64,000 bases of DNA from Amycolatopsis benzoatilytica AK 16/65. Lineage in GTDB: Bacteria; Actinomycetota; Actinomycetes; Mycobacteriales; Pseudonocardiaceae. Made by a program: the position numbers and the translations under genes. Each line of letters opens with the position of its first letter. The first letter of the stretch is position 1. The stretch lies in assembly GCF_000383915.1 (NCBI RefSeq), contig NZ_KB912942.1, positions 1,896,561 to 1,960,560 on the forward strand, read 5' to 3'. Below are positions 1-64,000 of the stretch, piece by piece. Below the pieces are notes generated by a model, which made no database searches, had not been told where the DNA came from, and saw only the letters and a program-made list of their open reading frames with translations.

Positions 1-106
1 GAGTATCGAACAGCAGCATCGCGGCGATGGTCATCGGGCGGCGCTGGTTGTGCAGCGCCAACATCGACGCGTCGAGCCCGGACAGCCGGGTCATGGTCAC
101 CGCCAT
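1..106 (-). CDS. Wax ester synthase/diacylglycerol acyltransferase, N-terminal fragment
   Basis: Only the first ~35 codons lie in the window; the gene runs off the left edge. The visible N-terminus has the TRLSGLDASM stretch typical of the start of actinobacterial WS/DGAT enzymes, which esterify acyl-CoA to diacylglycerol or fatty alcohol to make storage lipid. The catalytic HHxxxDG motif would lie outside the window. The ATG at 104-106 overlaps the stop of the upstream small gene (ATGGCGGTGA), suggesting translational coupling; a second in-frame ATG at 92-94 is an alternative start. Family assignment rests on a short stretch. Confidence 0.6.
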   Translation of the reverse strand, partial: MAVTMTRLSGLDASMLALHNQRRPMTIAAMLLFDT

Positions 107-363
107 CCCGAAGCCACGTCACCCCCGACCCGCGGTGGCAGCACTCCCACCCCCCGGCACCACCAGCACTCGACCTCGACGAGCGCAGTCCGGGCCCGAT
201 CAGCGGCGGCGGCCGGAGGCACCGCCGGCTCCCTGCCCGTGCCGCCACACGCGGGACACCACGCCAGCACGGACGGATCCAACGGCACCGCGTCACCGGC
301 GATCGACTCCGCGCAGCTTGGCTCGGCGGCGTGCTGGACGTGGTCGGATCCGGGCTGCGGCAT
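97..363 (-). CDS. Small CxxCxG-type zinc-finger protein (88 aa)
   Basis: Start chosen at 361-363 because AAGGAGA sits 6 nt upstream; an upstream ATG at 391-393 has no ribosome-binding site. Two cysteine pairs occur, CPACGGTG near residue 36 and CWWCRGVG near residue 68, resembling half of a DnaJ-type zinc-binding domain. No other domain is visible. The stop overlaps the start of the acyltransferase gene, so the two are probably co-translated. Possible role: zinc-binding partner or chaperone-like accessory; the function is not established. Confidence 0.65.
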   Translation of the reverse strand: MPQPGSDHVQHAAEPSCAESIAGDAVPLDPSVLAWCPACGGTGREPAVPPAAAADRARTALVEVECWWCRGVGVLPPRVGGDVASGWR

Positions 364-910
364 GCGATCTCCTTGTTGGTTCGGGAGGGTCATCCGGGCG
401 GAAGCGGACGGGAACCGGCCGACTCCGCGCCGACCGGTGCCCACCCTGGCTGCCGCGGACAGGGCCGCGTTCCCCCGACGAAACGCGGCACCGCACGCGG
501 CCCGTCTGGCATTCATTGATCTTCGATCGGCGCAAGGCGACGTTCCCGCACGGGCGCTCAACGCGCCACGACTGCTTCGACCGACCAGCTGTCGGGGGAA
601 TCGACCTTCTGCCGCTTTCAACCGATGAAACCCAAATCGCCGGGGTCCGGGGCGGCAGGCCGCACGAGAATAAGCAGAACGCCGCGGCTACCGCAACAGG
701 ACCGTTCGGGTGAGCGGCAATGCCCTGCGGATCCTGGGTTTTCGCCGTCGGGAAAACGATGACCGGCGGTGCGGGAATCCGGGAGGATGTGCACTCTCGC
801 GCGGGGAAGAATGACCGGATGCGGCTTGCGGAGCGGAGACCCGGCTGCCTACTCGGAAGTCGGTACGGGACCTCCTCGCCGATGGGTATGCATTGCGGTG
901 CAAGGTTTTC

Positions 911-979
911 CGCCGCTGCGCCCGCTTGAAGCCCGCCGCTGCGCCCGCTTGAAGTCCGTCGCTGCGCCCGCTTGAAGTC
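911..979 (+). repeat. Three tandem 23-bp units
   Basis: Units begin at 911, 934 and 957 and share CGCTGCGCCCGCTTGAAG, with one or two substitutions each. The third unit runs directly into the left arm of the hairpin at 979-1029, whose arm continues the same GAAGTCCGTGAAG-like sequence, so the tandem units may be slipped copies of the hairpin's flank. Confidence 0.85.
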
Positions 980-1029
980 CGTGAAGGGCCCCTTGAGGGA
1001 ATCTGGTTCCCTCAAGGGGCCCTTCACGG
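979..1029. repeat. Intergenic hairpin family, copy A (perfect 23-bp arms)
   Basis: Left arm 979-1001 and right arm 1007-1029 are exact reverse complements (CCGTGAAGGGCCCCTTGAGG and onward) around the 5-nt loop TCTGG. Related copies lie near 13234, 31524, 32502 and 37708, always between genes. No transposase is attached. Confidence 0.9.
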
Positions 1030-1077
1030 CCTGAATCACCGCGTGCCGGGCTCAGCGGTGAGGGGAGAGAATCCGCG

Positions 1078-1150
1078 CGCCGCCGCCGCATCCCGCCTTG
1101 CGCCGCCGCATCCCGCATCCCGCGCCGCGCATCCCGCGCCGCGCGTTCCG
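1078..1150. repeat. Degenerate 20-bp G+C-rich tandem repeat
   Basis: Successive ~20-bp blocks from 1081, 1101 and 1121 each contain a GCC-GC-GCATCCCGC core with increasing divergence to the right. It lies downstream of the minus-strand membrane protein gene ending at 1215. No function is evident. Confidence 0.6.
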
Positions 1151-1214
1151 CGTCCGGGCCACCGCCGCGCGATATCGGCCGTTGTTGCCGGCGACTGCCG
1201 ATGCCCGCGCTGGT

Positions 1215-2243
1215 TCATCGGTCATGGTGGGAGACGGCGAGGAAGGTGAGCCAGCCGGCGGCGGTGGGCAGCAGCCAGCTGGCGCAGCGGTAGAGCAGGA
1301 CTGCGATGGCGGCGGTGGGCGCGGCCAGTCCGCCCGCGGTGAGCGTGGCCAGCAGCGCGGTTTCGGCGGGCCCCGCCCCGTTCGGGGTGAGCTGGATCCC
1401 GATGCTCGCCTGGACAGCGAGGAAGCCGACAATGAGGGCGGGCCACGGAACGGATTCCGCCGCCGCGAGGCCGCAGCACGCGAGCGTCCACAGATCCAGC
1501 ACCCAGCTGACGGCGGCGACCGCGGCGAACCAGGCCCACTCGCGTGACCGCGGCCGCAGACGGGCGATGCGGGCGAATATCCGGCCGGTTGCCTGCGAAC
1601 CGGCGGCGGCCCAGCGCCGGAGCCGACCGATGGGCAGGTGCCGCGCGATCGCGACGGTTTGACGGGAAACCCAGGCCAGCGACGCGGGGCGGTCGATCAG
1701 CCATCCGGCCGCACCGGTCAGCAGCGTGATGGCGCACGCCAGCCCGGTGGCCGGCCACCAGCCGAGCAGTCCGTCGAATGCCAGCGCGAAGGGTGCTGCG
1801 GCCAGCAGGAGCGACGCGGAAAGGATCGCCGCGACGGTGGTCGCCCACAGCGAGAGCCCGGTGTCCACGCCTCGGCGGCGCAGCGCCGCGACGGTGTAGG
1901 CGACACCGGCGGTGGCACCGGCGGAGGGCACGGACTGGGCGATCGCGTTGCCGACGAAGTTCACCGCCTGCACTGTCGTGGACCGCAGCCGGTTGCCGCC
2001 CGAGACCAGCAGGAGACGTTGCAGCTCGCCGTATGCGGCCAGCGACGCCATGCCGCTGGCGACGCCCATGCCGAGCCAGCCCCACCGCAGCGAGGCCAGC
2101 CGCGCACCGAGGTCGTCCGTGGTCGCCAAGGTCGGCGTCAACTGCCAGACGGCGACCCCGAGCCCGGCGGCTGCCAGCACCCAGTCGGCCACCAGCCGCC
2201 AGCGCGACCGCCGCGCCGACTTCAGAGCCGTCCACAGCGCCAT
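1215..2243 (-). CDS. LPG-synthase-TM (UPF0104) family membrane protein
   Basis: About 342 residues with seven to eight hydrophobic segments and the QSVPSAGATAGVAYT and QLTPNGAGPAETALL blocks typical of the transmembrane/flippase domain of lysylphosphatidylglycerol synthase-like proteins. The soluble aminoacyl-transfer domain is absent, so it is not expected to make lysyl-PG alone; members are often linked to polyprenyl or glycolipid transport. Start set at the ATG 2241-2243 (GGAG upstream); an in-frame GTG at 2283-2285 could add 14 residues. The next gene on this strand begins about 250 bp away, so it is probably a single-gene unit. Confidence 0.7.
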   Translation of the reverse strand: MALWTALKSARRSRWRLVADWVLAAAGLGVAVWQLTPTLATTDDLGARLASLRWGWLGMGVASGMASLAAYGELQRLLLVSGGNRLRSTTVQAVNFVGNAIAQSVPSAGATAGVAYTVAALRRRGVDTGLSLWATTVAAILSASLLLAAAPFALAFDGLLGWWPATGLACAITLLTGAAGWLIDRPASLAWVSRQTVAIARHLPIGRLRRWAAAGSQATGRIFARIARLRPRSREWAWFAAVAAVSWVLDLWTLACCGLAAAESVPWPALIVGFLAVQASIGIQLTPNGAGPAETALLATLTAGGLAAPTAAIAVLLYRCASWLLPTAAGWLTFLAVSHHDR

Positions 2244-2496
2244 GGGGTCAGGCTCTCCGCCGCCTCGGCAGGTCGGCAAGGGCACTCGGGGCCCGCACGG
2301 AGATGTCGAAAGACCCTGGTGTGGCGCCGTCGAGGCGGGGAAGCGCTCGCTGGCCCTGCCTCGACCTGTCGCGTCGTGCTGGGTGTCGCGCGGCCTTCAC
2401 GACGACATCGGGCAGCCGGATCCGCCTGTCCTTTCCGGCCGCGTCGTTCGTTTCCGAGGCCCGCTCTGCCCGGCAAGGCGCCATCGGACGCTCCGC

Positions 2497-2931
2497 TCAG
2501 GGCTGGTCGGTGCGGATGGTGACGTGCAGGTAGTGCGCGATCCCCAGCCGTCGCCAGACCCGGGCATGCGCGGCCGGCACCTGGGGCCAGGCGGTGGCCG
2601 CGTCGATGATCTGCGGTGCGGTCACCTCGTAGGTCTCACCGCGGGCCTGGACGGTGGCCCGGCCGGCGGCCAGGACGTTGCGCAGCCAATCGACCCCGGT
2701 TCCGTAGGGCAGCGGGATGACGAAACCGTTCCCGGCACGGTCCGCGACCACCGGAGTGGCGTACGCCTTTCCCGACCGGCGCCCGGTGTGCCGGATCACC
2801 GCCGCGTACCAGTGTCGGCTTCCGGCGACTCGCATCATGAGCGGGTTGACGATGTGCTTGACGAATGCCCGCAGCGGGTCCTTCGCGGGCCGCTCCGTTC
2901 CCGACGTGCGGTCTCGATCCATTGTGGACAT
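2497..2931 (-). CDS. Nitroreductase/deazaflavin-dependent oxidoreductase (DDN-like)
   Basis: About 144 residues of the F420-dependent split-barrel family that includes Mycobacterium Ddn. Supporting features are an N-terminal helix, HTGRRSGKAYATPV, a central GNGFVIPLPYG strand and WLRNVLAAGRATVQARG. Such enzymes use reduced F420 to reduce quinones, nitro compounds or other electrophiles. The start at 2929-2931 follows GGGAGG by 7 nt; an upstream ATG would add 16 basic residues and looks less likely. It sits beside the P-type ATPase on the same strand with a ~98-bp gap, a pairing also seen in actinobacterial hypoxia gene sets. Confidence 0.8.
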   Translation of the reverse strand: MSTMDRDRTSGTERPAKDPLRAFVKHIVNPLMMRVAGSRHWYAAVIRHTGRRSGKAYATPVVADRAGNGFVIPLPYGTGVDWLRNVLAAGRATVQARGETYEVTAPQIIDAATAWPQVPAAHARVWRRLGIAHYLHVTIRTDQP

Positions 2932-3028
2932 ACGGCCCTCCCGAAGTCGCCTCCGTGCTCGGGTCCAGATTCGCCGCACCGCACGCGGGGGTCAGGAGGA
3001 CAAAGCCACGCCTGAGGAGGACCTTCGG

Positions 3029-5758
<2,730 letters not shown>

Positions 5759-5900
5759 CAGCACCCCACGAGTCGCCGCGTTCGGCCACAGTGTCGCCCG
5801 GCGGGACCGGAGCGGACGACGGCCGGTTGCCCTCACCTCGGTGACCAACGACCCCTCCGGCCAGCCTCGCCGCGCGGACGGCTGGCGCGGACACGGCGGG

Positions 5901-7502
5901 CTACCCGCGCGGCGCTGTCCGGTTCCGCTGCCAGCCGCGGATCCGGTCGATGAGGTCGGTCGGACGTTCCTCGACCAAGTCCAAGGCGCCGGCGTAGATG
6001 CTGCCGTCGCCGCCGTCGACGGTGATCGGATCTCCTTCGCGGAGTTCGAGGTCGCCGAAGCGCACCGTGCGGGCTTTGGCGTCGATAACGAGGTCGGCGC
6101 AGTTGACCAGGCAGACGAGGCCGAGCTGGCGGGCGACCACGGCCGCGTGCGAAGTTCGTGCGCCGCGGGCGGTGAGCAGGCCGCCGCACGCTGCCAGCGC
6201 CGCGATGTCGTCGGTGGATGCCTCGGGCCGCACGAGGACCGCCCGCGCACCGTGCCGCAGATGATCGGCGGCGGCGGTCGCGTCCAGTGCGATCGGGCCG
6301 GTGGCGACGCCGGTGCTGGCGGGCACGGCGCGCCCGAGCGTCCGCTGCCCCGGCCCCGGCACGAGCCGGTGGCGGGTGATGCGGTCCAGGTCGTAGCCGC
6401 GGAGCCGATCGACGGCGGTGTCGCGGTCGATGAGGCCCTCGTCGACCAGATCGCAGGCGATGCGCAGCGCCGCCCATGGGGTGCGTTTGGCGGCGCGGGT
6501 CTGCAGCAGCCAGAGGGTGCCCTCTTCGACGGTGAACTCGAAATCCTGGGCGTCGGCGAACACCGTTTCCAGGGTGCTGCCGACTTTGCTCAGCTGCCGG
6601 GCGAGAGCCGGGCTCAGATCGGTTTCCCCGCTGCCGTCGCCGATGCGGTTGCGGCCGGCGACGACATCCTCGCCTTGGGCGTCGAGGAGAAAATCGGCAT
6701 ACAAGCGGTGCTCGCCGGTGGCGGGATCGCGGGTGAAGGCTACGCCGGAGCCCGAGTCCAGTCCTCGGTTGCCGAACACCATGGCCTGCACGGTCACGGC
6801 GGTGCCGGGAAGGTCGGTCAGCCGCTCGATCCGCCGGTACGCGGCCGCCCGGTCGCTGTTCCACGATCGGAACACTCCCTCGATCGCACCGGTCAGCTGA
6901 GCCGCCGGATCTTGGGGAAACGGCCGGCCCACGACCGACCGGTAGGTTTCGAGCATCCGGCCGGTCAGTTCGCGCAGTCCGGCGACGTCGAGCTCGTTCA
7001 CCGCGGGTACCCCGTGCCGCCGGGTCGCTTCGTCGGCCAGTTCGGCGAACGGCGCGGGCGAGCTGCCGTCGACGACCTCGGCGTAACACTGGATCAATCG
7101 CCGGAACGAGTCCCAGACGAATACCGGATCGCCGGTCGCCAGCAGCAGTCCCGGCAGCGTGCGCTCGCAGAGCCCGACGTCCAGAACGGTGTCGAGCATG
7201 CCGGGCATGGATACCGGCGCGCCCGAGCGCACTGACACCAGCAGAGGTCTGCGGTCGGCGCCGAACCGCCGGCCAGTGCGGAGTTCGAGATGACGAATTC
7301 CGCGCGCGATCAGCTCGCGGACCGGTGCGTCGAGCTGTCCGCCGCGTTCGTGGTAGTCCGCGCAGAGCGGGGTGCCGAGGACGAACGCGGGCGGGATGGG
7401 CAGCGCCGCGTCGGCCATGCGCATCAAGCCGGCGGCCTTCGCGCCGACGATCTCGGTGTCGGGCGAGGGGGAGCCGCTGGCGCTCAGGAGGAACAGGCTC
7501 AT
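5901..7502 (-). CDS. Short PPDK-like enzyme: ATP-binding plus phosphohistidine domains
   Basis: 533 residues against ~880 in full pyruvate phosphate dikinase. It has the N-terminal [13 protein letters not shown] and [19 protein letters not shown]-binding motifs and a swivelling domain with [13 protein letters not shown], whose His452 is the expected phosphocarrier. The C-terminal PEP/pyruvate TIM barrel is absent, so it cannot run the full PPDK reaction alone; a partner barrel or another phosphoacceptor is needed. The ATG at 7500-7502 overlaps the stop of the upstream gene (ATGA), so the two are coupled. The reading frame ends cleanly, so the short form looks stable rather than a recent truncation. 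Confidence 0.8.
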
Positions 7503-9439
7503 CGGCTGGCCACCAGACCGAGAATGTGGTCGCGCAGCCCCAGCGCCGAGCGCAGCAGCGCATCCGTGGCGTCCTCCACGGTCCGCGACACTCCGTCGGC
7601 GACGTAAAGGCTGCGGAACTCGGGAGCCTGGGTGACCAGTGCGGCACGGGCAGTGCGGTCGGCCGAGTCGGCGTCGTGTTCCAGAATGCCGACCCGCTCG
7701 ATGGCGAGCAGGAAATCCTCCAGGTCCTCGGACTGGGCTCCGTCGACCACATGCCGGGCGAGCTCGACGACCTTGAGGTGCTCGCGAGCCGCCCGCACGG
7801 CCACCGCGGCGACCGGTTCGAGCAGCGGCGGTATCGCGCCGGTCGCGTCCGGTGCCAGGAGAGTCAGCTGGAACACCGCCTCCTCGAGGGAGTCGACAGC
7901 GTCGTCGGCGGTGACCGTCAGCCGGGCGACGGTGCCGCCGCCGTCGACCCGCCGGGCGTCCCGGCGCTGTGCGATCACGAACTCGTCGGCCCGGTGCTCC
8001 CAGCCGGCTGCCCGGACCGCCGCGCGCTGCAGGTAGTCCGCGCCGCCCGGCGCGCCGAGCCGCAGCAAGGCCCCGTGCAGCGCCTGCGCGCACTCGACGA
8101 TCAGACTGGCGTGCTCGGCGCTGGTGTCCAGCAGTCTCTGGTGCGATGCCTGGACGTGTCGACGGACTTCGACGCGCAGCTCGTCGTGGATCAGCCGCGC
8201 GGACTTGCCGGCCAGCCGGCCGAGCGCCGCGGCGCGGAGCGCGAATTTCGTGACCGCTACGGTGGAATCCCGGCCGAGCACGTCGACCAGCGGTTCCCCG
8301 TAGCGGGCCCGCACGGTGACCGCGGCCTCGACCGCGTCGTAGATCAGCCGTTCGCCGCCGAGAGAAAGCCAGGCCAGGTGCCCGACATTCTCCTCGGCCG
8401 CCCAGCTCAGCACGGCGATCGCGGCATCGCGGCCCAGCAACGGCGTCAGCCGCTTGCGGGCCCGGTTCCAGTCCAGGACGAATACCAGCCGCGATCCGAC
8501 CCGCCGCAGGTACGACGCGAGCCCGGCGGTGTCCGCCGCCACGAACCGGGCGACCGCCACGTGGTGCTCGCCGAGCACCGCGCCGCCGTGCCGGCGCTGA
8601 GCGTCGGACCAGTCGACGTCGTAGCCGGCCAGCATCGACTCGAAGAACCGCAGCCGCCGCGGGTGCACATCGGTGTAGGTCAGCGTGGCCGCCAGCCCCT
8701 CGACCGCCAGCAGGACCACATGGGCGTCCGTGGTGCCGAGATCGTTCTGGATCACCAGCCGGTCGCCGTCCCGGGTCGCCGTCGTGGCCAGGCCAGGGTG
8801 GTCGAACTTCATGGCCTCGGTCTCGTGGACGCCGGCCATGAACGCGGCCACCAGCTCGCGATCGCCCTCGCCGAGCCGGTAGCAGGCCGCGCCGTCGACC
8901 GATTCGGTGGCGAGCCGGCCCTGCAGCTGGTTCAGGGCACGGTGGGCGTCCATCACCAGCAAATGCGGCGAGTCGCCGTCGCGGCGATTGGTCGAAGCGA
9001 TGGCATCCAGGTAATCGCCGTCCACCAGGTCACCGGTGATCTCGCGCGCGGCGGCCGACAGCGCGGCCAGGCGTGCCGCGTCCGGCGCGGCAACGCCGGC
9101 CGCTGTCAGCGGTGCCAGCATCTGCCCGATCGCGGTGTGCAGTTCCCGCTGAATCCGGGCCGCTCCGGCGATGAGATACCGGCCGTCGTCGGCCCGCTGG
9201 GCGGTGGCGACCACCTCGTCGTAGCCGGGGTCGCGGACTCCGGCAGCGAGTCGTTCGGCGCGCAACACAGCGACCGGCCCGGCCGGATGGTCGGCGCGGT
9301 TTCTGGCTGCCTGCACCAGACTCAGCAAGTATTTGGCCCGCTCGTTGGCCGCCAGCCCGCGAGTGACCAGGAACGGCAGCAGCAGAGTCGGTTCGCCGAG
9401 TTCCTCGACGATCTCGGTCTTGGCCGCAGGAACGGTCAT
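7499..9439 (-). CDS. Unrecognised 646-aa helical protein coupled to the PPDK-like gene
   Basis: Start at 9437-9439 has GGAGG 8 nt upstream. No enzyme motif is recognised. The N-terminal ~370 residues look alpha/beta, reminiscent of release-factor-eRF1-like or Vms1-like folds (weak impression); the C-terminal third is mostly helical with regularly spaced acidic residues, reminiscent of PhoU/DUF47-type bundles. The stop overlaps the PPDK-like start, implying a fixed stoichiometric partnership. It may regulate or complete the PPDK-like enzyme; that is inference from context only. Confidence 0.55.
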   Translation of the reverse strand: MTVPAAKTEIVEELGEPTLLLPFLVTRGLAANERAKYLLSLVQAARNRADHPAGPVAVLRAERLAAGVRDPGYDEVVATAQRADDGRYLIAGAARIQRELHTAIGQMLAPLTAAGVAAPDAARLAALSAAAREITGDLVDGDYLDAIASTNRRDGDSPHLLVMDAHRALNQLQGRLATESVDGAACYRLGEGDRELVAAFMAGVHETEAMKFDHPGLATTATRDGDRLVIQNDLGTTDAHVVLLAVEGLAATLTYTDVHPRRLRFFESMLAGYDVDWSDAQRRHGGAVLGEHHVAVARFVAADTAGLASYLRRVGSRLVFVLDWNRARKRLTPLLGRDAAIAVLSWAAEENVGHLAWLSLGGERLIYDAVEAAVTVRARYGEPLVDVLGRDSTVAVTKFALRAAALGRLAGKSARLIHDELRVEVRRHVQASHQRLLDTSAEHASLIVECAQALHGALLRLGAPGGADYLQRAAVRAAGWEHRADEFVIAQRRDARRVDGGGTVARLTVTADDAVDSLEEAVFQLTLLAPDATGAIPPLLEPVAAVAVRAAREHLKVVELARHVVDGAQSEDLEDFLLAIERVGILEHDADSADRTARAALVTQAPEFRSLYVADGVSRTVEDATDALLRSALGLRDHILGLVASR

Positions 9440-9664
9440 CGTCGGGACCTCCGCCTATGACCGACGCGACCGATCAGCAGCGGGCCGCCGGTTCCCGATT
9501 TCTTCCCGGGTCGAGGATCGTCCAGTGCCAGGGCAGCCGGGCAGGGTCGTTGGACCCGGGCCGACGGGCCGTCGGTCGCTACCCGAGCGGAGGGACCATC
9601 GTCAGCTGCCGGGCGGGCCGTTCGACCGCAGAAGTCCGTCGCCAACGCCGGTAGCGTCTCGCAG

Positions 9665-11182
9665 ATGCGGGAAGAGGAGCTGAAATTCTCGGCAAGCGAC
9701 GATTTCGTCCTGCCAGGGCTGGCCTCGCTCGCGGCCGACGGCGGTGAGGTCTTGCGGGCGGGCACCCGCCGGTTGGCGGCGACCTACTACGACTCGGCCG
9801 ATCTGCGGCTGGCCCGCTCTGGTGTGACGTTGCGCCGCCGCACCGGCGAGGACGGCCCGCCCTGGCACTTGAAGCTGCCGACCGGGACCGTGAACGTGCG
9901 AGAAGAGCTGGCCGCGGCCGGCCCGGAGGGCGAACCGCCACCGGAACTGGCTCGGCTCGTCACCGGGTGGCTGCGCACCGCCGCGCTCGCTCCGGTGGTG
10001 TCCCTGGAAACGATCCGCGACGCGTGGGAGGTCCGCGACCAGACCGGCCAGGCGCTGGTCGAACTGGTCGACGACAGTGTCACTGTTCGCCGCGACGGCG
10101 AGACTGTCGCGCGGTTCCGGGAGCTGGAGGTCGAACGCAAGGCACACGGGGACCTCGCCGCATCGGCAATGCGGGGGACCGCGACGCTGCTCGCCGAGGC
10201 TGGGGCGACCGGGGGCGAGTTCGTGCCCAAAGCGATCCGGGCACTGGGCGCCCAGGCGCTCGAACCGCCCGATCTCACCCCGCCCGGCCCGCTTCCGCAT
10301 CGACCGGCCGGGGGCGAAGTCGTCACGGACGCGTTGCGCCGGACCGTGGCCCGCTTGATCGACCACGACGTGCGGGTGCGCCGCCTCGAGCCGGACGCCG
10401 TGCACCAGATGCGAGTGTGCTGCCGTCGGCTGCGCAGCGACTTGCGGATCTTCGCGCCCCTGGTCGACCCGGAATTCGCCGCACCGGTCATCGAGCACGT
10501 CCGCTGGCTGGGCGGCGTGCTCGGCGAACCCCGCGATGCCGAGGTGCTGCATGCCCGGCTGCACCACACGGCCGGCGCCGATCCGCTGGCGCCGCTCGAC
10601 GAGCGGGCGATCGCCGTCTTGGACGGCGACTTGGCCGAGCGGGAGCGGTGCGCACTGCAAGCGCTCGCCGAGGCGATGGACGCCCGTCGTTACGCCGAGG
10701 TCCTCGACGCCCTCGTCGAGGCCGCCCTGCATCCGCGACTCACCGCTCAGGCGCGGCGTCCCGCCAGCCGCACCCTGCCACGCCGGGTCGCCAAAGCGTG
10801 GCGGAATCTCGAGACCGCTGCGAAGCTGAAGCCCCTCGACCCCGACGAGTCCTGGCACGCAGCCCGCATCCAGGCCAAACGCGCCCGCTACGCAGCCGAA
10901 GCCGTCGCACCCGCGATCGGCCGGGACGCTGCTCGGCTGGCCGACGCCATCGCCGAAATCCAGGACGTCCTCGGCGACCATCACGACGCGGTCATCGCCG
11001 CCCAGGAATGGGCCGAGCTCGCCAGGCGGCATCCCGACGACCCGGCGGTGATCCTCGCCTGCGGCCGGCTCGTCGAACGCGAACGCGCCGCCGCCCGCGC
11101 CGACCGGGCCCGGTTCGACCGCGCCTGGAAGCGGGCGGCCAGACCTCGGCTCACTCGGTGGCTCGCCGGGTCGAAGCGCTGA
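9665..11182 (+). CDS. CYTH-CHAD domain protein (505 aa)
   Basis: The N-terminal ~200 residues form a CYTH domain, starting with the EEELKF variant of the ExExK signature and continuing with ATYYDSADLRLA, LRRRTGE and HLKLP. The C-terminal ~280 residues are a CHAD helical domain with conserved histidines and basic residues (VHQMRVCCRRLRSDLR, LGEPRDAEV, AARIQAKRARYAAE, LGDHHDAV). CYTH binds triphosphate or polyphosphate with divalent metal; CHAD binds polyphosphate. A role in polyphosphate metabolism is likely. The gene is divergent from the 646-aa gene with a 225-bp shared promoter region. Confidence 0.88.
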   Translation: MREEELKFSASDDFVLPGLASLAADGGEVLRAGTRRLAATYYDSADLRLARSGVTLRRRTGEDGPPWHLKLPTGTVNVREELAAAGPEGEPPPELARLVTGWLRTAALAPVVSLETIRDAWEVRDQTGQALVELVDDSVTVRRDGETVARFRELEVERKAHGDLAASAMRGTATLLAEAGATGGEFVPKAIRALGAQALEPPDLTPPGPLPHRPAGGEVVTDALRRTVARLIDHDVRVRRLEPDAVHQMRVCCRRLRSDLRIFAPLVDPEFAAPVIEHVRWLGGVLGEPRDAEVLHARLHHTAGADPLAPLDERAIAVLDGDLAERERCALQALAEAMDARRYAEVLDALVEAALHPRLTAQARRPASRTLPRRVAKAWRNLETAAKLKPLDPDESWHAARIQAKRARYAAEAVAPAIGRDAARLADAIAEIQDVLGDHHDAVIAAQEWAELARRHPDDPAVILACGRLVERERAAARADRARFDRAWKRAARPRLTRWLAGSKR

Positions 11183-11237
11183 CACCGGGTCGCCCCGGAT
11201 CTCGCGGGAGCTCGAAGAGGCCGGCCGTGGTCGATCG

Positions 11238-12227
11238 TCAGGTCTGCCCTTGCACTGCGGTCAATCCGATCGAGCGCAGCCGCTTCTCGAAGAATGCCGC
11301 CGCGGTGATCGACCGGTATCTGTCCGGATCGGCGTTCCACCGGGCGTCCGGCCTCAAATCGACGTCGGCGCGCGGGTAGAGGAACAGCGGGCTGGAATAG
11401 CGGCTGTCGCCGGTCGGGCCGGCCGGAGCGTCGACCCGATGGACGGCGGAGCACAGGTATCCGCCGGTCAGATACTGCAGCATGTCGCCGACCTGCACGA
11501 TCGTGTGGTCCGGTGGCGCGGTGCCCTCGATCCAGCCGCCGCCGCGGAGTTTGACGCGGAGTCCCTTTCCCGTCGACGGCGGGAGGACCGAAATGAGGTT
11601 GCCGTCGGTGTGCCGGCAGCCCCAGACGACCGTGCCGGCCTGCTGCGCGCTGATCGGCGGGTAGCACAGGGGCCGCAACGCGGTGCTCGCGTCGCGGGTC
11701 ATTTCGGCGAAAAAGCCTTCTGGGTAGCCGAGTCTCGGTTCGAGCGCGCGCAGGACCGCTTGGCCGATGCGGTCGAGGGCGGTGAACAGCGAGAGCGCGG
11801 CCGTGCGGAACACCGGTGCCCCTTCGGGCCAGACGTTGCTGGCGTAGAACGCTGGGAAACGCGCTTTCAGCGTGGGGTCGGTCAACGATTCGGGGCCGAC
11901 CAGCCAGCACGTGCGGTGGTCCGGCTGGGACGCGCCGTCCACCCCGGACCGCCGGCAGGCGGCCGCGGTTTCGACACCGAGCGGGGTATAGCCGCGCAGG
12001 TGATGGATCTCCGGCCGGCGGTAGCGGTCCAGTTCCTCCGGAGGCCGTTCGAACACCGAGCGGAACGCGGCATACGCGGCGGGCAGCATCCGGGCGACCT
12101 CCGGCGTTCGCACGAAGACGAAGCCGACTTCGCGGAGCCCGCGCTCCATCGTCTCGGCAAAAGCGCGCCGGCGAGGCTCGGATGCTGTCGCGTCGGCGAA
12201 GTCGGCCCGAAGGATTTCCCGCACCAT
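11238..12227 (-). CDS. 2-oxoglutarate/Fe(II)-dependent oxygenase (isopenicillin N synthase-like)
   Basis: About 329 residues with the IPNS fold: an N-terminal DIOX_N-like part (GLREVGFVFV) and a jelly-roll core containing HTDGNLISVL (Fe-binding His and Asp of HxD), a later LCSAVHRVDAP (distal His) and SRYSSPLFLYPR (the RxS 2OG-binding motif). The fold and ligands support an active oxygenase; the substrate is unknown. Start is uncertain: ATG 12225-12227 lacks a clear ribosome-binding site and the frame is open upstream. The divergent ABM gene starts 205 bp away, so they may share a promoter region. Confidence 0.75.
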   Translation of the reverse strand: MVREILRADFADATASEPRRRAFAETMERGLREVGFVFVRTPEVARMLPAAYAAFRSVFERPPEELDRYRRPEIHHLRGYTPLGVETAAACRRSGVDGASQPDHRTCWLVGPESLTDPTLKARFPAFYASNVWPEGAPVFRTAALSLFTALDRIGQAVLRALEPRLGYPEGFFAEMTRDASTALRPLCYPPISAQQAGTVVWGCRHTDGNLISVLPPSTGKGLRVKLRGGGWIEGTAPPDHTIVQVGDMLQYLTGGYLCSAVHRVDAPAGPTGDSRYSSPLFLYPRADVDLRPDARWNADPDRYRSITAAAFFEKRLRSIGLTAVQGQT

Positions 12228-12432
12228 GCCGGCAAAATACGACTGTCCGGGCGGCAGGGCAATGGGCTGTGTTTCACCGAGGCGAAGGGCCGCGGGGGCG
12301 GGGTTTTCGGCGCGGAGGCGCTCCGTCGAGATCAAGAGTGCGCCGGTTGCCACGACGCTGGTGCTTGGAGGATGCTCGGGTGCGTCCGGTGGCGCCGCCG
12401 GGGCGCTGCCCAGATCAGGCAGGGGGTGGGCC

Positions 12433-13053
12433 GTGTACGCGCGTTCCACGACGATCCAGGCGAATGTCTCTGCGATCGAGGACGGGGTCGGGCAGGTTCG
12501 CGATGTGGTGCTGCCGGAGTTGCAGGCCGCCGGCGGCTTCGTGGGTTTGTCGATGCTGGCCGACCGGGGTTCGGGCCGGTGCATAGCGACCAGCTCGTGG
12601 GAGTCCCTCGACGCGATGCGGGCCAGCGAATACACCGTCCGGCCGCTGCGGCATCAGGTTTCGCAGCTGCTCGGCGGCACCCCGCACGTAGAGGAGTGGG
12701 AGATCGCTTTCCTGCACCGCGACCACCGGTCGCGGCCGGGCGCTTGTGTCCGGGCCACGTGGTTGCAGACCGACGCGGCGCGGCTCGACCGCGCCATCGA
12801 CGCCTACAAGATGGGTGCCTTGCCCGCGATCGAGAGCCTCGAAGGCTTCTGCAGCGCCAGCCTGCTGGTCGACCGAGGCAGCGGCCGTGCGGTGTCCTCG
12901 GTCGCCTACGACAACGTCGATGCGATGCGGCGCAGCGACGAGCGGGCGGCCCGGGTCCGGACGTCGGCGACCGAGGACACCGGTGCGCACGTCATGGAAG
13001 TGTGCGAATTCGAGCTGGTTCTGGCGCATCTGCGGGTACCTGAACTCGCCTGA
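12433..13053 (+). CDS. Double ABM-type (dimeric alpha/beta barrel) protein
   Basis: 206 residues built from two similar halves; each has a beta-rich start, a LPxI/L-E-GF segment and DRGSGR followed by W/Y-D/E-xxDAMRxS. This is an internal duplication of an antibiotic-biosynthesis-monooxygenase-like domain, which normally dimerises. The GTG start at 12433 has AGGGGG about 8 nt upstream. ABM proteins range from cofactor-free monooxygenases to stress proteins with no known reaction, so no substrate is proposed. Divergent from the IPNS-like oxygenase. Confidence 0.72.
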   Translation: MYARSTTIQANVSAIEDGVGQVRDVVLPELQAAGGFVGLSMLADRGSGRCIATSSWESLDAMRASEYTVRPLRHQVSQLLGGTPHVEEWEIAFLHRDHRSRPGACVRATWLQTDAARLDRAIDAYKMGALPAIESLEGFCSASLLVDRGSGRAVSSVAYDNVDAMRRSDERAARVRTSATEDTGAHVMEVCEFELVLAHLRVPELA

Positions 13054-13460
13054 CCGGGTTTCTCCCCGGGAACGCGGCCCGGGCGGACGCGTTCCCGATC
13101 CGGTCCGGCGCGAAGGTCGGAGAATTGCGCGCCGTCGCGACGTGGAGTCGCCCGCAGTGTCCACAAAGGAGAAACCGGCCGGTCCGTCTAGAGCGGGTCT
13201 CGGCCGGCTGGGGTGCCGAGATCGCACACGGACGTCCGTGAAGGGCCCTTTCCGGGACTCAGATTCCCACAAGGGGCCCTTCACGGACGAGTCCGCCCGC
13301 CCGGAACAACCGGCTGGACCGGTGATTCCCGTGGCGCGTCGACGGCGGCCGCCATCGTGGGAACCCGGAAAAGCCCGGCGCACAACGGAATCGACCGCCT
13401 CGCAGGGAAAGCGAGGGCCCGGCCCGGCCGGATTTTGGCGGGCGAACGGACTGGCGCGGC
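13054..13460. other. Gap between convergent genes holding hairpin copy B
   Basis: Nothing coding is supported. The hairpin repeat at 13234-13288 lies centrally between the convergent ABM and copC genes, where it could serve as a bidirectional terminator. Confidence 0.55.
13234..13288. repeat. Intergenic hairpin family, copy B (imperfect)
   Basis: Outer arms GTCCGTGAAGGGCCC and the complementary GGGCCCTTCACGGAC match exactly; the inner stem carries several mismatches around CCGGGACTCAGATTCCC. It is the same family as the copy at 979-1029. Confidence 0.8.
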
Positions 13461-14057
13461 TCAGTCCGGAGAGGATCCCCGGGAGATCCGGGCCGCGACG
13501 ATCCCTCCTGCGACGAGCAGGACTGCCGCGGCGGCGACCCACGCCCATCCGGGCAGGTCGTTGCCGGTGTCGCTGGGCGCGGCTGCCGGTGCGGCGAGCG
13601 CCGGCTGAGCAACAGCGGAGGCGGGCGCGGCGACGGCGGCGCCGGGTTTGGTGAGCGTGAAGGCGTAGGAACCCGACACCGGATGTCCGTCGGCGGACAC
13701 CACCCGGTAGTCCACTGTGTACTTTCCGGCCGGGCCGAGCGGCTTGACTGGCGCGGTCAGGGTCGGCCCCTCGGTCGTCGGGGCCGCGGACTCCCAGTGC
13801 GTCGCCCCGTCCGGTCCGCGCACCGTCAATTCGGTGAATCCGCTGTCCAGCGGCTCGTTGAAGGTGAGAACGATTTTCGCGGGTGCGGAGTCGACGGCGG
13901 AATCTTTCGCCGGAGTACTTGCTTCCAGGAAGCTGTGCGCTTCGGCCGGAAAGGTCGGCAGGACCGTCGCCAAGAGGAGGAAGAACGTCGTCGTGAGTGC
14001 GCGCGTGATGCGTTTCCGGCGGCGGTCCGAGGGGCAGACGCTGGGGAATTCCGGCAT
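13461..14057 (-). CDS. copC: CopC-family copper resistance/binding protein
   Basis: 198 residues. A signal peptide precedes AEAHSFLEASTPAKDSAV, in which the histidine after cleavage is the usual N-terminal copper ligand. The CopC beta-sandwich follows (IVLTFNEPL, VDYRVVSADGHPVSGSYAFTL), then an Ala/Pro linker and one C-terminal transmembrane helix ending in basic residues. The protein is therefore exported and membrane-tethered. The start at 14055-14057 is preceded by AGGAAG. It lies divergent from the cluster at 14333-18104, whose CopD and cupredoxins are its likely functional partners in copper uptake or buffering. Confidence 0.9.
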   Translation of the reverse strand: MPEFPSVCPSDRRRKRITRALTTTFFLLLATVLPTFPAEAHSFLEASTPAKDSAVDSAPAKIVLTFNEPLDSGFTELTVRGPDGATHWESAAPTTEGPTLTAPVKPLGPAGKYTVDYRVVSADGHPVSGSYAFTLTKPGAAVAAPASAVAQPALAAPAAAPSDTGNDLPGWAWVAAAAVLLVAGGIVAARISRGSSPD

Positions 14058-14332
14058 GAACCCTGCTTCCTGGAGGAATTGATGGTGGGCGGAGATGGTG
14101 TCGGAGCCCTGTTGTCGCCGGTGCGGCGATAGTGAAACGGCAGGGTTAAATAGTTCTCACCGTCCGCTGGGGCGATTGGTTCACTGCTTGGCGTTCGGTA
14201 TTCGGAGATCAATTTTACGTTCCCGTCATGGTCGGGTCGTCTGCTGAAACGTGCGGTCTGGTGAGGTGCTCGCATTCGTCTAGATCCATTCCGAGTCGAC
14301 GACTTCGGAATCGCGTTCCCGGTCGGAAGGAA

Positions 14333-14950
14333 ATGCTTGTGGTGGCTTCAGCAGGGCTTCGACGGGACCAGGTGGTCGCGGCCTGTCTCGCGGGCGCCGT
14401 CGTCGTAGTGGTCGGATACGCCTCGGGCATCGGGCTTAAGACGACGGTTGCGACCGGCCCGGCGGCCTCGGATCAGGCTCCGGCGCAGGCGGTGCCCGCG
14501 CCGCAGCAGCCGCCGCCGAACGGCGAACTGCCTCCGATGGCTTCCGTGCCGCCGATGCCGCCGATGCCGGACGGCGGGCCGCCGCCGGGCGACCTGCCGG
14601 CCGCTCCGGTAGCCGACGCGCCGACGAGCGACGTGGCGGTGCCGACCATGGAAAACCCGCAGCCGTCCGGAGATCCGGTCCCGCCGGGAACGCCCCCGCA
14701 GACCCCGCCTTCCACGACGGCGCCGACCTGCCAGCCGGGAGCGGTCCAACCCGTCCTCGACACAGCCGGCGGGCTGCCGCTGGTCGGCGGGCTCACCGCC
14801 GGGGCCGGGGTGACCGGCCCCAACGGGCTCCTCGCGACGCTCATCGGTTTCTGCCCGACCGCACCAGGAACTCCGGCCCAGCTCCCGGGCGCAGTGCCGT
14901 TGCCGCCCGCCGCGACGGCGTCCGCGGCGATTCCCGCGAGCGGGGGCTGA
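14333..14950 (+). CDS. Proline-rich exported/membrane-anchored protein of the copper cluster
   Basis: About 205 residues: a short basic N-terminus, one hydrophobic helix (VVAACLAGAVVVVVGYASG), then a long Pro/Ala-rich low-complexity region with many MPP and PPMPP repeats, a small C-terminal block with two cysteines (APTCQ and IGFCP) and another Pro-rich tail. No enzyme domain is seen. GGAAGG lies very close to this ATG; GTG codons at 14339 or 14342 have better spacing, so the start is uncertain by two or three codons. It is 4 bp from copD, so it is probably the first gene of that operon. Methionine-rich stretches could bind copper; this is speculative. Confidence 0.6.
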   Translation: MLVVASAGLRRDQVVAACLAGAVVVVVGYASGIGLKTTVATGPAASDQAPAQAVPAPQQPPPNGELPPMASVPPMPPMPDGGPPPGDLPAAPVADAPTSDVAVPTMENPQPSGDPVPPGTPPQTPPSTTAPTCQPGAVQPVLDTAGGLPLVGGLTAGAGVTGPNGLLATLIGFCPTAPGTPAQLPGAVPLPPAATASAAIPASGG

Positions 14951-14954
14951 GCCG

Positions 14955-15869
14955 ATGGAACCCGGCTCGGCCAAGTTCTGGTATGTCCTCGCCCGATCCG
15001 CGGACTACGCCGGCCTCGCGGTGTTCGTCGGCGGGCTGTTCTTCCTTGCGCTGTTGTGGCCTTCCGGGGCGGACCGCCGCCGGGCGCGCCGCGTGCTGGT
15101 GACCGGCTGGGTGCTCGGATTCGCCGGGACGGTGGCCGGACTCGGGTTGCAGGGCGCGTGGGTGGCGCAGCGGTCGCCGGCGGACCTGTTCGATCCGGAT
15201 CTGCTCGGCCAAGTCCTCGGCGGGCAGTTCGGCCGGATCTGGTTCGCCAAAGCGCTGCTGTGGGTGCTCGGCGGCGTCGTGCTCGCCGACGTGCTGCAAC
15301 GCGGCCGGCGGGCCGCGGTGTCGACGGGATGGCGGGTCGGCGCGGGCGTGGTCGCGGCCGGGCTGCTGCGCACCACCGGGTTGACCGGGCACTCGGCGGA
15401 AAGCTCGCATCCGCTGGTGAGCCAGCTGGCGGATTTCGGGCACCTGGCGGGGATCTGCGCGTGGATCGGCGGGCTCGCGATGCTGCTGTTCGGCGTGCTG
15501 TCCCGGCGCGACCCCGACGAACTCGCCGACGTCGTTCCGCGCTATTCGAAACTCGCGCTCGCCTCGGTCCTGGTCGTGATCGTCGCGGGGGTTGCGCTGG
15601 CGGCCGAAACGCTGGGCGGCTTCGGGCGCGTGTTCACCTCCGGCTACGGCCGGATTCTGCTCACGAAACTCGCGGTGCTCGCGGTGGTCCTGCTGTTCGC
15701 GCAAGCGAGCAAGAGCTGGGTCGCGCGGCGTCTCGACTTCGCGGTGGTGCTGCGCGGCGACGCCGGCGCGGTCCGTCCGTTCGTCTATTCCGTCGCCGCC
15801 GAAGCCACGCTCGTCGTCGTGGTGCTTTTCGCGGCGAGCCTCCTCGTCACCGCCAGTCCCGGCCGGTGA
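14955..15869 (+). CDS. copD: CopD-family copper transport membrane protein
   Basis: 304 residues with eight or so hydrophobic helices and CopD family landmarks: TGLTGHSAESSHP, HLAGICAWIGGLAML, a ETLGGFGRVFTSGYGRILLTKL block, and a final helix. CopD domains are thought to carry copper across the membrane, working with CopC. The ATG is 4 bp after the previous stop, and the next gene (cupredoxin) follows after 30 bp, so it is mid-operon. Family assignment is firm; direction of transport is inferred from the family. Confidence 0.85.
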   Translation: MEPGSAKFWYVLARSADYAGLAVFVGGLFFLALLWPSGADRRRARRVLVTGWVLGFAGTVAGLGLQGAWVAQRSPADLFDPDLLGQVLGGQFGRIWFAKALLWVLGGVVLADVLQRGRRAAVSTGWRVGAGVVAAGLLRTTGLTGHSAESSHPLVSQLADFGHLAGICAWIGGLAMLLFGVLSRRDPDELADVVPRYSKLALASVLVVIVAGVALAAETLGGFGRVFTSGYGRILLTKLAVLAVVLLFAQASKSWVARRLDFAVVLRGDAGAVRPFVYSVAAEATLVVVVLFAASLLVTASPGR

Positions 15870-15899
15870 ACGTCTCCACCCTGGAAAGGAATCTCCTTG

Positions 15900-16898
15900 A
15901 TGGACAACCCGGAACCCACCTCTGCCGCCGCCGGAACGCGGCCGGAAGCCCCGCCCGCGGCGGCTCGCCGGCGCCGGTGGCCGATCGCGGTCGCGGTCGT
16001 CGCACTGGCGTCGGCCCTGGTCAGTCTCACCGCCCTGCGCCCGGGACAGCCGGCCTCTCCGGTCGCCGCGCCGAACACGGCGCAGGTCGACCTCGCGGCG
16101 CTGGCGAAGCAGAGCCCGCTCGCCGTCCCGCTCTACCAGGGGCTGGCGCAGCAACAAGGCGGCGCCGCACCGGCGGCCGCGACCGCCTCGGCCAAACAGA
16201 TCGAGATGCGCGGGTACAAGTTCTCCCCGGCCAGCCTGACCATCGCCGCCGGCGACACGGTGACCTGGACCAACCACGACACCGCGCCGCACAACGTCGT
16301 CGTGACCGACGGGCCGGAGAAGTTCTCGTCGCCGACCCTGCAGACCGGCGGGACGTTCTCGCACACCTTCACCAAGGCAGGCACCTACTCCTACTACTGT
16401 TCGATCCACCCCGACATGAAGGCGACCGTCACCGTCGACGGCGCGGCCCCGCCGCCGTCGTCGCCGAGCGCCCCGCCGTCGTCCGCGACGCCTACCGCGC
16501 CGTCCAGCCCGACGCACTCGATGCCGATGCCCACCGACGCCCCACCGGGCACGTGCGTGCCCAAGGCTGTGCTGCAGCCGATCCTCGATCACGTCAAGGC
16601 CGCGCACCTGGAAGAGTCCCCGGGGCAGCAGGCGACCGATCTGCTGAACCTGGACCAGTACATCAAGACGCACACTGTCTGGCTGGAAAGCGTGCTCAAG
16701 CCCGCGTTCGACGGGTCGGCGGACAAGGTCGTCACCGACACGCTCGCACCGATCATCGCGCACATCAAGGCCGCGCACCTCGAAGAGTCCCCGGGCCAGC
16801 AGGTCACCGATCTGCTGAACCTGGACCAGTACATCAAGACGCACACCGTCTGGCTCGAAAGCGTCCTGACGCCGCTGCTGAACCAGGCGTCCTGCTGA
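15900..16898 (+). CDS. Plastocyanin-like cupredoxin with a duplicated C-terminal helical module
   Basis: 332 residues: one N-terminal transmembrane anchor, a spacer, then a type-1 copper domain (~100-180) with ligands in NHDTAPHNVV and SYYCSIHPDM (His, Cys, His, Met). After a Pro/Ser linker, two near-identical ~38-residue segments begin at residues 231 and 288 and contain KAAHLEESPGQQ and LDQYIKTHTVWLES. The ATG at 15900 has AAGGA about 10 nt upstream; an in-frame TTG precedes it. The protein probably shuttles copper or electrons outside the membrane. The repeated module is not recognised; it may mediate binding to a partner. Confidence 0.82.
   Translation: MDNPEPTSAAAGTRPEAPPAAARRRRWPIAVAVVALASALVSLTALRPGQPASPVAAPNTAQVDLAALAKQSPLAVPLYQGLAQQQGGAAPAAATASAKQIEMRGYKFSPASLTIAAGDTVTWTNHDTAPHNVVVTDGPEKFSSPTLQTGGTFSHTFTKAGTYSYYCSIHPDMKATVTVDGAAPPPSSPSAPPSSATPTAPSSPTHSMPMPTDAPPGTCVPKAVLQPILDHVKAAHLEESPGQQATDLLNLDQYIKTHTVWLESVLKPAFDGSADKVVTDTLAPIIAHIKAAHLEESPGQQVTDLLNLDQYIKTHTVWLESVLTPLLNQASC
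16590..16874 (+). repeat. Internal coding duplication in the cupredoxin gene
   Basis: Two in-frame copies start at 16590 and 16761 (period 171 bp, 57 codons). The repeated ~114-bp part is nearly identical at the protein level (two or three substitutions) with silent differences at the DNA level, which argues for an old but conserved duplication rather than an assembly error. Confidence 0.9.
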
Positions 16899-16912
16899 CC
16901 GTGCCGACCGTT

Positions 16913-16946
16913 GGTCCGGGGCGGGCCGTCGCGCCCGCCCCGGACC
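16913..16946 (+). terminator. G+C-rich hairpin between cupredoxin and YceI-like genes
   Basis: Arms 16913-16926 (GGTCCGGGGCGGGC) and 16933-16946 are perfect complements around a 6-nt loop. No U-tract follows. It could attenuate read-through or protect the upstream mRNA within the operon. Confidence 0.6.
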
Positions 16947-16968
16947 GCCTCGACCCCCGGAGGACTTC

Positions 16969-17484
16969 GTGCCCACCGACACCCGGTTCCTGCCCGCCGC
17001 CGGCTCCCTCGACCCGGACCCCGGCGTCCACCGGATCCGGCCCGATCGCTGCGTGCTGGAGCTGACGCTGCGGCTGCTCGGGCTCCCCGTGCTGCGCGGA
17101 CGGCTGACCGTGCGCCGTGCCACGTTCACCCGCGACCCGCAAGGCAGCGTGGTCACCGCCGAGATCGACGGCTCGTCCTTCCGGTCCGGCGTCCCGTTCG
17201 TGTCCGCGATGGTCACCCGGGAGCTGGGCACGGTGCTCTTCACCGGCGAGGAGATCGCCGAACGGCCCGGGGCCGAGTTCGCCGGGCGCCTGGACTTCGG
17301 CGATTCCGCCCGCGATCTGGTGCTCGGCGGCGAAGTCCGCGAGGCGGGGGAGGGGCAGGTCGTCCTCTGGCTGAGCGGAACATTGCCGCCGCCCCGCCGT
17401 CCTCTTCGGACAGTCAGTCGGCTCTTGCGGCAGCTCGCCCGCCGGCCGGTTCGCATCGAGTTCGCCGGGGAGTTCGTGCTGTGA
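16969..17484 (+). CDS. YceI-like polyisoprenoid-binding family protein
   Basis: 171 residues resembling YceI: GVHRIRPDRCVLEL at the start, LRGRLTVRRATF, VTAEIDGSSFRSG, and GRLDFGDSARDLVLGG in the last third. YceI proteins form an extended lipocalin-like barrel that binds isoprenoid tails or similar amphiphiles. No signal peptide is visible, so it is probably cytoplasmic. The GTG start has GGAGGA 5 nt upstream. Its stop overlaps the next gene's GTG start, so translation of the second cupredoxin is coupled. Resemblance is moderate. Confidence 0.65.
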   Translation: MPTDTRFLPAAGSLDPDPGVHRIRPDRCVLELTLRLLGLPVLRGRLTVRRATFTRDPQGSVVTAEIDGSSFRSGVPFVSAMVTRELGTVLFTGEEIAERPGAEFAGRLDFGDSARDLVLGGEVREAGEGQVVLWLSGTLPPPRRPLRTVSRLLRQLARRPVRIEFAGEFVL

Positions 17485-18104
17485 AACGCTTCTTCGCGCT
17501 ACTGGCCGCCGCCGTCCTGCTCGGCCTTTTCGCCGCACCGGCATCCCCAGCCGCTGCGGCTGCGCAGACCGTCATGATGCAGGACTACGCCTACTCGCCC
17601 GCGTCTTTGACCGTGCACGTCGGCGACAGCGTCACCTGGATCCAGCACGACACCGCCCCGCACGACGTCGTCACCACCAGCGCCCCGGTCGCTTTCCGCA
17701 GCCCGCAACTGTCCCAGGGGCAAAGCTGGAGCTACACCTTTCAGACCGCGGGCACCTACGCCTACTACTGCTCCGTCCATCCCGATATGCGAGCCCAGGT
17801 CATAGTTCAGCCAGCTGCCACCACTCAGCCGCCCGCTCCGCGAACCACCCCTTCCGTGTCCGCTTCCCGCACTCCCAGCAGGACCGCCGCGGCAGCGCCT
17901 CCGGTGAGTGCCGCGCCAACGGCCTCCTCGTCCGCGACCGCGGCCGCCGCGCCGAGCCAACCCGTCCCGGCGGCGGCCCCACCGGCCGCGACCGCGCCGG
18001 TCGCCCAGGCGACGACCAGCCTCGACCCGAAGCTGCTCGTCGCCGGACTCGTGACGGCGGTCGCGATCGGCTGCCTGCTCCTGCTGACGTCACGGAAAGC
18101 CTGA
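17481..18104 (+). CDS. Plastocyanin-like cupredoxin, signal peptide and C-terminal anchor
   Basis: 207 residues: signal peptide (VKRFFALLAAAVLLGLFAAP), a cupredoxin domain with QHDTAPHDVV and AYYCSVHPDM carrying the type-1 copper ligands, a long Ala/Pro/Ser/Thr linker and one C-terminal helix followed by SRKA, so it is anchored outside the cell. It starts with GTG at 17481-17483, overlapping the YceI-like stop. It is a paralogue of the 15900-16898 domain but lacks the duplicated module. Likely copper or electron carrier of the same system. Confidence 0.85.
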   Translation: MKRFFALLAAAVLLGLFAAPASPAAAAAQTVMMQDYAYSPASLTVHVGDSVTWIQHDTAPHDVVTTSAPVAFRSPQLSQGQSWSYTFQTAGTYAYYCSVHPDMRAQVIVQPAATTQPPAPRTTPSVSASRTPSRTAAAAPPVSAAPTASSSATAAAAPSQPVPAAAPPAATAPVAQATTSLDPKLLVAGLVTAVAIGCLLLLTSRKA

Positions 18105-18192
18105 CGACTGGCCAGGACGAAACCCGCCCCAGGTCGCGCACACCGTCAGATGCCCCTGCTGCCGCACGGCCCGCTGGCTCCCCACTGGGAGG

Positions 18193-19080
18193 TCAGCGAG
18201 CAGCCGCCTTCCGCTCGCGTTGCGGCTGGACGACGTACTTCGGGTCCCGAGCCGATGCGACCCCCGCCTGGTAGACCCCGAACCGCGTGCACAGTCCGGC
18301 TGCCAGATACCCGGCCCCGCTGGCGATCGCCGCGAACTTGCTGCGCCGGGCAGCGAGCGAGAGCCCGGCAGCCGCGACGGTGAGCCCACGAGCGGCCTTC
18401 AGCAGCTTGCCCGCCCGCCCCGTGCGGTACGGCTCGGACACCAGGCCGAGCTTGTGTTCCAGCCGATGCGCCGCGGTCAGTTCGGCCGCGGCGCCAGCCA
18501 GCGCGGCGCGCACCACCGGCGTGGTCTCCGACGACGGGGCGGCCAGCAACGCCACCCCGGCGCCGCTGGTCATCGCACTGCCGGCGAACAGCACCGGCAA
18601 TTCCCGGCGGCCTTCATGCCATGACGGAGTGCTGGTATCAGCGATCAGGACCGCGGTGTAGGTGCACATCGCCGGGCCCAGCAGCCCGGCGGCGGCACCG
18701 GCGAGACGCCCCGCCGAAGGCAGCCAGCCGGTCACCGCGGAACCGGCGGAAACCGCTGCCAGCCCGGAGAACGGCGCGAGGATCCAGGACCCGACCGACA
18801 ACGGCGACGTCGGCTTCAGTACTCGCAGCATGTGCAGGAACCGGGCCGGCCGGCCCAAGTCGTGGACCAGCGCCAGAACGCTCGCGGCCGCACCGCTGGC
18901 CGCGGCGAGCCGTCCGACGGCGGCGAGGCCCGGCCGTCCGGTGCGCTCCGCGAGCGCGGCGATCGAAGCCGACGAACCGGCCATCCCGCCGAGGAACAAG
19001 TACAGCGGCACGTCGGGCTGCTTCCACGCCGGTTCTTTCAGAATCGGCCGGCCGTAATAGGAATCGGACCGGGTGCTCAT
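18193..19080 (-). CDS. NrfD/PsrC-type membrane subunit of formate dehydrogenase
   Basis: 295 residues. A soluble N-terminus ([19 protein letters not shown]) leads into YLFLGGMAGSSA and about eight helices of the NrfD family, including LGRPARFLHMLRVLKPTSPLSVGSW. This subunit links the formate dehydrogenase Fe-S subunit to the membrane quinone pool without a haem cytochrome. The ATG overlaps the stop of fdhB by 4 nt. It replaces the usual cytochrome b gamma subunit of E. coli FdnI. Confidence 0.88.
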   Translation of the reverse strand: MSTRSDSYYGRPILKEPAWKQPDVPLYLFLGGMAGSSASIAALAERTGRPGLAAVGRLAAASGAAASVLALVHDLGRPARFLHMLRVLKPTSPLSVGSWILAPFSGLAAVSAGSAVTGWLPSAGRLAGAAAGLLGPAMCTYTAVLIADTSTPSWHEGRRELPVLFAGSAMTSGAGVALLAAPSSETTPVVRAALAGAAAELTAAHRLEHKLGLVSEPYRTGRAGKLLKAARGLTVAAAGLSLAARRSKFAAIASGAGYLAAGLCTRFGVYQAGVASARDPKYVVQPQRERKAAAR

Positions 19081-19898
19081 CGGCGACCGCCCAGAAACGA
19101 TGCGGCGAGCGCCCCGGCGACGCCGACCGCCGCGGCTGCCGCGTGCTTCCACATCTGCGCCAGGTGTCTCGTCGGCACCACCGGGTCCGGCGGCAGGCCG
19201 TAGACCTCGGGCTCGTCCAGCAGCAGGAAGAACGCGCCGTCGCCGCCGACCCCGTCGTCCGGGTCGTTTCCGTAGAGCCGGGCCTGCGACACGCCCGCGT
19301 CCTGCAGCTGCCGCACCCGCCCGGCCGCCCGTTCGCGTAGCTCGTCCAGTTCGCCGAACTGGATGGAATCGGTCGGGCAAGCCTTGGCGCACGCCGGTTC
19401 GAGTCCCTCGCCCAGCCGGTCGTAGCAGAGGGTGCACTTGAACGCGCGACCGTCGCTTTCCCGTTTTTCGATCACGCCGTAGGGACAGGCGGGCACGCAG
19501 TAGCCGCAGCCGTTGCAGATGTCTTCCTGCACCACGACGGTGTCGAATTCGGTCCGGAACAGCGCGCCGGTCGGGCACACGTCCAGGCAGCCCGCGTGCG
19601 TGCAGTGCTTGCAGACGTCGCTGGACATCAGCCAGCGCATCCCGCTGTCCTCGTCCTGCTGCGGCGCACCGACGCCGGGCATCCCGAGGTCGGTCGCGGG
19701 CTGCTCCACGAACGCGACGTGCCGCCACGAATTCGCGCCGAGGTCGCCGGTGTTGTCGTAGGACATGCCGAGCAGGTCGAGGCCGGTGCCGGGGACGTCG
19801 TTCCACTCCTTGCACGCGACCTCGCACGCCTTGCACCCGATGCAGACCGACGTGTCGGTGAAAAAGCCCATCCGGGGCTGCGTGCCGTACTCAGCCAT
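19077..19898 (-). CDS. fdhB: Formate dehydrogenase iron-sulfur (beta) subunit
   Basis: 273 residues with four 4Fe-4S cluster motifs: [14 protein letters not shown] near residue 19, [16 protein letters not shown] near 96, [14 protein letters not shown] near 129 and a CTLCYDR ... CAKACPT set near 150. A single hydrophobic helix at the C-terminus ([19 protein letters not shown]) should anchor it to the membrane beside the NrfD-like subunit. It passes electrons from the molybdenum subunit towards quinone. Its start overlaps the fdhA stop (ATGGCTGA), so the three subunits are co-translated. Confidence 0.92.
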
Positions 19899-22800
19899 CC
19901 GCTCTCCTCCGGTAGTCCTCGACCAGCTCCAGCAGCGCCGGCCCGCGCGGACGGCGGCCCGGCACGATGTCGCAGGTGGCCGCCTTCGCCTCCTGGATGT
20001 GCACGTTCGGGTCCAGCACCACCGAAAGCAGGTCGTTGGCCGGGTCGCCGCGGGACAGGCCGCCCGGGCCCCAGTGGTAGGGCAGCCCGACCTGGTGGAT
20101 CGTGCGCCCGCGCACCCGCAGCGGCGGAATCCGTTCGGTCACCAGCACTCGCGCCTCGATCGCCGTGCGCGCCGACACGATCGTCGCCCATCCGCCGTGC
20201 TCCAGACCCCGTTCCGCGGCGAGGTCGGGGGAGACCTCGCAGAAGAACTCGGGCTGCAGCTCGGCCAGATACGGCAGGGTCCGGCTCATCCCGCCCGCGG
20301 TGTGGTGCTCGGTGAGCCGGTAAGTGGTGAACACGTAGGGGAACACCGTGCTGCGGACCGGGTTGTACGGGTTCGCCGCGCTTTCCAGGGTCTGCCTGGC
20401 CGGATTGTCCTGTTGCCGGTAGAGCGCGTTGTCCACCGGGGACTCGAACGGTTCGTAGTGCGTCGGCAGCGGCCCGTCGGCGAGACCGGCGGGCACGTAA
20501 AGCCAGGCCCGGCCGTCGGTCTGCATGATGAACGGGTCGGCCCCGCCGAGCGCGTCCTGTGCCTGCGCGCCTTCCGGCGGCTGGTAGTCGGGCGGTTTGG
20601 TCGCCTCGAAGTCCGGTACGTCCGGGCCGGTCCACTTTTTCCGCTCCGCGTCCCAGTAGACGTACTTCTTGCGGTCGCTCCACGGTTTCCCGTCCGGATC
20701 CGCGGAAGCGCGGTTGTAGAGGATGCGCCGGTTCGCCGGCCACGCCCATCCCCATTCCGGGGCCACCCAGCTCTGTTCGGATCCGGGTTTGCGGTCCGCG
20801 GCGCGGTTGTGCCCGTCCGCGCGGACGCCGCAGTAGATCCAGCAACCGCACGAGGTCGAACCGTCCTCGGCGAGCTGGGTGTAGGACGAGAGCGGACCGT
20901 CCGGGCCGTGGCCGTTGATTTCCGCGAGCACCGAATCGGCCGACGGCTCGGCGACCGGCCCTTCGGTCGGATAGCTCCAGGTCAGCTCCTGCACCGGCAG
21001 ATCGCGCGGATCGGTGCTGTCCTGCAGCTTTTCCCGGATCAGGCGGCCGAGGTGGTAGTAGAACCACAGTTCGCTGCGCGCCTCCCCGGGCGGGTCGACG
21101 GCCTTGTGGTGCCACTGCAGCAGCCGCTGGGTGTTGGTGAAACTGCCGTCCTTCTCGGTGTGCGCGGCGGCGGGCAGGAAGAACACCTCGGTGCCGATTT
21201 CGGCGCTGGCCAGCTCGCCGGTCTCGATCTCCGGGCCGTCCTTCCAGAACGTGGCGGTCTCGATCATCTGCAGGTCGCGCACCACGAGCCAGTCGAGGTT
21301 CGCGAGCCCGAGGCGCTGCAGTTTGCCGTTGGCGGAACCGACGGCAGGGTTCTCCCCGACCACGAAATAGCCCTTGCAGGTGCCTTCGAGCTGGTTCTTG
21401 ACCGTCGAGTAAGTGCCGTGGTCACCGGTCAGCCGCGGCAGGTGGTCGAACCGGAAATCGTTGTGCGGCTGGGCGTGCTCTCCCCAGTACGCCTTGAGCA
21501 GGCTCACCGCGTAGGACCGCATGTTGCCCCAGAACCCGGTCGAGCCGGCGTCGGTCGCGACGTAGTCGTCGAGGCCGAAGTGCTGGTGTGCGTGCGGCAT
21601 CGGGAGATAGCCGGGCAGCAGGTTGAACAGCGTCGGGATGTCGGTCGAGCCCTGGATGCTGGCGTGCCCGCGCAGCGCCATGATTCCGCCGCCGGGCCGG
21701 CCGATGTTGCCGAGCAGGGTCTGCAGGATCGACGCGGTGCGGATGTACTGGACGCCCACCGTGTGCTGGGTCCAGCCCACCGAGTACACCCACGCGGTGG
21801 TGCGCTCGCGGCCCGAGTTCGCGGTGATCGCGTCGGCGATCTCGCGGAACTTCGCCGCCGGGATGCCGCAGATGTCGGAGACCGCCTCCGGCGTGTAGCG
21901 GGCGAAGTGCCGCTTGAGCACCTGATAGACGCACCGCGGGTGCTGCAAGGTCGGGTCCTCGCGCGGTTTGCCCGGGATCGCCGCGCCGCCGCTGCCGTAG
22001 GACTCCGCGCGCGCCGAACTCTGATGTCCTTCGCCGCCGTGGTGGGTCTCCCCGCGCGGCCCCATCTCGCGATGGCCCGCCGCGGGCACCGCTTCGGTGC
22101 CTTCGTAGGCCCAGCTGGTCGCGTCGTACTGGCGGCGCTGGGGGTCGTAGCCGGAGAACAGCCCGTCGAGGTCCTCGGTGTCGCGGAAGTCCTCGCGCAG
22201 GATCGCGGCGGCGTTGGTGTAGGCCAGCACGTACTCGCGGAAGTCCAGCTCGTTGCTCAGCACATGGTTGACCAGGCCGCCGAGGAACGCGATGTCCGAA
22301 CCGGCGCGCACGGTGGCGTGCGTATGCGCCATCGCGCTGGTGCGGGTGAACCGCGGGTCGACGTGGATGATCTTCGCGCCGCGCGCCTTGGCCTCCATCA
22401 CCCACTGGAATCCCACCGGGTGGGCCTCGGCCATGTTCGAGCCCTGGATCACGATGCAGTCGGCGTTCGCCAGATCCTGCTGGAACGTCGTGGCCCCGCC
22501 ACGACCGAAGGAGGTCCCCAGACCGGGAACCGTGGCGGAGTGTCAAATACGCGCCTGGTTCTCGATCTGGATCGCGCCCAGCGCGGTGTAGAGCTTCTTC
22601 ATCAAGTAGTTCTCTTCGTTGTCCAGCGTCGCGCCGCCGAGGCTGGCGAACCCGAGCGTGCGCCGCAGCCGCACGCCGTTCTCGTCGGTCTCCTGCCAGG
22701 TTTCGGCACGGGTGCGCAGGACCCGCTCGGCGATCATGTCCATCGCCTGGTCGAGCGGAAGGTGCTCCCATTCGGTGCCGTACGGGCGGCGGTAGAGCAC

Positions 22801-23112
22801 CTCGGTGACCCGAGACGGGCTGGTCACCAGCTGTTTGCTGGCCGAGCCCTTAGGGCAGAGCCGGCCCCGGGAGATGGGCGAATCGGGGTCGCCCTCGATC
22901 TGGGTGACGCGCCCGTCGCGCACGAACACCTGCTGCCCACAGCCGACCGCGCAGTAAGGGCACACCGACCGCACCACCCGGTCGGCGTCTTTCGTGCGCG
23001 CGTGCCACTGCTCGGAGCCGCGCGATTTCGCCGCGGCCCCGCGGGCCAGCCGATCCGGTCCGGCGGCTTGCCGGTACACCGGCCAGCTCTGGATCCACTG
23101 CCGGACACCCAT
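19891..23112 (-). CDS. fdhA: Selenocysteine-containing formate dehydrogenase alpha subunit (UGA at codon 190)
   Basis: 1073 residues when the in-frame TGA at 22543-22545 is read as selenocysteine; otherwise it would break into two open frames. N-terminal 4Fe-4S motif [14 protein letters not shown], then [12 protein letters not shown], and [17 protein letters not shown], the position of Sec in FdnG-type enzymes (E. coli Sec196). Downstream are molybdopterin-binding blocks and the C-terminal molydopterin-dinucleotide domain. No twin-arginine signal is visible, so the active site should face the cytoplasm. A hairpin right after the UGA resembles a bacterial SECIS. The start at 23110-23112 is 38 bp after selB; its ribosome-binding site is weak. 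Confidence 0.93.
22496..22545 (-). promoter_or_regulatory. UGA codon and candidate SECIS hairpin in fdhA
   Basis: On the minus strand the TGA (22545-22543) is followed after 4 nt by CCGCCACG (22538-22531), which pairs perfectly with CGTGGCGG (22503-22496). Inside, GGTTCCC and GGGGACC form an apical stem (one G-U pair) around GGTCT. This position, within the coding region just after UGA, is where bacterial SelB-binding SECIS elements lie. Confidence 0.75.
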
Positions 23113-23150
23113 GCTTGCCAAGGTAATCCTGTTCGCCAGCTCGCGCAGGC

Positions 23151-24875
23151 TCAGCGGGCGCGACGGGTTCCGTCTGCCAGGGGCACCGTCCGGCCGGCCG
23201 CGTCCAGCCGTTCCAGCAACGGCACCGCCACCCGGCGGGTCGACTGCAACGCCCGCTTCGCCGCCGACACCGTGAACGGCTGCTCGATCTGCCGCAGCAC
23301 TTCCGCCGCGCGGCGCAGCGCGTCCGGGCCGAGCACCACCCCGGCCGCGATCTCGGTCAGCCGGCCGTGCCGCACTGCCGCCGCGAGTTCTCGTTTGCCC
23401 AGGCCGAGTTCGCTCAGCTCGGCGGCTTCCGGAGCGCGGAAGGGCTGCTCGGCGAACCGGCGGTCGAGCGCGTCCAGCGCGGCCTCGAGCCACGGGGCCA
23501 GCCCGCTGCCCGGCAGCCGTACGCGGCCGCCCTCCTGGTGCAGGCCGTCCAGCAACGGCGCGAGCAGTTCGGCGGCGGGAAGCCCGAGCCGCTGGCGCAA
23601 CGCTTCGGCGGGCATCCCGGCGTCGACCGGGTGGGCCCGGCTCCACGCCGCGACGACCGACCGGGTTTCTTCCTTCAGCCGGGCGAACCGCTGCGGGTCA
23701 GCCAGCCAGGAACCGATCCGCAGCCCGGCGGGGGCGAGGCCGATCGCGCGGAATTCCGCGGCCGGGACGAATCCTCGGCGACGCAGGTGTTCGGCAGCGA
23801 GGTCCGGAACTGCCAGTTCCGCCGCCCGCGCCCGCGCGGCGCCGCGCCGGCCGAGCGGCGGCGGGCAGACGTCCAGCACGTCCACTCCAGCCGGAATGGC
23901 GTGCTCGCCGGGGTCGCGCAGCAGTCCCCGGTCGCCGATCCGCAGCGGCAGCGGGCGGCGCAGCGCGAGCCGGGCCGTATCGGTCCCGAGCGGACGGACG
24001 TGCGCTGGCACCGCGGCGGTGCCTACGTGGAGAACCAGTTCGCGGTGCAGGCTTTCCGACGCAGCGCCGCGCACCCGGACGTCGAGCGTCTCGGTCGTGC
24101 GCCACGCGTGCGGAGCGAGCAGAACGTCGCCGCGCCGGACCTCGTCTCGGGAGACTCCCCGCAGGTTCACCGCCACCCGAGCTGCGCCGTGCACCCGCGG
24201 GCGGTCTTCGCCGAGGGCTTGCAGGCCCCGGACACTCACTGTCTTGCCGTTCAAGACCAGTTCGTCGCCGACGGCGATGGTGCCCGCGGCGAGGGTCCCG
24301 GTCACGACGGTGCCCGCGCCCGCCACCGTGAACGCCCGGTCGAGCCACAGCCGCAGGTCGGCGCCCGGATCGGGCTGGGGCAGGCTGGCCATGAGCGCGG
24401 CCAGTGCGTCGCGCAAGCGGTCGATTCCTTCGCCAGTCGTGCTGCTCACCGCGACCGCGGGCAGTTCGCCCAGCGCCGTGGCGGACAGTTCGCGCGAGGC
24501 CGCCGCGGCCGCCGGGCCGGGATCGGCGCGATCGGCCTTCGTGACCGCGAGCAGACCCCGGCGGACGCCGAACGCGTCGAGCGCCGCCAGGTGCTCGGCC
24601 GACTGCGGCATCCAGCCCTCGTCCGCGGCCACGACGAAGAGCACCGCCGGCGCCGGGCCGGCTCCGGCGAGCATGTTCGGCACGAACCGTTCGTGCCCGG
24701 GGACGTCGACGAAGGCGACCGGCTCGCCGCCGATCGCGGTCCAGGCGAACCCGAGGTCGATGGTGAGCCCGCGCCGCCGCTCCTCGGCCCAGCGGTCCGG
24801 TTCCATTCCGGTCAGCCGCCGCACGAGGGCCGATTTGCCGTGGTCCACGTGCCCGGCGGTGGCGATCACCCGCAT
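23151..24875 (-). CDS. selB: Selenocysteine-specific elongation factor
   Basis: 574 residues. The GTPase domain begins at once: [36 protein letters not shown] (DxxG) and TKADRAD, followed by EF-Tu-like domains II and III and a long C-terminal part with winged-helix repeats that bind the SECIS. SelB delivers Sec-tRNA to UGA. The ATG at 24873-24875 overlaps the end of selA by 10 nt. The selB stop is 38 bp before fdhA, so factor and substrate mRNA are probably one transcript. Confidence 0.93.
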
Positions 24876-26149
24876 CGGCGCACCGCGGCGGCCAGGCGGA
24901 CGTCTTCGGCCGGCGGCACCGTCCGCAAGTCCAGCAGGCATTTTCCGTGCACGAGCCGGCCGACCACCGGCGGCTTGCCCTGGCGCAACGCGGCGGCGTA
25001 GCGCTCCGGCAGCGCGACGGCCGCACTCGGCAGTTCCACTCCCGGAGCGCCGCCGCCGCCGACCGTCGCGACCGAGGGCACCACCTCGGCGGGCACCCCG
25101 GTCAGCTCCGCGCAGAGCGCTGCGGCGCGTTCGCGCAGACTGGCCGCGTCCGCCTCCAGCGCCTCCCGCACCGGGCTGCGCGGACCGCGCAAGGTCGCTT
25201 CCAGCGCGGCGAGGGTCAGTTTGTCGACCCGCAACGCCCGTGCCGCCGGATGCCGCCGCAATCGTGCGACGAGTTCCGCGTCGCCGAGCAGCAATCCGGC
25301 TTGCGGTCCGCCGAGCAGTTTGTCGCCGCTGGCGGTGACCAGGTCGGCGCCGGCGCGCAGGGCGGTCGCCGCGTCCGGTTCGCCGGGCAACCGGGGGTGC
25401 GGGGCAAGCAGGCCAGAGCCGATGTCCACGACCAGCGGCGCGCCGAGTCCGGCCAGTTCGGCCACCGTCGCCTCCGACGTGAACCCGCTGACCCGGTAGT
25501 TCGACGGATGCACCTTGAGCACGAATCCGGTCTCGGGACCGATCGCGGACTCGTAGTCCGAGACCCGGGTGCGGTTGGTCGTGCCGACCTCGCGCAGCCG
25601 CGCGCCGGTCGAGGCGAGCAGATCCGGGATCCGGAACCCGTCGCCGATTTCCACGAGTTCGCCGCGGCTCACCACGATCTCGCGGCCGGGCGCGAGCGTC
25701 AGCGCGCACAGCAGCAGCGCGGCCGCGTTGTTGTTCACTACATGCACCGCGCCCGCGTCGGGCGCGGCTTCGCGCAACGCTGCCAGCGCTCCTCGCCCGC
25801 GCCGCGCCCGGTTGCCGGCCGCGAGGTCGAACTCGACGTCCGTCGTCCCGGCCGCGGCTACGACCGCCTCCAGCGCGGCGGCCGAAAGCGGGGCGCGCCC
25901 CAGGTTCGTGTGGACGATCACGCCGGTGGCGTTGAGCACCGGCTGCAGCGAGGAAACTTGTCCGGGCAGGTGGGCCAGCACGTCCTCGACCACCGCTGCT
26001 GGCGTGATCTCGCCGTCTCGCGCCCGCTGCTGAGAAGCGGCGACGACGGCTTTCACCCGTCGCCGCCCGAGGTGTCGCGCCGCGTCCGCGATGCTCGGTT
26101 CGGCGAGCAGCACGTCGGTACGCGGAATCGCCCGGCGCGGATCGGTCAC
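24866..26149 (-). CDS. selA: L-seryl-tRNA(Sec) selenium transferase
   Basis: 427 residues of the PLP-dependent SelA family: [56 protein letters not shown] and [17 protein letters not shown] with the PLP lysine. It converts Ser-tRNA(Sec) to Sec-tRNA(Sec) using selenophosphate. The start is GTG at 26147-26149, 13 bp downstream of the tRNA-Sec gene on the same strand, so tRNA and enzyme may be co-transcribed. It overlaps selB by 10 nt. Confidence 0.93.
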
Positions 26150-26161
26150 CGCCGGGCTCCC

Positions 26162-26256
26162 TGGCGGAGGCGGACGGGAATCGAACCCGCCAGCGGCAGC
26201 ACCTGCCGCTCAACGGTTTTGAAGACCGCGCCGGCCACCAGGCCGGAGACGCCTCC
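26162..26256 (-). tRNA. selC: tRNA-Sec, anticodon UCA
   Basis: The 95-nt RNA starts GGAGGCG at 26256 and ends with paired CGCCTCC, discriminator G and an encoded CCA (26164-26162). The anticodon arm CGGT-CTTCAAA-ACCG places TCA at 26222-26220. A long variable arm and GGTTCGATTCC T-loop are visible. This is the size and form of bacterial tRNA-Sec. It lies between selD and selA. Confidence 0.93.
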
Positions 26257-26320
26257 TTGGGGCATGCCTGCCATCCTGCCAAGGTCGCGCCCAGCCCGCA
26301 GGGCGAGCACGATAGGCACG

Positions 26321-27319
26321 ATGACGACGACAACCCGGCTGACGCACTATGCGCACGGCGGTGGCTGCGCGTGCAAGATCCCGCCCGGCGAACTGGAGGA
26401 CATGGTCCGCGGACTCGCCGTCGCCCCGCCCGCGGGCGCGGCCGGCGAACTGCTGGTGGGCCTCGGCGCCGGCGACGACGCGGCGGCGGTACGCATTTCC
26501 GGCGGCACCGCGCTGATCGCGACCACTGACTTCTTCACCCCGGTGGTCGACGACCCGTACGACTGGGGCCGCATCGCCGCCGCCAACGCGCTCTCGGACG
26601 TGTACGCGATGGGCGGCACGCCGGTCGTCGCGGTCAACCTGCTGGGCTGGCCGCGCGAGGTGCTGCCGTTCGACCTCGCCCGGGAGGTGCTGCGCGGCGG
26701 ACTCGACGTGTGCTCGGCTGCTGCTTGCCACCTCGCCGGCGGACACAGCGTCGACGACCCGGAGCCCAAGTACGGTCTCGCGGTGACCGGCGTCGCCGAT
26801 CCGGATCGCCTGCTGCGCAACGATTCCGGCCGCCCCGGCGTTCCGCTCACCCTGACCAAGCCGCTCGGCATCGGCGTGCTCAACACCCGGCACAAGGCCA
26901 CCGGGCAACGGTTCCCGCAGGCGATCGCCGCGATGACCGAACTGAACGACCGCGCGGCACGCGCCGCGGTGGCCGCGGGCGCGGTGTGCGCCACCGACGT
27001 GACCGGGTTCGGGCTGCTCGGCCACCTGCACAAACTCGCCCGGGCCAGCGGAGTGACCGCCCGGGTGGATCCCGCCGCGGTGCCGTACCTCGACGGCGCG
27101 CGCGACGCCCTGCGGGACGGCTATGTCAGCGGCGGCACGCGGCGCAACCTCGACTGGGTCCGCCCGCACGCGGACCTGTCCCGGGTCAGCGAGGAGGAGG
27201 CCCTGCTCCTCGCCGACGCGCAGACCTCGGGCGGGCTGCTGGTGGCCGGGGAAGTTCCGGGGCATCCGGTGATCGGCGAACTCGCGCCGCGATCGCAGTT
27301 CTCGGTGGTGCTCGGCTGA
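26321..27319 (+). CDS. selD: Selenide, water dikinase (selenophosphate synthetase)
   Basis: 332 residues of the AIRS-like SelD family: HGGGCACKIPPGEL near the N-terminus with Cys (not Sec) at the catalytic position, then GDDAAAVRI, TTDFFTPVVDDPYDWGRIAAANALSDVYAMGG, and CATDVTGFGLLGHL. It makes selenophosphate for SelA. The ATG at 26321 gives the usual N-terminus; the frame stays open far upstream but that part is antisense to selA. Divergent from tRNA-Sec with 64 bp between them, which must hold both promoters. Confidence 0.93.
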   Translation: MTTTTRLTHYAHGGGCACKIPPGELEDMVRGLAVAPPAGAAGELLVGLGAGDDAAAVRISGGTALIATTDFFTPVVDDPYDWGRIAAANALSDVYAMGGTPVVAVNLLGWPREVLPFDLAREVLRGGLDVCSAAACHLAGGHSVDDPEPKYGLAVTGVADPDRLLRNDSGRPGVPLTLTKPLGIGVLNTRHKATGQRFPQAIAAMTELNDRAARAAVAAGAVCATDVTGFGLLGHLHKLARASGVTARVDPAAVPYLDGARDALRDGYVSGGTRRNLDWVRPHADLSRVSEEEALLLADAQTSGGLLVAGEVPGHPVIGELAPRSQFSVVLG

Positions 27320-27386
27320 TTCCTGATACCGCCGGCCGCGAGCGCGCTGCGGCGATGCCTTGCGTTCACGCGTCAGCACTCCGGTG

Positions 27387-28307
27387 TCAGCGTGGAAGAC
27401 GCACGCGGGCCTGCGTCTCCTTCCGTTGGGACGCGCGCAGGCGGTCCAGGAGACGCTGGCCTTGCGAGATAACGACGACGCCCAGGAGCACCACCAAGCC
27501 ACCGGTCAATTCGGTGAAGAGCGGCACTTCCCCCAGCCAGATCCAGGCGATGACGACGGCGACCGGCGGAACCAGGTACAGCAGCGAGGTGGACACTGCG
27601 ACCGGGAGCCGTCCGACAGCGACCCCCCACAGCACGAAGCCGAGGGCCGAGGGGAGGAGCCCGAGGTAGATCGCCGCGAGCCAGCCGCCTGCCGTCGCGC
27701 CGGAAAGCTCGGACCAGCCGCTGGGCAGAAGCGGCAGGGTCATCGCCGTGCCGGCGACCATCGTGTAGGTCGCCACCTCCAGGCCGCTGTAGCGGCGGAG
27801 CAACGGTCGCTGCAACGGGTGGTAGATGCCCTGCACGACCATCGCGGCCACGGCGATCCACACCGCGGCGGGCACCGATACCCCTGCCCGGGAGAGGCAG
27901 ACGATCGCGACCCCGGACAGCGCCACCGCGCTGCCGATCATCGTGGCCCGGGTGATCCGCTCCCGGAACAGCAACCGCGCCACCGCCACGGACACCAGCG
28001 GGGCAGCCGCCACGATCATGCTCGCGGTACCCGCGGGCACCTGCAGTTCGCTTTCGTTGAGCAGCAGCTGGTAGGCGGTCATGCCGAAGAAGCCGGCGAC
28101 GATGATCCAGCCCAGGTCCGGTAGTCGCGGAAGCCGTACTCGGGTGAACACGGCGGCGACGAGCAAGCCGGCTGCGGCCACCGCCAGCCGCACGACCGAC
28201 AGCCCGACCACCCCGAGGTCGGGAGCCGCGACCTGGATTGCCGGGAAGGCGCTGGCCCACAGCACCACGACGCCGAGCCCGGCGGCCACGCCACGATCCA
28301 TCTTCAT
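27387..28307 (-). CDS. EamA (DMT)-family transporter
   Basis: About 306 residues with ten hydrophobic segments in two EamA repeats (LWASAFPAIQVAAPD near the start; GLLPSALGFVLWGVAVGRLP and PPVAVVIAWIWLGE in the second half). Such proteins export or import amino acids, nucleobases or other metabolites. The ATG at 28305-28307 is chosen; the frame could extend 19 residues upstream into the operator region. It is divergent from the LysR gene at 28378, the common arrangement for a transporter and its regulator. Confidence 0.85.
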   Translation of the reverse strand: MKMDRGVAAGLGVVVLWASAFPAIQVAAPDLGVVGLSVVRLAVAAAGLLVAAVFTRVRLPRLPDLGWIIVAGFFGMTAYQLLLNESELQVPAGTASMIVAAAPLVSVAVARLLFRERITRATMIGSAVALSGVAIVCLSRAGVSVPAAVWIAVAAMVVQGIYHPLQRPLLRRYSGLEVATYTMVAGTAMTLPLLPSGWSELSGATAGGWLAAIYLGLLPSALGFVLWGVAVGRLPVAVSTSLLYLVPPVAVVIAWIWLGEVPLFTELTGGLVVLLGVVVISQGQRLLDRLRASQRKETQARVRLPR

Positions 28308-28352
28308 CGTCCCAGCCTGCGCCGAGCGACACTTCAGCACTAGTGAATTATT

Positions 28353-28369
28353 CTTAGTTATCACCTAAG
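28353..28369. promoter_or_regulatory. Candidate LysR operator
   Basis: CTTAG-TTATCAC-CTAAG is a short inverted repeat of the T-Nx-A type bound by LysR-family regulators. It lies 8 bp before the LysR gene start and in front of the divergent EamA gene, in locally A+T-rich DNA. Confidence 0.5.
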
Positions 28370-28377
28370 CTGGACTG

Positions 28378-29295
28378 ATGATAGATGTCCGGAAGCTCGG
28401 GATGCTCGCGGCGCTGGACCGGCTCGGCACGCTCGCCGCGGTCGCCGGGGAACTGCACCTGACCGCGCCCGGGATTTCCATGCAGCTCAGCGCTCTGGAA
28501 CGGGAGCTCGGGATCACGCTCACCGAGCGCCAGGGCAGACGGCTGGCGCTCACTCCCGCGGGAAGGCTGCTGGCCGCTCACGGCCGAGACGTTCTCGACC
28601 GGCTCTCCCTTGCCGAGCTCGAAGTGGACGCCCTTCGCCGCGGTGCCACCGGCTCGTACCGACTTGTCGCTTTTCCCTCGGCCGCGCGGACATTCGTCGC
28701 CGATGCGTGGAGCCGGCTGCGAGTTGAAGACGCGGCCATAGAGCTGTCCCTGGCGACACCGGAGCCCGAGGACGCGTTGGCAGCGCTGGTAGCCGGACGC
28801 GCCGACCTGGCGGTAATCCACTCGTACTCGAACGTGCCGCGCACCCTGCCGGACGGCGTCGACGCCGATCCTCTTGCCGTCGAGCAAGTCTGGCTGGCGC
28901 TGCCGGAAGACGACCCGGCGGCCGCCGCGGAGGTCGACCTGGTCGCCTTCGACGCCCACTCCTGGCTCGCGCCGCCGGGGGACTTGACCTGTTTCGACAT
29001 GGTGGAGCGGGCGTGCGGCCTGGCCGGCTTCCGTCCGCGCGTGGTCGCGGAGTCGGCGGACTTCGCCGCGCAGCTCGAGCTGGTCGCCGCGGGCGCGGGT
29101 GTCGCGCTGGTGCCCGACCTGGCCGTCGCCGCGGTCCCGCGCGGCGTCCGCCTCGCCCGAGTGCGCAGCCCGCTGAGCCGCCACCTGTTCGCCGCCTGCC
29201 GTACCGCCCGGCGTGGCGATCCGGGGCTCGACCGGCTGACCCGCCTGCTCCGAGAGTCCGCACGGGCCAGGGTCCGCGAGCACGCGCCGAGCTAG
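28378..29295 (+). CDS. LysR-family transcriptional regulator
   Basis: 305 residues: N-terminal winged helix-turn-helix (LAAVAGELHLTAPGISMQLSALE, ELGITLTERQGRRLALT) then a periplasmic-binding-protein-like sensor domain. Divergent from the EamA transporter with a 70-bp gap that holds a CTTAG-N7-CTAAG repeat, so it most likely controls the transporter and itself. The effector is unknown. Confidence 0.88.
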   Translation: MIDVRKLGMLAALDRLGTLAAVAGELHLTAPGISMQLSALERELGITLTERQGRRLALTPAGRLLAAHGRDVLDRLSLAELEVDALRRGATGSYRLVAFPSAARTFVADAWSRLRVEDAAIELSLATPEPEDALAALVAGRADLAVIHSYSNVPRTLPDGVDADPLAVEQVWLALPEDDPAAAAEVDLVAFDAHSWLAPPGDLTCFDMVERACGLAGFRPRVVAESADFAAQLELVAAGAGVALVPDLAVAAVPRGVRLARVRSPLSRHLFAACRTARRGDPGLDRLTRLLRESARARVREHAPS

Positions 29296-29361
29296 CACCG
29301 CGAGGCAGCCGGCACCCGGGCCAGGCGCCAGCCGATCCGGCCGCGGGCGTCCGGCCGGAGG

Positions 29362-29883
29362 TCAGGCGGCGCGATAGCGGTTCTTCCCGCTGGTGCGCGA
29401 GTCGTGGATGAACTCGCGCGGGTCGCTGGTGGCGGTCGCTCCGCGGTCGAGCCAGCGCAGAAAACCATTCCGGTCACGGCGTTCTAGTTCATCCAAATAG
29501 GACTGACGGGCGGTGATGATGGTGGCCGCGGCGGTACCGTCGGTCTGCCGGAGCTGCAGGTAGCTCATTTGCCAGGCGAGATACAGAGCGTCGAGCGGGA
29601 GGTCTTCGACCGGGACGCGGGAAATCGCGAGCCGTGGCACCAGGGCGGGGCGGCTGTTCCGCGCAGCCCTCTGTCGCACCGCTCGAACGCGCAGGAAAAG
29701 CGCGAGAAGCGCACTTCCGGCGCTCGCGGAGACGCGCCGGACCCGGCGTCCGTAGCGGGTCGACCGAGGTTTGGTCCGGCTCGCCCCTTCCGCGCCGAAC
29801 GGCGGGCCCGGCAGCGCGGGGCCAAGCGCGAAGAGCAGGAGAACGCAGGAGCAGACCATCGCACGCTCGAGTCGAACCAGCAC
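29362..29883 (-). CDS. Hypothetical exported or membrane protein (173 aa)
   Basis: Not recognised. Starting at the GTG 29881-29883, which has GAGGTG 7 nt upstream, a basic n-region (VLVRLERA) precedes a hydrophobic stretch (CSCVLLLFALGPALPG), then a second hydrophobic segment (GSALLALFLRV). The C-terminal 70 residues are soluble and look conserved (LDALYLAWQMSYLQLRQ, YLDELERRDRNGFLRWLDRG). Probably a small membrane-associated protein of actinomycetes. A TTG-initiated longer form up to 29946 is possible. Confidence 0.5.
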   Translation of the reverse strand: MLVRLERAMVCSCVLLLFALGPALPGPPFGAEGASRTKPRSTRYGRRVRRVSASAGSALLALFLRVRAVRQRAARNSRPALVPRLAISRVPVEDLPLDALYLAWQMSYLQLRQTDGTAAATIITARQSYLDELERRDRNGFLRWLDRGATATSDPREFIHDSRTSGKNRYRAA

Positions 29884-30080
29884 AACGCACCTCGGTTTGC
29901 CGTTGGCTTCGCTGACCGTTTCCTGAGCGGAGCAGGATACCGACAAAGCTCGCGCGCGAGTCAGGGACTGAAGACCTCCCCGGGAGGACGTTGGACCCTA
30001 ACCGGACAGCGGCCAGCCGGTGGCGGGTCGAGCCAGCCGCGAAGTCAGGTGGTCGCGGGTTCACCGACCGGCGACAGCGC

Positions 30081-30920
30081 TCAGGCGGCGCCAGGCGGCT
30101 GGTCGGGGAAGGCGAGGATATTGGTGATGACTTCGCCGAATCGCTTCGGCTCGGCCATCAGCCACGTGTGCCCGCCGGGCACCGTGACCAGCCGCGGGTC
30201 GCCCAGGCTGGTGCGCAAGGAGCGCAGTGTGGCGGCCGGGATCACGTTGTCCTGTCTGCTCCATACGATCACGATGGGCAGCCGGCGGCGGTTCAGCTCC
30301 GCCAGTTCGTCGGTCAGGTCGGCCGTGCGCGCCAGATGGGCGACGTGCAGGATGGCTCCGGGCGCGCGCGCCAGGTTCGGGACGAGATCGCGCAGCACGA
30401 CCGGCAGCACCCGGGTGATCTGCCGCCCCGGCATCAGGTCGGCCTGCAGATGCAGTCCCCAGTCCCAGAGCGGGCGCTCGGCGAGGGCTTTCACGACGCC
30501 GCGGCCGTCGGCCCAGGACGACCCGCCGATCGAGTTGACCAGCACCAGGCGCCGCACGAGCTCCGGGCTGTCGTGCGCGGTGCGGATCGCGACGCCGCCG
30601 CCGAACGAATACCCGATGAGCGTCACCGGGCTGGGCACCCCGATGCGAGCGATGAAGGACGCGACCCAGCGCGCGTAGCCGCGCAGGTCCCGTTCGGCGC
30701 GCGGAAGTTCCGCGGTGCCGCCGAATCCGGGTAGCGCGGGCGCGTGGACGGCGAGACCGCTGGCGGCGAGACTTTGCAGCGCTTTCGTGCAGGCCCGGTC
30801 GGCGATGCCCCAGCCGTGCAGGAACACGACGTGGTCACCGTGGCCGCCGGTGCCGTAATGAGCGGGCCGGCCTTCGATGGTCGTGGTGTGCCAGGTTATC
30901 CGCGTGCTGTCCCCGGTCAT
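30081..30920 (-). CDS. Alpha/beta-hydrolase
   Basis: 279 residues of the alpha/beta-hydrolase fold: VFLHGWG oxyanion segment, LIGYSFGGGVAIR with the nucleophile Ser, an acidic position in VIVWSRQDNVIP and a late PGGHTWLM histidine. No signal peptide. Substrate unknown; similar proteins include carboxylesterases and C-C hydrolases. Start at 30918-30920 with GGCGGG upstream. It follows the DUF779 gene on the same strand after 25 bp, so it is probably the second gene of that unit. Confidence 0.82.
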   Translation of the reverse strand: MTGDSTRITWHTTTIEGRPAHYGTGGHGDHVVFLHGWGIADRACTKALQSLAASGLAVHAPALPGFGGTAELPRAERDLRGYARWVASFIARIGVPSPVTLIGYSFGGGVAIRTAHDSPELVRRLVLVNSIGGSSWADGRGVVKALAERPLWDWGLHLQADLMPGRQITRVLPVVLRDLVPNLARAPGAILHVAHLARTADLTDELAELNRRRLPIVIVWSRQDNVIPAATLRSLRTSLGDPRLVTVPGGHTWLMAEPKRFGEVITNILAFPDQPPGAA

Positions 30921-30945
30921 GATTCCCGCCTATGCCGGTCGGCTG

Positions 30946-31296
30946 CTACGAGACGCCTTGTTCGAGTTGCACATGGGTGACGAAGTGACGGTGGGAGCCA
31001 GCGGGCAGGGAGAAGGTTTCGGGCTCGCCGTCGGCGACGTCGAGAACGTAGTTCCCGTGCCCCCATTCCTCGTCGAGCCGGGCGTCGAGGTAGAAGGCGG
31101 CGCCGTCGATCTGACCGAGCAGGACGTCGTGAGGGTCGACGAGGAACTCGCCGGCGGGAAAGCACAACGGGACACTGCCGCCGCGGCCGCCGTCGGACTG
31201 GACGAACATCACCGGGCCGCGGGCGGCTCGCAACGCGGCGATCGCGTCGCGGGCCGCCGTCGTCGCGGTGACCCGCTCGGGGTGGTGCACGTTCAT
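30946..31296 (-). CDS. DUF779 family protein
   Basis: 116 residues matching DUF779 (VMFVQSDGGRGGSVPLCFPAGEF, DVLLGQIDGAAFYLD, HGNYVLDVADG). The family often sits beside acetaldehyde/aldehyde dehydrogenase genes; no aldehyde dehydrogenase is nearby here. Many relatives carry paired cysteines in the first motif where this protein has GRGGS, so a metal or redox role may be altered. Start fixed by AAGGAGA 6 nt upstream of 31294-31296. The hydrolase gene lies 25 bp downstream. Confidence 0.75.
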   Translation of the reverse strand: MNVHHPERVTATTAARDAIAALRAARGPVMFVQSDGGRGGSVPLCFPAGEFLVDPHDVLLGQIDGAAFYLDARLDEEWGHGNYVLDVADGEPETFSLPAGSHRHFVTHVQLEQGVS

Positions 31297-31597
31297 CGGG
31301 CTCTCCTTGCTCAGAACAGGCCGAGCGGCGCGGCAGGTTCGCCGTGCCTCGAGCGACGCTGGCGCGACCGCGCTCCGCTGAGCACCGGCCGAGCCGGCCC
31401 GGCGCCGCCTCCAAGGCAACGCGCAACGCTGATGGCCGTGCAGAGCCGAAGGTCTCTCGTTCGCGGGTCTCACGGCAGGTTGCGTCGTTCTGCCCGACTT
31501 GACGCGCGGCCGGCGCGGGTGAAGTCCGTGCAGGGCCTCTTGCGAGAATCCAAGTCCCGCAAGGGGCCCTTCGCCGACAGCGGGCGGCCCGGCTCCG
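31297..31597. other. 301-bp gap with hairpin copy C
   Basis: No gene is supported. It must hold the DUF779 promoter; the hairpin at 31524-31578 lies between the end of the SDR gene and this promoter. Confidence 0.5.
31524..31578. repeat. Intergenic hairpin family, copy C (degenerate)
   Basis: GTCCGTGCAGGGCC and GGGGCCCTTCGCCGAC are recognisable arms with several mismatches; the central part reads CGAGAATCCAAGTCCCG. This is the most eroded of the five copies. Confidence 0.7.
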
Positions 31598-32401
31598 TCA
31601 GGCGTTCGGGCTGGTGAGGTCCGGGAGGCCGAGTTCGAGGTTGGGGGCGCCGATCCCGCCGTCGACCCGCAGCAGCGATCCGGTCGTGTAGCCGGAGGCG
31701 GGCGAAGCCAGGAATACCACGGCGGCAGCGACTTCCTCCGGCTTGCCCAACCGGCGCAGCGGGGTCGCCGCTTCCATCTTGGTGCGGATCTTCTCGTCGT
31801 TCGCGACGATCTCCAGCGCCGAGGTCAGGGTCGATCCCACGGCGATGGCGTTGACCCGGATCAGCGGTGCGAGGTCGACCGCGGCGAGTTCAGTGTAGTG
31901 CGCCAGGGCCGCCTTCGCGGTGCCGTACGCGAGAAAACCGCGCCCGGCGAGCTTGCCCATGACCGACGAGATGTTCACCACCGAACCGCCGCCGCTCGCC
32001 AGCAGATGGGGAACCGCCGCTTGAGTCAGCGCGTGGGCGGTGGTCACGTTGAACCGGAACGCTTCGTCGAGAAACTCCGTCGTCGTGGTGAGGAACGTGT
32101 TCGGCAAGGTGCCGCCCACGTTGTTCACCACCACGTCGAGCCGTCCGAGCTGGTCGACGGCGGTCTGCGCGAGACCGGCCGCAGCAGTGGGATCGGAAAG
32201 ATCAGCGGGCACCACGACCGCACGCCGGCCGAGCGCTTCCACCCGGCCGGCGACCTCGGTCAGCTGGCTTTCGGTGCGCGCGCTGAGCACCACGTCCGCG
32301 CCGGCTTCGGCGAGCGCGACCGCCGAGGCCGCTCCGATTCCGCGACCGGCGCCAGTCACCACGGCCACCGCTCCGGGCAACCGAAACAAGTCCATCGTCA
32401 T
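31598..32401 (-). CDS. Short-chain dehydrogenase/reductase
   Basis: 267 residues: NAD(P)-binding [12 protein letters not shown] near residue 14, NNVGG, and the catalytic NISS...YGTAKAAL with Ser, Tyr and Lys. Resembles classical 7-alpha-hydroxysteroid-dehydrogenase-like SDRs. The ATG at 32399-32401 is chosen, with another 2 codons downstream. Divergent from the TetR-family gene at 32630, its probable regulator. Substrate unknown. Confidence 0.82.
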
Positions 32402-32501
32402 GATGGCCAGCGTTAAGCGTTCATGCTTAAAAGTCAAGGAATCATTCGCTGGGCGCTAAGAGCTTGTCTCAGGCGGTGCACGCCGAACGGCCCGCTGGTT
32501 T

Positions 32502-32556
32502 GTCCGTCAAGGGCCCCCTCAGGGACTTGGATTCCCTCATGGGGACCTTCACGGAC
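32502..32556. repeat. Intergenic hairpin family, copy D (imperfect)
   Basis: Arms GTCCGTCAAGGGCCCC and GGGGACCTTCACGGAC pair with a few mismatches around GGACTTGGATTCC. It lies in the shared SDR/TetR promoter region. Confidence 0.75.
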
Positions 32557-32629
32557 AGACCGGCAAACTGGCCGCCGACCGCCCAGGCATCACGACAGCA
32601 CCAGGTGAGACATGCTCTAATCTGGACCG

Positions 32630-33247
32630 GTGACCGGTCCGGACGCCAGAGAGCGCATCATCGTCGCGGCGGAGCGATTGATCGCCGAGCGCGGAGTCGA
32701 GGTGCCGTTGCGCGACATCGCGATCGCGGCCGGTCAGCGCAACAACTCGGCCGTGCAGTACTACTTCGGCACTCGCGACGGCCTGATCAGCGCGGTTGCC
32801 GACTACCGCATCTCCGCACTCGAACAGCGCCGCCGGGAGATGCTCGCGGAATACGAGGCGACGGGTGCGCAACCGGACGTTCGGGCCCTGGTGTCCGCAC
32901 TGGTGCAGCCGATGCTCGCGATTCCCTACGAACACGGCGCCACTCACTACGCCCGCTTCCTCGAGCAGGTTCGCGCCCACTCGTCGCTGTCCGCGGCGGA
33001 GAACCTCCGCCGAGCGGAGCGGGCGTCTGTCCGGATGATCGTCACCAGCCTCGACCGCGCGCTGGCCCCCATGCCGCCCGCGCTCCGGAAGCGTCGGCTG
33101 CGCGTTCTCCCGACCGTGCTGTTCGCTTTGCTCGCCGACCGCGAACGCGCCCGCCTTCCCGGTGAATCGGCGGCGGACTCGTCGGTCGGCGACGGGGAAC
33201 TGGTCGACCTGATCGTCGGCCTGCTCACCGCTCCGGTCGGCGGCTGA
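32630..33247 (+). CDS. TetR-family transcriptional regulator
   Basis: 205 residues with the N-terminal TetR helix-turn-helix (IIVAAERLIAERGVEVPLRDIAIAAG, SAVQYYFGTRDGLISAV) and a helical ligand domain. The QYYFGTRDGL form of recognition helix is typical. Start is GTG at 32630. Divergent from the SDR gene, which it probably represses; hairpin copy D lies between them. Confidence 0.85.
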   Translation: MTGPDARERIIVAAERLIAERGVEVPLRDIAIAAGQRNNSAVQYYFGTRDGLISAVADYRISALEQRRREMLAEYEATGAQPDVRALVSALVQPMLAIPYEHGATHYARFLEQVRAHSSLSAAENLRRAERASVRMIVTSLDRALAPMPPALRKRRLRVLPTVLFALLADRERARLPGESAADSSVGDGELVDLIVGLLTAPVGG

Positions 33248-33353
33248 GCGCGCCGCGGCAGGACATCGCGACGAGGGCGGCGGCCAGTCCGGCGCTGGCG
33301 CGTTCGTGTTCCGCGGTGGCGACGCGTTCGGTGAGACAGCGTCCTGCCGTCTC

Positions 33354-34109
33354 CTAGTCGCCGAGAATTTCTTCGGGCGACAGGGCGTTGGTAGCGAGCA
33401 TCGTGGCGATGGTGGTCATTTGCTGCTGGTTGCGGCGGCAGTAGTGGCGCAGCTGTGCGAACGCCTCCTGCATCGGGATCTGCCCGGCGTGCGCGAGGAC
33501 GCCCTTCGCCTGCTCGATGACGACCCGGGTGTTGAGTGCGTTCTGCAGCTGCTCGGACAATCGGTGGCACTCCCGGATCTCTCGCTCGTGCACGATTCCG
33601 ATCGCGGTGATCTCGGTCAAGGCACGGGCCTCGTGCAGCTCGTCGGGTGGCAGCGTGGTGTTTTCGCGGCCGAGCAAGGTGAGCGCGCCGACCGCGTCTG
33701 CCCTTCTCTGCAAAGGAAGTGCGTATGCCGACTGGAATCCTTCGGCGAGTGCTTCGGCGGCGAACAGCGGCCATTTCGCGGAGGCGTATTTCAGGTTGTC
33801 CACGCGGATCGGTGCGCCTAAGCGGTGGGCATCGACCGAGGGGCCGTGCCCGCTGTGCTGCTGCAGCAGATCGAGGCGGTGCGCGCCCGGCTCGGACGCG
33901 ACGACGGCGGTGAGCGCGCCGCGCCGGTCGGCCACCATCAGGCCGGCGGCCGAGGCGCTGAACAACGTCACACACGACTCGGCCAGGCGGTGCAGGCTGT
34001 TCACCAATTCGTAGTCGTCGGCCAGTGTGTCGGCCATGTCGATCAACGCGCGCAGCAGCGGGAGCGGCTCGCCCCGCGGAGCGGCGACGGTAGAAGGGCG
34101 GTAGGTCAT
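33354..34109 (-). CDS. GAF-ANTAR regulator (RNA-binding antiterminator type)
   Basis: 251 residues: a GAF sensor domain (SCVTLFSASAAGLMVADR, LGAPIRVDNL, ALPLQRRADAVGALTL) followed by an ANTAR domain with VIEQAKGVLAHAGQIPMQEAFAQLRHYCRRNQQ. ANTAR proteins usually bind two-hairpin RNA motifs and prevent early termination. The start at 34107-34109 has GAGGA 8 nt upstream. It is 210 bp downstream of the nitrite reductase gene on the same strand, so that gene is a possible target or operon partner; which one is inference. Confidence 0.85.
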   Translation of the reverse strand: MTYRPSTVAAPRGEPLPLLRALIDMADTLADDYELVNSLHRLAESCVTLFSASAAGLMVADRRGALTAVVASEPGAHRLDLLQQHSGHGPSVDAHRLGAPIRVDNLKYASAKWPLFAAEALAEGFQSAYALPLQRRADAVGALTLLGRENTTLPPDELHEARALTEITAIGIVHEREIRECHRLSEQLQNALNTRVVIEQAKGVLAHAGQIPMQEAFAQLRHYCRRNQQQMTTIATMLATNALSPEEILGD

Positions 34110-34319
34110 GGCGGTCCTCGACCCTGCCCGCAGCGTGCGCCCGTCTGGCTCCGTCCGACGGCGTGGTCCGCAGCTGTGGTCCGGGGTCAACCTTTTGGTA
34201 CCCGCCACGCCGCCGGGCAAACAATCGCGCGCTGCCAATGAATCACGAAGTCGCGCGCCGCGCGGGGAGGTGGTCGCTTCAGTTTCCCGAATCGGGTAAA
34301 CGGTCTGCGCGGCTGGCAT

Positions 34320-35762
34320 TCAGGAGCCGGCGACGATGCTGCCCATGGCACCGCGTTCGGCGTCGGCGAGCCGGTGCGTGATGACGGGGTAGGTGCCGGG
34401 CTGGGGGAGGGTCAGCTCCACGAAGCCGCCTTCTCCTGGTTGCAGGTCCAGTTCCTGGGCGGCGCCGTCGACGGCGTTCCCGGGCCGCAGTTGGTAGCCG
34501 CCTTCCTTGAAGACGGTGTCGAACTGGGCTCCGACGACGTGGAAAGCGCTGGGTTCGCTGGGGCCGGCGTCGAGTACCCACAGCCGGATGCGCGCTCCGG
34601 CGCGGACGTGGATCGGCGCGGAGCGGTACTGGTTGGCGTATCCGTTGAACACCACGAGATTCGGGTCCGCGGCGAGCAGCTGCGACATCGCCGGCACGCC
34701 GCCGCCCTGGCCGAGGTAGAACTCGGACTGCAGGAGCACCTCGGACGCCTCGGCGGGCGCCAGCGTGGGCGGGTCGATCACGACCGCGCCGTACATGCCC
34801 ATCGCCAGATGCTGGATCATCGGTGCGGTCGCACAGTGGTAGAGCCAGATTCCGGCGTGCTCGGCGCGGAAGGAGTAGGTCAGTTCGCCTCCCGGCGGGA
34901 TGGGCCGCATCGCGGCGTCGGGGCTGATCTGGCTGGCGTGGAAGTCGATGGAGTGCGGCATGTCGCTGCTGTTGATCACGCGTACGGTGAACAGGTCGCC
35001 GACGCGGCCGTGCAGCAACGGTCCGGGCACGGTGCCGTTATAGGTCCAGACCTGTTGGCGCACACCGGGTGCGACCTCGACGGTGGTCTGTTCGACGCGC
35101 AGGGTGAGGTTGTGTTCGGTGCCGCCGGGGGCCGGTCGCAGGGTCGGGTCGTAAGGCCGCCAGGTCGGTGGCGGGACCGCGTTCATGTCCATGCCGGCCA
35201 TGGCCGGGCCGGGCTGTTGGGCGATGGCCGAGGCAGCGGGGGCCGTGGTGGCGCGGATGGCGAGGGTCATGCCGGCTTGGCGGTGGCCGGGCATGGTGCA
35301 CCAAGCCTGTTCGTCCCGGGTGACGACGCCGAAGTCGACGGTTTCCTGCTGGCCCGGCGCCAACGTGCCGGTGCCGTGCCGGCCGTCCAGTTTCAGGTCG
35401 TGGCTCATCCGGCCGGCATTGCGCACGGTCAGCACCAGGTCCGTGCCCGGGGCCACGGTGATCGCCGCCGGGGTGACGGCGAACTCGGTCAAGCTCACTG
35501 CCACCGGCATGCTGGACGAGGCCGTCGGCACCGCGTCGTCGTGATGCTGTCCGGGCCAGGCTCCGGCACTCACCAAGGAGAGCACCGCCAGCACGGCCGC
35601 GACGCTGGTGACGGCCAGGAGTTCGTGGCCAGCCAGCCGCCGGGCCGGCTTGGCAGGCTCGGCGGTGTCGGCCGGGCCCGTCCGGCGCCGCGTCGCCAGG
35701 GCCGCGATCACGAGCGCCGGGAACGAGCCGAACCCGGCCAGCACCAACGCCCAGGCCAGCAT
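34320..35762 (-). CDS. Copper nitrite reductase/multicopper oxidase half (480 aa)
   Basis: Starts at an ATG inside the duplicated segment (MLAWALVLAGFG). After two hydrophobic helices comes an extra cupredoxin domain (SHDLKLDG ... WCTMPGHRQAGM), then a NirK-like pair: HSIDFHAS (type-1 and type-2 His), WLYHCATAP (type-2 His, type-1 Cys), QHLAMGMYG (His, Met) and AFHVVGAQFD (type-2 His). All usual copper ligands of nitrite reductase are present, so this half could still be active if translated alone. It would reduce nitrite to NO outside the membrane. Translation may depend on internal start or on reversal of the duplication. Confidence 0.8.
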   Translation of the reverse strand: MLAWALVLAGFGSFPALVIAALATRRRTGPADTAEPAKPARRLAGHELLAVTSVAAVLAVLSLVSAGAWPGQHHDDAVPTASSSMPVAVSLTEFAVTPAAITVAPGTDLVLTVRNAGRMSHDLKLDGRHGTGTLAPGQQETVDFGVVTRDEQAWCTMPGHRQAGMTLAIRATTAPAASAIAQQPGPAMAGMDMNAVPPPTWRPYDPTLRPAPGGTEHNLTLRVEQTTVEVAPGVRQQVWTYNGTVPGPLLHGRVGDLFTVRVINSSDMPHSIDFHASQISPDAAMRPIPPGGELTYSFRAEHAGIWLYHCATAPMIQHLAMGMYGAVVIDPPTLAPAEASEVLLQSEFYLGQGGGVPAMSQLLAADPNLVVFNGYANQYRSAPIHVRAGARIRLWVLDAGPSEPSAFHVVGAQFDTVFKEGGYQLRPGNAVDGAAQELDLQPGEGGFVELTLPQPGTYPVITHRLADAERGAMGSIVAGS

Positions 35763-37032
35763 TCGCAGAGCGCCGGAGGGCCGCGATCACGAGCGCCGGG
35801 AACGAGCCGAACCCGGCCAGCACCAACGCCCAGGCCAGCATTCGCAGAGCGCCGGCGGCGGGCAGGACGAGCAAGAGCACGCCAAGGTTGCCCAGGACGG
35901 CCCGGGGCAGCCAGGCGTACTCCAGGACCTCGGTCAATCGCCGATTGCCCGTCGGCCCGCCGCCCACGGTCACCGGGATGAGGAAGACGAGCGCGCCGGT
36001 CAGGATCTGGGCGACGGTGCCGATGCCGAGCACCGGGACCAGGAGACGGCCGAGCAGGTCGTCCGCGGCGGAACTGCCCATGGCGAGGCCGGCGATATCG
36101 ATAGCCAGCGCGGTGAGCAGCCAGCCGTTGCCGGCCAGCAGTGCCACCGGCGCGGCTGTGCGTGGCGCCTTGGCCCGCATCTCGCGGATCGCGGGGACCA
36201 ACGCGTAGGCGACACCCGCGCTATAGCCGACCATGCCTGCGACGGCCAGCCAATGTGCTGCGGGCCGCCATCCGGTGAGGACCGCACCGGTCACCGCAAT
36301 CGCGAGACCGGTCACGGTGACCGCCAGGACCTGCCGGGCAGTCCGCGGCGCCGTGTCGGGCATGCGCGTGCGCAGCACGGCCGGCCACAGCATGAACAGC
36401 GTGCCGATGACCACCAGGCCCAGCCAGCCCAGCAGGTTCAGGTGCGCATGCGCCAGGCGCACCGCCTGCTGCCACTCTGCGGGGCGGATCGCGCCGTCGC
36501 CGAGCAGCCCGCCTAGCGTGCCGCCGATGATCAAGCAGAATCCGGCGGCGACGTAGTACCGGACGACGACCCGCAGCCGCCCGGAGAGGTTGGCGGCCCG
36601 CGTCATGGCGATCAGCGCGGCGGTGTGCGCGAGCACGGCGAGGACCACCAGCGCGGCTCCGGCGGTCACGAGCCAGAGCAGCCGAGTGGTCATCCCGGTC
36701 AGCACAGCGAGCGCGCCGGCGTTGAACGCGGCCAGGCGGGCGTTGGCCGGCCATTCGGGGCCGGGCCGGGCATGCAGGAGAGCTTGGGCGAAGTGCCGGC
36801 TGTAGACCAGTACGGCGTTGCTGGCCGCACCGAGCACCAGCAGATGCAGCGCCAGCCATTCCGGCATGGCCAGCACGCCGTGCGCGATCACCGCGCCGCC
36901 GGCGGCGATCAGGTAGCCGGCGACCAGACTCGCGGCCAGGGCGTGGCGACGCCGGCGCGGCGACGCGCCCTGGCGTTCGGTCAGCGGCAGCCGCCGGTAC
37001 TGCGGCGGGTGCTCTGGTTCGTGGTCGATCAC
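35038..37032 (-). CDS. Membrane half of nitrite reductase fusion, with out-of-frame tail
   Basis: From GTG 37030-37032 the first ~415 residues hold about 12 transmembrane helices with AHAHLNLLGWLGLVVIGTLFMLWP, a motif common in membrane domains fused to or accompanying nitrite/NO reductase genes. After ALRMLAWALVLAGFG (first duplicate copy) the frame shifts and ~245 residues of meaningless Arg/Gly/Ala-rich sequence follow before a stop at 35038. The N-terminal 415 residues are genuine; the tail is a product of the duplication. The start is 121 bp from the divergent CopD-like gene. Confidence 0.7.
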   Translation of the reverse strand: MIDHEPEHPPQYRRLPLTERQGASPRRRRHALAASLVAGYLIAAGGAVIAHGVLAMPEWLALHLLVLGAASNAVLVYSRHFAQALLHARPGPEWPANARLAAFNAGALAVLTGMTTRLLWLVTAGAALVVLAVLAHTAALIAMTRAANLSGRLRVVVRYYVAAGFCLIIGGTLGGLLGDGAIRPAEWQQAVRLAHAHLNLLGWLGLVVIGTLFMLWPAVLRTRMPDTAPRTARQVLAVTVTGLAIAVTGAVLTGWRPAAHWLAVAGMVGYSAGVAYALVPAIREMRAKAPRTAAPVALLAGNGWLLTALAIDIAGLAMGSSAADDLLGRLLVPVLGIGTVAQILTGALVFLIPVTVGGGPTGNRRLTEVLEYAWLPRAVLGNLGVLLLVLPAAGALRMLAWALVLAGFGSFPALVIAALRRSANAGLGVGAGRVRLVPGARDRGPGDAAPDGPGRHRRACQAGPAAGWPRTPGRHQRRGRAGGALLGECRSLARTASRRRGADGLVQHAGGSELDRVRRHPGGDHRGPGHGPGADRAQCRPDEPRPETGRPARHRHVGAGPAGNRRLRRRHPGRTGLVHHARPPPSRHDPRHPRHHGPRCLGHRPTARPGHGRHGHERGPATDLAALRPDPATGPRRHRTQPHPARRTDHRRGRTRCAPTGLDL
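35698..35855 (-). repeat. Perfect 79-bp tandem duplication
   Basis: Unit 1 is 35698-35776 and unit 2 is 35777-35855, identical base for base over 79 bp (starts AGGGCCGCGATCACGAGC, ends GCAGAGCGCCGG). 79 is not a multiple of 3, so it shifts the reading frame. Either a recent slippage event or an assembly artefact. Confidence 0.95.
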
Positions 37033-37044
37033 GGCCGTCCCGTT

Positions 37045-37067
37045 TTTACTACAAGATTCGTATAAAC
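37045..37067. promoter_or_regulatory. AT-rich operator candidate between nirK-like and CopD-like genes
   Basis: TTTACTAC-AAGATTC-GTATAAAC is an imperfect inverted repeat in an otherwise G+C-rich divergent promoter region. It shares TTTACTA/TAGTAAA or TTTATAC/TAAA half-sites with 37901-37924 and 40888-40921. Confidence 0.45.
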
Positions 37068-37153
37068 AAGAGGAGAGTACGGTGCGGCTGGCGGGTGCGG
37101 TAGGGCCGGAGGTCCTCCGCAGCCGGACTGCCGGAAGGGGAGGGTCGACTGTC

Positions 37154-37555
37154 ATGCTCGCGGTGTCCTGGGACACGGTCCGGCTGTTCCTGCACGTGCT
37201 GGCCGCCACTGTCTGGGTCGGCGGGCAGCTGACCCTCGCCGCACTGGTCCCCGTGCTGCGCGGGCTCGGCGCCCAGGTGCCCGCGGCGGCCGCGCGGCGG
37301 TTCAACCAGGTCGCCTGGCCGGCGTTCGCGGTGCTGGTGGCGACCGGCGGGTGGAACATCCTGGCCGAGGCGGACAAAGACACCGGGAGTTACCGGACCA
37401 CGCTGATCGTCAAGCTCGCGGTCGTCGCCCTCTCCGGGATTACCGCGTTTCTGCACAGCCGCGCCCGCAGTAGCGCCGGGCTGGCCGTGTTCGGCGCGCT
37501 CACCGGCGTGAGCGCGCTGGCGGCGTTGTTCGTCGGGGTGCTGCTGGCCGGCTGA
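37154..37555 (+). CDS. Small CopD-like membrane protein (133 aa)
   Basis: Four helices: WDTVRLFLHVLAATVWVGGQLTLAAL, VAWPAFAVLVATGGWNIL, LIVKLAVVALSGITAFLHS, and a C-terminal helix. This matches the half-size CopD-domain proteins (HVLAATVWVGG). It is divergent from the nitrite reductase gene and probably helps copper supply to it. The ATG at 37154 has GGGGAGGG upstream. The frame could start earlier at 37082 but would lose the strong ribosome-binding site. Confidence 0.8.
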   Translation: MLAVSWDTVRLFLHVLAATVWVGGQLTLAALVPVLRGLGAQVPAAAARRFNQVAWPAFAVLVATGGWNILAEADKDTGSYRTTLIVKLAVVALSGITAFLHSRARSSAGLAVFGALTGVSALAALFVGVLLAG

Positions 37556-37707
37556 CGGCCGGAGCGGAGGCCGAGGCGGGACCCGTCCGGCGGTCAGCAC
37601 GGGAATTGCCGGGAACTCAACGCGGGGTCGGCTCGGTCTGCTGAGCGTCTATCACGGACACCTAGGCCAGCTAAATGACCTATTGAGGTTCAAATGTCCG
37701 TTTACTT

Positions 37708-37766
37708 AAGTCCGTGAAGGGGTCCTTGAGGGAATCCGATTCCCTCAAGGACCCCTTCACGGACTT
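37708..37766. repeat. Intergenic hairpin family, copy E (perfect 28-bp arms)
   Basis: AAGTCCGTGAAGGGGTCC and onward pairs exactly with the right arm ending GGACCCCTTCACGGACTT. Relative to copy A two positions changed on the left and two matching positions on the right, so pairing is kept by compensatory changes. Confidence 0.9.
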
Positions 37767-37900
37767 GGAGAACCGGCCGGTCGGGCGCCGGGATCGTCCG
37801 GTGCCGCCGAGTTCGGCACCGGATTCCGGCGATCGTCTCGCATGGACCGCCGCCTTGGTTGGGTGGACACTGGGGATGGGAGCCGGGTCACCGCGGGCAG

Positions 37901-37924
37901 TTTATACAATTCAGTTTGGATAAA
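37901..37924. promoter_or_regulatory. AT-rich operator candidate before DUF488/TehA-like genes
   Basis: TTTATACAA and TTGGATAAA form an imperfect inverted repeat with a 6-nt centre, 48 bp before the DUF488 start. Shares the GTTTATAC half with the site at 37045-37067. Confidence 0.5.
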
Positions 37925-37971
37925 ATGGCGAGGGCAGGAGGTTGCCTGCGGGCGCGGGGAAGGAGAGTGCC

Positions 37972-38346
37972 GTGAATACGCACATCGCTTGTCGCAGAAT
38001 TTATGACCAGCCAGCCCGGTCGGACGGGGTGCGGGTGCTGGTGGACCGCGTGTGGCCGCGAGGGATGCGCAAGGAGAACGCGCACCTGGACGAGTGGCTG
38101 CGCGAGGTGGCGCCGTCCACCGAGCTGCGCCATTGGTACGGGCATGACCCCGCGCGGTTCGCCGAGTTCCGCCGCCGCTACCTGGCCGAGCTCGGCGAGT
38201 CCCCGCGACGAGAGGCCGCCCGGCACCTTCGCCTGGTCGCCCGTCAACACGACCTGACGTTGCTGACCGCGACGCGGGATCTCGAGCACAGCCAGGCGGC
38301 CGTCCTCGTCGAGTGGCTGGCCCCGGACTCCGGTCGGACGGCCTGA
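37972..38346 (+). CDS. DUF488 family protein
   Basis: 124 residues: RRIYDQPARSDGVRVLVDRVWPRGMRKENAHLDEWLREVAPSTELRHWYGHDPARFAEFRRRY covers the family signature (given here only in outline), with LTLLTATRDLEHSQA at the end. DUF488 proteins are small cytoplasmic proteins of unknown reaction often near nitrite, nitric-oxide or redox genes. GTG start with AAGGAGA 6 nt upstream. 24 bp from the TehA-like gene, so co-transcribed with it. Confidence 0.85.
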   Translation: MNTHIACRRIYDQPARSDGVRVLVDRVWPRGMRKENAHLDEWLREVAPSTELRHWYGHDPARFAEFRRRYLAELGESPRREAARHLRLVARQHDLTLLTATRDLEHSQAAVLVEWLAPDSGRTA

Positions 38347-38370
38347 CGCGGCCGGCAGCGGAGCGACCGC

Positions 38371-40869
38371 ATGGATCAGCGAACGTCGCGAGCAACCCGC
38401 CCCAGGCGGGCCGGATACGGGCGGGTCGTGCGCGGTCTCAACCCGGGCGTGTTCGCTTTCGTCATGGCCACCGGCATCGTGTCCACGGCCCTTGCCGAAG
38501 ATGGCCTGCCGTCCGTGTCGGTCGCGCTGCTGCTGATCGGGCTGATCGGCTATCTGGGGCTGATCGCCGTGTCCGGGTGGCGCTTGCTGCGGTGGCCTCG
38601 GCGAATGCTGGCCGACGCGGTCAGTCCGCGAGGGTTCGCGTTCCTCACCTTCGTGGCCGCGTCGAACGTGCTGGCCGCCCGGCTGGCGGCTGCCGGATGG
38701 CATCGGCTGGCCGCCGTGCTGCTGGTCGCGGGTGTGGTGAGCTGGGTGGTGCTCGGCTACGGAGTGCCACTGGGGCTGATCGCCGACCCGCGCCGGCGTC
38801 CGAGCCTGGACCAGGTCAACGGCACCTGGTTCATCTGGGTCGTCGGCACCCAGTCCATCGCCGTGTCCGCCGCCACGCTGGCGTCGTTCGGGCCGGCCGC
38901 CCTCCTGGCGATCGTCGGGTCGGTGTGCTGGGCGATCGGGTTGGTGCTGTACCTGCTGCTGGCCGGTCTCGGGTTGGCCCGGTTGCTGGTGCGGCCGGTC
39001 GCGGCGGCGGATCTGGTCCCGCCGTACTGGGTTTTCATGGGTGCCGCGGCGATCACGACGCTGGCCGGCGCCCGGCTGCTCGACCTCCCCGATGGCCTCC
39101 TGTCCCGCGGGATTCTCGCGGATGTGTCGCTGGTGTCGTGGTCGTTCTGCAGCTGGCTGATCCCACTGCTGGTAGCCCTTGGCGGGTGGCGGCACCTGGT
39201 GCGGCGGGTGCCGCTGCGCTACGAGAGCGCACTGTGGAGCATCGTGTTCCCGGCAGGCATGTACGGCGTGGCCAGCGACCAGCTGGGGCACGCGACCGGC
39301 ACGCACTGGCTGGTCGCGCTCGGCGCCGGCGAGGCATGGGCGGCGCTGGCGATGTGGGTCGTGGTGTTCGCGGCCATGCTGGTCGCGGGCTGGCGGTGGC
39401 TATTCGGCGGCCAGGCGGTCCGGGGCCGCGACGAGGCGAGACGCGCAGGCGGCGTCGAGCAGTCCGGTCTCGCCCAAGCCGGGGAAACCGGCGACAGGCG
39501 CCCGCGCCGGGATCCCGGCCTCGGTGCGCGCCAACCGGTCCGCGCCTTACCTCCGGCCGGCCGCTTCCGCCGAGGCGGCGAATTCGTCGTGCGCGTGCTC
39601 CAGTGCGTCCAGGGAAACGATCTCCCGCGGGAACAACAGGGCCAGCGTCCAGTCGGCGACCACCCGCAGCCGCCGGTTCCAGGTGGGCAGCGCCAGCAAG
39701 TGGTAGGTGCGGTGTGCCAGCCAGGCCGGGAAGCCGTGCAGCCGAAGCCGGTAGATCTGCGCGACGCCCTGGTACAGCCCGAGGCTGGCAACCGATCCGG
39801 CCGACGTGTGCCGGTACGGCGTCAGCGCGCGGCCGCGCAGCGCGGCGAGCACATTGTCGGCGGCCACTCGAGCTTGCCGGACAGCGTGCTGTGCGCTGGG
39901 CGGGCAGACTGCGCCCGGGCCGCCGGTCAGGTCGGGCACGGTCGCGCAGTCCCCGAGTGCCCACGCGTCTGGAGTGTCCTGGACGGACAGATATTCGGTG
40001 GCACGCACCCGGCCGCGCTCGTCGAGCGGCAGGTCGGTCTGTTTGAGCAGCGGATGCGGGGCCACTCCGGCGGTCCAGACCAGGGTGCCGGCGTCGAACT
40101 CCGAGCCGTCGTCCAGGATCACGTGACCGTCCACAACGGACGTCAGCCGGGTGTTCAGCCGGATGTCGATGGCGCGGCGGCGCAGCAGGTCGACGGTGTA
40201 GCGGCCCATCCGTTCGCCCACCTCGGGCAGGATCCGGCCGGTCGCCTCCACCAGCACCCAATGCAGCTGCGCGGGCTCGATCCCGGGGTAGTGGCGGCAG
40301 GCGTCGTGCGCCATGTCCTGCAGTTCGGCCAGCGCCTCGACACCGGCGTAGCCGCCCCCGACGAACACGAACGTCAACGCCCGCCGCCGTTCGGCGGCCG
40401 AGCGGGCCGAGACTGCGGAGTCGAGCTGGGCGAGCACGTGGTTGCGCAGGTGGATCGCCTCGCCGACGGTCTTGAAGCCGATCCCGTTTTCGGCCAGCCC
40501 AGGCACCGGCAGCACGCGGGTCACCGATCCCGGGGCCAGCATCAGCACGTCGTAGCCGACCGGTTCCGGCTCGCCGGCGTCGGAGGCCAGGAAGGCGGTG
40601 CGGCGGGAGTGGTCGATCGAGACCACGGCCCGGGTGAGCACCTCCACGCCGGGCAGGACCTGCCGCAGCGGCACGACCACGTGCCGGGGTTCCAGGCTGC
40701 CGGCCGCGGCTTCGGCCAGCAGCGGCTGATAGGTCGAGTAGGAGTGCGAGTCCACCACGGTGATCGCGGCTTCGGCGGGCCGGATCCGGTGCCGCAACCG
40801 CGCCGCCGCGTGCAGCCCGGCCTGCCCGGCGCCGACGATGAGGATCCGGCGTGGCTCTTGCGCGGGTGA
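38371..40869 (+). CDS. TehA/SLAC1-like transporter whose frame lacks a stop at the expected end
   Basis: Residues 1-350 (to about 39430) are a tellurite-resistance/dicarboxylate transporter of the SLAC1/TehA family: NPGVFAFVMATGIVSTALAED, ten helices, NGTWFIWVVGTQS and PAGMYGVASDQLG. Homologues end about here, but no stop codon occurs and the frame stays open to 40869, entirely antisense to the NADH dehydrogenase gene; that part is not protein-like. The true C-terminus is therefore unclear: stop-codon loss, frameshift, or a genuine long tail. ATG with GGAG upstream. These channels carry anions such as nitrite, nitrate or C4 acids. Confidence 0.7.
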   Translation: MDQRTSRATRPRRAGYGRVVRGLNPGVFAFVMATGIVSTALAEDGLPSVSVALLLIGLIGYLGLIAVSGWRLLRWPRRMLADAVSPRGFAFLTFVAASNVLAARLAAAGWHRLAAVLLVAGVVSWVVLGYGVPLGLIADPRRRPSLDQVNGTWFIWVVGTQSIAVSAATLASFGPAALLAIVGSVCWAIGLVLYLLLAGLGLARLLVRPVAAADLVPPYWVFMGAAAITTLAGARLLDLPDGLLSRGILADVSLVSWSFCSWLIPLLVALGGWRHLVRRVPLRYESALWSIVFPAGMYGVASDQLGHATGTHWLVALGAGEAWAALAMWVVVFAAMLVAGWRWLFGGQAVRGRDEARRAGGVEQSGLAQAGETGDRRPRRDPGLGARQPVRALPPAGRFRRGGEFVVRVLQCVQGNDLPREQQGQRPVGDHPQPPVPGGQRQQVVGAVCQPGREAVQPKPVDLRDALVQPEAGNRSGRRVPVRRQRAAAQRGEHIVGGHSSLPDSVLCAGRADCARAAGQVGHGRAVPECPRVWSVLDGQIFGGTHPAALVERQVGLFEQRMRGHSGGPDQGAGVELRAVVQDHVTVHNGRQPGVQPDVDGAAAQQVDGVAAHPFAHLGQDPAGRLHQHPMQLRGLDPGVVAAGVVRHVLQFGQRLDTGVAAPDEHERQRPPPFGGRAGRDCGVELGEHVVAQVDRLADGLEADPVFGQPRHRQHAGHRSRGQHQHVVADRFRLAGVGGQEGGAAGVVDRDHGPGEHLHAGQDLPQRHDHVPGFQAAGRGFGQQRLIGRVGVRVHHGDRGFGGPDPVPQPRRRVQPGLPGADDEDPAWLLRG

Positions 40870-40875
40870 GGTCAT
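39547..40875 (-). CDS. Type II NADH dehydrogenase (NDH-2 family)
   Basis: 442 residues: N-terminal FAD-binding VGAGQAGLHAAARLR, YQPLLAEAAAGSLEP, a second Rossmann motif FVFVGGGYAGVEALAEL, and ALGDCATVPDL. C-terminal hydrophobic/amphipathic segment (LHGFPAWLAHRTYHLLALP, DWTLALLFPREI) fits membrane attachment. It passes electrons from NADH to quinone without proton pumping. The start at 40873-40875 has GGAG upstream; the 34-bp palindrome begins 13 bp before it, suggesting tight repression. The gene is antisense to the unterminated frame from the TehA-like gene. Confidence 0.88.
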   Translation of the reverse strand: MTSPAQEPRRILIVGAGQAGLHAAARLRHRIRPAEAAITVVDSHSYSTYQPLLAEAAAGSLEPRHVVVPLRQVLPGVEVLTRAVVSIDHSRRTAFLASDAGEPEPVGYDVLMLAPGSVTRVLPVPGLAENGIGFKTVGEAIHLRNHVLAQLDSAVSARSAAERRRALTFVFVGGGYAGVEALAELQDMAHDACRHYPGIEPAQLHWVLVEATGRILPEVGERMGRYTVDLLRRRAIDIRLNTRLTSVVDGHVILDDGSEFDAGTLVWTAGVAPHPLLKQTDLPLDERGRVRATEYLSVQDTPDAWALGDCATVPDLTGGPGAVCPPSAQHAVRQARVAADNVLAALRGRALTPYRHTSAGSVASLGLYQGVAQIYRLRLHGFPAWLAHRTYHLLALPTWNRRLRVVADWTLALLFPREIVSLDALEHAHDEFAASAEAAGRR

Positions 40876-40887
40876 CTTCCCGCCTCT

Positions 40888-40921
40888 CCTAGTATTTACT
40901 ACCTACCTAGTAAATACTAGG
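40888..40921. promoter_or_regulatory. Perfect 34-bp palindromic operator
   Basis: CCTAGTATTTACTA (40888-40901) and TAGTAAATACTAGG (40908-40921) are exact reverse complements around CCTACC. It covers the region just upstream of the NDH-2 start and is AT-rich against a G+C-rich background. Its size suggests a dimeric or tetrameric repressor. Confidence 0.75.
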
Positions 40922-41255
40922 CTGGCCTCGTCGTGGTCGTACCGGGTCTTTGGTCATCGATCGGCGGCGAGTGTCAACCGCGGTGCTCGCGATCCTCGTC
41001 GACCTGCTGCTGCGCGGACTGCGCGTTTTCGGCGGCACCGGCCGGAGCCGCTGTCGCCGGCCTGGCCGAGCTCCCCGCCTTCAGCGCCCTGGCACTGCAC
41101 CGCCTCTGGCGAGCGGCGAACCCCGGGAAGCCGGGTGGTCCTTCGGCCAGCTGGTGCAGGACCAACGGCCCCGGACAGCGGGGGCCAGCGAGGCTCAGGA
41201 TGTGGTGGCCAGGCGGTCGCCGGGTCTGTCTGCGCGGACCAGTGGGGAGCATCGG
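40922..41255. other. 334-bp leader before the aminotransferase gene
   Basis: No reading frame here has a recognisable domain, though frames are open. It probably carries the promoter of the aminotransferase gene and its 5'-untranslated region. Confidence 0.45.
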
Positions 41256-43028
41256 ATGAGCACGATGACGGGGCCGGGGGACGGTACGGCCGCACTGCCG
41301 CGTTCGACGGCGGACGCGTCGGCGGCGCCGAGTTCGCCGCTGGTCGAGCGGATCCGCCGCGAGGTGATCGGCGACGGCGAGGTGCTGGACGGCCCGTACG
41401 GGCGGCGGCGGATCACTTACGCCGACTACACCGCCTCCGGGCGGTCGCTCGGGTTCATCGAGGACTTCGTCCGGGCGGAGGTCTTGCCCCGGTACGCGAA
41501 CACCCACACCGAGAGTTCCGGCACCGGGCTGCAGACCAGCCGGCTGCGGGAAGACGCCCGCCGGGTGATCCGGGACGCGGTCGGCGGCGACGAGGACGAT
41601 CTGGTGATTTTCTGCGGGTCCGGGGCGACCGCGGCGGTGAACAAGCTGGTCGGCATTCTGGAACTGCGGGTGCCAGCCGGCTTGGACGCGCGCTACCGGC
41701 TGTCCGCGCAGATCCCGGATCGGGAACGGCCGGTGGTGTTCGTCGGCCCGTACGAGCACCATTCGAATGAACTGCCGTGGCGGGAGTCGATCGCGGACGT
41801 GGTGGTCATCGACGAGGACGCCGACGGCCACATCGATCTCGCCCAGCTGGCCGAGCGGCTGGTCCGCTACGCCGACCGGCCGCTGCGGATCGGCAGCTTC
41901 TCGGCCGCCTCGAACGTCACCGGGGTGCTGACCGACACCGAGCGGATCGCCGCGCTGCTGCACGAGCACGGGGCACTCTCGTTCTGGGACTACGCCGCCG
42001 CCGCGCCGTACGTGCCGATCCGGATGCGCCCGTCCGCGCCCGGCCGGGTCGACCACAAGGACGCGATCTTCCTGTCCCCGCACAAATTCGTCGGCGGCCC
42101 GCAGACTCCGGGCGTGCTGGTCGTACGGCGGGAGCTGGTGCGCAACGCGGTCCCGACCGTCCCGGGCGGGGGCACGGTGGCGTTCGTGGACCCGGTCGGA
42201 CACCGCTACCTCGACGACCCGGTCGCCCGTGAAGAAGGCGGCACCCCGGCGATTATCGAGTCGATCCGGGCCGGGCTGGTGTTCGCGCTCAAACAGGCGG
42301 TGGGCACCGACCTGATCCAGCAACGGGAGGAACGGCTGTGGCGGTACGCGCTGCGCCGCTGGGAGGCCAATCCGGACATCGAAATCCTCGGCAGCCACAA
42401 CGCCCGCCGGCTGTCCATCGTGTCCTTCCGGATCCGGGCGGGAGAACGGCGCCTGCACCACAACTACGTGGTCGCGGTCCTGAACGACCTGTTCGGGATC
42501 CAAGCCCGCGGCGGGTGTTCCTGCGCGGGACCCTACGGGCACCGGCTGCTGGCCATCGACCCGCGGCATTCGCGCGCCTACCGCCACGAGATCGGGCTCG
42601 GCTGCGAAGGCATCAAACCCGGCTGGATCCGGATCAACTTCAACTACTTCATTTCCGACGCCGTCCGCGACTACCTGGTCGACGCGGTCGACCTGCTGGC
42701 CCGGCAAGGCCACCGGCTGCTGACCGATTACCGGTTCGATCCGCGCACCGGCTTGTGGCGCCACCACGCCGGCCCCGGGCGCGCGCCGCTGCGGCTTGCC
42801 GATGTCCGTTACGACGGCGACGGCGTACTGCGCTGGCCGAACAACCCGACCACTCTCGGCGAAGACGCACTCGCGCAGCATCTCCGGGACGCGGAAGCGC
42901 TGCTGGCGGACCGGCCGGACCGGATCGACGACGGCCCCACCGGGTTGCCCGCCGATTTCGAGGCGCTGCGCTGGTTCCCCTTGCCACCCGGATGTCTGCC
43001 CGATCACGCGCCGGACGCGGGGGAGTGA
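41256..43028 (+). CDS. Class V aminotransferase/cysteine-desulfurase-like PLP enzyme (590 aa)
   Basis: The first ~450 residues have the class V fold: ITYADYTASGRSLGFIE, NTHTESSGTG, FCGSGATAAVNKL, YEHHSNELPWRE, FWDYAAAAPYVPI and LSPHKFVGGPQTPG with the PLP lysine. RGGCSCAGPYG near the C-terminal end places cysteines where a cysteine desulfurase carries its catalytic Cys. About 110 further residues have no recognised domain. The ATG at 41256 has GGGGAG upstream. Substrate could be cysteine or selenocysteine-like; unproven. The PIG-L gene follows after 3 bp. Confidence 0.82.
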   Translation: MSTMTGPGDGTAALPRSTADASAAPSSPLVERIRREVIGDGEVLDGPYGRRRITYADYTASGRSLGFIEDFVRAEVLPRYANTHTESSGTGLQTSRLREDARRVIRDAVGGDEDDLVIFCGSGATAAVNKLVGILELRVPAGLDARYRLSAQIPDRERPVVFVGPYEHHSNELPWRESIADVVVIDEDADGHIDLAQLAERLVRYADRPLRIGSFSAASNVTGVLTDTERIAALLHEHGALSFWDYAAAAPYVPIRMRPSAPGRVDHKDAIFLSPHKFVGGPQTPGVLVVRRELVRNAVPTVPGGGTVAFVDPVGHRYLDDPVAREEGGTPAIIESIRAGLVFALKQAVGTDLIQQREERLWRYALRRWEANPDIEILGSHNARRLSIVSFRIRAGERRLHHNYVVAVLNDLFGIQARGGCSCAGPYGHRLLAIDPRHSRAYRHEIGLGCEGIKPGWIRINFNYFISDAVRDYLVDAVDLLARQGHRLLTDYRFDPRTGLWRHHAGPGRAPLRLADVRYDGDGVLRWPNNPTTLGEDALAQHLRDAEALLADRPDRIDDGPTGLPADFEALRWFPLPPGCLPDHAPDAGE

Positions 43029-43031
43029 GCG

Positions 43032-43724
43032 GTGGACACTGTCGCGTCGCCGCCGGCCGGCATGACGTCGGTATTGGCCGTAATAGCGCATCCTGACGAC
43101 GAATCCTTCGGCCTCGGCGCGGTCATCGATGCCGTCGTCGCATCCGGCGGCCGGGTCGCGGTCTTGTGCTTCACCCGGGGCGGAGCGTCCACGCTCGGCG
43201 GTCGGCGACCGGACCTGGCCACCGTCCGAGCGGCCGAATTCGGTGCGGCGGCCGCAATTCTCGGCGTCACCGAGACCGAGCTGCTCGACTACCCCGACGG
43301 CGGCCTGTCCTCGGTCCCGTTGCCGGAGCTGGCCGGGCACGTGCTCCGGCTGGCCGCTCGCACCGCCGTCAGCCACCTGCTGGCCTTCGATACCGGCGGC
43401 GTCACCGGGCATCCCGACCACGCCGCAGCCACCGCGGCGGCCGCTGCCGCGGCGGCCCGGCTGGACCTGCCGGTGGTCGGCTGGACCCTGCCGGCGTCGA
43501 TCGCCGACCGGCTCAACGCCGAACTCGGGACCGCGTTCACCGGCCACCCGCTGTCCGAAGTGGACTGGACGCTGCCGGTGGACCGGTCCGTCCAGCGCCG
43601 CGCGATCGCCGCGCATGCCAGCCAAGCCACGCACAACCCGGTGCTCGTGCGCCGGCTGGAAATGCTCGGCGCTCTCGAGCACCTGCGGCTGTTGGCCGGC
43701 CATGCCGACGGCGAACGCCGTTAA
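43032..43724 (+). CDS. PIG-L family deacetylase
   Basis: 230 residues: AHPDDESFGLGAVI (metal-binding His/Asp pair) and a later GVTGHPDHAAA (third metal ligand), the LmbE/PIG-L zinc-hydrolase signature. Actinobacterial relatives deacetylate GlcNAc-inositol (mycothiol) or related glycoconjugates, or are cofactor hydrolases. GTG start, 3 bp after the aminotransferase stop, so co-translated. Mycothiol synthesis needs several other genes not seen here; an alternative substrate is likely. Confidence 0.85.
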   Translation: MDTVASPPAGMTSVLAVIAHPDDESFGLGAVIDAVVASGGRVAVLCFTRGGASTLGGRRPDLATVRAAEFGAAAAILGVTETELLDYPDGGLSSVPLPELAGHVLRLAARTAVSHLLAFDTGGVTGHPDHAAATAAAAAAAARLDLPVVGWTLPASIADRLNAELGTAFTGHPLSEVDWTLPVDRSVQRRAIAAHASQATHNPVLVRRLEMLGALEHLRLLAGHADGERR

Positions 43725-43802
43725 GGTCTCGCTCGGTCGGCCAGAGCCGGGCTGAGCTGGACCGGCCCGACGGGCCAGGCCTCGTATCAGGGGAGTCCGG
43801 CG

Positions 43803-46211
43803 TCATCCGCTGCTTCCCGGGCCGGGCCCGTGGTGCGAGCCGCTGGGCGTGCTGGTCGGGCAGCTGCTGCCGCATGCGGCGGTGGGCTGCGTGCTGGTCG
43901 GCTGGTCGGACGTGGCCGGGGCGGTGGTGGTGGTCGGGGCGCGGACCGAGGTGGTCGCGGGCGTGCTCGGCGCGGGGCGGTTCGTGGTGGTCGGCGGTGC
44001 GCTGTCGGTGGTTGCCGGTGCGGCGGCGCCAGCGGGCGCGGGCGGGAAGTCTCGCACGGGCTGGCCGGCGAGGTAGGCGTTCATGAAGTCCTGCCAGATG
44101 TAGCCCGGTTCTTCGCGGCCGTAGACGTCATATCCGTGGTTCGAGCCGATCCCGTTGTGGTAGTTGCCGTAGATCGGTGCGGGCTGCTGGGTGTTGCCGA
44201 ACCAGACGGCCGTGACGATTTGCGGGGTATAGCCGACCATCCAGGCTTCGGAGTTGTGGCCGGTGTCGTTGAACTGGGCGGTCCCGGTCTTGGCCGCATC
44301 CGGGCGGCCGCCGCGCAGGCCGTCGCCGGAGGAGGAGGCGACGTCGGTCATGGAGGCAGTGACGGTGTTCGCGACCGCGGCGCTGGCGGCGGGGTCGGAG
44401 CCGAACGCCGGAGTGGCCGCGGTGTCGAAGCCGTACAGCTGGCTTCCGGTCCCGTCGGTCACCTTCGTGACGAAGTGCGCCGGGCGGTATTCGCCGTTGT
44501 CGGCGAAGGTGGCGTAGCCCTGTGCCTGGTCGATCGGCCGGACCGGGTATTGCCCGATCGAGATCCCCAGCTGGGTGGTGCCGGTTCCGGCTCCGGTGGC
44601 CGGGTCGTCCTGCTGCAGCGAGTCGAAAGTGGACCCGAGCGAGGACGTGATCTGTTTCGGGATGCCCGCGTCCCAGGCGGCCTGTCGGACGTTGTTCACG
44701 CCGACCTGCGCGCCCATCCGGTAGAACACGGTGTTGACCGATTTGGTCATCGCGTCCTTGACGGTGATTCTGCTGGCGCCTTCGCCGTCGGAGTTGTGAA
44801 CCAGCTGCCCGTCGATCGTCTGGTTGTCACTGCCGTCGTAGACGGTGTCGAGGCCGATGCGGCCGGGATCGGTGCGTACCCCGGCGGCGAGAACGTAGGG
44901 CTTGAACGAGGAACCGGGCTGTTGCGGCGTCTTCGCCAGGTCGTAGGAGGTGGAACCGTCCCCGCCGTAGTACGCCACGATCCCGCCGGTGGCGGGATCG
45001 ATCGACACGAGAGCGGCGCCCTCGTGCGGGTAGCTCCGGTCCGCGGCAGTGATCTTGGTGACCGCGTGTTCGGCCTCGGTCTGCGCCGCGGGCTGGATCG
45101 AGGTGTAGATCTTGGCCCGGGACCGGAAAAGCGACTGTTCCGAAAGGCCCTGCTTCGCCAGCTCGTCGAATACCGCGGAGACGATGTACTGGCGAGTCGG
45201 GGAAAGCGCGGAACCGGACCCGGCGCTCGTCGCGGCGATCGGCGCCGGGAAGACGGCCGACGCGTACTCCGCCTGGCTGACCCAGTGGTTCGCCAGCATT
45301 CGCCCCAGCACGTAGTGGTACCGCTGGCGTTCGTAGGCGGGGCTGTTCGCATAGGACGGCAGCTGGACCATCCCGGCCAGCAACGCGGCTTGTTCGTTCG
45401 TGAGCTTGCCGAGGTCCTCGCCGTAGAACGCCTTGGCCGCGGCCTTGATCCCGTACGCGCCGCGTCCGAAATAGACGGTGTTGAGGTAAGCGGTCAGGAT
45501 GTCCTGTTTGGAGTAAGTATTGGTCATTTTGTAGGACTCGACCATTTCGGCCATTTTGCGGGCGAGTGTCGGCTGGTCGTTGCCGGTGGCCTCCTTGACG
45601 TACTCCTGCCCGATGGTGGACCCGCCGCCGGTGCCGCCGTTGAGCCGGTTCCAGACGGTGCGCACGATCGCCTTGAGGTCGAAGCCCGAGTTGGTCATGA
45701 AGGTCTCGTCCTCCGCGGCCATCTGCGCGTTCTTCATCGACTGCGGGATCTGGTCCCAGGTGGCCAGTTGCCGATTGCCCGCGGCCCCGGTCTTGGTGTA
45801 CATCACCGACCCGTCCGCGTAATACAGCGTCACCGGCTGGTTGAGCGCGGCGGCGAGCGCGGTCGGATCGGGCACCTGGACGAATTGGTACGCGACGACG
45901 AAGGCGACGACCGGACCCAGCAGGCACAAGCCGGCCAGGACGTAGAGGCCGCGGCGGACGCGCCGCCAGACCTTCTTGCGCGCCGTTCGAGCCCGGGCTG
46001 GTTCGCCCGGCGGCTGCGTATCGTGCCCGCGGGGCTCGCTGGGCGCAACCGCGGGACGGACGGGCTCCCGGTGGGTCAGCAGTTCCGGCACCGGAAGCTG
46101 GCGCGGATCGAGCGGCCGCCGGGCGCCGGCCGGCCGGCGCGGCGGTGTCGGCCCGGCGCCGGGCATGCGGGGCCGATACGGCGGCTCGCCGGGCGGGTAT
46201 GGGCGGCTCAC
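43803..46211 (-). CDS. Class A penicillin-binding protein
   Basis: ~802 residues: Pro/Arg-rich cytoplasmic tail, one transmembrane helix (LYVLAGLCLLGPVVAFVVAYQF), a GT51 transglycosylase domain (MAAEDETFMTNSGFDLKAIVR with its catalytic Glu; GGGSTIGQEYVK), and a transpeptidase domain with PGSSFKPYV (SxxK), KSVNTVF (SxN) and AKTGTAQ (KTG). The tail is Pro/Thr/Ser/Gly-rich, common in actinobacterial PonA-type enzymes. The GTG at 46209-46211 is preferred; other starts up to 46343 are possible. Divergent from blaI, with a BlaI box between. Confidence 0.92.
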   Translation of the reverse strand: MSRPYPPGEPPYRPRMPGAGPTPPRRPAGARRPLDPRQLPVPELLTHREPVRPAVAPSEPRGHDTQPPGEPARARTARKKVWRRVRRGLYVLAGLCLLGPVVAFVVAYQFVQVPDPTALAAALNQPVTLYYADGSVMYTKTGAAGNRQLATWDQIPQSMKNAQMAAEDETFMTNSGFDLKAIVRTVWNRLNGGTGGGSTIGQEYVKEATGNDQPTLARKMAEMVESYKMTNTYSKQDILTAYLNTVYFGRGAYGIKAAAKAFYGEDLGKLTNEQAALLAGMVQLPSYANSPAYERQRYHYVLGRMLANHWVSQAEYASAVFPAPIAATSAGSGSALSPTRQYIVSAVFDELAKQGLSEQSLFRSRAKIYTSIQPAAQTEAEHAVTKITAADRSYPHEGAALVSIDPATGGIVAYYGGDGSTSYDLAKTPQQPGSSFKPYVLAAGVRTDPGRIGLDTVYDGSDNQTIDGQLVHNSDGEGASRITVKDAMTKSVNTVFYRMGAQVGVNNVRQAAWDAGIPKQITSSLGSTFDSLQQDDPATGAGTGTTQLGISIGQYPVRPIDQAQGYATFADNGEYRPAHFVTKVTDGTGSQLYGFDTAATPAFGSDPAASAAVANTVTASMTDVASSSGDGLRGGRPDAAKTGTAQFNDTGHNSEAWMVGYTPQIVTAVWFGNTQQPAPIYGNYHNGIGSNHGYDVYGREEPGYIWQDFMNAYLAGQPVRDFPPAPAGAAAPATTDSAPPTTTNRPAPSTPATTSVRAPTTTTAPATSDQPTSTQPTAACGSSCPTSTPSGSHHGPGPGSSG

Positions 46212-46345
46212 GAATGGCGCCCCGGGTGAGCGTCGAGGTCGTGCCCTCCGCGCCGAGGTGATCGCAGTCCCTGCGCCAGGACTGCGGGGAAGAGACCTAA
46301 TGGTGCGACAAGAGGGGGCATGAGCTCGATTCCTGACGGCCAACG

Positions 46346-46365
46346 CTTCTACATCAGTGTAGAAG
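46346..46365. promoter_or_regulatory. BlaI/MecI-type operator box 1
   Basis: CTTCTACA-TCAG-TGTAGAAG, perfect 8-bp arms with a 4-nt centre. It is central in the divergent PBP/blaI promoter region (135 bp from the PBP start, 140 bp from blaI), so BlaI probably controls both. Confidence 0.75.
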
Positions 46366-46504
46366 TCGCAGGTGTGTAGTCCGCGTGACCGGAGAGCGGG
46401 CCGGCGTCTGGAGGTACCCTCGGGCTGCCCGCGGCTGGCGAGCCGAGCGGAAGCCGGTGAACGGGGCTTCCGGTGGTTGTCGCGGGGTGGAACTGAGGAG
46501 GTTC

Positions 46505-46900
46505 ATGTCGGGCGGGGAACAGTCGCGGGCGCGGCGCGCGGCAGGCGCGTTGGAGTCGGAAGTGATGGCCGCGCTGTGGGCGGCGCCGACGCCTCTGTCC
46601 GGTGCGGCGGTCCATGAGGCGGTGGGGGCCGATCTGTCGTACAAGACGGTTCTGACCGTGCTGACCCGGTTGTACGAGAAGGGGCTGGCCGAGCGGACAG
46701 CGTCGGGGCGCGGCCATGTGTATTCGCCGCGGCGGGCGCACGCCGACCTCACGGCCCAGCGGATGAACGTCGCATTGCGCGAGGCCCGAGACCGGGGTGC
46801 GGCGCTGCAGAAGTTCGTCACCACCCTCGAACCCGAAGACGCGGCAGCGCTGCGCGAGATGCTCGCGGACGGGGATCGCCGACCGGGCGGTCGGCCGTGA
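46505..46900 (+). CDS. blaI: BlaI/MecI/CopY-family repressor
   Basis: 131 residues: winged-helix domain (GALESEVMAALWAAPTPLSGAAVHEAV, LSYKTVLTVLTRLYEKGLAERTASGRGHVYSP) and a short C-terminal dimerisation region. Such repressors bind TACA-Nx-TGTA and are cleaved via a partner BlaR1-like protease. GAGGAGG precedes the ATG. It overlaps the M56 gene by 4 nt. Three matching boxes lie in this window. Confidence 0.9.
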   Translation: MSGGEQSRARRAAGALESEVMAALWAAPTPLSGAAVHEAVGADLSYKTVLTVLTRLYEKGLAERTASGRGHVYSPRRAHADLTAQRMNVALREARDRGAALQKFVTTLEPEDAAALREMLADGDRRPGGRP

Positions 46901-47793
46901 GAGTCGACGTGTACCTGGCCTTGTTTCTCCCGGTGCTGGCGGCGCGAGGCGTGCCGATGGCCGGCCGGCGTCTGGCACCGCCCGCGGCGGTGCGCCTTCT
47001 GTGCGGGGTAGCCGTCGCGGTTGGCGCCGGGACGTTGTGGGGGCTGGTGATGGTCGCCGGTGCGGGATTGAGCCATCTCGGAGAAGTTCTGGAGCACTCG
47101 CCGCTCTCCGCGGCCCAGTTGCGCAGACTGGACCCGGTGCCGCGGATCGCCGGCACGGTCGCGGCAGTCCTGCTCGTGGTGATCGCGGTGCGGGTGGCAC
47201 GTGTGGTGTACCAGCGCGCACGGCTGCGGAAGTTGATGCGCGGCGTCGTCGCCGGCGCGCGCGGCGAGCTGGTGGTGTTCGCGGACCCGAGCCCGCACGC
47301 CTACGCGGTGTCGCCTGGTCGCGGCCGCCCTGGCCGGATCGTGGTTTCCGACGGCATGCTGCAGGCGCTCGGACCCGACGAGCGCCGGGTGCTGCTGGCC
47401 CACGAACGCGCGCACCTCGTGCACCAGCACCACCGCTACCAAGCTGTCGCAGCCGTCGCGGCCGCGGTCAATCCGGTGCTGGTCTGCCTCCGCGGCCAAA
47501 TCGCGTTTCAGCTCGAACGCTGGGCCGACGAGGACGCCGCTACCGCGGTAGCCAGCCGTGAGCTCGCGGCGAGGTCGCTGGCCCGGGCGGCGCTTGCCAC
47601 CGTCGGTTCCGGTGCGGCGCTCGCGTTCAGCGACCGGGGAGTCCGCGGCCGCGTATCCGCGCTGCGACGCGCTCCCACCGTGACGCGGCCGCTGTCGCTC
47701 CTGCCCACGCTCGTGGTGCTTGGCGGCGGTCTCGCGGTGCTGGCCGACGCCACGATCGCGTTCCTGCGGGTCGCTGACGCCTTGCTCGGCTGA
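46897..47793 (+). CDS. M56-family (BlaR1-like) membrane metalloprotease
   Basis: 298 residues with several transmembrane helices and a central HERAHLVHQHHR, the HExxH zinc motif of the M56 family. Unlike BlaR1 it lacks a penicillin-sensing domain, so the signal must come from elsewhere. It probably cleaves or controls the adjacent BlaI. GTG start, overlapping the blaI stop (GTGA). Its stop is ~30 bp before BlaI box 2. Confidence 0.85.
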   Translation: MRVDVYLALFLPVLAARGVPMAGRRLAPPAAVRLLCGVAVAVGAGTLWGLVMVAGAGLSHLGEVLEHSPLSAAQLRRLDPVPRIAGTVAAVLLVVIAVRVARVVYQRARLRKLMRGVVAGARGELVVFADPSPHAYAVSPGRGRPGRIVVSDGMLQALGPDERRVLLAHERAHLVHQHHRYQAVAAVAAAVNPVLVCLRGQIAFQLERWADEDAATAVASRELAARSLARAALATVGSGAALAFSDRGVRGRVSALRRAPTVTRPLSLLPTLVVLGGGLAVLADATIAFLRVADALLG

Positions 47794-47820
47794 CCGGGCG
47801 GCGTTAGGCGGAAGCGTGAT

Positions 47821-47837
47821 TCTTACAAGATGTAGGA
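47821..47837. promoter_or_regulatory. BlaI-type operator box 2
   Basis: TCTTACA-AGA-TGTAGGA, with TACA/TGTA cores and a 3-nt centre, 35 bp before the PAP2 phosphatase start. It matches the boxes at 46346-46365 and 49219-49237. Confidence 0.7.
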
Positions 47838-47871
47838 TACCGGGTCTGCGCTCTCGCAGTCGCCGGAAGGA

Positions 47872-48498
47872 ATGTTCGCTCTCGTGCCGTGGAATCTCGC
47901 TCTGTTCTGGGAAATCAACCACCTTGCCGCCCGCACCGGGTGGGCGCATCCGGTCATGGCTGCGTTCGCGTTGTGGGGCGGACCGGTTCTCCTCGTGCTG
48001 CTCTTGACGCTGGCGTGGTGGACGCGGCGGGGCCGGGCGGACGCCGCACGTGCCCTCGCAGCGGCTGTGCTGACCGGTGTCGCCGCCCTCGTATCGCTGG
48101 GCTTCAATCAGCTCTTCGCCGCGCTGCATACGGAAGTTCGCCCGTTCATCGCTCTGCGCGGGGTCACCGTCCTGCTCGGTCACTCGGCGGACAATTCTTT
48201 TCCCAGCGATCACGCCGCGCTGGGGGCGGCGCTGGCGGCGGGCATTCTCGTCTTCGCGCGTGGCTGGGGTGCGATCGCGTGCGCGGTCGCCGTCTTCCTC
48301 GCCTTCGCCCGGGTTTACGCCGGGATGCACTATCCGCTCGACGTTCTGGCCGGGTTGGCCATCGGCGCCGCGGCCGCGCTGCTCCTGGTCCCGACGCTTT
48401 CCGGGCCGCTGGGGCGTGCAGTGCAGCGGTGGACGCCCGATGCGGTGCGCCCTCTTGCCGGCATCGAGGGGCGCGGCCCCGGCGGCTCGGCCGGCTGA
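47872..48498 (+). CDS. PAP2-family membrane phosphatase (possible undecaprenyl-diphosphatase)
   Basis: 208 residues, five or six helices and the PAP2 acid-phosphatase motifs: K/R-like LHTEVRP, SFPSDHAALGAA (PSGH-like, with Asp in place of Gly) and a late VYAGMHYPLDVLAG (SRxxxxxHxxxD-like). It recycles lipid carrier pyrophosphate or similar in the envelope. ATG at 47872 lies close to GGAAGGA; a GTG at 47884 is a fair alternative start. A BlaI box is upstream, so cell-wall recycling is linked to this regulon. Confidence 0.82.
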   Translation: MFALVPWNLALFWEINHLAARTGWAHPVMAAFALWGGPVLLVLLLTLAWWTRRGRADAARALAAAVLTGVAALVSLGFNQLFAALHTEVRPFIALRGVTVLLGHSADNSFPSDHAALGAALAAGILVFARGWGAIACAVAVFLAFARVYAGMHYPLDVLAGLAIGAAAALLLVPTLSGPLGRAVQRWTPDAVRPLAGIEGRGPGGSAG

Positions 48499-48507
48499 CC
48501 GCCGAAC

Positions 48508-49164
48508 TCAGCACTGGCCCGGGCGAGCGCCGTTCAGCAGCGCCGGAGTCAGGCCGGGCGGTGTGGCGCCGTCGGTCGGGACGCCGGTCGGCGCTGTCGC
48601 CAGCAAGTCGAGCGCTCGCCTGGCCTCGGGAGTCGGGATCACGGTGCTGAAATCGGTGCCCAAGGCGAGATCGATGGTGCTGCCGGCCCGGGAATCGCGC
48701 ACGAGTTGCGCGCACGGCACGACCAGGCTGAGCGTTCTCGCGGCCGAAGTGCCCGCGGGGCCGAAGCGAATCTGGCCCAAGCACCGCAGGTCGCCCTCGG
48801 GATGCGCAGGGTCGTCAGCCGGCGGCGACGCCGGCGGAAATCCCAGCCGGGCCAGCTCGCCGGCGACAAGTGCGGCGCTCCCGCGCTGGCCGCTGCCGTT
48901 CAGCACGGTCACGCGACTTTCGGCGGCCGGCGCGGGAGCGACGTTGTCCAGCGCGTGGTAGGCCAGCGCCGTGGACGCGGGCGGTGCCGTGCCCGCAGCC
49001 GGGGGCGGGCACGCGGTCAGCGCGGTAGCATCGGACGCGCGTTGCAGCGTCGTGGTCCAGACCATTACCGAGGTGATCGCGAGGACGCTCAGCACGACGA
49101 TTCCGGCGAGCGGCTTTCGCCGCCGGTAAGGCGTCGGGGTGCGGCGCGGTGCCAATGCCTGCAT
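48508..49164 (-). CDS. LytR-C domain envelope protein (Cei-like)
   Basis: 218 residues: basic N-terminus (RRTPTPYRRRKPL), one helix (AGIVVLSVLAITSVMVWTT), and extracytoplasmic VTVLNGSGQRGSAALVAGELARLGFPP, the LytR_cpsA_psr C-terminal domain fold. Mycobacterial Cei keeps envelope integrity. Four cysteines outside the membrane could form disulfides. GGAGGG precedes the start at 49162-49164. It is in divergent orientation to the gene at 49334 with BlaI box 3 between. Confidence 0.82.
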   Translation of the reverse strand: MQALAPRRTPTPYRRRKPLAGIVVLSVLAITSVMVWTTTLQRASDATALTACPPPAAGTAPPASTALAYHALDNVAPAPAAESRVTVLNGSGQRGSAALVAGELARLGFPPASPPADDPAHPEGDLRCLGQIRFGPAGTSAARTLSLVVPCAQLVRDSRAGSTIDLALGTDFSTVIPTPEARRALDLLATAPTGVPTDGATPPGLTPALLNGARPGQC

Positions 49165-49218
49165 GGATGCCCTCCGATCGGCCGGTGCGGGGCGGGGGAG
49201 TCGAGCTACGCGGATTTG

Positions 49219-49237
49219 ATCCTACAACGTGTAGGAT
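49219..49237. promoter_or_regulatory. BlaI-type operator box 3
   Basis: ATCCTACA-ACG-TGTAGGAT is a perfect palindrome with 8-bp arms around a 3-nt centre, in the divergent promoter region between the Cei-like and the 49334 genes, about 55 bp before the Cei-like start. Confidence 0.78.
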
Positions 49238-49333
49238 ATGTGCTGAGATCCTGCGCGCGTGGGTCGCCGCAGGCCGGCTCCGGGCGGGGACGCCCGGGCC
49301 ATCAGCGGTCCACCGCGGATTGGGGTTGGCGAG

Positions 49334-49729
49334 ATGGCAATCGGATCGCGAAAACGCGCGGGCGCGCGGCCGAGGTTCGGCCGGGTCGACCCTTATTGCT
49401 GGTTCGCCGTCCTCGGATTCGTGGCCATCGCCGGGATTGGAGTCGTCGCCCGCAGCGCGGTAATGGCGATCGTCTTTCTTGTCCTTGGCGCCGGACTGGT
49501 GGTCTTCGACGCGTGGGTGAACCGGCCTGAGCCAGTGGATCGGCGCGCCGGACCGCCGCCGACCGCGCCGCCCCGGGCGCGCGGGGCGGGCAACCCGGCA
49601 CCGCGGGCACGACCCGCCTCGCCGACCCACTCCCCGCCGGTAAGGCCCGGACCGCCCCAGAGGTTCGCGGCGCCGCCCCCGCGCGGCAGGCCGCCTTACC
49701 GGCCTGACCGGATGCCGGGAGAGCGATGA
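49334..49729 (+). CDS. Small membrane protein with Pro-rich tail (131 aa)
   Basis: One or two hydrophobic helices (YCWFAVLGFVAIAGIGVVARSAVMAIVFLVLGAGLVVFDAW overall, quoted in outline) are followed by a Pro/Arg/Ala-rich tail with PPRGRPPYRPDRMPGER. Function not recognised. Divergent from the Cei-like gene and downstream of BlaI box 3, so it may be an envelope accessory under BlaI. ATG at 49334 with GGCGAG upstream. Confidence 0.6.
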   Translation: MAIGSRKRAGARPRFGRVDPYCWFAVLGFVAIAGIGVVARSAVMAIVFLVLGAGLVVFDAWVNRPEPVDRRAGPPPTAPPRARGAGNPAPRARPASPTHSPPVRPGPPQRFAAPPPRGRPPYRPDRMPGER

Positions 49730-50396
49730 TCGGGGCTCGTGCACGCTGACCCGCGGTATCCGGTCGGCACTTGGCGCGCCTCGCCGACGGCGAGTCCGCT
49801 TCGGCGAGCGGCGGCAGCGGCTACCTGCTTCGCCTGGACGGTTGCCGCCGGTGCGTGCGGGCCGGCAATAGCCGGGTGCGATGCTGGCTGAGCTGATGCG
49901 GGCAGGGTGCGGGGTGTGAGCCGGAGATGCGCGGCACCGTCGGCATCGACGAGTTCCTGGAGACCAAGTACATCGCGGTGAACCGGTGACGCACCGGATC
50001 GCGAGCATCCCGGGCGACGGGATCGGAGTCGACGTCACGATCGAGGCGCGCCGAGTGCTGGACACCGCCGCGGCGAAGTACGGATTCTCCTTGGAGCGGA
50101 CCAATTCGACTGGAGCTGCGAGCGGTACGCGAAGACCGGCGCGATGATGCCGGACCACGGCGTCGAGCAGCTGTCCGGTTTCGACGGCATCCTGCTCGGC
50201 GGTCGGCTTCTCTCGCATCGAGGTGCGCAGCGCGTACCCGCGGCCGGGCGGTTAACGCTGCGCCAGTTCGCACATTGGGGTCTTCGCACACCGCGCGGTC
50301 CGGCGCGTCGAGACCGCGGTTCGAGCGGTGCCGTTCCCGGCCTATCGCGCAGTGGTTGCACATCTCGTCCGAGCGTGGTTACCCTGAAGAAAAGCG
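49730..50396. other. Region of gene remnants
   Basis: No intact gene is supported. A fragment reading GTVGIDEFLETKYIAVNR-stop (to 49989) looks like the C-terminus of a dehydrogenase, perhaps aldehyde dehydrogenase (weak). A tartrate-dehydrogenase remnant follows, listed separately. The rest looks neutral. Confidence 0.5.
49986..50203 (+). pseudogene. Tartrate/isopropylmalate-type dehydrogenase remnant
   Basis: GTG at 49986 begins THRIASIPGDGIGVDVTIEA, the start of the isocitrate/isopropylmalate dehydrogenase family. After ~38 codons a frameshift near 50100 occurs, and the next frame reads FDWSCERYAKTGAMMPDHGV ... SGFDGILLGG, matching tartrate-dehydrogenase (TtuC-like) homologues. Then homology ends. 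It is frameshifted and truncated to ~73 codons of ~350, so it is dead. The start overlaps the stop of an upstream remnant. Confidence 0.7.
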
Positions 50397-50412
50397 ATAC
50401 CCCCCGGGGTAT
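50397..50412 (+). promoter_or_regulatory. CsoR-type operator, copy 1
   Basis: ATACCCCCCGGGGTAT, a palindrome matching the G-tract operators of CsoR/CstR-family repressors. It is 8 bp before the rhodanese start; the same 16 nt GATACCCCCCGGGGTA recurs at 51653-51668 on the other strand. No CsoR-like gene is in the window. Confidence 0.78.
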
Positions 50413-50420
50413 AGGAGAGG

Positions 50421-50753
50421 ATGAGCATGGTTCAGGAAGTGGATGTGCGGCACCTGGCCGCGGCGCACCGTGGCGGCGCGCTGGTCGTGGATGTTCGCGA
50501 GCCCGGCGAGTACCTGAGCGGGCATGTGCCCGGCGCTCGGCTGCTGCCGCTGTCGACTCTGCCCGGCCGGGCTGCCGAGCTTCCCCGCGACGAGCCGGTC
50601 TACGTCATCTGCGCGAGCGGAAACCGGAGCCGCACGGCGGCTTCTTGGCTCGCCTCGGCGGGTTACGACGCTCGCTCGGTCAATGGCGGCACCAGCGCGT
50701 GGATCGCCTTGGGGCGGCCGGTCGTCGTTGGCCCGCGCGAGAACGCGGCGTGA
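50421..50753 (+). CDS. Single-domain rhodanese (sulfurtransferase)
   Basis: 110 residues: GGALVVDVREPGEYLSGHVPGA, then catalytic Cys in VICASGNRSRTAA. It moves sulfane sulfur (for example persulfide or thiosulfate) to a thiol acceptor. An ATG at 50421 is given; the ribosome-binding site AGGAG suits the ATG at 50427 better. The CsoR-type operator immediately upstream suggests control by a persulfide- or copper-sensing repressor. Likely role in reactive sulfur detoxification. Confidence 0.88.
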   Translation: MSMVQEVDVRHLAAAHRGGALVVDVREPGEYLSGHVPGARLLPLSTLPGRAAELPRDEPVYVICASGNRSRTAASWLASAGYDARSVNGGTSAWIALGRPVVVGPRENAA

Positions 50754-50794
50754 CGTAGTGGGGTTGATCGAAGTCTTTCGGTCGACACGAAGCG

Positions 50795-50830
50795 ACGCGG
50801 CCTCTCCGTCCTATGACGGGGAGGCCGCGT
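50795..50830 (+). terminator. Strong hairpin downstream of the rhodanese gene
   Basis: ACGCGGCCTCTCCGTC and GACGGGGAGGCCGCGT pair over 16 bp (one G-U) with a 4-nt CTAT loop, ~40 bp after the rhodanese stop. Confidence 0.8.
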
Positions 50831-51013
50831 TCGTTCCGGAACTTCGAACGTGGGCGCGCCGTGCCAGATGCACCTGCGGCGCGCTGGTCCGCTTGCTGGG
50901 GGCAAGGTCCGTGCGGTATTGGGAGCCTTCGGCTGGGCCGGTGCTCGCGCCGCGAGCGGGCCGGGCGGGCTGCCGAGGTCGAGTGGCCCGGCGTCGGGAC
51001 GCGCTGCCACGAG

Positions 51014-51042
51014 AAACGCCCGCCGGGCCGGCCGGCGGGCGT
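51014..51042 (-). terminator. Hairpin terminator after the 51044-51394 gene
   Basis: AACGCCCGCCGG (51014-51025) and CCGGCGGGCGTT (51031-51042) are perfect complements with a 5-nt loop, directly after the minus-strand stop and followed by TTTC. Confidence 0.75.
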
Positions 51043-51043
51043 T

Positions 51044-51394
51044 CTACCGTGGCACTCCACACGTGTTGGGCGAGAGTATCCGTTGTACCAGGCCAAAACC
51101 GAGCACCCCGAACGAGACTGCTGCCGCGCTCACGCTGGCGTTCGCCAGCAGGGCCATCGATACCGGCACCGCGATGACGGCGACCTGGCTGCATTGCGAG
51201 CAGCCTCGGTTCAGTCCGCCTTCCGGGGCCACGTAGGTCGAAACCAGCCATCCTGAGAGGGCTGCGGAAGCAAGCCAGACGAGATACCACCACCACGACA
51301 GGGGGTGGGAGAAACCGCCCAGGGCCAGCCCGTAGCCGGCCAGCGCCACGAGTCCGGCGACCAGGCCGACCGGTGTTCGGCGCAAACGCGTCAT
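51044..51394 (-). CDS. Small membrane protein, four helices (116 aa)
   Basis: Four hydrophobic segments: VGLVAGLVALAGYGLALGGF, WWWYLVWLASAALSGWLVS, AVIAVPVSMALLANASVSAAAV and a final helix. A CSQCSQ pair sits between helices and could bind metal or sulfur. Unrecognised function. The start at 51392-51394 has GGAGAAG upstream. It is downstream of the small zinc-ribbon gene on the same strand (68 bp away) with a hairpin between; both would be under the CsoR-type box at 51653. It may be a transport or sensing partner for sulfur or copper. Confidence 0.65.
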   Translation of the reverse strand: MTRLRRTPVGLVAGLVALAGYGLALGGFSHPLSWWWYLVWLASAALSGWLVSTYVAPEGGLNRGCSQCSQVAVIAVPVSMALLANASVSAAAVSFGVLGFGLVQRILSPNTCGVPR

Positions 51395-51413
51395 TGCTTC
51401 TCCGTTTCAGGTC

Positions 51414-51455
51414 GGCGTGGCCCGCGCGGGGGATGGGGGGACCGCGGGCCACGCC
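51414..51455 (-). terminator. Intercistronic hairpin between zinc-ribbon and membrane-protein genes
   Basis: GGCGTGGCCCGCG and CGCGGGCCACGCC are perfect 13-bp arms around a 16-nt G-rich loop. It could attenuate the second gene. Confidence 0.65.
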
Positions 51456-51462
51456 GGGTCTG

Positions 51463-51624
51463 TTAGCGCCCGCCGAACGGCCACTGCGCGCGCGGCTGCT
51501 GCGGTTCCGTCGCGCACGAGCAGCGCTGCGACGCCGGGACATCGCCGAGCACCTGCTCGACGTGCTGGCCGCAGCCGCTGTACGTGGGCTTCTTACAACG
51601 CGGGCACGTCACCCTCTGGCACAT
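51463..51624 (-). CDS. 53-aa zinc-ribbon protein under a CsoR-type box
   Basis: MCQRVTCPRCKKPTYSGCGQ has four to five cysteines (CPRC and SGC), then QRCSCATE, a likely zinc-binding small protein. The start at 51622-51624 is fixed by AGGAGG 7 nt upstream. The CsoR-type operator (51653-51668) lies 30 bp upstream. Function unknown; a role in metal or sulfur handling is suggested by context only. Confidence 0.7.
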   Translation of the reverse strand: MCQRVTCPRCKKPTYSGCGQHVEQVLGDVPASQRCSCATEPQQPRAQWPFGGR

Positions 51625-51652
51625 GCACACCTCCTGCGTGTCTCCTCGATGG

Positions 51653-51668
51653 TACCCCGGGGGGTATC
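51653..51668 (-). promoter_or_regulatory. CsoR-type operator, copy 2
   Basis: Reads GATACCCCCCGGGGTA on the minus strand, identical over 16 nt to copy 1. It sits 30 bp before the zinc-ribbon gene start and about 110 bp before the divergent AhpD-like gene. Confidence 0.78.
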
Positions 51669-51778
51669 TACACCGTAGCGGCAGGGGCGATGTTCCCGCA
51701 AACGAGTGGCCGAGTTCAGTGGCGCGGATCGCGTCCGTGGAGTCGGCCTTGGCGGGGGCGAGGAAAAGGGGGAGCGAT

Positions 51779-53041
51779 ATGAGCTGGGGCAAGTCCGTTC
51801 GCGAGGAGTTGCGCAAGCCCACGCGCGAGTTGCGGCAGGCGATCCCTTCGGGGTACGAGGGTTACCGGAACTTGCATGAGGCCGCGCTCGGTGCCGGCGC
51901 GTTGGATGGCAAGACGAAGGAGCTGATCGCACTCGCGATCGCGGTGAGCAAAGAGTGCGGCGGCTGCATCGCGGCGCACGCCCGCGGTGCGGTCGTCCAG
52001 GGGGCCGAACCGGCTGAGGCCGCGGAGGCGGTCGGCGTCGCGTTTCTGAGGAACGGCGAGCCGGGCACCCGCACAGCGATCAGCGAGAGGCGCCTGCCGA
52101 GGATTTCCTCGGCTTCACAGTCCGGCCACGTGTGCGAGCTGGCCCACCAGTGCCGTGATGAGCATGGCCAGCCCGCCGCCGATGACCACCCGGAGCGCCG
52201 GGTACAGCAGCTTGGTACCGGCGACGCGGGCGCCGAGCACGCCGGCGACAGCCAGGCCCACCAGGGCGACGGCGACGATCAGCCACAGCCGCCCGGCCGT
52301 GGTGGGGCCCAGCAGCCCGAGGAACGGGACCAGCCCGCCGACGAGGAAGCTGGCCGCGGACGCGAGCGCAGCCTGCAGCGGACGCGCCGCGGTGGCCTCG
52401 CTGTAGCCGAGCTCGTCGCGCAGGTGCGTCGTCAACGGGTCCTTCTCGTGCAGGGTGGCGGCGACCTGCTCGGCCAGCGGGCGGGGAAGGCCGCGCTCCT
52501 GGTAGATGCCGGTGAGCTCCTCGAGCTCCGCATCGGGGTCCTCGGCCAGCTCCCGTTCTTCCTTGGCCCGGTCGGCGCGTTCGACATCGACCTGGGAGCT
52601 GACCGAGACGTACTCGCCGGCCGCCATGGCCATCGAGCCGGCGGCCAGTCCGGCCAGCCCGGCGGTGACGACCCCGCCGGCCGGGGCGCCACTGGCGGCG
52701 ATGCCGACCATCAAGCTCGCGGTGGAGACGAGGCCGTCGTTGGCGCCGAGCACCGCGGCCCGCAGCCAGCCGGCGTGTGCGGCTCGGTGCGTCTCGCGAT
52801 GGGGGTTGACCATCTCGAAGAAGTTCATCTCCGGTTTCTCCTTGTTCGCGACCTGTGTGAACGGCCGTTCTCAGCGCAGGATCGGCCGTCCCCGGCAGCT
52901 CCGGGATCGTCCCGGTGCCCGCCGACGGCCACCTGCCGCCACCGCGATCACACCGTCTTCCGGCCGGCCGGGCCAGTGCGCGAGGACCTGCGGGCGCGGG
53001 ACTTTCGTCCCGGGATCGCCCAGTCAGTACACAATGGATAG
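51779..53041 (+). CDS. AhpD/carboxymuconolactone-decarboxylase-like protein, C-terminus lost
   Basis: First ~100 residues: RELRQAIPSGYEGYRNLHEAAL, GALDGKTKELIALAIAVSKECGGCIAAHARGAV, with the AhpD CxxCxxxH redox motif. After VGVAFLRNGEPGT the sequence leaves the family, and the frame runs open to 53041 antisense to the VIT1-like gene. Normal proteins are ~110-115 residues, so the ending is probably lost by mutation. The ATG has AGGGGGAG upstream. AhpD-type proteins act in peroxide or thiol stress; partial function is possible. Confidence 0.65.
   Translation: MSWGKSVREELRKPTRELRQAIPSGYEGYRNLHEAALGAGALDGKTKELIALAIAVSKECGGCIAAHARGAVVQGAEPAEAAEAVGVAFLRNGEPGTRTAISERRLPRISSASQSGHVCELAHQCRDEHGQPAADDHPERRVQQLGTGDAGAEHAGDSQAHQGDGDDQPQPPGRGGAQQPEERDQPADEEAGRGRERSLQRTRRGGLAVAELVAQVRRQRVLLVQGGGDLLGQRAGKAALLVDAGELLELRIGVLGQLPFFLGPVGAFDIDLGADRDVLAGRHGHRAGGQSGQPGGDDPAGRGATGGDADHQARGGDEAVVGAEHRGPQPAGVCGSVRLAMGVDHLEEVHLRFLLVRDLCERPFSAQDRPSPAAPGSSRCPPTATCRHRDHTVFRPAGPVREDLRARDFRPGIAQSVHNG
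52115..52828 (-). CDS. VIT1/CCC1-family iron/manganese transporter
   Basis: 237 residues: AAVLGANDGLVSTASLMVGIAAS, GLAGLAAGSMAMAAGEYVSVSSQ, then a cytoplasmic metal-binding helical segment (EELTGIYQERGLPRPLAEQ), then three further helices. This family moves Fe2+ or Mn2+ out of the cytosol. The start at 52826-52828 has AAGGAG 9 nt upstream. Its neighbours are the AhpD-like and P1B-type ATPase genes, which fits iron/oxidative stress. Confidence 0.88.
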   Translation of the reverse strand: MNFFEMVNPHRETHRAAHAGWLRAAVLGANDGLVSTASLMVGIAASGAPAGGVVTAGLAGLAAGSMAMAAGEYVSVSSQVDVERADRAKEERELAEDPDAELEELTGIYQERGLPRPLAEQVAATLHEKDPLTTHLRDELGYSEATAARPLQAALASAASFLVGGLVPFLGLLGPTTAGRLWLIVAVALVGLAVAGVLGARVAGTKLLYPALRVVIGGGLAMLITALVGQLAHVAGL

Positions 53042-53204
53042 TCAGGTGCGGCACCGCCCTCCTCGACGAGCCTTCGCGGGAAGTGGCTGGCCCCTACCGG
53101 GTGGCACGGTCGGGCCAAAAGCCCCAGCGACGGAGGGAAGTGTGGCCCTAGCTCAGGGCGGCCGCCACCGGGTCCGATGGAAACGGACCTGACGGTGGGA
53201 GGCA
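52829..53204. other. 376-bp divergent promoter region (VIT1-like and P1B ATPase)
   Basis: No gene other than the open tail of the AhpD frame. The region must hold promoters of both genes. Confidence 0.45.
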
Positions 53205-55571
53205 ATGGTGATCAACGCCGACGGCGCAGAAACGCAGGGTGCCGAAACCGGCCTGCGGAGGCTGCGGCGGTGGGCCGAACCGGGGATGGTGGCCGTCACG
53301 CTCGGCGCGCTCGCCGCCGGCGGGGTGGCGTGGCTGGCCGGCGCGACGATCGCTGCCGACATCTGCTGGGCGGTGGGCACCGTCGTCGCCGTAGTGCCGG
53401 CGCTGTGGTGGGTGATCGCGGCACTGCGCCAGCGACGGGCCGGTGTCGATCTCATCGCGGTGCTCGCGCTGGGCGGCACGCTGGCGGTGCAGGAGTACCT
53501 CGCGGGCGCGTTGATCGCGGTCATGCTCGCCACGGGACACGCGCTGGACTCCGCCGCCGAACGCCGCGCCTCGCGCGACCTTCGGGCCCTGCTCGCACAC
53601 GCGCCCCGTTCGGCCCGACGGCAGGTCGGCGACACCGTCACGGTGATCCCTCTGGCCGAGGTAGCCGTCGATGACCTGCTCGTAGTCGCGCCCGGCGAAG
53701 TGGTGCCCACCGACGGGGTGCTCCAGGACCTCGTCGCCGTGCTGGACGAGTCGGTGCTGACCGGGGAGCCGCTGCAGGTGGAACGCGCCGCCGGCGAGAC
53801 GGTCCGCAGCGGCGTGGTCAACGCGGGCTCCGCTTTCCGGCTGCGTGCCGCGGCCACGGCCGCCGACAGCACCTATGCCGGCATCGTGCGGCTGGCCCAG
53901 CAGACGAGCGCGGAGAACGCGCCGGTGGTCAGGCTGGCCGACCGGTACGCCGCATGGTTCCTGCCGCTGTCGCTGGCTGTGGCCGGATTGGCGTGGCTGG
54001 TCAGCGGTTCGGCGATCCGGGCGGTCGCAGTGCTGGTCGTGGCCACCCCGTGCCCGCTGCTGCTGGCCGCGCCGGTGGCGATCGTGTCCGGCCTGTCGCG
54101 TGCCTCCCGGCTCGGCGTGATCATCCGCGGCGGCGGAGCGCTGGAGCTGCTGGGGCGCGCCCGCACGCTGGTGATGGACAAGACCGGCACTCTGACCGCG
54201 GGCCAGCCTTCGGTCGTGGAAGTCGCCGCCGCGCCGGGTTGGCAGGCCGAGGAGGTGCTGCGGCTGGCCGCATCGGTGGACCAGGTGTCGCCGCACGTGC
54301 TGGCCGAGGCCATCACCAACCACGCCCGCGCCCAGGAGTCGTACCTCGCGCTGCCGCAGGACGTCGTCGAGGAGCCGGGCCGGGGCGTGACCGCCACGGT
54401 CGAGGGATTGCGGGTGGCGGTCGGCAAACTGACCGCGCCGCCGGAGGGGGCCGGCTGGGCGGGAGCCGTGCTCAGCCGGGCGCGGCTGGACGGGGCGGCG
54501 GTGGCCTGGCTGACCGTGGACGGCGAGGTGGCGGGGGCGATTCTGCTGCGCGACCCGCTGCGCCGGGACGCGCCGCGCACCTTGCGACGCTTGCGGGCAG
54601 CTGGTCTGCGCCGGCTGATCATGCTCACCGGCGACCGGGCGGAACCAGCCCGCGAGATCGGCACCGTGCTCGGCCTGGACGACGTGCATGCCGAGCAGTC
54701 CCCAGCGGACAAGGTCGCTTCGGTGCGCGACGAACGCGACCGGGACGTCACGGTCATGGTGGGCGACGGCGTCAACGACGCCCCCGCGCTCGCCGCCGCC
54801 GACGTGGGCGTGGCCATGGGCGCGCGCGGCGCCACCGCCTCCTCGGAGGCCGCGGACATCGTGCTGACCACCGACCACCTGGACCGGCTCGCGGACGCGA
54901 TGGACATCGCGCGGCGGGCCCGGCGCATCGCCGTGCAGAGCGCTGGCGCCGGCATGGCGCTGTCGCTGCTCGCGATGGCGGCGGCCGCCTTCGGTTGGCT
55001 GCCCCCGGCGGTGGGAGCGCTGTTGCAGGAGGGGATCGACGTAGCGGTCATCCTCAACGCGTTGCGCGCCTTGCGCACCGCACCCGCCGGAGGGGTGTCG
55101 CTGGCCCCGGAAACCGAACGGATGTTGCAGCGCTTCGCAGCCGAACACGACGACCTGCGCGGCACGCTGCCGCGGCTGCGGGACGCGGCCAACCGGCTCG
55201 CGGCCGGTCCCACCCCCGAGACAGTGACCGAGCTGCGCGCGGTGCACACCTTCCTGACCGACGAGCTGCTGCCACACGAGCGGGCCGAGGAAACTCAGCT
55301 TTACCCGGCGCTGGCCGCTCCGCTGGGCAGCGCGGAGGCCACCGCGACCATGAGCCGCACCCACGCCGAGATCGAACGGCTGGCCCGTCGTCTCGGCGAC
55401 CACCTCGACGCGGCCGGCACGACCGGCAATATCCGCCCCGATCAGGTCGAGGACGTGCTGTCCTGCCTGTACGGGCTGTTCACCGTGTTGAGCCTGCACT
55501 TCGTGCAGGAGGAGGAGAACTACTTCGTGCTCGCCGGCGACCCCGCCGAGCCGGGGCAGCGAAAGCACTGA
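53205..55571 (+). CDS. P1B-type metal ATPase with C-terminal hemerythrin domain
   Basis: 788 residues. Membrane helices and ATPase core: actuator TGEPL, TPCP in the transport helix (Cys283), DKTGT (Asp325), HP-like locus and [10 protein letters not shown]. The C-terminal ~160 residues (LAPETERMLQRF ... HERAEETQLYP ... LHFVQEEENYF) form a hemerythrin-like HHE bundle whose His and Glu residues would bind two irons. This architecture is that of P1B-5 (hemerythrin-ATPase) pumps; the metal (iron, nickel or cobalt) is not settled by sequence. ATG with GGGAGG upstream. Confidence 0.85.
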   Translation: MVINADGAETQGAETGLRRLRRWAEPGMVAVTLGALAAGGVAWLAGATIAADICWAVGTVVAVVPALWWVIAALRQRRAGVDLIAVLALGGTLAVQEYLAGALIAVMLATGHALDSAAERRASRDLRALLAHAPRSARRQVGDTVTVIPLAEVAVDDLLVVAPGEVVPTDGVLQDLVAVLDESVLTGEPLQVERAAGETVRSGVVNAGSAFRLRAAATAADSTYAGIVRLAQQTSAENAPVVRLADRYAAWFLPLSLAVAGLAWLVSGSAIRAVAVLVVATPCPLLLAAPVAIVSGLSRASRLGVIIRGGGALELLGRARTLVMDKTGTLTAGQPSVVEVAAAPGWQAEEVLRLAASVDQVSPHVLAEAITNHARAQESYLALPQDVVEEPGRGVTATVEGLRVAVGKLTAPPEGAGWAGAVLSRARLDGAAVAWLTVDGEVAGAILLRDPLRRDAPRTLRRLRAAGLRRLIMLTGDRAEPAREIGTVLGLDDVHAEQSPADKVASVRDERDRDVTVMVGDGVNDAPALAAADVGVAMGARGATASSEAADIVLTTDHLDRLADAMDIARRARRIAVQSAGAGMALSLLAMAAAAFGWLPPAVGALLQEGIDVAVILNALRALRTAPAGGVSLAPETERMLQRFAAEHDDLRGTLPRLRDAANRLAAGPTPETVTELRAVHTFLTDELLPHERAEETQLYPALAAPLGSAEATATMSRTHAEIERLARRLGDHLDAAGTTGNIRPDQVEDVLSCLYGLFTVLSLHFVQEEENYFVLAGDPAEPGQRKH

Positions 55572-55601
55572 CGGCACGTCGTGCAAGGAGGAACGAGTCC
55601 G

Positions 55602-55745
55602 ATGGCGTCCATCGTCAAGAAGATCAAGGAGTCCCTGCGCAGCCCCCAGGTACACGCGTTGACCGATCGGGCGAAGCAGGTCGCGAAGGATCCCAAGAAC
55701 AAGGAACGCGTCCGGGACGTCGTCCGGCGGATCCGCAAGCGGTGA
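55602..55745 (+). CDS. 47-aa cationic protein downstream of the ATPase
   Basis: MASIVKKIKESLRSPQVHAL then TDRAKQVAKDPKNKERV and a C-terminal RRIRKR. About a third of residues are Lys or Arg; the rest favour an amphipathic helix. Not recognised as a named family. AAGGAGG lies 9-10 nt before the ATG, so it is likely translated. It is 30 bp from the ATPase stop and 40 bp before the response-regulator gene, so it belongs to that transcript. It could bind membrane lipid or nucleic acid. Confidence 0.7.
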   Translation: MASIVKKIKESLRSPQVHALTDRAKQVAKDPKNKERVRDVVRRIRKR

Positions 55746-55784
55746 CACCGAATGGCGCCCGGCTGAACCCGGCGGGCGGCGGGA

Positions 55785-56522
55785 ATGGCGCGTGATCGGC
55801 CGGCCGCTGCGCGGGCGGCCGGCCGGGAACTCGTGCCGGAAGACGCGGCGGGAGAACCGGCGGTCGCCTCGGTGCTGGTGGTCGAGGACGACGACAGCAT
55901 CGCCGATCCTCTCGGCGAAGGCCTGATCTATGCCGGATTCGAGGTCCGCCGCGCGCGCACCGGACGCGAGGCCCTGACCGAACCCGAGGCGGATCTGATC
56001 CTGCTGGATCTGGGACTGCCCGACATGGACGGCGGCGAGGTGTGCCGCCAGCTGCGGTCCCGGTCGAGGGCGCCGATCATCGTGGTGACCGCGCGCGGGG
56101 ACGAACTGGACCGGGTGCTGCTGCTGGAGCTGGGTGCGGACGACTATGTCGTCAAGCCGTTCGGTTTTCGGGAGCTGGTCGCCCGGATCAGGGCGGTGCT
56201 GCGCCGCGCCCGCCCGGCCGCCCCGTCGCCCGCCCAGCCGATCGGGCCGCTGGTGATCGACCGGTCGGCCCGGCGGGTGCACCTGTCGGGCCGCGAACTG
56301 GAGCTGACCGCCAAGGAGTTCGACCTGCTGGCATACCTGGCCGAAGAGCCGGGCACGGTGCGCCGCCGGGAGCAGATCATCAGCAGCGTCTGGGACGAGC
56401 ACTGGTGGGGGTCCACCAAGACACTGGACGTGCACATCGCGACGCTGCGCAAGAAGCTCGGCGACTCCCGGTGGATCACGACGCTGCGCGGCGTGGGCTA
56501 CCGGTTGAACGAGCCGGTATGA
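55785..56522 (+). CDS. OmpR-family response regulator
   Basis: 245 residues: receiver domain with phospho-acceptor Asp75 ([13 protein letters not shown]), [11 protein letters not shown], and a winged-helix DNA-binding domain ([51 protein letters not shown]). It has a 25-residue N-terminal extension before VLVVEDD. It overlaps its kinase gene by 4 nt. Probably regulates the upstream ATPase and neighbours. Confidence 0.88.
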
Positions 56523-57961
56523 CCCGCCGGCTGCTGCTGTCGTATCTGACCATCACCGTTCTGGTTCTGGCCGTTCTGGTGCTGCCACTGGGGTTGACCT
56601 TCGCCAACCACGAGAGCGACGTGCTGCTGACCGGCATCGAGCGCGACGCGCACGCGGTCGCCTCGCTGGTGGAGGACAACCTCGAAGCGGGAACGGCACC
56701 GCGCATCGGCGCGCTGCTGGAGCAGTATCGCGGTACCGGCGGCCGGATCGTCGTGACGGACCCCAAGGGCGTTGGCGTCGCCGACTCCGACGCCGTCACC
56801 GGATCACCGGAGGACTTCTCCACCCGGCCGGAAATCGCCGCCGCCTTGTCCGGCAAGCGAGCCGAGGGCGTCCGCTGGTCCCAGACGTTGGGGCACAACC
56901 TGATGTACGTCGCCCTTCCGGTGACCTCCGCCGGGGTGGTGCACGGTGCGGTCCGGATCAGCTATCCCACCACCGAACTGGACGCTCGGGTCCGGCGGAA
57001 CTGGCTGAACCTGGGCGCGCTGTCCGCGGTGGTGCTGGCGGCGGTCACGGTGATCGGGTTCGTGCTCGCCAGGGGAGTGACCCGGCCGGTGCGCAGCTTG
57101 CGCGCGGTGGCCGGGCAGCTCAGCCAGGGCCGGCTGCGGGCCCGCGCGGACCTCCGGGTGGGGGCGCCGGAGCTGCGGTCGCTGGCGGCCACCGTCAACA
57201 CGATGGCCGACCGGTTGCAGCATCTGGTGGAGTCTCAGCGGCTCTTCGTCGCCGACGCCTCGCACCAGCTGCGCACCCCGTTGACCGCCTTGCGGCTGCG
57301 CCTGGAAAACCTCGACCCGCACCTCCCTCCCGGCGAACGACCGAAACTGGACGCGGCGATCCGGGAAACCGTCCGGCTGGGACGGCTGGTCGATTCGCTG
57401 CTGGCACTGGCAAGTGCCGACGCCGCGACGGAACCGATCGCGGCCGACGCCGCCGACGTGGCCGCCGGCCGGGTCGAGGTCTGGCGCCCGGTCGCCCTCG
57501 ACCAGCACGTGCAGCTGGAATTGCGAGCTGAGGCGTGCCCGCCGGCACTGGTGGTGCCCGGTTCGCTGGAACAGATCCTGGACAATCTGCTGTCCAATGC
57601 CATCGCCGCCACCGCGCCGGGCACCGCCGTGACCGTCCACATCGGACCTGCCGGCTCGGATGCCGTCGAGGTGCGGGTCAGCGATCACGGGCCGGGGCTG
57701 AGCGAGGAGCAGCGCCGGCGCGCGTTCGAACCGTTCTGGCGAGCCCAGGGCGCCACCCCCGGCAGCGGGTTCGGCCTGGGACTGGCGATCGTGCGGCGCC
57801 TCGCCGACGCTTCTGGCGGCTCGGTCACGTTGGCCGGCGGTCCGGACGGGACGGGCTTGCAGGCCATCGTGCGTCTCCCGATTCGGCCGGGGACGCGCTC
57901 GCGCGAAGCTTTGCCTCCGGCTAACCCTGGACAGGCTGGCAGCTGTCCCGACGGCCCCTAG
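56519..57961 (+). CDS. Sensor histidine kinase
   Basis: 480 residues: signal helix ([19 protein letters not shown]), extracytoplasmic sensor region, second helix ([19 protein letters not shown]), HAMP ([18 protein letters not shown]), H-box [11 protein letters not shown] with His249, and the ATPase domain with N, G1 and G2 boxes ([29 protein letters not shown]). Paired with the response regulator by ATGA overlap. The stimulus is not recognised. Confidence 0.9.
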
Positions 57962-57971
57962 CTTGGCAATA

Positions 57972-58010
57972 GGGCCAGGCAGTTCCTCCCCCCCCTCAGC
58001 TGCCTGGCCC
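57972..58010 (+). terminator. Hairpin after the kinase gene
   Basis: GGGCCAGGCAG (57972-57982) and CTGCCTGGCCC (58000-58010) are perfect complements; the 17-nt loop is C-rich. AAAAA follows. Either a terminator or a leader element for the next gene. Confidence 0.6.
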
Positions 58011-58035
58011 CCCAAAAAGGGCCAGGGAGGTCAGC

Positions 58036-58323
58036 ATGAAACGCAGGACAGCGATCGTGGCCGCCGCCGGTATCAGTCTGGGGCTGGTCGCCGGCAGCTC
58101 GGCGCTCGCGTTCGGCACCGATCTGCTCGGCGCACGCGAAGGCAGCAGCCCCGGCACGCTCCCGCCAGTGGTCAACTCGCAGACCGCCGCGGGCACCTCG
58201 AACAAGCAGCCGACCGCAGCGCCTCGCCCCGCAACGGCCCCGGGCGACGAGGCCGACACCGGTAAGCACGAAGACCGCCACGAACCGGCCGGGCCTCTCT
58301 CCGGCCACGACGCAGACGACTGA
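58036..58323 (+). CDS. Small secreted protein (95 aa)
   Basis: A signal peptide (MKRRTAIVAAAGISLGLVAG) is followed by a low-complexity region rich in Ala, Pro, Thr, Asp and His, with GKHEDRHE near the end. No domain is recognised. His- and Asp-rich stretches could bind metal. It is five bp from the next gene, which overlaps apbE, so it is probably the first gene of that operon. Confidence 0.6.
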   Translation: MKRRTAIVAAAGISLGLVAGSSALAFGTDLLGAREGSSPGTLPPVVNSQTAAGTSNKQPTAAPRPATAPGDEADTGKHEDRHEPAGPLSGHDADD

Positions 58324-58327
58324 CGCG

Positions 58328-58600
58328 ATGATCGCGCAGCCTCCCGCCGGGCGCGCCAAAGCCCGCAGCGACGTCGTGCCACCACGATCCCGGACCAGTG
58401 CCGACGCCACGCGCATCCTCGTGGCCGGGATAGCGGTCAGCGCCACCATCACGCTGATGGCGGGCATGGCCGCCACCATCCGCTCGGCACCGGCCAGCGC
58501 CCCGTCCGGCGTGACCGCGCCGCAGGCCGAGTTGGCACCGTCCGGGTTGCCGCTCGCCCCCGCGACCGGGCCGGCGGCCACCACCAGCCGTGCAAGCTGA
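58328..58600 (+). CDS. Membrane-anchored 90-aa protein upstream of ApbE
   Basis: A 26-residue cytoplasmic N-terminus is followed by one helix (ILVAGIAVSATITLMAGMAATI) and a Pro/Ala-rich outer tail. Not recognised. Its stop overlaps the ApbE start by 11 nt, so translation is coupled. It carries no clear ApbE flavinylation motif. Confidence 0.55.
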   Translation: MIAQPPAGRAKARSDVVPPRSRTSADATRILVAGIAVSATITLMAGMAATIRSAPASAPSGVTAPQAELAPSGLPLAPATGPAATTSRAS

Positions 58601-59501
58601 AACCCGCTTCGCCGCCATGGGCAGCACCGCGCACCTGCTCGTCCACGGTCCCGCCGCGGACGAGCAGGTCGAGTCCGGCCGCGAGCGGATCAGCGAGCTG
58701 GAGCGCAGGTGGAGCCGGTTCCGGGAGGACAGCGAGATCGGCCGCCTCAACGCAGCCGCTGGCACGCCCGTCACGGTCTCCGCGGACACGCTCGTTCTGG
58801 TCGCGCGGGCAGTGACCGGGTGGCGGCGCACGGGCGGGTTGTTCGACCCGACCGTGCACGCCGCCATGCTCGCGAACGGTTACGACCGCGATTTCGCCCT
58901 TCTGCCGTCCCGGAACTCGCCATCGCATCGGCCGGTGCGGAACGACCTGCCGGCACCGGGATGCGCCGGCATCGCTGTCGATTTAACGTCCTCCCGCGTG
59001 CTGCTCCCGGCCGGCACCGCGATCGATCCGGGCGGGATCGGCAAGGGGCTGGCCGCAGACCTGGTCTCGGCTGAGCTGCGGCGCGACGGCGCCGCGGGCG
59101 CGCTGGTCAACATCGGCGGTGACCTGCGGGCGCGCGGCCAAGCCAGCGGGGACGAGGGCTGGGTGATCTCCGCGGCCGATCCCTTCTCCGAGGAGACCGA
59201 GCTGCTGCGGATCGCGCTCGGCGAAGGGGCGGTGGCGACCAGCACCACCCTGCACCGCCGCTGGACCTCGGCAGGGCAGCAGGTGCACCACGTCATCGAC
59301 CCGCGATCGGGGCGGCCCGCGGTCACCGCGCTGGTTTCGGCCACCGTCGTGGCACGTTCCGCTTGGTGGGCAGAGGTTCTCACCAAGGCCGTCCTGCTCG
59401 CCGGCGCCACTTCTGCCGCGCCTTCTCCCGCGGAGGTCGCGGCGGTGAGCGCGGACGGGCGACGCCTCGTGACCGCGGGCCTGCGGCGGGCACTGCGATG
59501 A
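58590..59501 (+). CDS. apbE: FAD:protein FMN transferase
   Basis: 303 residues: MGSTAHLLVHG near the N-terminus, RWSRFREDSEIGRLNA, GLFDPTVH, IDPGGIGKGLAADLV, and ALVNIGGDLRARG, HHVIDPRSGRPA. ApbE transfers FMN from FAD to a Ser/Thr of a target protein outside the membrane, but no signal peptide is visible here. GTG start 58590. Its stop overlaps the next gene by 4 nt. The FMN-accepting partner is not evident in the window. Confidence 0.85.
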   Translation: MQAETRFAAMGSTAHLLVHGPAADEQVESGRERISELERRWSRFREDSEIGRLNAAAGTPVTVSADTLVLVARAVTGWRRTGGLFDPTVHAAMLANGYDRDFALLPSRNSPSHRPVRNDLPAPGCAGIAVDLTSSRVLLPAGTAIDPGGIGKGLAADLVSAELRRDGAAGALVNIGGDLRARGQASGDEGWVISAADPFSEETELLRIALGEGAVATSTTLHRRWTSAGQQVHHVIDPRSGRPAVTALVSATVVARSAWWAEVLTKAVLLAGATSAAPSPAEVAAVSADGRRLVTAGLRRALR

Positions 59502-61087
59502 GCGGCGTCCAGTTTTGGTGGTTCACCGCGCGCGCTGGCGGCATCGTCGCCTGGACGTTGCTGACCGCCACCGTGGTGTGGGGGCTGCTGCTGCGGACTC
59601 GTCTCCTGCCCCGGACGCCGCCGCGACCGTTGCTGGAGCTACACCGGTTCCTCGCCGGCCTCGCGGTCGCCTTCACCGCGCTGCACCTCGTCGGTCTGCT
59701 GCTGGACGACTACGTACGGTTCGACGTCGTCGATCTGCTGGTGCCTTTCGCGGCCGGATGGCGTCCGGTCCCGGTCGCGTTCGGGGTGCTGTCGCTCTAC
59801 CTGCTGATCGCGATCGTCGTGACCTCAGTGCTGATGCGCAGGTTGGGCAGAACGTGGTGGCATCGCGTGCATCTCGTCGCCTACCTCTTGTTCTGGTCGG
59901 CCACCGCACATCTGCTCACCGCGGGCACGGATGCCGGCAACTCCGGGCTGCGACTGGTCGTCGTGGCTGCGATCGCGGTGGTCCTGTTCCTCACTCTGCT
60001 GCGGGTGTTCTCCCCGAGCCCCGCACCGGGCCCGTCGGCCGCGGCGTTTCACCCGCTGCGCGTCGTGCACGTCCGGCGGGAGACGCCTACCGTGGTCTCG
60101 GTCCTGTTCGCGGTGCCGCATCGGCTGGCCAAGGCCTACCGATACCAGCCGGGGCAACACGTCACGGTACGAGCGGGGATCGACGGCTCCGTCGTCCGCC
60201 GGCCGTACTCGGTCTGCACCGATCACGACGAGGCAGGGTTGCGGATCGCGGTCAAGCACGTCCCAGGCGGGCGGATGTCGACCTGGGTGCACACCCGGCT
60301 CCGCCCGGGCACCGTGCTCGACGTGATGACCCCGACCGGCGTGTTCGCCACCCGGCCGGATCCCACCCGCGCCCGACACGTCCTCGCCGTCGCCGCCGGC
60401 AGCGGCATCACCCCCGTGATCAGCATCATCTCCGGCGTGCTGGCCGGCGAACCACGCAGCCGCTGCACCCTGGTCTACGGCAACCGCTCCGCCGCGGAGG
60501 CCCTATTCGCCGACCGGCTTGCCCGCCTCGAACGCCGATACCCCCACCGGCTACGGATCATCCACCTGCTCAGCCGAGAACATCCGGTCGCGCCGGCCCG
60601 CCACGGCCGCATCAGCGCGGACCGCCTCGCAACGGTGCTCGCCGCTCGCGAGCACGCTCCGGTCGACGACGTTTACCTGTGCGGCCCGGCGCCGATGACC
60701 ACCGAGATCCGAGCGGCCCTGCTCGCCGGAGGACTCGACGCGGGCAGTGTCCACGTTGAACACTTCACCGGCAAGCCGGCGACCGCGGGCAGAGACGCCA
60801 GTGCGCCACCGCGGAACCAGGACATCACGATCGTCCACAAAGGAGAATCGCGCAGGGTGCTCGCTGGTTCCGGCGAAACCGTTCTCGACGCCGGACTGCG
60901 CGCGGGCCTGGACCTGCCGTACTCCTGTCGAGCAGGCGTGTGCGGCACCTGCCGTGCGGTCAATGCGGGCGAGGACAACGGAATCGGCTCGCAGCCGCAG
61001 CTCGTCCTGGCCTGTCAAACGCATCCCCGCCCTGGCGCGGTGATCGATTTCGACACCGCGATCAAGGAGCAACCAGCCGCCTCTTAG
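59498..61087 (+). CDS. Membrane haem/ferredoxin-reductase/2Fe-2S fusion electron-transfer protein
   Basis: 529 residues in three parts. Residues 1-190: six helices resembling a ferric-reductase-like transmembrane domain, with His in LELHRFLAG, TALHLVG, WWHRVHLVAYLLFW (possible haem ligands). Residues ~190-430: FNR-type FAD/NAD domain (YQPGQHVTV, RRPYSVC, GSGITPVISII, YLCGPAPM). C-terminus: plant-type 2Fe-2S (CRAGVCGTCRAV ... LACQT). Predicted to carry electrons from NAD(P)H across or to the membrane. The start overlaps ApbE; no flavinylation motif was found in it by eye. Confidence 0.85.
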   Translation: MSGVQFWWFTARAGGIVAWTLLTATVVWGLLLRTRLLPRTPPRPLLELHRFLAGLAVAFTALHLVGLLLDDYVRFDVVDLLVPFAAGWRPVPVAFGVLSLYLLIAIVVTSVLMRRLGRTWWHRVHLVAYLLFWSATAHLLTAGTDAGNSGLRLVVVAAIAVVLFLTLLRVFSPSPAPGPSAAAFHPLRVVHVRRETPTVVSVLFAVPHRLAKAYRYQPGQHVTVRAGIDGSVVRRPYSVCTDHDEAGLRIAVKHVPGGRMSTWVHTRLRPGTVLDVMTPTGVFATRPDPTRARHVLAVAAGSGITPVISIISGVLAGEPRSRCTLVYGNRSAAEALFADRLARLERRYPHRLRIIHLLSREHPVAPARHGRISADRLATVLAAREHAPVDDVYLCGPAPMTTEIRAALLAGGLDAGSVHVEHFTGKPATAGRDASAPPRNQDITIVHKGESRRVLAGSGETVLDAGLRAGLDLPYSCRAGVCGTCRAVNAGEDNGIGSQPQLVLACQTHPRPGAVIDFDTAIKEQPAAS

Positions 61088-61171
61088 CGGGTTCCGGGCA
61101 GCCGAGAACCATCAGCAGGGCGCACCCGGGCGGCCTCCGCGGAGAGAACCCGCGCCTCGGCTCTCGGCGAT

Positions 61172-61756
61172 CTACGGCTGGTGGCAAGCGCACGGGCGGA
61201 GTCCGTCCATCAGGAGATCCAGCAGGCGAGCCGCCATCGCTTGGTGCTCGGGTGAGCCGGCCACGGTGAAGATGCCGATCAGAGCGGCGGCGATGTCGTC
61301 GGCGGTGACGTCGGCGCGCAGCTGTGCGCTCGCGCGGCCGGCTTCGAGGATGTCGTCGATGGCCCCGAGCAGCTCGGTCCGGGTGCGGGCGTGGGCGATC
61401 TCGCCGGATTCGACCATCGCGAGCAGCGTGTCGAGCATCCCGTTCTTGGTCGCGATCCAGTCGCCGAACAGGTCCATCCAGCGGCGCAGCGCGGCGGGCG
61501 GGTCGAGGCGGGCGAGCAGCTCGCGGGCGCCGGCGGTGAGCCGGGAGACCTGATCCTGATAGACCGCGTCGACCAGTGCCTCGCGGGTGGGGAAGTGCCG
61601 GTAGAGCGTGGCGATGCCGACCCCGGCCGCATTCGCGATCGCGCGCATGGAGGGCTCGGTCTCGGCCGAAGCGAACAGGCGGGTCGCGACGGCCAGCAGC
61701 TGTTCGCGGTTGCGGGTCGCGTCCGCCCGCGGTCTGCGGATCTCTGCGGCAGCCAA
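61172..61756 (-). CDS. TetR-family regulator of the adjacent oxidoreductase
   Basis: 194 residues: helix-turn-helix (LLAVATRLFASAETEPSMRAIANAAGVGIATLYRHFPTREALVDAV in outline) and a helical ligand domain. Starts with TTG at 61754-61756 with GGAG upstream. Divergent from the quinone-reductase-like gene; the TAAACGGA-N6-TCCGTTTA palindrome between them is its likely operator. Confidence 0.85.
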   Translation of the reverse strand: MAAAEIRRPRADATRNREQLLAVATRLFASAETEPSMRAIANAAGVGIATLYRHFPTREALVDAVYQDQVSRLTAGARELLARLDPPAALRRWMDLFGDWIATKNGMLDTLLAMVESGEIAHARTRTELLGAIDDILEAGRASAQLRADVTADDIAAALIGIFTVAGSPEHQAMAARLLDLLMDGLRPCACHQP

Positions 61757-61793
61757 AACGGATCACGCTCCACTTGTGCTAGATTGGACCAGG

Positions 61794-61815
61794 TAAACGG
61801 AGCATAGTCCGTTTA
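61794..61815. promoter_or_regulatory. TetR operator candidate
   Basis: TAAACGGA-GCATAG-TCCGTTTA, perfect 8-bp arms, between the divergent TetR gene and the oxidoreductase gene. Confidence 0.75.
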
Positions 61816-61846
61816 GGTTGCTTCGCGAGCTGCGGCAGGAGATCAG

Positions 61847-62812
61847 GTGAGCAGGAAAGAACCGAACGTCAGCACGTCGTCGGCCACCGGCCGGGCGGTC
61901 CAGTTCGAGTCGTTCGGCGGACCGGACGCGTTGCGCGTGCGCGAGGTACCGGCGCCGCGGGCAGGTTCCGGGCAGATCCGCGTGCGGGTCGCCGCCGCGG
62001 GCCTGAATCCGATGGACTGGTACATGACCTCTGATGCGGAGACCGCGGCGCGTTTCGGGCTGAGCCTGCCGTGCGGGTTCGGCACCGACTATGCCGGGAC
62101 CGTGGACGAGGTCGGCGACGACGTGCGCGAGTTCGCGGTCGGGGACCGCGTCTTCGGCGGTGCGCTGTCCCGCGCGGTCGCTGATTACGTTGTGGTGGAA
62201 GCGAAGGGGACCATCGCGGAAGGCGGCGAGGCACACCGTACCCCGGACGGCGTCGACGACCGCACCGCCGCCGTTCTGGCTATCGCAGGGTGCACGGCGG
62301 CCGCGGCTCTGGCCGTGGTCGACCCGGGCCCGGGCGACACGGTGCTGATCGGCGGCGCGGGAGGCGGGGTCGGCGTGTTCGCCGTCCAGCTCGCGCGCCT
62401 CGCTGGCGCGCGGGTGATCGGGACGGGCTCGGCGACGTCGGCCGATGCGCTGCGCGCCCTGGGAGCCGAGCCGGTCGCGTATGGCGATGGCCTGGTCGAC
62501 CGGGTCCGTGCGCTGGCTCCGGACGGCGTCACCGCGGCGATGGATCTGCACGGCACGGACACGGTGCAGGCAGCACGCGCGCTGGGTGTGCCGGACGAGC
62601 GCATCACCCTGATCGCCGCCCAGGTCGACGGGATCACTCCGGCGAACGGAGCGAACGCGGCCCCGGGCGCCATCGAGGAAATCGCTGGCCTGGTTGCGGC
62701 GGGGCGGCTCCGGGTGCCGGTGGCGGCCAGCTTCCCGGTCGAACAGATCCGCGCCGCGGTCGAGCTGCAGGCGGGGCGGCACGTGCACGGGAAGGTCGTC
62801 GTCGACCTCTAG
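61847..62812 (+). CDS. NADPH:quinone reductase-like MDR oxidoreductase
   Basis: 321 residues of the zinc-lacking medium-chain dehydrogenase family: VQFESFGGPDALRVREVPAP, AAGLNPMDWYM, GFGTDYAGTVDEVG, IGGAGGGVGVFAVQLARLAGARVIGTG. Lacks the structural zinc cysteines. Reduces quinones or enals with NADPH. GTG start with AGGAGA upstream. Controlled, probably, by the divergent TetR protein. Confidence 0.87.
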   Translation: MSRKEPNVSTSSATGRAVQFESFGGPDALRVREVPAPRAGSGQIRVRVAAAGLNPMDWYMTSDAETAARFGLSLPCGFGTDYAGTVDEVGDDVREFAVGDRVFGGALSRAVADYVVVEAKGTIAEGGEAHRTPDGVDDRTAAVLAIAGCTAAAALAVVDPGPGDTVLIGGAGGGVGVFAVQLARLAGARVIGTGSATSADALRALGAEPVAYGDGLVDRVRALAPDGVTAAMDLHGTDTVQAARALGVPDERITLIAAQVDGITPANGANAAPGAIEEIAGLVAAGRLRVPVAASFPVEQIRAAVELQAGRHVHGKVVVDL

Positions 62813-62845
62813 AAAGGCCGGAACGCAAGGCGCGGGACGGGGGAA

Positions 62846-62876
62846 GGCTCCCGGCGGTCACCGACCGCCGGGAGCC
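62846..62876. terminator. Bidirectional terminator
   Basis: GGCTCCCGGCGGTC and GACCGCCGGGAGCC are perfect 14-bp complements with loop ACC, between the convergent oxidoreductase and esterase genes. Confidence 0.85.
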
Positions 62877-62891
62877 CCCGATTCGCTTCGA

Positions 62892-63812
62892 TCAGAGGTG
62901 TTCGCGCAGGAACGAGGCAGCCGCCTCGCGGATCTCCGCGCTTCGCGGAATCGCAGCCGAGGCCCAGTAGGCGGCATGGACGAGCCCGTCCATGCGCCGG
63001 TGCGTTGCCTCGACGCCCGCGGCGCGGAGTGCTCCGGCAAAGGACTCGCCCTCGTCCCGGAGCGTGTCGTACTCGGTGGTGACCACCAGGGTGGGAGGCA
63101 GTCCGGACAGGTCGTTGCGGTCGAGGGCGAGCCGCGGGTCCGCGGCGTCGTCCGGGCCGGACACGTACTGCGCACCGAACCACTGGAGCGCTTCGAGGTG
63201 GAGCAGATACCCCTCGGCGAACTCGCGGCGCGAGGCGGTCTCCGCCAGTGGAGCCACCAGCGGGTACACCAGCACCTGCGCGCGCACCTCGGGCCCCCCG
63301 TCGTCGCGCGCCCGGATCGCGGCGGAAGCGGCGAGGTTGCCGCCGGCGCTGTCGCCCATCACGCCGATCCTCGTCGGATCGCCGCGGTACGCCGAGATCT
63401 CTTTCGCTGTCCAGAGCAGGGCCTCGTAGACGTCGTCGTGTGCCGAGGGGAACTTGGCCTCGGGCGCGAGCCGGTACGTCGCGGAGACGACGATTGCTTC
63501 GGCGTCGAGTGCCAGCGCTCGGACGGGCTCGTCGACGACGTCGAGGTCACCGGCGACGAACCCGCCGCCGTGGACGTACAGCACGACCGGGAACGGCCCG
63601 TCGCCCGGCGGGACGTAGATCCGGGCCCGGTGCTCCCGGCCGGGTCCGTAGGACACGTCGCTGGTGCGGACGGAGCCGCGCTTGGGCAGCTGCAGGCCGG
63701 TGAAGGACGCGATCGCTTCGCGGGTGGCGTCGACGCCGAGCTTCTCGAAGGACTGGAAGCCCTGGGCGCCGAGTCCGTCGATCAGCGTCTTGACCGCGGG
63801 GTCGAGCGGCAT
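62892..63812 (-). CDS. HSL-family alpha/beta-hydrolase (esterase)
   Basis: 306 residues: YVHGGGFVAGD (HGGG oxyanion motif), GVMGDSAGGNLAAS with the nucleophile Ser, a late TEYDTLRDEG (Asp) and MDGLVHAAY (His). This is the hormone-sensitive-lipase branch. It is 13 bp after the monooxygenase stop, and such esterases often cleave the ester made by a Baeyer-Villiger monooxygenase. GAGGAG precedes the start at 63810-63812. Confidence 0.88.
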   Translation of the reverse strand: MPLDPAVKTLIDGLGAQGFQSFEKLGVDATREAIASFTGLQLPKRGSVRTSDVSYGPGREHRARIYVPPGDGPFPVVLYVHGGGFVAGDLDVVDEPVRALALDAEAIVVSATYRLAPEAKFPSAHDDVYEALLWTAKEISAYRGDPTRIGVMGDSAGGNLAASAAIRARDDGGPEVRAQVLVYPLVAPLAETASRREFAEGYLLHLEALQWFGAQYVSGPDDAADPRLALDRNDLSGLPPTLVVTTEYDTLRDEGESFAGALRAAGVEATHRRMDGLVHAAYWASAAIPRSAEIREAAASFLREHL

Positions 63813-63825
63813 GGTGGTGCTCCTC

Positions 63826-64000
<175 letters not shown>

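Follow-up and report, generated by a model that had tools for sequence, protein, structure and literature searches.

The window, by which we mean the whole stretch of 64,000 nucleotides of Amycolatopsis benzoatilytica AK 16/65 DNA that was analysed, carries on its minus strand a gene of the copper nitrite reductase (NirK) type that is spread over two reading frames. The features of the gene are the following.

34320..37032, minus strand: the whole nirK-type gene (membrane half, cupredoxin and NirK), read in two frames, with relatives in one frame at 53 of 64 loci
35777..35855, minus strand: the 79-bp unit nearer the gene start, in the frame of the membrane half (TRF, letter comparison)
35698..35776, minus strand: the 79-bp unit nearer the gene end, in the frame of the catalytic half (TRF, letter comparison)
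35038..37032, minus strand: the 5' frame of 664 codons, consisting of about 424 native membrane-half residues and then about 240 out-of-frame ones
34320..35762, minus strand: the 3' frame, a 480-aa ORF from the ATG in the second unit, with two hydrophobic stretches (by eye), cupredoxin and NirK
35331..35543, minus strand: the N-terminal cupredoxin domain PF13473, at residues 74-144 in the 480-aa ORF (28.1 bits, cut-off 27)
34338..35117, minus strand: the NirK catalytic part, residues 216-475 of the 480-aa ORF, aligning with NirK 3wkq (E 5.3e-45)

Based on profile searches, the 480-aa part contains an N-terminal cupredoxin and multicopper-oxidase domains of the NirK type. Its best solved relatives were NirK entries, with 3wkq, which we take to be the NirK of Geobacillus, at E 5.3e-45. 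The cupredoxin and NirK parts were covered together by 2dv6 (residues 101-476) and 6tfd (residues 102-476), both presumably the three-domain NirK of Hyphomicrobium. The segments PHSIDFH, LYHCATAPMIQHLAMGM, SAFHVVG and THRLADAERGA of the 480-aa ORF aligned with the T1/T2 copper motifs of 3wkq, in agreement with the claim of the sequence-only reading that the catalytic half keeps its copper ligands; the role of each individual ligand is one that we assume from the numbering of the A. faecalis NirK. For the membrane half a weak COX1 match was obtained (PF00115, 24.6 bits, under the cut-off of 34.8), and a search by sequence for solved relatives (E limit 1) gave none that was convincing, with one match at E 0.35. 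The NCBIfam NirK equivalog TIGR02376 scored the catalytic part at 156.7 bits, below its cut-off of 296.3. As the intact relatives P0003 (147.1 bits) and P0215 (153.7 bits) also fall below this cut-off, the model does not separate the family.

PMC4770552 describes a NirK of Actinobacteria, about 900 aa long in Propionibacterium acnes, to which an N-terminal transmembrane extension of 400 aa and an extra cupredoxin are added; it places this type in clade II and calls the function of the 400-residue membrane half unknown. In the gene of the window the parts follow in the same order (about 420 aa of membrane half, then cupredoxin and NirK) and the length is similar, but it differs from the type described there in being divided over two frames by the 79-bp duplication, so that all parts are present and not in one frame. 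The earlier identification as a membrane-fused copper nitrite reductase was upheld by the cupredoxin and NirK matches and by the fused relatives, and the architecture is not new because it already appears in PMC4770552. On the basis of the PDB matches and of that paper, the gene is, as judged from its sequence, a broken homologue of the membrane-fused actinobacterial NirK and not a proven member of it; a placement in clade II would follow from where that paper puts the Actinobacteria. In the same genome no second NirK was found at E <= 0.001, the search returning only the split gene and its own duplicated end, and the search for near relatives gave no plasmid match. A further paper, PMC8756737, appears to concern mainly NirS in Chloroflexi.

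TRF detected one array at 35698-35855, with a period of 79, 2.0 copies and 100% matches, and letter comparison of the units at 35698-35776 and 35777-35855 likewise showed them to be identical, as the sequence-only reading had held when it attributed the shift of frame to them. The first 37 bases of the unit were present at two places only in the window, namely in both units (up to 3 mismatches allowed; 0 places expected by chance). As 79 bp is not a multiple of three, the frame after the duplication is shifted by one base, and the halves of the split gene (minus strand, 37032-34320) do not share a frame. Reading from GTG 37032, the 5' frame continues across the first unit and reaches its stop, 664 codons on, no earlier than 35038-35040. 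The 3' frame runs open from ATG 35762, which indeed sits inside the duplicated (second) unit, to the stop at 34320, giving 480 aa. Both frames match the intact A. alkalitolerans relative, with 83% and 80% identity. The span 34320-37032 measures 2713 bases, and with one unit of 79 removed it measures 2634 bases, which is exactly the 878 codons counted previously; this count includes the stop, however, and the single-unit version would encode 877 amino acids, compared with 879 aa in the A. alkalitolerans relative (P0003). By eye, the final hydrophobic helix of the membrane half falls in the unit near the gene start. Two candidate causes of the duplication were tried and dropped: exact microhomology at the unit borders, where 0 extra matching bases flank either border, and a hairpin hotspot, for which the folding of the strand was not clearly stronger than that of shuffled sequences (z = -1.40, with 17 of 200 shuffles as good).

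The frame of this gene was compared with that of its relatives. In the protein search that gave P0003, 8000 candidates were scored and the best 120 of 162 matches listed, and in the one that gave P0215 the best 120 of 1965 matches were listed. The fused gene was found in 6 of 80 genomes of the genus at E <= 1e-40, with the window's own counted in both numbers. Within the class, and again with the window's genome counted, the membrane half was found in 50 of 394 genomes at E <= 1e-40 and the cupredoxin-NirK part in 51 of 394 at E <= 1e-50. Besides the window 64 loci were read, comprising 50 in 49 genomes of the class, 5 in congeners and 9 from named records, the last of which may overlap with the loci of the genome set; left out of the 64 were fused-looking genes in G042 (one frame, L005) and, with long open frames, in G229, G295, G444 and a second place in G159. 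One open frame through the catalytic half was present at 53 of these 64 loci carrying the membrane half, and the fused frame is therefore the rule and the window the exception. At 10 of the 64 no catalytic half was found in the stretch read (4 of them have less than 1.5 kb of sequence downstream), and in two of these membrane-only loci, G205a and G214, the membrane half has a stop.

A single locus of the 64, in the congener G007, was frame-broken at another site. It belongs to the same family and has lost its continuous frame by a change near residue 703 of P0003, in the catalytic domain. Similarly, P0004 of A. echigonensis (718 aa) has, according to the protein listing, an unrelated end of 44 aa after residue 668 of P0003, again in the catalytic domain. 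Both thus break in the catalytic domain, whereas the gene in the window breaks at the 79-bp duplication. A simple cut sorted the 120 listed proteins into 32 fused, 8 partial and 80 membrane-only, a sorting that mixes contig ends with true breaks and is not a count of broken genes; the 80 include the window's own protein (P0002) as well as P0036 and P0046, whose tails look out of frame.

Apart from the duplication, the gene showed the signs of a sequence under constraint. Of the 242 residues that 16 fused relatives share without exception, 241 are kept (101 of 101 and 140 of 141), and no stop, as a further lesion, was found in either frame where it matches the intact relative. When A. acididurans served as outgroup, 35 amino-acid changes in the catalytic half were found only in the window and 34 only in A. 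alkalitolerans, no faster a change than in the intact sister. In the membrane half these numbers were 28 and 12 (p = 0.02), which could mean an older relaxation and speaks somewhat against a very recent loss. Against A. alkalitolerans the membrane half had a dN of 0.100 and a dS of 0.441 (ratio 0.23, compared with 0.25 between intact relatives), and the catalytic half a dN of 0.099 and a dS of 0.257 (ratio 0.39, compared with 0.33 between two intact relatives). The last ratio is a little above that of the intact pair, and we counted this against the best reading. The units themselves had 0 differences (79 x 2 sites), which limits their divergence to at most 1.9% per site (95% upper bound), to be set against the dS values given above, a soft bound on age because recombination could keep duplicate units identical. 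Compared with what is expected of a frameshift pseudogene, the frame is disrupted relative to intact orthologues, there are no further lesions and constraint is visible, with the excess of membrane-half changes as the counterpoint.

Taken together, we consider it probable that the gene, a NirK of a kind already known, has recently lost its function in an ordinary way, through one tandem duplication of 79 bp. The gene would have been sound until recently, in an ancestor of the strain that had one unit. The duplication would then have doubled the last helix of the membrane half and shifted everything downstream by one base, and the product would now be non-functional, with a membrane half followed by about 240 wrong residues and a catalytic part that is untranslated or barely translated. 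The mutation presumably arose without microhomology, for example by fill-in of staggered breaks and end joining or by template switching, and unit borders without microhomology appear to fit these routes better than slippage at short repeats. Two Ku matches above the cut-off were found in the genome. Reversion by slippage or recombination would be expected at some low rate, as for any tandem duplication. Of the three options that the sequence-only reading had left side by side (a fresh inactivation, a reversible off-switch and an assembly artefact), the fresh inactivation has gained from the intact frames of 53 of 64 relatives, the 241 of 242 residues and the identity of the units, and the off-switch has lost ground, as set out below.

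The main rival to a recent loss is an assembly error, in which overlapping pieces were joined with a 79-bp overlap left untrimmed, so that the chromosome would have one unit and an intact gene. We judge this distinctly less likely than a true duplication, and still a serious candidate. A perfect repeat in just two units, the borders of which share no bases, has the look of an untrimmed overlap, and the rest of the gene looks sound. This was examined in a sample of 121 stretches totalling 2.464 Mb, or 28% of the 8,704,271-bp genome, with the window included and a G+C content of 70.2%. The sample holds 14 runs of N, among them runs of 10 and 6 and single Ns, seven of which lie within 107 bases; some Ns could be masking by a tool, which would hardly explain single ones. 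The assembly, although one contig, therefore seems not free of unresolved places, but the window itself holds no N. In the same sample the 79-bp pair was the longest perfect tandem duplication, followed by ones of 48 bp (a 24-bp array), 38 bp and 36 bp, and no other perfect one exceeded 48 bp; longer near-perfect duplications include one of 168 bp at 98.8% and one of 105 bp at 97.1%. As perfect duplications of this size are rare in the sample, a systematic error is argued against, but not a single one. According to PMC12817950, errors in the older assembly were considered the likely source of half of the 28 structural differences in a resequenced M. tuberculosis strain.

A true duplication could also act as an evolved, reversible coding switch, in which part of the population would gain or lose nitrite reduction through slippage between the units. 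If so, cells with one unit would make the fused enzyme and the rest only the membrane half, a form of bet-hedging between NO production and none. As PMC12817950 reports promoter repeats in M. tuberculosis that vary at 10^-2 to 10^-3 per chromosome, and also a 57-bp promoter duplication, a change of unit number is possible in actinomycetes. Like the 79-bp pair, these repeats have a tandem unit of tens of bases in few copies; however, as described there, they are promoter repeats that differ both among strains and inside a strain, whereas the window has one coding duplication, and the frequencies given there do not concern a coding frameshift of this size. It also fits a switch that the split gene is otherwise kept intact and that in P0021, a relative of 1037 aa from a metagenome, the linker in this part of the protein is long, repetitive and in frame, although the latter shows only that in-frame growth is tolerated in the linker. 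Against this, a repeat at the site in related species, as would be expected of a contingency locus, was not seen: tandem duplications of at least 37 bp (90% or better) within the gene were absent from all 53 intact fused loci, and the two duplications that were found among the related loci (L040 and L061) lie outside the gene. The window has two units only, and no conspecific with one unit was among the relatives listed, from which records very near the window's own may be missing. Beyond the general revertibility of tandem duplications no sign supporting selection for switching was found, and of all the readings weighed here we regard the switch, earlier suggested as a reversible off-switch, as the least credible.

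Returning to a recent loss of function, this reading presumes that the catalytic half is barely translated, if at all. Otherwise the gene might still be functional in two separate parts, with translation of the catalytic half starting from the ATG in the second unit and the membrane half made alongside it. Separate halves do exist in nature, as membrane-only loci (the 10 of 64 mentioned above, with 4 of them cut short downstream) and as stand-alone cupredoxin-NirK open frames, of which those of 461-498 aa were found at five places in the 394 class genomes searched. The stand-alone protein P0215 of Pengzhenrongella frigida has 54% identity over 83% to the window's 480-aa ORF, but it has its own start and a hydrophobic N-terminus, whereas the window's ORF starts partway through the final helix of the membrane half. 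The 480-aa ORF would begin with hydrophobic stretches that are a possible anchor, and its membrane partner would end in about 240 wrong residues. A separate catalytic gene within 2.5 kb downstream on the same strand was not found at any of the 64 loci, except the broken one of G007, and a natural two-gene form was dropped as an explanation.

The start signals were also considered. Before ATG 35762 no Shine-Dalgarno piece of at least 3 bases was found, nor was a match found before the next three in-frame TTG/GTG codons of the unit. The evidence is weak, since the true start at 37032 also lacks a strong signal and has a 3-base match only (GGA). The upstream frame stops only about 720 nt past ATG 35762, and therefore the ATG would not be reached by coupled termination and reinitiation. 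GTG 35063 is preceded by GAGGT at six bases, and a product from it would begin at residue 234 of 480 and be without the helix, the cupredoxin and the first part of NirK. The idea that the internal ATG starts a separate catalytic half was thus weakened: the ATG is where it was said to be, but it has no Shine-Dalgarno match in front and the upstream frame continues past it, with the reservation that the real start is itself weak. Expression of a working catalytic half appears unlikely from the sequence, and a gene that still works as two pieces is, in our estimation, very improbable, only slightly less so than the switch.

A recent loss would mean that a single step is enough to deprive an actinomycete of its nitrite reductase, although the gene otherwise still looks sound. 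Gene-content surveys may in that case count a nitrite reducer wrongly, and if the duplication is an assembly error they may miss one. The wider and better question concerns the role of the 400-residue membrane half in the intact enzyme.

Upstream of the gene and divergent from it, the following features were noted.

37042..37067, minus strand: an inverted-repeat element, GTTTATAC-N10-GTAAAAAC, upstream of the gene (by eye)
37082..37555, plus strand: a CopD-like small protein, the divergent neighbour (PF05425, 27.3 bits against a cut-off of 32.1)
37942..38346, plus strand: a DUF488 protein; L038, L035 and L033 have a comparable stretch close to the gene
38371..40869, plus strand: an ORF with a SLAC1/TDT anion-channel domain at residues 23-337 (profile match)

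In 7 relatives the DNA upstream of the gene was compared by eye. Four of them (A. alkalitolerans, A. acididurans, S. anandii and A. rhizosphaerae) have a GTTTCTAC... look-alike of the element there, and N. vaccinii has a looser one. As the element is kept in relatives, the promoter region of the gene seems to be kept too. The CopD-like stretch is similar in four relatives (L038, L035, L032 and L037), and in tblastx the SLAC1/TDT ORF is similar to DNA of A. alkalitolerans and A. acididurans only as far as about 39.4-39.5 kb.

Inverted-repeat elements resembling one another were found in the window and in L038, the A. alkalitolerans locus with an intact fused nirK:

Window 37042-37067: inverted-repeat element GTTTATAC-N10-GTAAAAAC, preceding the nirK-type gene
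Window 37900-37925: similar inverted-repeat element GTTTATAC...GGATAAAA, preceding DUF488/SLAC1
L038 near 3592-3616: similar inverted-repeat element, preceding DUF488 in A. alkalitolerans

Because of this likeness, the sequences suggest that one regulator is common to the nirK-type gene and DUF488/SLAC1. When the window was searched with a stricter inverted-repeat pattern, the 37900 site was the sole match. Between the CopD-like gene and DUF488 lies a perfect palindrome, GTCCGTGAAGGGG...CCCCTTCACGGAC (window 37710-37764), with 27-nt arms and a spacing of 1 base. As its outer 13 bases occurred seven times on both strands in the 2.464 Mb of the genome that was sampled, its own two included, the palindrome may be a dispersed intergenic repeat.

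The membrane half was also detected without the downstream nirK part, in several genomes (e.g. the loci L100, L101 and L104) and in many of the listed relative proteins (e.g. P0050 and P0038), and may thus have a role separate from NirK. The membrane half carries conserved histidines (LALHLL, AHAHLNLLGWLG), and its match to COX1 is weak. In A. alkalitolerans a DsbA-like ORF (L038:7660-8400) is located immediately 3' of the fused nirK, and in two of the listed proteins, P0078 and P0113, a DsbA-like part (PF01323) is joined to a NirK-type membrane half. This adjacency and these fusions hint at a DsbA-like protein as a functional partner.

An apparent frame change, either real or a sequencing error, was observed in a GC-rich stretch of the fused nirK catalytic domain of the congener G007 (locus L099, about 7141). 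In P0004 of A. echigonensis, residues 675-718 at the copper motif region are 44 unrelated C-terminal residues, such as an insertion or rearrangement would be expected to give.

Elsewhere in the window's genome, near-perfect tandem duplications of 168 bp (L163, about 17334; 98.8%) and 105 bp (L165, about 15175; 97.1%) were found, each a multiple of three in length. Seven single Ns within 107 bases (L228, 2846-2952) mark a place of unresolved consensus in this one-contig assembly.
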